From IMG/VR virus record IMGVR_UViG_3300030102_004227, positions 18,501 through 43,416 of that record: a DNA stretch of 24,916 nucleotides. One strand, written 5' to 3'. The stretch is from a virus. Shown piece after piece: positions 1-24,916 of this stretch (positions are counted from its first letter, which is position 1; each line of letters starts with the position of its first letter). Position numbers and translations under genes: made by a program. The notes beneath the pieces are model-generated. The model was not told the origin of the DNA. It was given only the letters and a program-made list of their open reading frames with translations, and did no database searches.

Positions 1-11
1 AAAGAAAGACG

Positions 12-236
12 ATGACTGACATACCTCCATTCCCAAACAGCGTAAACGCACAACCTCCCAATCAAAAGCACCAGATTCAGAAGATAGAAGTAGACCGGAT
101 GCAAGCGCGAGAAACCAACCTGAAGAGTGAGGTTGTGACAACCTTTTACGATGCGAAGACCTATGTTTTTAAAAACGGACAGCTCAGTGAAGCAACCCCC
201 AAAGTAAGTGGCCAAAGGATCTTGGTGACGGTTTAG
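12..236 (+). CDS. Small hypothetical phage protein
   Basis: This 74-residue protein is not one I recognise. It is hydrophilic, with a Pro/Asn/Gln-rich first third (about residues 5-22) and a C-terminal half that looks able to form a small beta structure (VTTFYDAKTYVF, then a strand-like RILVTV end). There is no signal peptide or membrane segment. Its TAG stop ends one base before the ATG of the next gene, so it belongs to the same transcription unit as the lysis genes that follow. A purine-rich stretch (AAAGAAAGA) at the very start of the window could be its ribosome binding site. Its position just upstream of the lysis cassette is the only functional hint. Confidence 0.6.
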   Translation: MTDIPPFPNSVNAQPPNQKHQIQKIEVDRMQARETNLKSEVVTTFYDAKTYVFKNGQLSEATPKVSGQRILVTV

Positions 237-584
237 ATGGCGAACAAAGGCGGCTCATTAGATCTAAACGAAGGCACAGCAATACGAATACCGCTGGCTA
301 ATCTCATATCTCTTTTAGCAGCAACAGCCGTTGCAGCCTGGGCTTATTTTGGTTTGATAGAGCGGGTTACTTTCCTCGAACATGACATGGATCTACAACA
401 GGTTGATGTCGAAGCCAATAGTGAATTTAGGATCAAGTGGCCAAGAGGGGAGCTTGGTTCATTACCGGCTGACAGTCGGCAGGATCTAAAGATAGAATTG
501 CTAGAAGAAACTGTCAGCAAGCTCCAGCAACAGGTCGAAGAACTCAAGGAAGAGAGATATGAACGCAAAAAAATTGGAGCCTAA
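237..584 (+). CDS. Single-pass membrane protein with C-terminal coiled coil
   Basis: The 115-residue protein has one clear transmembrane segment (about residues 18-41, from IPLANLISLL to WAYFGLI), then a linker with the motif FRIKWPRGELGSLPADS (64-80), then a charged coiled-coil-like stretch rich in Glu, Lys and Gln (83-112). From memory, proteins with the same WPRGELG-LPAD motif occur next to lysis or head genes in marine short-tailed phages, with no assigned function. Its ATG directly follows the previous stop, and its last 26 bases overlap the next gene. It could be a holin partner, a pinholin-like protein or a virion membrane component; a lysis role is inferred only from its neighbours. 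Confidence 0.7.
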   Translation: MANKGGSLDLNEGTAIRIPLANLISLLAATAVAAWAYFGLIERVTFLEHDMDLQQVDVEANSEFRIKWPRGELGSLPADSRQDLKIELLEETVSKLQQQVEELKEERYERKKIGA

Positions 585-882
585 ATCACGTTACTCTGAA
601 TACGATACAGATGGCGATGGCGTGGTGACAGATGATGAGCTATCGAAACATCAGGAGATGCTACAGCTTGAACTTCAAGAAGAGAAAGCCGACTCGCAAA
701 GAAAGATGGCCTGGGTTGCTGTTATCAGTATGTGTGTTTTCGCTCTTTTGCCTCTTGCTCCTTTTGTCCCAGACAGTCGCTTGGACACCCTAGCTGCCCT
801 AAGCGATATGTTGTTTTTGAGTCAGGCATCTATCGTTGGATTGTATTTCGGCGCCAGTGCCTATATGGCCAAGAAGCCTTGA
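559..882 (+). CDS. Holin-like membrane protein with N-terminal EF-hand loop
   Basis: The 107-residue protein has two parts. Residues 16-27 read DTDGDGVVTDDE, which fits the 12-residue EF-hand calcium loop: Asp at positions 1, 3 and 5, Gly at 6, a hydrophobic residue at 8 and Glu at 12. After an acidic, helix-prone stretch (28-48) come two hydrophobic segments (about 50-70 and 79-103), a topology usual for small holins. It lies directly before the spanin pair and endolysin, where a holin is expected. Its start overlaps the previous gene, and its TGA stop overlaps the TTG start of the i-spanin. The holin role is inferred from topology and position. Calcium binding is likely from the loop but rests on a single unpaired hand. 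Confidence 0.75.
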   Translation: MNAKKLEPKSRYSEYDTDGDGVVTDDELSKHQEMLQLELQEEKADSQRKMAWVAVISMCVFALLPLAPFVPDSRLDTLAALSDMLFLSQASIVGLYFGASAYMAKKP

Positions 883-1283
883 GCTGGCAGATCAGTGCTG
901 GGCTTGGAATCGTTCTAGCACTCACTCTCGGTGGTTTCAAACTATACTATGACAAAGCAGAAGCCGAGAAAGAAAACCTGTTAGTTCAGGTGCGGCAAGC
1001 CCAAGCGAACACGGAGCTGCTCGAAAAAACTGTAGCCAAACAAAACCAAGATCTATTGGACCAACAAAAAAGAACGGAAGAAGTGATGCAACGAGTCACT
1101 GAGCTTTCTGAAGAACACGCTAAGGCTGTAGAAGAGGTCAACGAGATCAGAAAAAAGTTCGCCAAACACAACTTGGATGTGCTTTCATTGCGAAAACCAA
1201 AGCTCATCGAGAAGATAATTAACAATGGCACCAAAGGCGTCTTGCAAAACTTGGAAGTTATTACCGATCCTGCTAGTTCTTAG
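879..1283 (+). CDS. Inner-membrane spanin (Rz-like)
   Basis: The protein is 134 residues if it begins at the TTG at 879, which overlaps the TGA stop of the holin-like gene. From there the N-terminus is a transmembrane anchor (about residues 4-22, ISAGLGIVLALTLGGFKLYY) followed by a long charged helix (25-105) rich in Glu, Lys and Gln. This is the architecture of i-spanins, which sit in the inner membrane and reach across the periplasm to the o-spanin to fuse the membranes at the end of lysis. The C-terminal part (LSLRKPKLIEKIINNGT) resembles Rz proteins of T7-like phages. An ATG at 732 in this frame exists but lies inside the holin-like gene and would add an unrelated extension, so I prefer 879. 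The last 59 bases overlap the o-spanin gene, typical of Rz/Rz1. Confidence 0.8.
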   Translation: MSWQISAGLGIVLALTLGGFKLYYDKAEAEKENLLVQVRQAQANTELLEKTVAKQNQDLLDQQKRTEEVMQRVTELSEEHAKAVEEVNEIRKKFAKHNLDVLSLRKPKLIEKIINNGTKGVLQNLEVITDPASS

Positions 1284-1632
1284 CGGTTGTTCTCTGTTAC
1301 CATCTCAAACGGATTCTCCCAAAGTCCAAGCAGTCGAAGTGGTTACGGTCGCTAAAAACCCCGTGAGGTATCACCCTCCACTCCCAAATGCCGTAGCCAC
1401 TTTGCCTGTTCAGTGGACTGTTCTTACCCCCGAGACAATGTCAGAATACCTCGAAGATTTACGCGAAGGTAACGCACCCACAAACGCTTTTTACGGATTG
1501 ACCACTAAGGGATATGAAAACCTTTCTCAAAATATGGCAGAGGTTACTCGATATATACGACAGGTTTTATCCATCATTGAGTATTACCGCCGCGTCGATC
1601 AAGACCAGGAGGAACAGAATGAGAACGAGTGA
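1225..1632 (+). CDS. Outer-membrane spanin lipoprotein (Rz1-like)
   Basis: The 135-residue protein starts with a short basic region and a hydrophobic signal ending in a lipobox LVLSGC, with Cys22 as the predicted lipidated residue. After processing, about 114 residues remain, longer than lambda Rz1 but similar to what I recall for marine T7-like spanins. The mature region is Pro-rich at first (PVRYHPPLPNAV), then contains ENLSQNMAEVTRYIRQV, which looks helical. The gene starts inside the i-spanin gene in another frame, a strong contextual sign of an Rz/Rz1 pair. Its end overlaps the endolysin start by 14 bases. Expected role: outer-membrane partner of the i-spanin in the last step of lysis. 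Confidence 0.85.
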   Translation: MAPKASCKTWKLLPILLVLSGCSLLPSQTDSPKVQAVEVVTVAKNPVRYHPPLPNAVATLPVQWTVLTPETMSEYLEDLREGNAPTNAFYGLTTKGYENLSQNMAEVTRYIRQVLSIIEYYRRVDQDQEEQNENE

Positions 1633-2062
1633 AGAGGGAATCGCACTAATAAAAAAGTTTGAAGGTTGTGAGCTGAGCAGCTACCAGTGTTCTGCCGGTG
1701 TACTCACGATCGGTTACGGACACACGCTAGGCGTCCAGGATGGAGATACTTGTACCCAAGAGGAAGCAGAGAGCATGCTCAAGGATGACTTGGGTGTTTT
1801 TGAAGAAGCCGTCGATCGATTGGTCAACGTAGAGCTAGAACAAAACCAATTCGATTCTTTGGTTGCATGGACTTTCAATCTTGGTGAAGGCAACCTCAAA
1901 GAGTCTACCCTTTTGAAGGTTTTGAACGAGGGAAACTACAGCGGAGTACCAGAACAAATCAAAAGATGGAATCGAGCCGGCGGTGAGGTTCTTGATGGTT
2001 TGATCAGGCGAAGAGAAGCAGAAGCACTATTGTTCGAGGGCAAGCCTTGGGAACATGTCTGA
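1619..2062 (+). CDS. Endolysin, GH24 phage lysozyme (T4/P22 type)
   Basis: I place the start at ATG 1619 because AGGAGG at 1607-1612 lies 6 bases upstream and the protein then begins like other GH24 enzymes; a longer in-frame reading from 1514 is not needed. The 147 residues match the usual size. The catalytic region is visible: Glu15 in KKFEG, Cys24 at the position of the T4 lysozyme Asp20, and Thr30 in TIGYGHT (30-36). That spacing fits the E-8aa-D/C-5aa-T triad of this family. Further family features are the FNLGEG segment and the RW...GGEVLDGLIRRREAE helix near the C-terminus. There is no signal or anchor, so it probably depends on a holin to reach the cell wall, where it cleaves the peptidoglycan sugar backbone. 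Confidence 0.95.
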   Translation: MRTSEEGIALIKKFEGCELSSYQCSAGVLTIGYGHTLGVQDGDTCTQEEAESMLKDDLGVFEEAVDRLVNVELEQNQFDSLVAWTFNLGEGNLKESTLLKVLNEGNYSGVPEQIKRWNRAGGEVLDGLIRRREAEALLFEGKPWEHV

Positions 2063-3539
2063 GGTAGCACTCAAAGATTTTGACATACTCTCTGATGCCG
2101 ATAAAGCAGAGGCAATGGCCCTGCTTAATCGGTATAACGCCTTAGAAAAACAAGAAGGTTGTCAGGAAGATTTCATATCTTTTGTTAAAAGTCAGTGGCC
2201 TGATTTTGTAGAAGGCAGACATCACCGAATTATTGGTGAGAAGTTTAATAAGATCGCCCAGGGCAAACTGAAAAGATTAATCGTATGTTTGCCACCGAGG
2301 CACACTAAATCAGAGTTTGCCAGCACTTACTTTCCTGCGTGGATGATGGGACTCAGAGGTAATCTTAAGATAATCCAGACTACGCACACGGCTGAGCTGG
2401 CTGTACGGTTCGGCCGTCGAGTCAGAAACATTATTGACTCGGATGAATACCAAGAGGTTTTCCCTAAACTAAAGTTAGAGGCAGACAACAAGTCAGCCGG
2501 TCGATGGACTACGAACCAAGGCGGTGAATCTTTCTACGCTGGTGTAGGTGGTGCTATCACCGGTCGAGGTGCTGATCTTCTAATTATCGATGACCCAGTC
2601 TCTGAGCAAGACGCTTTGAGCCCTACCGCTATGGATTCGATCTATGACTGGTATACCTCCGGTCCTCGGCAACGTCTTCAGCCTGGAGGGATAATCGTCA
2701 TAGTCATGACACGATGGAGCACTAAAGACTTGGTTGGCAAGGTGCTGAAGAAGCAGGGCGATGACTACGCCGATCAATGGGATGTCGTAGAGTTTCCAGC
2801 AATCATGCCAGAGTCGGATGAGCCACTCTGGCCAGAGTTCTGGAAAAAAGACGAGCTGCTCGGGGTGAAAGCATCTCTACCTATCGGCAAATGGAACAGC
2901 CAGTGGATGCAAAACCCCACGGCCGAGGAAGGCTCGATTGTCAAAAGAGAGTGGTGGAGAGTCTGGGAGGACGATGACATACCGCCATACTCTTATGTGA
3001 TTCAATCTTACGACACGGCTTTCAGTAAGAAAGAAACCGCTGACTATTCTGCAATCACTACCTGGGCAATCTTTCAGCCCCAATCTGACGGACCTGAACA
3101 AATCATATTACTGGATGCCCAACGGGTGCGCTTGGATTTTCCCGATCTGAAAAAGATGGCTTGGGAAGAATACAAATATTGGCAACCCGATTGTGTCTTG
3201 ATAGAAGCGAAAGCGTCAGGCACTCCGCTGACTCACGAGCTGAGAAGGATGGGTATTCCAGTGACTGCTTACACACCATCGCGCGGTCAGGACAAAATCG
3301 CTAGAATGAATTCGGTAGCACCTATATTTGAAAGTGGTATGGTATGGGCTCCAGATAGACCATTTGCGGAGGAAGTGGTTGAAGAAATGGCATCATTCCC
3401 ATACGGGGATCACGATGACTACTGCGACTCCTCCACGATGGCGCTGATGAGATTCAGACAGGGTGGCTTTGTTAGTCTGAACGATGACTACCCAGAAGAG
3501 GTGCAACTGATGAACCACAACAGGACGGTATTTTACTAA
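2055..3539 (+). CDS. Terminase large subunit (packaging ATPase/nuclease)
   Basis: This 494-residue protein is the motor that drives DNA into the capsid and cuts it. The ATPase domain shows a P-loop PPRHTKSE (80-87), the variant form seen in many phage terminases, a Walker B LLIIDD (175-180) and a coupling motif MTRW (218-221). The RNase H-like nuclease domain shows an acidic residue in QSYDTAFSKK (Asp320), another in CVLIEAKASG (Glu384) and a terminal DHDDYCD cluster (452-458), the expected metal-binding set. Length is normal. The ATG overlaps the end of the endolysin gene, and the stop overlaps the portal start (TAATG). No small terminase subunit is recognisable in the window. Confidence 0.95.
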   Translation: MSEVALKDFDILSDADKAEAMALLNRYNALEKQEGCQEDFISFVKSQWPDFVEGRHHRIIGEKFNKIAQGKLKRLIVCLPPRHTKSEFASTYFPAWMMGLRGNLKIIQTTHTAELAVRFGRRVRNIIDSDEYQEVFPKLKLEADNKSAGRWTTNQGGESFYAGVGGAITGRGADLLIIDDPVSEQDALSPTAMDSIYDWYTSGPRQRLQPGGIIVIVMTRWSTKDLVGKVLKKQGDDYADQWDVVEFPAIMPESDEPLWPEFWKKDELLGVKASLPIGKWNSQWMQNPTAEEGSIVKREWWRVWEDDDIPPYSYVIQSYDTAFSKKETADYSAITTWAIFQPQSDGPEQIILLDAQRVRLDFPDLKKMAWEEYKYWQPDCVLIEAKASGTPLTHELRRMGIPVTAYTPSRGQDKIARMNSVAPIFESGMVWAPDRPFAEEVVEEMASFPYGDHDDYCDSSTMALMRFRQGGFVSLNDDYPEEVQLMNHNRTVFY

Positions 3540-6031
3540 TGGCTGTAGAGAAAAGACCTCTAGGCACTGAGGATAACCCAGATGTCATGGTTGCTGGTAA
3601 CTCAGTTGATGTTGAGGTAGAGCCATCTCGGGCTGACCAGCTTAGAGAAGCAGTAGAAATACTGGTTACTGAAGAGAACATCCTAGTCGATGATGAAATA
3701 GATGAGGTGGCCCAAGCGCCCGTCACTGACTTTAACGCTAACCTAGTACAGTTCATCGAAAAGACAGATTTAGGCCGGTTGGCTAATGATGTTATCTCTT
3801 CTATTAAAGGAGACAAAGAGTCTCGATCAGAGTGGGAAAAAACTTACGTTGATGGATTGAAATATCTTGGCATGAAGTTTGATGACACCAGGAGCCAACC
3901 TTTTGAGGGCTCCACTGGTGTAATCCATCCGATCCTGGCTGAGGCAGTTACACAGTTCCAAGCTCAAGCTTACAAAGAATTGTTGCCGCCAAAAGGTCCA
4001 GTCAAGACAGAGATTGTAGGTAACCGCACTCCAGAGATCGAAAATCAAGCAGAGCGTGTTCAAGAGTTCATGAATTTTTATCTCATGAACGTAATGGAAG
4101 AATACGATCCTGAGCTTGATATGTTGTTGTTTTATCTGCCACTGGCTGGCAGTGCATTCAAGAAAGTTTATTACGATACCACGATGAATCGTGCGCTTTG
4201 TAAATTCATCGCTCCAGAAGATCTAATCGTCCCATACGAAAGCACAGATTTATTTAGCGCGGAGCGTGTCACTCATGTGTTGAACATGAGTAAGAACGAA
4301 ATCAAAAAGCAGCAGCTATCTGGTTTCTACGCAGATGTGGAGCTGAAGGGCGAAAACTATTCGCTGAACAGAGATGAAATAGAAGAGCAGATCGATGACA
4401 TTGAAGGGCTCAAGCCTGGATACAAAGAGAGTCGAGATCATGTAGTTTACGAAGTACATACCATTCTGGATCTACCAGGTTTTGAGGACACTGACGAAGC
4501 TGGCCAGATAACAGGTTTGAAGCTGCCTTACATAGTCACTATCGATGAGACAACGAACCAAGTCTTGTCTATCCGAAGAAACTATCAAGAAGCAGATCCT
4601 CAGAAAAACAAGATCAACTATTTCGTTCAATACAAGTTTTTGCCTGGGCTAGGATTCTATGGTCTAGGATTGAGTCACATGATAGGTGGGTTGGCGAAAG
4701 CCTCTACCTCTATCCTGCGACAGCTGATAGACGCAGGAACACTCGCTAACTTGCCGGCTGGATTCAAAGCTAGGGGTATGCGAATCCGAGATGAATCGGA
4801 GCCTTTGCAGCCAGGAGAGTTCAGAGATATCGATACGACTGGTTCATCTCTGCGAGAGAACCTGATTCCCTTGCCTATCAAAGAACCGTCAAACGTGCTG
4901 ATGCAGTTGCTTGGTTTGCTGGTACAAAGCGGCCAACGCTTCGCCTCGATTGCAGATATGCAGATTGGCGACATGAACCAAGCCATGCCAGTCGGAACGA
5001 CCGTGGCACTCTTGGAGCGTGGCACTAAGGTAATGTCTGCCATACATAAACGACTGCACTATTCTCAGAGAGTAGAGTTTCAGTTGCTGGCTAAAGTATT
5101 CTCCGAGTATCTGCCACCTATGTATCCGTACTCGACCGGCACCGGCATGCAGGAGGTCTTGAACCAAGACTTCGATGGGCGAGTAGATGTAGTCCCTGTT
5201 AGCGATCCCAACATCTTCAGTCAAAGCCAACGTATTACGATGGCTCAAGAGCTGTTGACGATGGTCCAAAGTAATCCAGAGATACACGGCCCGATGGGGA
5301 TCTATGAGGCGTATCGCAGGATGTATGCAGCTCTTGGTGTTGATGATGTAGAGAAACTGTTGCAGCCCCCACAAATGCCACCACCACCGGCTCCTTTAGA
5401 CGCTGGCCTGGAAAACGCACAACTCTTGATGGGTCAACCGGCACAAGCTTTTGAAGGGCAGAATCACGCGGCTCATATTGAAGCGCACAGATCTTTGTTT
5501 CTGACCGAGTTGGTGAAAAATACACCACCTCTTCAAGGATTGATTATCGCTCACATTATGCAGCACTTGCAGTTCTTGGCAGCAGAGATTGCTCAGACGC
5601 AAATGCCGCCAGAGCAGATGCAACAAATACAACAGCTTCAAGGACAGATGGCTCAGCTACCGCCAGAGCAACAACAGCAAATTGGTTCGCAGATCCAGAT
5701 GATGCAGGAACAGTTTTCTGCTCCCATCTTGGCCCAGCTTACATCTGAGTTGTTGATCAGTATCGGCCAAGGAGATGAGACAGATCCGCTGGTTCAAATC
5801 AGACAACAGGAACTTGGTTTGAGAGCCGCGGAGATCGAGTCAGACAACGCTCAGTTCGAGGCGAAGCAAGAGCAACGATTCGCTGAAAAGCTCTTGGAGA
5901 ATGAACTAGCCAAAGAAAGGTTATCGGCACAGAAAGAAATAGCCGACGATAAATTAGATGTCGCTAGACAGAGATTGAGCCAACAAGCAGAATTGAAATT
6001 GTTAGATATGCAGAACAGGGGAAGTTCATGA
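3539..6031 (+). CDS. Portal protein
   Basis: This 830-residue protein directly follows the large terminase, the usual place for the portal, the ring at the capsid vertex through which DNA passes. The region from about 113 to 161 (FDDTRSQPFEGSTGVIHP, then FQAQAYKELLPPKGPVKTEIVG) matches what I recall from portals of marine short-tailed phages. It is long for a portal. The extra length is mostly C-terminal: a Pro/Gln/Met-rich stretch (about 610-630 and 687-725, including LPPEQQQQIG) and a charged helical tail (about 750-826), reminiscent of the extended barrel of P22-like portals. Its ATGA junction overlaps the next gene. Assignment is from remembered family features and position, not from a search. 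Confidence 0.85.
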   Translation: MAVEKRPLGTEDNPDVMVAGNSVDVEVEPSRADQLREAVEILVTEENILVDDEIDEVAQAPVTDFNANLVQFIEKTDLGRLANDVISSIKGDKESRSEWEKTYVDGLKYLGMKFDDTRSQPFEGSTGVIHPILAEAVTQFQAQAYKELLPPKGPVKTEIVGNRTPEIENQAERVQEFMNFYLMNVMEEYDPELDMLLFYLPLAGSAFKKVYYDTTMNRALCKFIAPEDLIVPYESTDLFSAERVTHVLNMSKNEIKKQQLSGFYADVELKGENYSLNRDEIEEQIDDIEGLKPGYKESRDHVVYEVHTILDLPGFEDTDEAGQITGLKLPYIVTIDETTNQVLSIRRNYQEADPQKNKINYFVQYKFLPGLGFYGLGLSHMIGGLAKASTSILRQLIDAGTLANLPAGFKARGMRIRDESEPLQPGEFRDIDTTGSSLRENLIPLPIKEPSNVLMQLLGLLVQSGQRFASIADMQIGDMNQAMPVGTTVALLERGTKVMSAIHKRLHYSQRVEFQLLAKVFSEYLPPMYPYSTGTGMQEVLNQDFDGRVDVVPVSDPNIFSQSQRITMAQELLTMVQSNPEIHGPMGIYEAYRRMYAALGVDDVEKLLQPPQMPPPPAPLDAGLENAQLLMGQPAQAFEGQNHAAHIEAHRSLFLTELVKNTPPLQGLIIAHIMQHLQFLAAEIAQTQMPPEQMQQIQQLQGQMAQLPPEQQQQIGSQIQMMQEQFSAPILAQLTSELLISIGQGDETDPLVQIRQQELGLRAAEIESDNAQFEAKQEQRFAEKLLENELAKERLSAQKEIADDKLDVARQRLSQQAELKLLDMQNRGSS

Positions 6032-6363
6032 ACAGTATTATGAAAGCCATGCGAGATGCTTTGAGATCTCGCAAAAGAGAAGCGCGAGAAAAAGAAAGGC
6101 AGGAGGCAGAGCAAGCAGCAGCGGAAGCCGCTGAGAAGAAACGACTTAGCGATCACCGGATCGCCACAAAAGAAGCTGCCATTAATGGAACGGAGCCTCC
6201 TCCTCCGCTAGAAGTCAAAGTGGAACCTGTAGTAGAAGCAGAGCCTGAGCCCGAGGTAGAAGTTAAGCCCGAACCTAAGAAAGCTCCTGCTAAAAAAGCT
6301 GCTACAAAGAAGGCACCGGCTAAGAAAAAAGCTCCCAAGAAAACCACAAAGAAGGAATCCTAA
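6028..6363 (+). CDS. Protein with histone H1-like Lys/Ala/Pro tail
   Basis: The 111 residues fall into three zones. Residues 8-42 form a charged helix (RSRKREAREKERQEAEQAA). Residues 56-83 are acidic and Pro-rich (EPPPPLEVKVEPVVEAEPEP). Residues 84-109 are strongly basic, with 13 lysines in 26 positions set as KK pairs about every five residues (KKAPA, KKAAT, KKAPA and so on), like the tail of histone H1 or bacterial AlgP/Hc1-type proteins. It starts within the last four bases of the portal gene and ends on the first base of the next. I do not recognise the family. DNA binding by the tail is likely on charge; a role in packaging, DNA condensation or core assembly is a guess from position. Confidence 0.7.
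   Translation: MNSIMKAMRDALRSRKREAREKERQEAEQAAAEAAEKKRLSDHRIATKEAAINGTEPPPPLEVKVEPVVEAEPEPEVEVKPEPKKAPAKKAATKKAPAKKKAPKKTTKKES
6277..6354 (+). repeat. Short KKxxx-coding repeats in the H1-like tail
   Basis: Five successive 15-base units encode KKAPA, KKAAT, KKAPA, KKKAP and KKTTK, followed by one more lysine. Codons for Lys and Ala differ between units, so this is mainly a protein-level repeat kept by selection on composition rather than a recent DNA expansion. Confidence 0.6.
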
Positions 6364-6596
6364 TGCCACTCCAGAAAGGTAAAAGCCAAAAAACTATTAG
6401 CAAGAATATCAGCATGCTACGCGGTGAGGGCAAGCCTCAAAAGCAAGCCGTTGCGATTGCGATGAAAACTGCCAAAGGCATGAAAGACGGCGGTGAGGTA
6501 AGCAAAGGTCAGCTCAAAGTGCCGGTACGCAGAGTCAAGACTCGTGGCACTGGCGCCGCTACGAAAGGGCTTTTTTATTACGAACAGGGTGATTAA
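6363..6596 (+). CDS. Small basic protein with GGEV and RGTGA motifs
   Basis: The 77-residue protein is strongly basic. Residues 1-38 (MPLQKGKSQKTISKNISMLR, then EGKPQKQAVAIAMKTA) match a small domain I remember from many phage genomes, close to DUF6496-type proteins, whose function is unknown. The rest carries a DGGEV motif (42-46) and a C-terminal KTRGTGAATKG (59-69). Both motifs recur in the basic proteins encoded at 13132-14346. Its ATG overlaps the stop of the H1-like gene and its TAATG stop overlaps the next start. A structural or DNA-associated role is plausible from charge and context but not shown. Confidence 0.75.
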   Translation: MPLQKGKSQKTISKNISMLRGEGKPQKQAVAIAMKTAKGMKDGGEVSKGQLKVPVRRVKTRGTGAATKGLFYYEQGD

Positions 6597-6781
6597 TGGA
6601 TGATCTCGGGATGGGCGGTAAGCTCAAACGTGTAATAAATGCTAGAAAAGACCTCATTGTTGAAACTTTGACCACAAATTCCCTCAAAGATATGCAACAT
6701 TATGCATCTTTGCAAGGTGAGCTAGTCGCGTTAAACTTGATCGAGGAAGCTATTCAAGAATATTACAAGGAGCTGAAGTGA
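6596..6781 (+). CDS. Small conserved helical protein
   Basis: The 61-residue protein appears all-helical: KLKRVINARKDLIVETLTTN, then SLKDMQHYASLQGELVALNL, then a charged C-terminal helix. Short proteins with the pattern 'LKDxxxYxxLQGELVALN' are, from memory, frequent between the portal and scaffold genes of marine phages and have no assigned function. Its start overlaps the previous stop (TAATGG), and its TGA overlaps the GTG start of the co-chaperonin gene. It carries an internal ribosome binding site for that gene (AAGGAG at about 6767-6772). It may be a head assembly factor. Confidence 0.7.
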   Translation: MDDLGMGGKLKRVINARKDLIVETLTTNSLKDMQHYASLQGELVALNLIEEAIQEYYKELK

Positions 6782-7191
6782 CCGGTTTGAGCGAAGCTTA
6801 TGTAAACGCAGATGATCGAGTTCTCGATCCAACCCTTCTAGATAAAAAGATTCTCGAAAGAATGCCACAACCGACTGGTTATCGGATGGTGGTCATACCA
6901 TATAAAGGCAAAACGACTACTGAGGGCGGTATTCAGCTCTTGAAAGAAACGGTGGATAGAGAAGCTCTAGCTACCGTGGTCGCACTTGTCTTGAAGATGG
7001 GGCCGTTGTGTTACAACGACAAAGAGAAGTTCGGGGATACTCCCTGGTGTAAAGAGCAGCAATGGGTACTTATTGGTCGCTATGCTGGTGCAAGGATGAA
7101 GCTCGAAGACGGCGAAGAAATCCGCATCATCAACGACGATGAGGTAATTGGAACGATTTTAGATCCTAACGACATTGTGAGCTATAAATGA
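6778..7191 (+). CDS. Phage GroES-like co-chaperonin (Cpn10)
   Basis: The 137-residue protein contains a Cpn10 domain at about residues 32-135. It opens with PTGYRMVVIPYKGK, has a Gly-containing mobile-loop candidate (about 45-60, KTTTEGGIQLLKET), and ends with the beta strands GEEIRIINDDEVIGTI. GroES has about 97 residues; the extra here is a 30-residue N-terminal extension and an insert around 80-93 with two cysteines (Cys79 and Cys91). Phage co-chaperonins such as T4 gp31 replace host GroES on the GroEL ring so that the capsid protein can fold. Its place just before the scaffold and capsid genes fits that job. The start is GTG, overlapping the previous TGA, with AAGGAG a few bases upstream. 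Confidence 0.88.
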   Translation: MTGLSEAYVNADDRVLDPTLLDKKILERMPQPTGYRMVVIPYKGKTTTEGGIQLLKETVDREALATVVALVLKMGPLCYNDKEKFGDTPWCKEQQWVLIGRYAGARMKLEDGEEIRIINDDEVIGTILDPNDIVSYK

Positions 7192-8156
7192 CAGTAGAAA
7201 ATACCCAACCAGTGCAAGAAGAAGAACAGCCTATCGAGGTTGCAGTCAATGAAGACGTTGCGACTCCCGAACCGGAATCAAAAATCGAAACAGATGATGA
7301 ACTGGATCGTCATACCCGCAACGTATCTAAGAGAATAAACAAAGAGAAAGCTCGTACTAGAGCTGCCGAAGAAAGGGCTCAACAAGCAGAGCAACTTCTG
7401 ATGAGGCAGCAGCAGGAGCTGGCTCAATACAAAACATTCGCTGCCCAGCAATCAGAGAACGTGCTGGCTAAATCAGAAGAGGCGGTCACTTCTAGAGAAG
7501 CTCAGGTAGATGATCTTTATAAGAGGGCTGTTGAATCAGGCGATGCCGAGCTGATGTCCAAAGCGGCCACTCTCAAAAACGAAGTGGCGATTGAAAAAGA
7601 AAAGCTCAACGTAGCCAAAGCTCGTCGCCAATCTCAAGCCGCTCAAGTGGTTGAACAGCCACAAGAAGAATTACAATACGAGCAACCAGCTCAACAAGTA
7701 CAACCAACAGAAGACGCACTTGAATGGAAGAGCCGAAACTCTTGGTTTGTATCGAGCGATGAAGAATTAGAAAGCGCCACCGAGGAGCAGATAGAAGCAA
7801 CTCGATGGGCAAATTTCGTACATACCAACCTGGCTAATGAGGGTTACGATTTAGGCAGTGATGAGTATTACCAAGAACTTGATGCGAGGATAGGCAGGGT
7901 TTATCCTCAGTTTCAACAAGCCAACGAAGAGGTTGGCGCCGAGGTCTCGGGAAATGAAGCTAGACCCACTGTGCAACGAGTCGCTTCAGCTCCTTCAGGA
8001 GTAAGATCGAAAACACAAGGCAACAAAAACGGAGTTACTTTCAATCGGTCAGAGATAGAACGTCTTCGCGGTTTGAAGCCACATAATATGACTGAGGAAG
8101 CTTGGCTTCAGGCAGTCGCTAAGGAAAAGCTAAAAATCGCAGAAAGAGGTAATTGA
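7188..8156 (+). CDS. Capsid scaffolding protein
   Basis: The 322-residue protein is acidic at the N-terminus, then largely helical with Glu, Gln, Lys and Ala repeats (about 45-170), as expected for a scaffold that guides procapsid assembly and later leaves. The middle holds NSWFVSSDEELESATEEQIE and a 'LANEGYDLGSDEYYQELDARIGRVYP' pattern (here split over about residues 215-242), which I recall from scaffold proteins of marine phages, where it precedes a basic C-terminal helix (TEEAWLQAVAKEKLKIAE, about 302-319) that could contact the capsid protein. It lies between the co-chaperonin and the head proteins. No protease motif is seen, so it is probably not a fused maturation protease. Confidence 0.8.
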   Translation: MTVENTQPVQEEEQPIEVAVNEDVATPEPESKIETDDELDRHTRNVSKRINKEKARTRAAEERAQQAEQLLMRQQQELAQYKTFAAQQSENVLAKSEEAVTSREAQVDDLYKRAVESGDAELMSKAATLKNEVAIEKEKLNVAKARRQSQAAQVVEQPQEELQYEQPAQQVQPTEDALEWKSRNSWFVSSDEELESATEEQIEATRWANFVHTNLANEGYDLGSDEYYQELDARIGRVYPQFQQANEEVGAEVSGNEARPTVQRVASAPSGVRSKTQGNKNGVTFNRSEIERLRGLKPHNMTEEAWLQAVAKEKLKIAERGN

Positions 8157-8157
8157 A

Positions 8158-8649
8158 ATGGCAGAAGCAAAGAGTAGCCCCCGTTCTTCTCGTGATAGTC
8201 AAGCGCACGATAAACAGGCTAGACGCAAACCGTGGCGCCCTGTACGGAAACTAGAAACGCCTCCCGCACCTCCAGGATATGTTTATCGCTGGATTCGGGA
8301 AAGCATGTTGGGAACTGAAGACCGAGCCAACGTATCCAGAAGGATACGAGAGGGTTGGGAACTCGTGAGAGGCACTGACCTCCCCGATGAATGGCAGTTA
8401 CCGACGATGGATAGTGGAAGACATGAGGGTGTCGTATTTAGCGAAGGACTCTTACTCGCAAAAATACCTGAAGAAACAGTTCAAGAAAGAAATGACTATT
8501 ATTCTGGAAAGAACAGAGAAGCCTTGGAATCGGTTGATAACAACATGTTCAGTGAGGCAGCTCAGTCTAGAGGTTATGTGAAGTATGAGCCCATCCAACG
8601 GGAGACTTCTGTCACAAAAGGTGGTGGAGTCTCTTTCGGCAAAAACTAA
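8158..8649 (+). CDS. Conserved virion-associated protein, function unknown
   Basis: This 163-residue protein begins with a basic, disordered stretch (SSPRSSRDSQAHDKQARRKP) and then a Pro-rich segment leading to PGYVYRWIRESMLG (about 39-52). The next part (ANVSRRIREGWELVRGTDLP) completes a pattern I recall as common in marine phages just before the decoration and capsid genes. The C-terminus is Gly-rich (TKGGGVSFGKN). The ribosome binding site AGAGGT at 8145-8150 sits 7 bases before the ATG. Its position between scaffold and capsid suggests a minor head protein, but I cannot assign a role. Confidence 0.72.
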   Translation: MAEAKSSPRSSRDSQAHDKQARRKPWRPVRKLETPPAPPGYVYRWIRESMLGTEDRANVSRRIREGWELVRGTDLPDEWQLPTMDSGRHEGVVFSEGLLLAKIPEETVQERNDYYSGKNREALESVDNNMFSEAAQSRGYVKYEPIQRETSVTKGGGVSFGKN

Positions 8650-8663
8650 CCGGAGACTAAAGC

Positions 8664-9251
8664 ATGGCGAATAAAGACGCAGCTTTTGGACTGAAGCCAT
8701 CTAGAATGATGGGCGGCGGTGCGTATACCGGTGGTCAATCGCGTTATCGAATAGCAAACAACCAGTCAGGTGCTATCTTCCAAGGTGACTTGGTGAAGCA
8801 ACTTACTGGGGGAACTGTTTCGCGTGCAGCCGCCTCATCGACTGTCCCTGTTGTAGGTGTTTTCAATGGATGTCAGTTCACTGACCCAACTTCTAAAGAA
8901 GTTACTTTCAGCAATCATTACCCAGGATCTGTAGCAGCAGCGGATATCATCGCTTTCGTAATCGATGATCCCGATGTCGTATTTGAGGTCCAAGCCGATG
9001 ATACTTTCCCAGTCGCTGATCTGTTTGGCAATTTTGATATTGTTGACCAGTCAACTACTGGTGACACAAGCTCTGGCCGATCGAATGTGGAGTTAGATGT
9101 AACGACTGGTGCGACCACCACTACGTTACCTCTGAAGGCCATCGACATCAGCCAGGATCCAGATAACTCAGACGTAGCAAACGCCAACACCAATGTCATG
9201 GTTGTAATTCAGAACCATATCATGGGTGTTAAAGGCGCTGGCTTGGCATAA
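8664..9251 (+). CDS. Putative head decoration protein
   Basis: The 195-residue protein is mostly predicted beta structure with many Gly, Thr, Val and Asp residues and no membrane segment. It opens with ANKDAAFGLKPSRMMGGGAYTGG and contains RYRIANNQSGAIFQGDLVK (about 27-45) and VGVFNGCQFTDPTSKEVTF (about 63-81), a pattern I recall from structural proteins encoded immediately before the capsid gene in marine phages. CGGAG at 8651-8655, 8 bases before ATG, is its ribosome binding site. Position directly upstream of the capsid gene is where head decoration proteins such as lambda gpD lie, so that is the favoured role; another minor capsid role remains possible. Confidence 0.7.
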   Translation: MANKDAAFGLKPSRMMGGGAYTGGQSRYRIANNQSGAIFQGDLVKQLTGGTVSRAAASSTVPVVGVFNGCQFTDPTSKEVTFSNHYPGSVAAADIIAFVIDDPDVVFEVQADDTFPVADLFGNFDIVDQSTTGDTSSGRSNVELDVTTGATTTTLPLKAIDISQDPDNSDVANANTNVMVVIQNHIMGVKGAGLA

Positions 9252-9263
9252 GGAGAACGATAG

Positions 9264-10181
9264 ATGGCAATTTCTAGAGCCCAACTAGCGGCAGAATTAG
9301 AGCCAGGTCTAAACGCTCTTTTCGGCCAAAACTATGATGCCTATGATCGCGAATACGAAGAGATATTCGCAATCGAGGACAGTGATCGAGCATTTGAGGA
9401 AGAAGTCTTAATTACAGGCTTCGGATCGGCTCCTGTAAAGACCGAGGGTCAGGGAGTTGTGTTTGATACGGCAAGCGAAGGTTATACTTCCAGGTATGTT
9501 CACGACACGGTGAGTTTGGCTTTTGCCCTTACCGAAGAAGCACAGGAAGATAATTTGTATGACTCACTTGGCAGACGTTATGTAAAAGCTTTGGCTCGAA
9601 GCATGATGAACACCAAAGAGATCAAGGGTGCCGACATCCTAAACAATGCTTTCGATACAAACTTCGCTGGTGGTGACGGCCAGCCATTAGTATCTACAGC
9701 TCACCCATTAGCGGGTGGCGGTACTTTGGCAAACCGTGAAACCACTATGGCTGACTTGAATGAAACCTCATTAGAGAACATGCTGATTTCAATCAGCGAG
9801 TTCACTGATGACAAGGGTCTGCAAATCAGTGTGCAAGCGACCAAGATGATCGTACCTCCTCAGTTGGTTTTCGTAGCGGACAGAATCTTGAATTCTGACC
9901 AGCGAGTAGCGACTGCGGATAACGACATCAACGCTATCAAGAATACGGGTGTGTTACCTGGTGGCTATTCAGTAAACCACTATTTGTCTGATCCAGATGC
10001 TTTCTTCATTTTGACGAGCATCACAGACGCTGGTGAGGGACTGAAGATGTTCCAAAGAACACCACTAGAAACCACAATGGAGCCTGACTTCACGACAGGT
10101 AACCTGAGATATAAATCGAGAGAGCGTTACTCTTTCGGCTTCTCAGATTTCCGTGGTGTGTTCGCTTCTCAGGGAGCGTAA
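9264..10181 (+). CDS. Major capsid protein (HK97-fold)
   Basis: The 305-residue protein is the best capsid candidate by size, position and sequence. It has an N-terminal helix, an acidic region (IFAIEDSDRAFEEEVLITGFG, about 34-54) that would lead into the E-loop, a long spine-helix candidate around YVKALARSMMNTKEIKGADI (106-125) followed by ILNNAF, and a beta-rich C-terminal half ending near YSFGFSDFRGVFAS. The pattern resembles Mu gpT-like and other HK97-fold capsids from marine phages. It has a strong ribosome binding site, AGGAGA at 9251-9256, and is followed by an intrinsic terminator, both fitting a highly expressed gene. No cleaved N-terminal delta domain is obvious, consistent with a separate scaffold. 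Confidence 0.9.
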   Translation: MAISRAQLAAELEPGLNALFGQNYDAYDREYEEIFAIEDSDRAFEEEVLITGFGSAPVKTEGQGVVFDTASEGYTSRYVHDTVSLAFALTEEAQEDNLYDSLGRRYVKALARSMMNTKEIKGADILNNAFDTNFAGGDGQPLVSTAHPLAGGGTLANRETTMADLNETSLENMLISISEFTDDKGLQISVQATKMIVPPQLVFVADRILNSDQRVATADNDINAIKNTGVLPGGYSVNHYLSDPDAFFILTSITDAGEGLKMFQRTPLETTMEPDFTTGNLRYKSRERYSFGFSDFRGVFASQGA

Positions 10182-10198
10182 GCTTCTTGTAAAGATAG

Positions 10199-10225
10199 AA
10201 AGGGGCCGTATGGCCCCTTTTTTTT
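10199..10225 (+). terminator. Rho-independent terminator after the capsid gene
   Basis: A 9-bp perfect stem, AAAGGGGCC (10199-10207) paired with GGCCCCTTT (10212-10220), with a GTAT loop, runs into eight T residues (10218-10225). This is a textbook intrinsic terminator, 18 bases after the capsid stop codon. It should end most transcripts coming from the lysis and head genes. Confidence 0.93.
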
Positions 10226-10238
10226 GTGCCTGTAAAAA

Positions 10239-10267
10239 TTGTCGGTTATCAGAGCGTATGGTATAAC
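10239..10267 (+). promoter_or_regulatory. Sigma70-like promoter for the downstream unit
   Basis: TTGTCG (10239-10244) and TATAAC (10262-10267) are separated by 17 bases, matching the bacterial -35/-10 consensus at 4 of 6 and 5 of 6 positions. Transcription would start near 10274, about 50 bases before the next ATG. It lies just past the terminator in the largest non-coding gap of the window, which supports a real promoter restarting transcription. A host-type promoter is inferred; no phage-specific consensus can be checked from one copy. Confidence 0.65.
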
Positions 10268-10268
10268 A

Positions 10269-10281
10269 GTCAGATCCTGAC
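10269..10281. promoter_or_regulatory. Small inverted repeat at the predicted transcription start
   Basis: GTCAG (10269-10273), loop ATC, CTGAC (10277-10281) forms a perfect 5-bp inverted repeat covering the predicted start site. ACAGTC also occurs twice as a direct repeat (10266-10271 and 10280-10285). It could be an operator or a 5' leader hairpin, but it is short and could arise by chance. Confidence 0.3.
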
Positions 10282-10325
10282 AGTCGCAATCCCGCGGCTG
10301 ACACTGGCCACGACAGGAGATAAAC

Positions 10326-10943
10326 ATGGCTACAACAACTTTCAATGGACCCGTCAGATCGGAGAAGGGCTTCCAACAAATTTCAAAATCAGCAAACGGT
10401 ACAGTCACAGTTACCAGTGGTGACAAGATGGCAACTGAGGCTACTGCTAGCGCAGGGATCGAGGGTACTGCCGCTGTTTACGTCACTCAGGTAAATCGCC
10501 TGAAGAGCGATGTTGCGACCAACGTCAACATCGTCAAAACCACAATCATGATTGATCTTACTGGATTGAAGGATGGCGGCACTGCCGGCGACATCATCGG
10601 TAAGGACGGTTCTGGTGTCGCATTCATAGGTAAAGTAACCACTGCAAACCAAGGCACTGTTTTCGGTGTAACGATGACTTGTGTAGAAACACCAGCCGGT
10701 GGATCAACAGATATCGACTTGTTTTCTGCGACAGAGGGTACGGGCGTTAACGACACTGCGATCGGTGATCTTACTGAGACTCAGATTATCAACGCGGGTG
10801 CTGCATCAGCCGGCACAGTGGTTGCTGGTGGCGATATTGCTGCCGATCAATTTTTGTACTTGGTTAGCCAGGGAACTGGTGATGCTACCTACACCGCTGG
10901 ACGTTTCCTTATTGAAATCACGGGCTTCGACGCAGCTTCCTAG
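10326..10943 (+). CDS. Putative structural protein downstream of capsid
   Basis: The 205-residue protein begins MATTTFNGPVRSEKGFQQIS, a start I remember from many marine phage genomes next to the capsid gene. The rest is Gly, Thr, Ala and Val rich with alternating hydrophobic residues, consistent with a beta-sandwich protein of the virion surface. A long quasi-repetitive stretch around AGAASAGTVVAGGDIAADQF (about 158-177) precedes the end. AGGAG at 10315-10319 is a good ribosome binding site. It is the first gene after the promoter in the 10182-10325 gap. It may be a head fibre, decoration or spike protein, and no enzymatic motif is visible. Confidence 0.7.
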   Translation: MATTTFNGPVRSEKGFQQISKSANGTVTVTSGDKMATEATASAGIEGTAAVYVTQVNRLKSDVATNVNIVKTTIMIDLTGLKDGGTAGDIIGKDGSGVAFIGKVTTANQGTVFGVTMTCVETPAGGSTDIDLFSATEGTGVNDTAIGDLTETQIINAGAASAGTVVAGGDIAADQFLYLVSQGTGDATYTAGRFLIEITGFDAAS

Positions 10944-10954
10944 AGGAGTAAACT

Positions 10955-11359
10955 ATGGTCGATACAGTAACATCTCAAACGATCCAAGATGGTCAGAGAA
11001 AAGCCGTCCTCAAGTTTACCAACGCGAGTGACGGCACCGGTGAGGCAGCAGTCAAGAAAGTAGATGTATCTGCACTCTCCACCAACGCTGCCGGTGAAAG
11101 CTGCACTAGTGTGCAAATCAACAGGATCTGGTGGCAATGTACTGGCATGTCCGTAAAGATCGAGTTTGATGCAAGCACTAATGTTCTAGCCATTGGCTTG
11201 AGCGAAGACTCCAACGGCTATCATGACTACAGTGATTTCTCAGGTATTCCTAACAATGCCGGCAGCGGCAAAACGGGAGACCTGGATTTCACAACAGTCG
11301 GCCACTCTAGTGGTGATACTTACATGATCATCTTAGAGTTGATCAAAGCTTATGGCTGA
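10955..11359 (+). CDS. Small conserved structural protein
   Basis: The 134-residue protein has the pattern SQTIQDGQRKAVLKFTNASDG at the start (7-27) and GYHDYSDFSGIPNNAGSGKTGD near the end (about 88-109), which I recall from marine phage proteins that accompany the previous gene. It appears all-beta and has a conserved-looking INRIWWQC segment. AGGAG at 10944-10948 precedes the ATG by 6 bases. Its stop overlaps the next start by 8 bases. A minor virion role is likely from context; the exact one is unknown. Confidence 0.7.
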   Translation: MVDTVTSQTIQDGQRKAVLKFTNASDGTGEAAVKKVDVSALSTNAAGESCTSVQINRIWWQCTGMSVKIEFDASTNVLAIGLSEDSNGYHDYSDFSGIPNNAGSGKTGDLDFTTVGHSSGDTYMIILELIKAYG

Positions 11360-11645
11360 TACGAAGGACGTTAAACGGACTGCTTCTGGGAGACTCATCT
11401 ATAGGGGTGAGTCGTTCCCTGGATACAACCAACAGAAGAGGACTCCTGGCAAAAACAAAAAGTTCGCAGTGCTTGCCAAGAAGGGAGACCAAGTCAAAAT
11501 AGTCCGATACGGCGATCCGAATCTATCAATCAAAAAGTCGCAACCAGCTAGGCGTAAATCGTTCCGAGCTAGGCATAATTGTGATGCGGTTGAAAAGAAG
11601 AAAGATGTTTTCACGGCCAGTTATTGGTCCTGCAAAAATTGGTGA
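11352..11645 (+). CDS. Basic protein with RARHNC/YWSCKNW Cys-His motif
   Basis: The 97-residue, highly basic protein contains KKFAVLAKKGDQVKIVRYGDP (36-56), then RRKSFRARHNCD (67-78) and a C-terminal YWSCKNW (91-97). From memory, the SFRARHNC...YWSCK signature is widespread in marine phages and in some large DNA viruses, sometimes as a fused domain. Two cysteines and one histidine near the end could take part in metal or disulfide binding, but no complete zinc site is visible. Its neighbours are structural genes, so a nucleoprotein or virion-associated role is possible. I have no functional assignment. Confidence 0.72.
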   Translation: MADTKDVKRTASGRLIYRGESFPGYNQQKRTPGKNKKFAVLAKKGDQVKIVRYGDPNLSIKKSQPARRKSFRARHNCDAVEKKKDVFTASYWSCKNW

Positions 11646-11650
11646 TCTAA

Positions 11651-13132
11651 ATGGCAGAATCTGATCTTAGACTCGAAACAGACCTAGATAGAGCAGCCGC
11701 TGAGTATGCATCGGCTACCTCTCCGTTTGCTGAACTACAAAACTATCTGCTAGAACAACCAGTATTCGATCGAGACCCTCGCACACAGGCTAGCCAATTA
11801 CCTACACTCAGAAGCTTAGATCGTCCAGAGTATGACCAAGAGGCGTTGGCCCAACAGTACCAAGACTTGATTACCTCCCAGCGCGAGGCCGAAGAGGCAC
11901 AGAAACAAGAACGCGAAAAAGCGATTGCTGATCTAAGAACGGCGATTGCAGAACAAACAGCGACAGCAGCAGAAGCAGCGGCCGGTGAAAGGTCAGCGTT
12001 ATCCGCTGCATTAGAAGGCCGTATCCAAGAAGCAAGAGAAGCGGCGGCGGCAGAGGTCGCAGATCAAGGCACCATCATCGGTGACCTAAAAGATAGAATA
12101 GGTGGTTTGACCCAAGACCTAGGTGGCATATCGCGAACCATACAAGAAGAACAAGACAAGCTATCGGCAGAGCTGAGGGAGTCTCAAGCCGGCGCAGTAG
12201 ACCTTATCCAGGGCAGGATTAACAGCTTGAATGATGAGCTGGCTGGTGTATCTCAAGCAGTCGAGACAGAAACAGCCGCACAGTCTGAAGCTTTGCGGGG
12301 TGAACGAGAACAGATTGTTTCCGATCTAGAAAGCAGGATCGGCACACTTAGAGACCAGATAGAAAACTTACCCCTAAACGAAATCCAAAGTCAGATTGAG
12401 GGCATAACGACTCAATCGCAGAACTTCGCTGATACGGCTCGTACAGAAAGAGAAAGACTCGAAGCAGATCTTAGAGCTGCGTTAGAAGGTAGGGCAACAG
12501 CAGAAGACTTAGAGTCGCTAAGAGGCGACTACCAAGCCACTGGGCAATTGGTTCAAGAGGCGCTGCAAATAGGTCAAAGATCACGAGAAGGTATTCAAGA
12601 AAAGATCAAAGCCTTGCAAGCAGCTCAGCTTGATCCAGCACAAATAGAACAACAAAGAGCAGCAGCTATCACAGGGGCTGTCGATCCGATTCAAGCTCAA
12701 ATAGAAAAGTTGAGGGGCGAGATACCTCAACAGATAGATGTGGAGGCTTTGCGAAAGCAAATCACGGAAGAGGTATTGGCTGGCTTGCCTCAACCCACTA
12801 CAAACGTACAGGCTCCGGTGGTTTCTGTTGGCCCTGGCCCTGGAGGCATGGATCCATTTGGACAAGGAGGGATTAATACTATGCCTACCACTGAGGGTGC
12901 GGCTGAGATGGGTGCTACTCCGTTCTTTGATCCAGGCATTGGCAGTGAAATGGGTCAGGGTGGTGTTGATCCTACTGGGGCGGCTTTTGTGCCGTCACAA
13001 ACTAACGTGCAAAGAAGAGCTGTCACAGGAGAGCCTGAAGTCTTTCAAGCGAATCCAGCACAAAAACAAGCTGGCATATCTCCACCCCCAAGATTCAAGA
13101 ATATGCCCATAGGTAGAATAGGAATACGATAA
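11651..13132 (+). CDS. Long coiled-coil protein with Pro/Gly-rich tail
   Basis: The 493-residue protein is almost entirely helical from about 65 to 380, rich in Glu, Gln, Ala and Leu with few aromatics, and then switches to a Gly/Pro/Thr-rich tail (about 382-493, with VGPGPGGMDPFGQGG). Residues 141-260 are three 40-residue repeats, each placing an RI pair at the same point (149-150, 189-190, 229-230). There is no signal peptide or enzymatic motif. It lies between structural and very basic genes. The shape suggests a filament, spacer or internal scaffold; a tape-measure-like or ejection role is possible. The name stays descriptive. Confidence 0.75.
   Translation: MAESDLRLETDLDRAAAEYASATSPFAELQNYLLEQPVFDRDPRTQASQLPTLRSLDRPEYDQEALAQQYQDLITSQREAEEAQKQEREKAIADLRTAIAEQTATAAEAAAGERSALSAALEGRIQEAREAAAAEVADQGTIIGDLKDRIGGLTQDLGGISRTIQEEQDKLSAELRESQAGAVDLIQGRINSLNDELAGVSQAVETETAAQSEALRGEREQIVSDLESRIGTLRDQIENLPLNEIQSQIEGITTQSQNFADTARTERERLEADLRAALEGRATAEDLESLRGDYQATGQLVQEALQIGQRSREGIQEKIKALQAAQLDPAQIEQQRAAAITGAVDPIQAQIEKLRGEIPQQIDVEALRKQITEEVLAGLPQPTTNVQAPVVSVGPGPGGMDPFGQGGINTMPTTEGAAEMGATPFFDPGIGSEMGQGGVDPTGAAFVPSQTNVQRRAVTGEPEVFQANPAQKQAGISPPPRFKNMPIGRIGIR
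12071..12430 (+). repeat. Three 120-bp (40-residue) tandem coiled-coil repeats
   Basis: Residues 141-180, 181-220 and 221-260 align without gaps, with Arg-Ile followed three residues later by Leu at the same point of each unit (RIGGL, RINSL, RIGTL). The first two units agree further: L..G[IV]S, then LR near the end. DNA copies are diverged, so the duplication is old. Confidence 0.55.
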
Positions 13133-13503
13133 TGTCTTCACCAATACCAGATAATGTAGCGAACCCTGCGATTTACCGAAAAGCAAAAGCGAAGATGAAG
13201 CGTAAGTTTAAGGTTACACCCAGCGCATATAGTAGCGGCTACCTCGTACAAGAATATAAGCGCATGGGCGGCAAGTACAAAGGCGCCAAGAAGGCTGCCG
13301 GTGGTGAAGTAGCCTTTGATGCTAAGAAGAGTGACCTCAACAAAGATGGGAAGATTAGTAAATATGAAAGAGCTAGAGGCACTGCGATCGCGAAAAGCAT
13401 GGCTAAGAATATGAATAGAGGCGGTTCTGTATCTATCCAAGCTCGGGGGTGTGGCGCCATCATGCCTGAAAAGCAACGCCAGACTAGAGTTCCTCGTAGC
13501 TGA
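13132..13503 (+). CDS. Basic protein with EF-hand/dockerin-like loop and RGCGA motif
   Basis: The 123-residue protein is basic and modular. Residues 29-47 (TPSAYSSGYLVQEYKRMGG) match a small segment I recall in several marine phage proteins. GGEV (57-60) follows. Residues 68-79, DLNKDGKISKYE, fit a calcium-binding EF-hand or dockerin loop: Asp1, Asn3, Asp5, Gly6, Ile8, Glu12. Then come NRGGSV (95-100) and ARGCGAIMPEKQ (104-115), a C-terminal motif also found in the protein at 6363. Its start and stop overlap both neighbours by one base. Function is unknown; the company of basic proteins suggests a virion or DNA-associated role. Confidence 0.72.
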   Translation: MSSPIPDNVANPAIYRKAKAKMKRKFKVTPSAYSSGYLVQEYKRMGGKYKGAKKAAGGEVAFDAKKSDLNKDGKISKYERARGTAIAKSMAKNMNRGGSVSIQARGCGAIMPEKQRQTRVPRS

Positions 13504-13790
13504 TGAAAAAACGAGATCCGAAGGTCGGGACAGGTAAAAAACCAAAAGGTTCTGACCGGCGACTGTATACAGATGAAAATCCAAAAGACACGGTCAGTAT
13601 TAAGTTTGCGACTATGAAGGACGCGGATGCTACAGTCAGAAAAGTGAAGAAGCTCGAAAAGCCATTCGCTCGTAAAATACAAATCCTGACAGTAGGTGAG
13701 CAACGAGCCAAAGTTATGGGTAAAACAGGCATAGCCAACGTATTCAGAAAAGGCAAGGACGCCATTAGGAAGCAGCATGGCAAAGCGTAG
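13503..13790 (+). CDS. Small basic conserved phage protein
   Basis: The 95-residue protein opens KKRDPKVGTGKKPKGSDRRL (2-21) followed by YTDENPKDTVSIKF, a pattern I remember as very widespread in marine phages. The middle (KDADATVRKVKKLEKPFARK) and the end (VFRKGKDAIRKQHGK) are strongly basic and helical. No known domain or catalytic motif can be named. It starts inside the previous stop codon and ends 14 bases into the next gene, so the three basic genes from 13132 to 14346 form a tightly coupled group. Confidence 0.75.
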   Translation: MKKRDPKVGTGKKPKGSDRRLYTDENPKDTVSIKFATMKDADATVRKVKKLEKPFARKIQILTVGEQRAKVMGKTGIANVFRKGKDAIRKQHGKA

Positions 13791-14346
13791 CGGCGGTCTT
13801 ACAAAATGGTTTGAGCAAGATTGGGTTGATATCGGCGCTCCCAAAAAAGGTGGTGGCTTCGCTAAGTGTGGTAGATCAAAGTTAGAAAAAGATCGGAAAA
13901 GGAAATATCCTAAATGTGTTCCAGCGGCCAAAGCTGCTAGGATGACCGATAAACAAATTGCATCGGCGGTTCGTAGAAAACGAGCCAAAAAACAGGGGGT
14001 TGGTGGCAAGCCAACAAACGTGAAAACATTCGCAAAAGATGGAGGCATCATGATGAAAGCGAAGGGTGGCAAGATGAAGACCAAGGGAATGGCGATGAAA
14101 AAGCGCGGCCCTGGCATGAACAAAGGTGGCTCGGTCAAGAAGAAAGGACCAGGCATGAATAAGGGTGGCACCGTCAAGAAGAAGGGGCCAGGAATGAACA
14201 AGGGCGGCACAATTAAGAAAGTCGGTCCTGGTATGAACAAGGGCGGTACTGTTAAAAAGGTAGGCCCAGGTATGAATAAAGGTGGAAGCGTTAAGAAGCG
14301 AGGTGTACGCAAGCCATCTAACCGTAAAATCGGTTTGTACGGCTAG
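13777..14346 (+). CDS. Very basic protein with DUF5872-like domain and GPGMNKGG repeats
   Basis: Residues 6-70 of this 189-residue protein (LTKWFEQDWVDIGAPKKGGG, FAKCGR, YPKCVPAAKAARMTDKQ) resemble a domain I know from phages and giant viruses, close to DUF5872; its function is unknown. Two cysteines flanked by Lys and Gly (Cys31 and Cys46) may be structural. Residues 71-75 and following read RRKRAKKQGVGGKPTNV. The last half is a Lys/Gly/Met tail with DGGIMMKAKGG and five 13-residue GPGMNKGG repeats. The tail has no hydrophobic core and should be disordered and nucleic-acid binding on charge. It is the most basic protein of the window. Confidence 0.75.
   Translation: MAKRSGGLTKWFEQDWVDIGAPKKGGGFAKCGRSKLEKDRKRKYPKCVPAAKAARMTDKQIASAVRRKRAKKQGVGGKPTNVKTFAKDGGIMMKAKGGKMKTKGMAMKKRGPGMNKGGSVKKKGPGMNKGGTVKKKGPGMNKGGTIKKVGPGMNKGGTVKKVGPGMNKGGSVKKRGVRKPSNRKIGLYG
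14107..14301 (+). repeat. Five tandem 39-bp repeats encoding GPGMNKGG[ST][VI]KKx
   Basis: Units lie at 14107-14145, 14146-14184, 14185-14223, 14224-14262 and 14263-14301. Each encodes GPGMNKGG followed by Ser/Thr, Val/Ile, KK and one variable residue (K, K, V, V, R). Third codon positions differ widely between copies (Gly as GGC, GGT, GGA and GGG) while the peptide is almost invariant, which points to selection on the protein. Confidence 0.9.
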
Positions 14347-14351
14347 GAGTA

Positions 14352-15065
14352 TTGGCCTATCTGCAAAGTAACATACCGCATTTTAAGTGTTGGGTGCGGC
14401 GTGAGTACACTAAGAACCATGAGGAATATCATGGTGAGTTTTTACATGCGATGGCTATCGCCGTTACGACGATGCCAACTCGCTGTTTGTCGTTCCAGGT
14501 AATATTTACAGGAGCAGATACAGAACCAGACGAGCAGAACGTACACGGCGGTGCCATGTGGGCGAGGATGCCTATCACCGCGTTAGCAGGAGATTTTGAG
14601 TATGAAGGATGGCCGGACCCGATGCCGACTTGGGCTGCACAACCTTGGGATTGCTCTAGTTATCATCACGCTGTTTATGTGCTGGATCGCGCAACCCCTT
14701 GTCCGTGGTTGGCAAAGATTGATGGAGGCTTTTATCCTGCAAAGTACTTATTTACTGTGGACTATGCAGAGAACGAAATTGCCGATGACCCTGCTCAACA
14801 TAAGCAGAGCCATGTTCTGCAACTTCTGGACGCGGGTAACTGGACTGGTAATGTCGTTGCGCTCCCGAATAATCGAGTGAGAGTCACGCACCCAGCTTGG
14901 TTTGAGGCGGGAGAAGGTGCTCCTGACTTCAGACCCAGTCAGCACATCCATTACTCGAAGAGCGACTTGGATTACACGTTGGACGTAAACCAAGTGTTTG
15001 ATAATCTGTACGCTCCAGAGAAAAAGCCGAAGCGGAAGAAGAAGAATGGCACTAAGCGGAAGTAA
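14352..15065 (+). CDS. Conserved marine phage protein of unknown function
   Basis: The 237-residue protein starts at a TTG at 14352, because the residues right after it (MAYLQSNIPHFKCWVRREYT) match the N-terminus I remember for this family, and no ATG occurs in frame before 14448. AGGAG at 14345-14349 is only 2 bases from the TTG, closer than usual. The protein has many aromatic and His residues (GWPDPMPTWAAQPWDCSSYH, about 93-112) and a basic C-terminus (EKKPKRKKKNGTKRK). It looks globular and mixed alpha/beta. No known catalytic motif is evident. It lies at the border between the basic gene group and the neck genes. Confidence 0.7.
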   Translation: MAYLQSNIPHFKCWVRREYTKNHEEYHGEFLHAMAIAVTTMPTRCLSFQVIFTGADTEPDEQNVHGGAMWARMPITALAGDFEYEGWPDPMPTWAAQPWDCSSYHHAVYVLDRATPCPWLAKIDGGFYPAKYLFTVDYAENEIADDPAQHKQSHVLQLLDAGNWTGNVVALPNNRVRVTHPAWFEAGEGAPDFRPSQHIHYSKSDLDYTLDVNQVFDNLYAPEKKPKRKKKNGTKRK

Positions 15066-15741
15066 AAACTTTGAGCTAGATGTAGCGGATTATGTCGAAG
15101 AGGCATTCGAGCGTTGCGGCTTGGAGCTTAGGACCGGCTACGATCTAAAGTCTGCGAATCGCAGCTTAAATCTTATGTTAGCTGAATGGGCAAACCGTGG
15201 TTTGAACCAGTGGACGATCGCAGAGAAAACGATCTCTATGGTCAAGGACACTGCGACTTATAACGTAGACTCGACTAATGGCACTGCCGCTATCGACGTT
15301 CTCGACGCCTTCATCCGAGAAACGATCGGCGGCAAGTCAAACGACATTCCGTTATCACGGCTATCTCGATCCGACTACGCAGACATTGCAGTCAAAAGCA
15401 CAACCGGCAAACCAAATCAGTTTTTCATCAACAAACAGATCACGCCGACGATCTCTGTCTGGCCTACGCCAGATAAAAGCTCCACCTATGTGGTCCATCT
15501 CAACGTGTTAACCAGGATGGACGATGCGGATGTCGGAGCGGATACACTGGAGATACCGTTTCGGTTCTACCCGTGTTTAGCGGCTGGGCTTGCTTACTAC
15601 ATTGCACTGAAGCGAGTGCCAGAAAAGGTCCAGATGCTGAAGTCCTTGTATGAAGAAGAGTTCCAGAGAGCCATGAGCCAAGACGAGGACCGAGCGTCTT
15701 TCCACATTGCCCCAGACTTCCGTGGATATAACACGGCTTAG
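15046..15741 (+). CDS. Head-tail connector (neck) protein
   Basis: I start this 231-residue protein at ATG 15046, where the sequence MALSGSKNFELDVADYVEEA begins like the homologs I recall. The N-terminal half is helical (ERCGLELRTGYDLKSANRSL, then NLMLAEWANRGLNQWTI, about 24-60) and the middle is beta-rich with PRF-like and VWPTPDKSS segments, a layout seen in T7 gp11/P22 gp4-like adaptor proteins that form the ring under the portal. The C-terminal helix (PEKVQMLKSLYEEEFQRAMS) would pack against neighbours in the ring. It overlaps the end of the previous gene by 20 bases. Its exact counterpart (gp4 or gp11 type) cannot be settled by eye. Confidence 0.72.
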   Translation: MALSGSKNFELDVADYVEEAFERCGLELRTGYDLKSANRSLNLMLAEWANRGLNQWTIAEKTISMVKDTATYNVDSTNGTAAIDVLDAFIRETIGGKSNDIPLSRLSRSDYADIAVKSTTGKPNQFFINKQITPTISVWPTPDKSSTYVVHLNVLTRMDDADVGADTLEIPFRFYPCLAAGLAYYIALKRVPEKVQMLKSLYEEEFQRAMSQDEDRASFHIAPDFRGYNTA

Positions 15742-15743
15742 TC

Positions 15744-16067
15744 ATGGCTTTTGCGTCCAATAAGAATGCCTACGGAATCTGTGACATCACTGGATTCCGA
15801 TACAAGCTGAAGGACATGAAGATGACCTGGAATGGCTTGCTTGTCGGTCCTGATCAGTGGTCACCCAAAGAACCCCAGATTGACCCAAGGCCCAAGAAAG
15901 CAGATGCAGAGGCGCTAAGGATTAGCAGACCGGACCAAGCGGCTGGCGGGGAAGACGGGACATTCTTTCAAGTCTACACCAACACCGGACTTGGTAATTT
16001 GGGTACAACTTTACAAACTTTTGGAATAACTTGTACAATCGGTAGCGTGGAGGTGACGATCACATGA
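15744..16067 (+). CDS. Degenerate zinc-ribbon-like small protein
   Basis: The 107-residue protein resembles a family I remember in marine phages with the form 'ICDRCGF...EWTGFKVCPECY.PKHPQL', a four-cysteine zinc ribbon. Here the same frame of residues is kept (YGICDITGFRYKLKDMKMTW, then NGLLVGPDQWSPKEPQI), but three of the four cysteines are replaced: Cys13 remains, and Thr16, Gly35 and Gln38 stand where the others would be. The second half is a separate beta stretch (GTFFQVYTNTGLGNLGTTL) ending VEVTIT. It sits between connector and adaptor genes, suggesting a small neck or tail-assembly component. Its stop overlaps the next start (ATGA). Confidence 0.7.
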   Translation: MAFASNKNAYGICDITGFRYKLKDMKMTWNGLLVGPDQWSPKEPQIDPRPKKADAEALRISRPDQAAGGEDGTFFQVYTNTGLGNLGTTLQTFGITCTIGSVEVTIT

Positions 16068-16711
16068 GCTTTACTTTGGCTACTCTGAAAAGCACTGTGC
16101 AAGATTATTTGCAAGTTAATGAAACCACGTTCAACAGCAACCTGAACACGTTCATTCAAGAATCTGAGAGCCGCATCTTTAAAATGGTGCAGCTACCGCA
16201 ACAGCGCAAAAATGTGACCGGCACGGCTTCGCAAAACAATCGGTTCTTAGCTACGCCATCTGATTTTTTTGCACCATTCTCATTGGCTGTTATAGACAGC
16301 AGTAAGTATCACTATTTGGATTACAAGCACCCTAGTTTCTTGAAGGAGTTTTCTCCTACAACTACAACGACTGGGCGCCCAAGATATTACAGTTTGTTTG
16401 ATAACACGGCTTTTGAGCTATCGCCTGTGCCATCATCTGATTTTACAGTAGAGCTGCACTACCTACACAAACCAACATCTCTAACGTCTGGTTCTGATTC
16501 TGGCACGACTTTGTTGTCTACTGATCACCCAGATCCGTTGTTGTATGGAACGCTTGTGGAGGCCGCTGTTTTCCTTAAAGAAGACCCTAGTGTGATTGGA
16601 GCTTTCGAGGCTCGTTTCAAAGAAGGTATCTCCCGTATGAAGAATCTTACGGAGGGCAGGGATACCAGGGACGAGTATCGTTATGATCTACTACGCACTG
16701 GGGTGAGTTAA
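16064..16711 (+). CDS. Head-tail adaptor protein
   Basis: The 215-residue protein has an N-terminal helical pair (TLATLKSTVQDYLQV; TFIQESESRIFKMV, about 29-42), then beta strands with RFLATPSDFFAPFSLAVID (about 60-78), GRPRYYSLFDNTAFELSP (about 104-121), and a long C-terminal helix (LYGTLVEAAVFLKEDPSVIG). This order fits adaptor proteins of the T7 gp11/phage SU10 type, which bind under the portal ring and seat the tail. A second connector lies just upstream and a gp10-like stabilisation protein lies downstream, so the neck module is nearly complete. Assignment is from remembered family pattern and context. Confidence 0.75.
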   Translation: MSFTLATLKSTVQDYLQVNETTFNSNLNTFIQESESRIFKMVQLPQQRKNVTGTASQNNRFLATPSDFFAPFSLAVIDSSKYHYLDYKHPSFLKEFSPTTTTTGRPRYYSLFDNTAFELSPVPSSDFTVELHYLHKPTSLTSGSDSGTTLLSTDHPDPLLYGTLVEAAVFLKEDPSVIGAFEARFKEGISRMKNLTEGRDTRDEYRYDLLRTGVS

Positions 16712-17434
16712 TTGGAAAAAATAGAAAGTCTCGAAGGTAAACATATTGCAATCATCGGTCTAGGCGCCAGCCAAATAGACTATGTAATCGGAGTCGAAAA
16801 CAGCAAAACCTGGGACGAGGTTTGGGGCATCAACTCAGCCTTATCTGTCTTTGATGTGGATCGGGTCTTTATGCTGGATCCAGTCAGTCGTTTTCTCGAT
16901 ACAGAAGACGCCGGTAATCAAACTGACGTAATGCGTCGAGTGTTACCGAAATACACAAAGCCTATTTATACTTGTGAGCTGGATGAAAGAGTGCCGGCGC
17001 TCGTGGAATATCCACTAGAAGAGGTGATCGAAGACCAGCGATGTGCTTACATGAACAATACCACCGCCTACGCTTTGGCTTTTGCACTCTGGAACAGAGT
17101 CGGTCAGATAGATTTGTTTGGCATGGATTTCAGTTACAAACATAACTTGCACTTCGCAGAAGCCGGTCGCGCATGCCTAGAGTTTTGGATTTGTAAATGT
17201 ATCAACGAGAACATCACCGTAGGAGTCAGCCCGAGGTCATCTCTTCTCGATCAGAACGTGCCGATCGAAGAGAGATTGTACGGCTATCATCGACTGGCTA
17301 ACCCGAAGATAGCTATGCCAACGCCAGCGGATGAGTGGATGGTTTGCGACCGATCCGATCTTGCCAAGATGGTAAAGAAACACAAACTAGAAACCGTAGA
17401 GCTGCCCTCCGCTCCAGAACCATACAAGGGATAG
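16712..17434 (+). CDS. DUF115/GT42-like Rossmann protein (possible glycosyltransferase)
   Basis: The 240-residue protein starts at TTG 16712, one base after the previous stop; the first in-frame ATG would remove the nucleotide-binding fold. Residues 11-20 (HIAIIGLGAS) form a beta strand plus a Gly-rich turn, followed by DEVWGINSALSVF (35-47) and RVFMLDPVSRF (51-61). Further along, NNTTAYALAFALWNRVGQID (115-134) leads into LFGMDFSY (135-142). This order, GxGxS, then 'aINsal', then 'D..flLDP', then a helix and 'lxGxDfxY', is like the MAF_flag10/DUF115 family and the GT42 sialyltransferase-like fold. It may transfer a sugar or bind a nucleotide. The link is by pattern only; the location inside a tail module is unusual for an enzyme. 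Confidence 0.7.
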   Translation: MEKIESLEGKHIAIIGLGASQIDYVIGVENSKTWDEVWGINSALSVFDVDRVFMLDPVSRFLDTEDAGNQTDVMRRVLPKYTKPIYTCELDERVPALVEYPLEEVIEDQRCAYMNNTTAYALAFALWNRVGQIDLFGMDFSYKHNLHFAEAGRACLEFWICKCINENITVGVSPRSSLLDQNVPIEERLYGYHRLANPKIAMPTPADEWMVCDRSDLAKMVKKHKLETVELPSAPEPYKG

Positions 17435-17436
17435 CA

Positions 17437-17733
17437 ATGATCAAAGATGATATCGGTTTTCAGTTGGGTCAGGTGATGGTGTCAACGACCGAGAATAAAG
17501 GTCACGATGCAGAGTTCTGGGCTGAGCAAGTCACAAAAAAAATAGTCGGTATTTCAGCTCAAGCGGATCCGGTTGTAAGACAGCAAGCGGAGGCTTTCCG
17601 AAACCAGGTTTATACACTAATATTGATGGGGATAAAGAACGCTATAGCTTCTGATCGTGTCACTATTCGAGGATTACTCGCTAGCCAAGGTCACGGAGAT
17701 ATGGCTAATATAGTGAAGCAACTAGATTCATAG
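17437..17733 (+). CDS. Small conserved phage protein
   Basis: I take ATG 17437, just after the previous stop, as start (98 residues); an in-frame ATG at 17335 would lie inside the preceding gene. The sequence GFQLGQVMVSTTENKGHDAE (7-26) and FWAEQVTKKIVGISAQADP, followed by RQQAEAFRNQVYTLI, recalls a small helical protein common between adaptor and tail genes of marine phages, with no assigned function. The TAG stop begins one base before an AGGAGG that serves the next gene. Confidence 0.75.
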   Translation: MIKDDIGFQLGQVMVSTTENKGHDAEFWAEQVTKKIVGISAQADPVVRQQAEAFRNQVYTLILMGIKNAIASDRVTIRGLLASQGHGDMANIVKQLDS

Positions 17734-17737
17734 GAGG
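17732..17737 (+). promoter_or_regulatory. Shine-Dalgarno AGGAGG that decides the ATC start
   Basis: AGGAGG overlaps the TAG stop (17731-17733) of the previous gene and leaves 6 bases (TGCGTC) before ATC 17744. This is as good as the one before the endolysin gene, but no standard start codon stands at the proper distance behind it. Confidence 0.75.
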
Positions 17738-17743
17738 TGCGTC

Positions 17744-18169
17744 ATCGCCATCAGCAGCGCAATTTGCAACTCGTTCAAAACGGATATCGTAACCGAGCAG
17801 CATAATTTGACCAACGGAGCCGACACAATCAAGTTGGCTCTCTATACATCATCAGCAACTTTGGGTGCTAGCACCACTGCTTTCGTAACAACCGGACAAT
17901 CTTCTGGAACCAATTACAGTTCTGGTGGCGGCTCACTGACTAACGTGACGCCTACCTTATCAGGCTCGGTTTGCGTATGTGATTTTGCAGACTTTACATT
18001 TGGAACAGCAACAGTGACTGCGAGAGGTATGCTGCTTTATAATTCCACCAACTCTAATAAGGCGATTGCAGCGGTGGATTTTGGTGGTGACAAAACTAGC
18101 ACGGCTGGAGATTTCACGGTTGTGTTCCCATCTCCGACTGCGACTGGCGCGATCATACGAATTGCTTGA
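17744..18169 (+). CDS. Conserved structural protein with apparent ATC start
   Basis: Homologs I remember begin MAISSAICNSFKT. Here the frame reads I-A-I-S-S-A-I-C-N-S-F-K-T from an ATC at 17744, and AGGAGG (17732-17737) lies exactly 6 bases upstream, the ideal distance. No ATG, GTG or TTG occurs in frame before TTG 17807, and that start would lose the whole conserved N-terminus. I therefore call the 141-residue form starting at ATC. The protein is beta-rich with Thr, Ser and Gly (ALYTSSATLGASTTAF; GGGSLTNVTPTLSGSV; GMLLYNSTNSNKAIAAVDFG) and looks like a virion surface or tail component. The start codon call is unusual and is discussed as a finding. Confidence 0.72.
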   Translation: MAISSAICNSFKTDIVTEQHNLTNGADTIKLALYTSSATLGASTTAFVTTGQSSGTNYSSGGGSLTNVTPTLSGSVCVCDFADFTFGTATVTARGMLLYNSTNSNKAIAAVDFGGDKTSTAGDFTVVFPSPTATGAIIRIA

Positions 18170-18175
18170 TGCTTC

Positions 18176-20071
18176 ATGCCGCTAACCAATCTGGAGTTTC
18201 AGCCAGGGATCAACAAGGAGTCAACTGACTACGCAGCCAAAGGCGGTTGGGTAGACGGCAACTTAGTTAGATTCCGAAAAGGTCGAGTAGAAAAAGTTGG
18301 TGGTTGGCAGAAGCTTGGCACCAACACTTTTCTGGGCGTTGCTCGTGCGCTGCATTCTTTCATATCTCTAGGGGGCACCCGCTTCCTGGGTCTCGGAACC
18401 ACCTTCAAGTATTACATCGAAGAGGGTGACGCTTACAACGATATTACTCCTATTAGGTCTACGACATCGGCCGGTGATGTCACTTTCGCAGCTACTGACG
18501 GTAGCAGCACAATTACTGTCACAGATACAAATCATGGTGCGGTGACGAATGACTTCGTGACGTTCAGCGGAGCAGCGACTTTAGGCGGCAATGTGACGGC
18601 GGCAGTATTGAACCAGGAGTATCAAATACTTTTGGTTACCGGCACAAACACTTATACGATTACAGCGAAAGATACAGACGGCGCTACTGTCACGGCTAAT
18701 TCAAGTGACAGCGGCAACGGCGGTAGCTCGGTTGTAGGCGCTTACCAAATAAATGTCGGACTAGATACCTATGTGTCTTCTTCCGGTTGGGGTGTTGGAC
18801 CCTGGAGTTCTGGCACCTTCGGATCGGCATCTCCTACGAGTGCTACTAACCAGTTGCGGTTATGGACGCATGACAACTTTGGCGAGAACCTGATTATAAA
18901 TCCACGAGGCGCCGGCATATTCCGTTGGGTAGAAAACAACGGAACTTCAGTTAGAGCTCTTGATCTATCAGGCATATCAGGCGCCAACTTAGTTCCTACC
19001 GTAGCTCTGCAAGTTTTGACTTCAGAAACAGACCGACATTTAGTTGTATTAGGAGCGGATCCGATCTCTAGCGGCTCTAGGACCGGCAACATTGACCCTA
19101 TGTTAGTAGCGTTTTCAGATTCAGAAAACGAGCTAGACTTTGAGCCAACAGCTACAAACTCTGCCGGTAGCGTCAGATTGTCTACTGGCTCCTTCATCGT
19201 GGGTGGTATTAAATCCAGACAAGAAATCTTAATCTGGACAGATACATCTCTCTATTCGATGAATTTTATCGGACCCCCTTTGACCTTCGCTGTGAACCTG
19301 GTCAACGAAGGCTCGGGCTTGATCGGTCCCAAAGCAGCAGCGAATGGACCTAACGGTGTTTACTTCGCATCTAAAACTAGTTTCTATTTTTACAACGGCT
19401 CGGTGCAGAAACTGCCGTGTTCAGTGCAAGAGTATGTATTCAACGATTTGGAATTAGACCAGGCATTCAAATGCCATATGGGAATCAATAGTGAATACGG
19501 TGAGATGTGGTTCTTTTATCCATCGAAGGAAGACGGCACAGGAGAGATATCTAGATATGTCATATTCAACTACGAAGAGAATAGTTGGAGTGTAGGAAGC
19601 CTGGTCAGATACTCTTGGCTAGATGCCGGCATTGAGGATCTACCGCTAGCCGGTGCTCAAACCAGTGGCACCAATTGTGTCTTCGAGCATGAGATTGGGT
19701 ACGACGATAACGGTTCACCGATGGATGGTGTGTTTGTAGAGAGTGCTGACATTGATATCAGCTCAGGAGAGCAGTTTACTTTCATTAAAAAACTTATCCC
19801 AGACATGGAGTTCATTCAGCCGACTGGCACCACCAATACGCCAGCCATGAACGTGGTTTTGAAGCGCAGGAACTTCCCTAACGACACGCTAGTTACAGAT
19901 AGTACAAGCCAGATTACGCCTACTTTCACATTCTCAAACGTAAGAACGAGGTCCAGACAAGTGGTTATTCGCTTTGAATCGGACGATGACAATACAGCCG
20001 ACAACAGACTCGGCTACAAATGGCGAATCGGTACAACTAGGTTAGATATCCAGCCCAGCGGTAGAAGATGA
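18176..20071 (+). CDS. Head/tail stabilisation protein (P22 gp10-like)
   Basis: The 631-residue protein begins LTNLEFQPGINKESTDYAAK (3-22), then GGWVDGNLVRFRKGRVEKVGG, a signature I associate with the phage stabilisation family that includes P22 gp10, which plugs the neck beneath the adaptor ring. The remainder reads as repeated beta blades with RLWTHDNFGENLIINPRGAG and a ISRYVIFNYEENSWSVG segment typical of propeller-like folds. Residues 97-190 are Thr/Ser/Gly-rich (TITVTDTNHGAVTNDFVTFS) and look like a separate beta domain inserted in the first blade. P22 gp10 has 472 residues, so the insert accounts for much of the extra length. The adaptor and connector genes upstream support the assignment. 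Confidence 0.82.
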   Translation: MPLTNLEFQPGINKESTDYAAKGGWVDGNLVRFRKGRVEKVGGWQKLGTNTFLGVARALHSFISLGGTRFLGLGTTFKYYIEEGDAYNDITPIRSTTSAGDVTFAATDGSSTITVTDTNHGAVTNDFVTFSGAATLGGNVTAAVLNQEYQILLVTGTNTYTITAKDTDGATVTANSSDSGNGGSSVVGAYQINVGLDTYVSSSGWGVGPWSSGTFGSASPTSATNQLRLWTHDNFGENLIINPRGAGIFRWVENNGTSVRALDLSGISGANLVPTVALQVLTSETDRHLVVLGADPISSGSRTGNIDPMLVAFSDSENELDFEPTATNSAGSVRLSTGSFIVGGIKSRQEILIWTDTSLYSMNFIGPPLTFAVNLVNEGSGLIGPKAAANGPNGVYFASKTSFYFYNGSVQKLPCSVQEYVFNDLELDQAFKCHMGINSEYGEMWFFYPSKEDGTGEISRYVIFNYEENSWSVGSLVRYSWLDAGIEDLPLAGAQTSGTNCVFEHEIGYDDNGSPMDGVFVESADIDISSGEQFTFIKKLIPDMEFIQPTGTTNTPAMNVVLKRRNFPNDTLVTDSTSQITPTFTFSNVRTRSRQVVIRFESDDDNTADNRLGYKWRIGTTRLDIQPSGRR

Positions 20072-20379
20072 GTAAGCTCCTCGAAACCAGGTTACCTGAT
20101 GCGAGAGGAGAAAGCGTCGATTCTCAGACGTTCAATCGCTTGGTTAGAGTGCTAGAACTCAACCTCGGCAAGGTAGATATCACCATTAGCCCCCATTTCA
20201 ATTCCACTGAAATAAGCCAACTAGCATTTGCAACAGGCGCGATTATTTTCAATACTACAAACTCCATCCATCAAGCGTTTGATGGCACCCAGTTTCGTGA
20301 CCTTTATAGTCACCAAACATATCCTGTTGGGGTATCATTGACCGCAAGTGTGGGAGCAGTGACGGTGACGATTTCATGA
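20068..20379 (+). CDS. Small tail or tail-tip protein candidate
   Basis: The 103-residue protein has an N-terminal helix (DSQTFNRLVRVLELNLGKVD, about 18-37), then a strand-rich second half with ISQLAFATGAIIFNTTNSIH (49-68) and QAFDGTQFRDLY. The latter pattern, 'G.iifNttt...q.f.Gt.w..l', is typical of small domains in tail fibres and collar proteins. It ends VGAVTVTIS, like the end of the protein at 15744. ATGA overlaps join it to both neighbours. It may be a short tail-tip or fibre-attachment protein, too short to be a full receptor-binding fibre. Confidence 0.65.
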   Translation: MSKLLETRLPDARGESVDSQTFNRLVRVLELNLGKVDITISPHFNSTEISQLAFATGAIIFNTTNSIHQAFDGTQFRDLYSHQTYPVGVSLTASVGAVTVTIS

Positions 20380-22001
20380 ACCAGATGTTAGAACAGCGTA
20401 TAGCAAATTTGATGGGTGATACTGAGCCGATGCCCATGATGATGCAAATGGGTGGTGAGGTAGATGCGGCGCCAAGCGCCGAACAGGCTGTTGAGGCTCT
20501 TATGATGGCTCGTCAAGAAGCAGAAGATCCTACGGAAAGAATGCTTACTGATAAAGCTATCCAGGGCGCTCAGATTGCACAAGAATCAGAGCTTGCTGCG
20601 CTGGCTCAACAAATCGCAGCAGCAGGGCGAGGTCCAGATACAACACTTGCTCACCTGACACCTGGCGAAGTCGTTTTACCGCCAGAGATGATGGAAAGCC
20701 CATCCTTTGAAACAGCAGTAGAAAACAGATTCAGAGAGTTGGATCTCAACCCAGAACAGTATGTGGTTGGGATGGGCATCGCCTCTCTGAATCCACAAAC
20801 AGGTTTGGAGGAGTTTGGCTTTTTTAAGAAGCTCGGTAAGAAACTCAAAAAAGTTGCGAAGGTTATTGCTCCAGCCGCGATGTTGATACCAGGAGTCGGG
20901 ACGGCAGTCGGAGCTGCGCTCGGCGGGATTGGCAGTTTGGGCGGCGCGGCCCTTGGAAAGATTGGTTTAGGTGGAGTTGCGAAAGGGATAGGAGCATTAG
21001 CAAAAACCGGACTTGGAAAGGTTGCCAGTTTGGGGATACCTGGTCTCAGTCCAGTTGCTGGAGGAGCTGTAGCTGGGGCCGGTGATTTAGTAGGGACGTT
21101 GACGGGAGCTTTGAAGACTCCTTTAGCTGGAAGTGTGTTCGGAGAGACCGGCTCTACTTACATCGGCGGTCCAGAAGCCGGCAAGGGGTTAGCTAATTTC
21201 CTTGGCATAGGAAGTGGAACTCCTACAGAAATAGAAGCGCAACAAGCGGCACAAGATGCTGCGGCAGCTTTAGAACAACTGACCCCAGAACAAAAAGCTG
21301 CACTGCCCAAAGAACAACTTGCTCAATTAGAAGCTCTTGCCGCTTCGGCTCCAAGCAGGGTGAGTCGCCTTCTCGGGACTGGCCCTCTACAAGCTTTGAC
21401 AGGAAAGCCGACTACGTTAGCCAGTTTATTCGGTACGGGTGGTGGAGGCATGAGCCCTTTAGTTAGCGGAGGTATCGCTGCCTTACTAGGCAAGCTTGCA
21501 TTTGATGAAGCCAAGAACAGAAGAGGCGTACCTCGAACTCCGCTCACGACTATGGATGCGATGGGGCGTTTCAACATTGAGCAAGAGATAGCTCGACGCA
21601 TGGGCAAAGGTGATGTCGATCCGAGAGAGTTTGGCTTGATGGCACGAGGCACTATCCCGACATTGAGTGGAGGCAGGAAAGCCCCAGAGCAGAAATACAT
21701 GGGTGGCCCTGTAATGGCATACGCAGAAGGCGGCGGTGTTGAGATGGAAGAATTTAAAGCGATGGATGGAAAGATCAACGGACCTGGCACAGAGACCAGT
21801 GACGATATTCCAGCCATGCTTTCTGATGGTGAGTTTGTCATGAAAGCACAAGCCGTCCGAGGAGCAGGAGCATTCGATCTGAGCAAAGGTGACGGTGGTA
21901 TTATCACGCTCAAGCCAAACGGGAAGGAGAGCAGAGAGCGTGGCACTCAGATCATGTACCAAATGATGGATATGTTTTCTAACCAGGCGAGGGCGAGCTA
22001 A
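20376..22001 (+). CDS. Putative internal (ejection) protein with membrane-active segment
   Basis: The 541-residue protein is Ala/Gly/Leu-rich. An acidic helical start with MQMGGEVDA (24-32) is followed by HLTPGEVVLP (93-102). Residues 149-182 run FFKKLGKKLKKVAKVIAPAA and then a Gly/Ala-rich hydrophobic stretch (to about 245), a cationic amphipathic plus hydrophobic pattern suited to membrane insertion. The C-terminal part has YMGGPVMAYAEGGGVEMEE (441-459) and SDDIPAMLSDGEFVM (475-489), which I recall from marine phage virion proteins. It follows the tail genes and precedes two more large helical proteins, as the ejection proteins do in P22 and T7. The role is inferred from composition and order. 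Confidence 0.68.
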   Translation: MNQMLEQRIANLMGDTEPMPMMMQMGGEVDAAPSAEQAVEALMMARQEAEDPTERMLTDKAIQGAQIAQESELAALAQQIAAAGRGPDTTLAHLTPGEVVLPPEMMESPSFETAVENRFRELDLNPEQYVVGMGIASLNPQTGLEEFGFFKKLGKKLKKVAKVIAPAAMLIPGVGTAVGAALGGIGSLGGAALGKIGLGGVAKGIGALAKTGLGKVASLGIPGLSPVAGGAVAGAGDLVGTLTGALKTPLAGSVFGETGSTYIGGPEAGKGLANFLGIGSGTPTEIEAQQAAQDAAAALEQLTPEQKAALPKEQLAQLEALAASAPSRVSRLLGTGPLQALTGKPTTLASLFGTGGGGMSPLVSGGIAALLGKLAFDEAKNRRGVPRTPLTTMDAMGRFNIEQEIARRMGKGDVDPREFGLMARGTIPTLSGGRKAPEQKYMGGPVMAYAEGGGVEMEEFKAMDGKINGPGTETSDDIPAMLSDGEFVMKAQAVRGAGAFDLSKGDGGIITLKPNGKESRERGTQIMYQMMDMFSNQARAS

Positions 22002-23500
22002 TGGCTGAATCTGCGTTAACTGAAGAAGAACCATTCATAGGTAATATTACCCAGACCGAAACTCGGTTAGACCCGCTTACCCAACAGTTATTGTTTGGTT
22101 TGGATGGCGAGGGAGGCTTCATCCCTGGAGCCTTTCGCGCAGCGGAAAGAGTATTCTTTGACGATCAAGGAAGGCCGATCGTCATACCTCAAGAGATTGC
22201 GGGTCTTACCCCCGATCAATTACGGGCAGCGCAGCTACAGCGACAAGCGATTGGTGTACAACAACCATTTATAGAAGAGGCCATGCGCCTCGGTAGGGAA
22301 GGACTAGGATCATTACGCGGAGGATTTGCGGGACAAGCTGAAGCAGACCAGAGAGCATTGCAGGAGTTGCAAGAAGCATCTCGATTCGCCCTAGATCAAA
22401 GAGATCGAGCTCTCCTAGATCAGTTGCGCGGTGGAGCGAGAGCAGAAGAGAGAGCATTAGCCGCTGAGCGTGGATTACGATCTGATCTCACAGATGCGCT
22501 AGGCATCGGTACGTTGGCTACCCAACAGCTTAGCGGAGCCCTTGGCGAGTCGGAAAGATTGCTGAGACAAACTACTCCGCAAACCGACATTGTTGCAGAA
22601 ACCGAAAGGTTTATGGATCCTTTTGAGCAAAGGGTTATCGATCAAACTTTAGAGGATGCATTTAAAGGTTTAGCTCAGAGAGACATAGCGCAAAGAGCCA
22701 GGGACATATCAACTGGTGGTGAATCGGCATTTGGATCCAGAGCCAGACTCAGCGCAGAAGAAAGAGCCGAGGCTCTCGGTCGCGGTCTTGCAAAAGAGAT
22801 CGGCGGGTTGAGATCAGCAGGATTCCAACGAGCTCAACAAACTGCAATCAGTGAAGATGAAAGGCAAAAACAAGCAGCACGAGCTGCCGCATCTGGATTG
22901 GCTGGTCTTAGTGGCCAGAGATTCGGTGCGACAACGGGACTAGCTGGCCAGGTAGGACAGCAAGCGCAACAAAGATTCTCAGCCGGCCAAAGCGTTGGTC
23001 AGCAACTCAATCAGCTCGGACAACAAGCAGGACAGGCTAGACTGATGGCTGGTCAAACAGGTCTTGGTGTAGCCGGCCAGCTTGGTGGATTGCAGAGAGG
23101 TATCGGCGCCACGATGGCAGGACAAGGTCAAGCATTACAACAAGCCCAACAAGGTCTGGGCGGTTTCATAACTGGCTTAGGTCAACAGCAACAAGCTGCG
23201 ACAGCCGCTGACGTTAGTGCGCTATCAGGCATCGGCGCTCAGCAACAACAGCAGAGACAGAGAGAGCTGGACGCACAGAGAGCCGCGTTACTGCAAGCAC
23301 AACAGGCTCCGCTAGCTCAATACCAAGCATTGATGCCATTCGTACAGATGGCGCCGGCCGGTAGATTCCAGCAGCAGACTCAGTTCACTCCACCACCGAG
23401 TGCGTTACAAGCTGGTTTCGGAACAGGTTTAGCGGCGTTTGGTGCGTTGGGTAACTTTTATGGTCAACCAAATCGCGCTACACAAGGCGTTGCTCAGTAA
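22001..23500 (+). CDS. Putative internal virion protein, Gln/Ala-rich
   Basis: The 499-residue protein has an N-terminal globular part (about 1-90, with LDPLTQQLLFGL and PIVIPQEIAGLTPDQLRAAQ), a charged helical region (95-200), and a conserved-looking block FMDPFEQRVIDQTLEDAFKG (204-223), then RDISTGGESAFGSRARL and ERAEALGRGLAKEIGGLRSA (254-273), which I recall from a marine phage internal protein family. From about 300 to 430 it is dominated by Gly, Gln and Ala in AGQ/GQQ units (GQQLNQLGQQAGQARLMAGQ), probably helical and low in complexity. The ATG overlaps the previous stop (TAATG). Expected in the virion interior, possibly part of a DNA-delivery conduit. Confidence 0.68.
   Translation: MAESALTEEEPFIGNITQTETRLDPLTQQLLFGLDGEGGFIPGAFRAAERVFFDDQGRPIVIPQEIAGLTPDQLRAAQLQRQAIGVQQPFIEEAMRLGREGLGSLRGGFAGQAEADQRALQELQEASRFALDQRDRALLDQLRGGARAEERALAAERGLRSDLTDALGIGTLATQQLSGALGESERLLRQTTPQTDIVAETERFMDPFEQRVIDQTLEDAFKGLAQRDIAQRARDISTGGESAFGSRARLSAEERAEALGRGLAKEIGGLRSAGFQRAQQTAISEDERQKQAARAAASGLAGLSGQRFGATTGLAGQVGQQAQQRFSAGQSVGQQLNQLGQQAGQARLMAGQTGLGVAGQLGGLQRGIGATMAGQGQALQQAQQGLGGFITGLGQQQQAATAADVSALSGIGAQQQQQRQRELDAQRAALLQAQQAPLAQYQALMPFVQMAPAGRFQQQTQFTPPPSALQAGFGTGLAAFGALGNFYGQPNRATQGVAQ
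22898..23290 (+). repeat. Low-complexity Gly/Gln/Ala coding stretch
   Basis: About 130 codons of repeated AGQ, GQQ and QQA tripeptides, with many CAA/CAG and GG(N) codons. The units are irregular and no exact DNA repeat unit stands out. Confidence 0.5.
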
Positions 23501-24916
23501 TGGCTATCAGTAGGGCTCAGATGGAAGAGCAGATTAAGGGTTTTGAGAATGGTGATTTGGTTACTAATAACCCCGCAGAGATTGACCAAGCGCAGCAAGA
23601 CGCTTTTGATCCCGCGCAAGTAATCAGTGGCACTAGCACTCTGGACCCTAGAATATCTGCGTTGGCTCAAGCTCTTGCAGTTCCAGATTTTGAAAAAAGA
23701 TCGCAACAATACAGAGACAGGCTTTCTTCTGTTTATGCACCATCTGAACCGGCTAACTTTTACGACCTGGCGACAGACCTCGGCAGAGCAATACTATCGG
23801 CGCCAGCAGACACTGGCCCTTTCGGTGCGGCGGGAGCTGGATTCGTTGCGTTCTCTGATCGTTTAAAAGCGGCTAAGGAAGAAGATAAGAAAAACCGTAG
23901 AGCGGTAGCACTGAAGGCCGCGGAGCTAGCCATGTCTGATGTCAGCAAAGCAGAAGACAAGCTCAGAGACTTTGTGATTGACTCCTACCAAGATCAGCTA
24001 GCCGGCGATGTCGATGTGGTCACCTTGCAATTCGATGAGGTAGACGAGCAAGGCCAACCAACGGGTCGGCGTGTCACCCGAAGCTTCGATAAGAAAACGC
24101 AATCAAAACAGATACTGCAAGCTTTGCGGCAACAGAACGGTGTGAAAGTATCAGATCTACCAGACGTTCAGGGAGAGAGCACCCTCGACAAAGAATCCTC
24201 AAAGATTTTCGTGAAAGACTGGGTTGCCATATCAAAAAAAGGCAATGATGCTTTTGGGCGAATCGATAACATAAGAAAAGCGAAAGAGATAGCAGGAGAG
24301 CTCGGCCCAGCCGGTTTTGGTAAAGGCCAAGAGCTTACTTTACCCTTCAGACAAATACTTGCAGACATGGCTCCCTGGGCGACTGATCTTGAGAAGCTGA
24401 GAGGTCAGGAGGCGCTCAAATCAGTCACGATTATTTTTACTCTTGCAAACGTGGCTCAGACAAAAGGTGCCATATCGAACAAGGAGATGACGCTCTTTGA
24501 ACAAGCTTCACCGAATCTCGGTCAGACTTATGAAGGTTTCTTATTTACATTAGATATACAAGAAGCGATCGCTCGGAAGGAAGCTGAGTTCGCGAGGGAG
24601 TACTCCGACGAGTTCAACCGATTGATGAAAGAAAATCCTGGGCTGAAAGGACCAGGAGCAAAAGCGGCGATGGACGCTTGGACTGCTAAATGGCGAGAAG
24701 AGGGCCGCGATAAATTTTTAACTGAAGAGCAGAAAGCTAGGATTCAAAAGGCCGCTGACGATGCAAAGAAAATGGGCATCGGGGATTACACAGGGTATCA
24801 GAAAAGAAGAGATGAATTTATTAAAGAGCAAAACGAGCGCGGTCAATTAGCGGCAAACGCTGGACTTGATCGAGCTACTAATAGGAGTGGGCCTAGTTTA
24901 GAAGAACAGGAGCTTC
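23500..24916 (+). CDS. Large helical internal virion protein, cut by window end
   Basis: An open frame begins at ATG 23500, overlapping the previous TAA (TAATG), and runs without a stop to the end of the window, 472 codons. The protein starts AISRAQMEEQIKGFENGD, has a small hydrophobic Ala/Gly patch (about 107-118, PFGAAGAGFVAF), then long charged helices rich in Lys, Glu and Ala. A segment KSVTIIFTLANVAQTKGAIS (306-325), followed by EMTLFEQASPNLG, is the most distinctive part and may form a conserved core. No transmembrane or catalytic motif is clear. By position after two likely internal proteins it is probably the third ejection protein, or a tape-measure-like one. The C-terminus is missing. 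Confidence 0.72.
   Translation, partial: MAISRAQMEEQIKGFENGDLVTNNPAEIDQAQQDAFDPAQVISGTSTLDPRISALAQALAVPDFEKRSQQYRDRLSSVYAPSEPANFYDLATDLGRAILSAPADTGPFGAAGAGFVAFSDRLKAAKEEDKKNRRAVALKAAELAMSDVSKAEDKLRDFVIDSYQDQLAGDVDVVTLQFDEVDEQGQPTGRRVTRSFDKKTQSKQILQALRQQNGVKVSDLPDVQGESTLDKESSKIFVKDWVAISKKGNDAFGRIDNIRKAKEIAGELGPAGFGKGQELTLPFRQILADMAPWATDLEKLRGQEALKSVTIIFTLANVAQTKGAISNKEMTLFEQASPNLGQTYEGFLFTLDIQEAIARKEAEFAREYSDEFNRLMKENPGLKGPGAKAAMDAWTAKWREEGRDKFLTEEQKARIQKAADDAKKMGIGDYTGYQKRRDEFIKEQNERGQLAANAGLDRATNRSGPSLEEQEL

Follow-up and report, generated by a model that had tools for sequence, protein, structure and literature searches.

What does a small protein do when it is held in one place between the adaptor and the tail genes of a marine phage? 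The question is raised by a locus in the window, by which we mean the whole 24,916-nucleotide stretch of viral DNA analysed here. An initial annotation had noticed an open reading frame with the motifs HIAIIGLGAS, WGINSALSVF, RVFMLDPVSRF and LFGMDFSY, and the frame is present, encoding 240 amino acids with all four motifs (Table 1).

The TTG start that had been proposed lies directly 3' of the adaptor stop codon TAA (16709-16711). Start codons align among relatives: of 322 aligned sequences, 172 begin with ATG, 53 with GTG and 51 with TTG, and the TTG call is therefore correct. The start is conserved and TTG a local variant of it, which is thus no sign of dosage control. The suggestion that the protein might be needed in stoichiometric control is not supported, with ATG the commonest start in relatives and the protein missing from related phages that share the neck genes. 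The packing is as tight as had been described, the adaptor abutting the gene on its 5' side and the next gene opening with ATG 17437, just past the stop at 17434; a GTG start at 17335 for that downstream gene, given in the open reading frame list, was rejected. Pairwise dN/dS is ~0.02-0.04 in pairs without synonymous saturation. The open reading frame is genuine and under strong purifying selection.

Table 1. Features of the locus, with positions in the window and residue numbers in the 240-residue protein.
Feature	Position	Strand	Basis or conservation
Gene for the protein of predicted DUF115/MAF/GT42 fold, 240 aa, TTG start	16712..17434	+	ORF, family alignment, model
Shine-Dalgarno-like GGGGTGAG, preceding the TTG start	16700..16707	+	sequence
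SU10-type adaptor, directly upstream	16064..16711	+	PF24175, E 3.3e-25; 314/314 loci
Small gene, function unassigned, directly downstream	17437..17733	+	296/297 loci
G-x-G-A-S loop, residues 16-20, after strand 1	16757..16771	+	G18, S20 invariant; counterpart GNGPS in PF01973/CstII
D56-P57-V-S59-R60 loop, after strand 3	16877..16891	+	D56, P57, R60 invariant
N115-x-T117, start of putative pocket helix	17054..17062	+	T117 invariant
G137-M-D139-F140-S-Y142 (GxDFsY), after strand 5	17120..17137	+	common to PF01973 members
H147, similar in position to the catalytic His of GT42	17150..17152	+	by inspection
E150	17159..17161	+	invariant
S176-S-L-L179-D180 loop, after last core strand	17237..17251	+	S176, L179, D180 invariant
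YGYHRL, residues 190-195	17279..17296	+	family-specific; Y190, G191, H193, R194, L195 invariant

Family, predicted fold and superfamily

Scans of IMG/VR contigs, together with two contigs from cellular MAGs, yielded at least 327 loci with the gene, one copy each; the count is a lower bound and the family is larger than this. The lowest identity of members to the window protein is ~47-50%. Among 85,000 species genomes, two contigs carry the gene, L250 and L251, one from a gammaproteobacterial and one from a Trichodesmium MAG. Because both have the same phage capsid-to-tail gene order, they probably come from phages and were binned with cellular contigs, or else are proviruses.

No significant family emerged from scans of the protein and 32 or 26 relatives against Pfam, PHROGs and NCBIfam, and profile searches of PDB sequences gave chance-level matches only. 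In phage records, tblastn of the protein itself (P0001) found nothing and tblastn of one relative found a single distant match; the P0002 viral scan returned no relatives, and a literature search on phage DUF115 or MptE-like proteins found nothing relevant. An apparent distant homologue is XAN61349.1 of Microcystis phage Mvi-Yong1342-1 (hhalign E 2.7e-07 over 95 columns; profile E 6e-08). Its gene (L330 7848-8651, PP496355.1) adjoins terminase genes, unlike the gene studied here, and its name, 'type 11 methyltransferase', is probably a misannotation.

The AlphaFold2 model built on an alignment of 50 diverse members (mean pLDDT 85.2) has a beta-alpha-beta core with strands at residues 11-15, 36-40, 51-53, 85-87, 132-136 and 169-172. 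An earlier model, built on 32 close relatives only, was of low quality (pLDDT 59.7), yet indicated the same folds. The initial annotation had set a Rossmann-like core beforehand as a test of its reading, and the predicted model contains one. The DUF115/MAF/sialyltransferase-like fold that it had suggested is likewise what structure prediction and fold search point to. The top VIA-align match is the Magnetospirillum MAF glycosyltransferase 5mu5 (MAF_flag10, PF01973; Z 12.0 over 165 residues), followed by the archaeal HPPK 8sd5 (Z 11.8), SteA (Z 10.5), the GT42 sialyltransferases CstII and Cst-I (Z ~9-10 over 149-165 residues), thiamin pyrophosphokinases (Z 7.0-9.9) and mammalian GT29 sialyltransferases (Z 6-7); beyond superfamily members the scores drop to Z ~5. 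Residues 1-182 carry the match. Foldseek agrees (HPPK 5.9e-06, CstII 2.1e-04), and among viral structures it returned uncharacterised phage proteins and some annotated as MptE-like.

The likeness to MAF is one of fold and motif order at 14% identity. MAF is built of three domains (PMC11339370), whereas the phage protein is a single unit without the flanking N- and C-terminal domains, its residues 1-180 aligning only to the central part of 5mu5 (264-499); it also has the YGYHRL motif of its own and escapes detection by the PF01973 model. Identity to CstII and Cst-I is 14-19%. The archaeal HPPK aligns over 147 residues at 12% identity, and this match, together with the thiamin pyrophosphokinases, could be taken to mean that the protein is a pyrophosphokinase of the HPPK or thiamin type acting on a small molecule. 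We regard that as very unlikely: the gene sits in the virion block, and we saw no adjacent folate, thiamin or similar genes.

Sequence comparison leads to the same superfamily. Run against 398 genomes, the family profile found the MAG phage contig and one weak match, L480 (E 0.0012). L480 is a clear PF01973 (MptE-like/DUF115) protein (E 2.8e-32), partly similar to the flagellin modification protein PseD, and hhalign aligns it to the family with E 4e-07, a pairwise value uncorrected for the database. A profile built from seven PF01973 domains also matches CstII (E 0.0015), and the motif order GxGxS...N...D/NP...T...GxD(F/L/H) is common to the family, PF01973 domains and L480. Against seven cyanobacterial PF01973 domains hhalign gave a short match only (E 0.06). 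At the PF01973 gathering cut-off the protein itself had no match, the best value among 26 members being E 0.064 in one of them. The GT42 model PF06002 matched nothing in G000 and nothing in any control genome, with one junk match in 369 genomes; because it failed in the controls as well, its absence carries little meaning.

Since the sequence links to PF01973 and the predicted fold agree, we consider membership of the DUF115/MptE-MAF-GT42 superfamily secure, with high confidence. The protein is a superfamily relative and not a PF01973 member proper, its score falling under the gathering cut-off. It represents a new, divergent and large family of marine viruses within a known superfamily.

Conserved residues and a putative pocket

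The initial annotation had also looked to conserved acidic or His residues. D56, D139, E150, D180 and H193 do not vary across 322 sequences, nor do, among others, G18, S20, N41, R60, D91, R93, T117 and S176. Seven invariant residues (S20, N41, D56, T117, D139, E150 and D180) lie on the pocket side of the model, that is, at the C-terminal ends of the strands. Near-invariant residues make up 19 of 49 positions on that side versus 4 of 32 on the other, a contrast that is nominally significant (Fisher p 0.012). A circular-shift test was not significant, 16 of 194 shifts giving pocket-side conservation as high, and for this reason the pattern counts as mild support.

The residue that by inspection is placed like the catalytic base of GT42 behaves differently. 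In CstII that base is His188, as confirmed by NMR (PMC4202792), whereas its candidate counterpart, H147, is not conserved across the family: 258 of 322 members have His there, and the remaining ~20% have G, Y, N, A or M. The tree has four changes at this position, at least two of them forced by well-supported branches, with the other residues intact, and the His was lost more than once inside one subclade. Given this replacement, the alignment argues that a GT42 mechanism using H147 is not family-wide.

Genomic setting

The placement between adaptor and tail genes that had been described is a fixed site, with the adaptor directly 5' of the gene in 314 of 314 loci (Table 1). Close relatives of the adaptor have the gene beside them in 45 of 45 scorable loci. 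Adaptors of the HTVC023P type have it in none of the 63 loci with a readable next gene, and there the tail gene g17807 follows directly. These pelagiphages have homologous terminase, portal, capsid, adaptor and g17807 genes in similar order near the site, lack the gene at that place and carry a GT1 glycosyltransferase. HTVC023P, HTVC027P and Roseobacter phage CRP-901 all lack it in a gene order that otherwise matches. Phage DSL-LC04 has the adaptor and a homologue of the small downstream gene without it, and the idea of a two-gene cassette was dropped, the downstream gene occurring there alone.

Because relatives with the same neck module do without it, the protein is not a core neck or tail protein, and it looks like a lineage-specific insertion. 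A single gain at one site in the clade that bears the gene is the simplest reading; loss in the other lineages may instead account for the pattern.

GT1 was found in none of 15 long records with the gene versus all five HTVC023P-type records without it (the contrast involves L481, L482, L483 and L484). This suggests that the protein may replace the GT1 glycosyltransferase of the sister phages, although the contrast tracks clades and is therefore not independent evidence. CRP-901 and DSL-LC04 have neither.

The window has some further features. Two SU10-type adaptor paralogues (15046-15741 and 16064-16711) lie on either side of an open reading frame at 15744-16067. The gene at 14352-15065 matches phrog_3704, 'ferredoxin', while its HTVC023P homologue gp44 is annotated as PurM, and the two names conflict. 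At 14113-14298 a 39-bp tandem repeat of 4.8 copies encodes GPGMNKGGTVKKK-type repeats, and GG(E/S/T)V motifs like those of this repeat occur in the open reading frames 6363-6596, 13132-13503 and 20376-22001.

Possible activities

The fold alone does not fix what the protein does, since the superfamily includes pyrophosphokinases as well as the regulator SteA. The function proposed in the initial annotation is a reasonable one, and the protein is probably an enzyme. The likeliest reading, that it is a glycosyltransferase acting on virion proteins, we place somewhat short of an even chance. In such a scheme, a phosphonucleotide, the ligand suggested by fold, homology and conservation, would bind to the Rossmann-like domain at the C-terminal strand ends. 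The donor would be a nucleotide-activated sugar made by the host, perhaps a CMP-linked one like those used by MAF and GT42, and the acceptor a late-infection protein, probably one that belongs to the tail or neck of the virion or binds the receptor. The gene would have been gained once between the adaptor and tail genes and then kept, its position implying co-expression with the structural genes. Against a glycosyltransferase stand the losses of H147 and the lack of any GT2 or CMP-sugar synthetase (PF02348) in 16 records with the gene, the window's own included. A more specific version of the idea, a new glycosyltransferase family with the MAF/sialyltransferase fold and a changed active site, which glycosylates neck, tail or receptor-binding proteins of the phage itself in place of the sister GT1, we rate as rather unlikely in its entirety.

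An enzyme of the same class could be directed instead at the host, modifying a surface glycan or lipopolysaccharide, for example against superinfection. The predicted MAF/GT42-like fold would suit this, and we count in its favour that Campylobacter GT42 enzymes use lipooligosaccharide as acceptor (PMC4202792) and that pelagiphage glycosyltransferases have been linked to lipopolysaccharide modification (PMC9599517). An envelope modifier, however, would be less bound to a late neck/tail block than a gene fixed there in 314 of 314 loci, and we think this target unlikely.

It is also conceivable, though fairly improbable, that the protein is no enzyme and binds a nucleotide or sugar as a part of the neck or of virion assembly. 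SteA, which is among the best structural matches and in which a thiamin-pyrophosphokinase-like domain serves regulation, is a proposed phosphonucleotide-binding protein (PMC12977500); the locked synteny with the adaptor and the loss of the candidate catalytic His would fit such a role. That so many residues of the putative pocket are both polar and invariant speaks against it, as does the absence of the protein from phages in which adaptor and tail homologues occur; because those relatives lack it, the protein is not needed for neck architecture.

In summary, a family that Pfam, PHROGs and NCBIfam all miss now has a place in a known enzyme superfamily and a proposed function that can be tested. 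Abundant marine phages carry many genes that are fixed but nameless, and the clade bearing this one is uncultivated. If the glycosyltransferase reading is true, a sugar-transfer enzyme in the neck/tail block would provide a handle on the sugar-coating of phage surfaces in the ocean.
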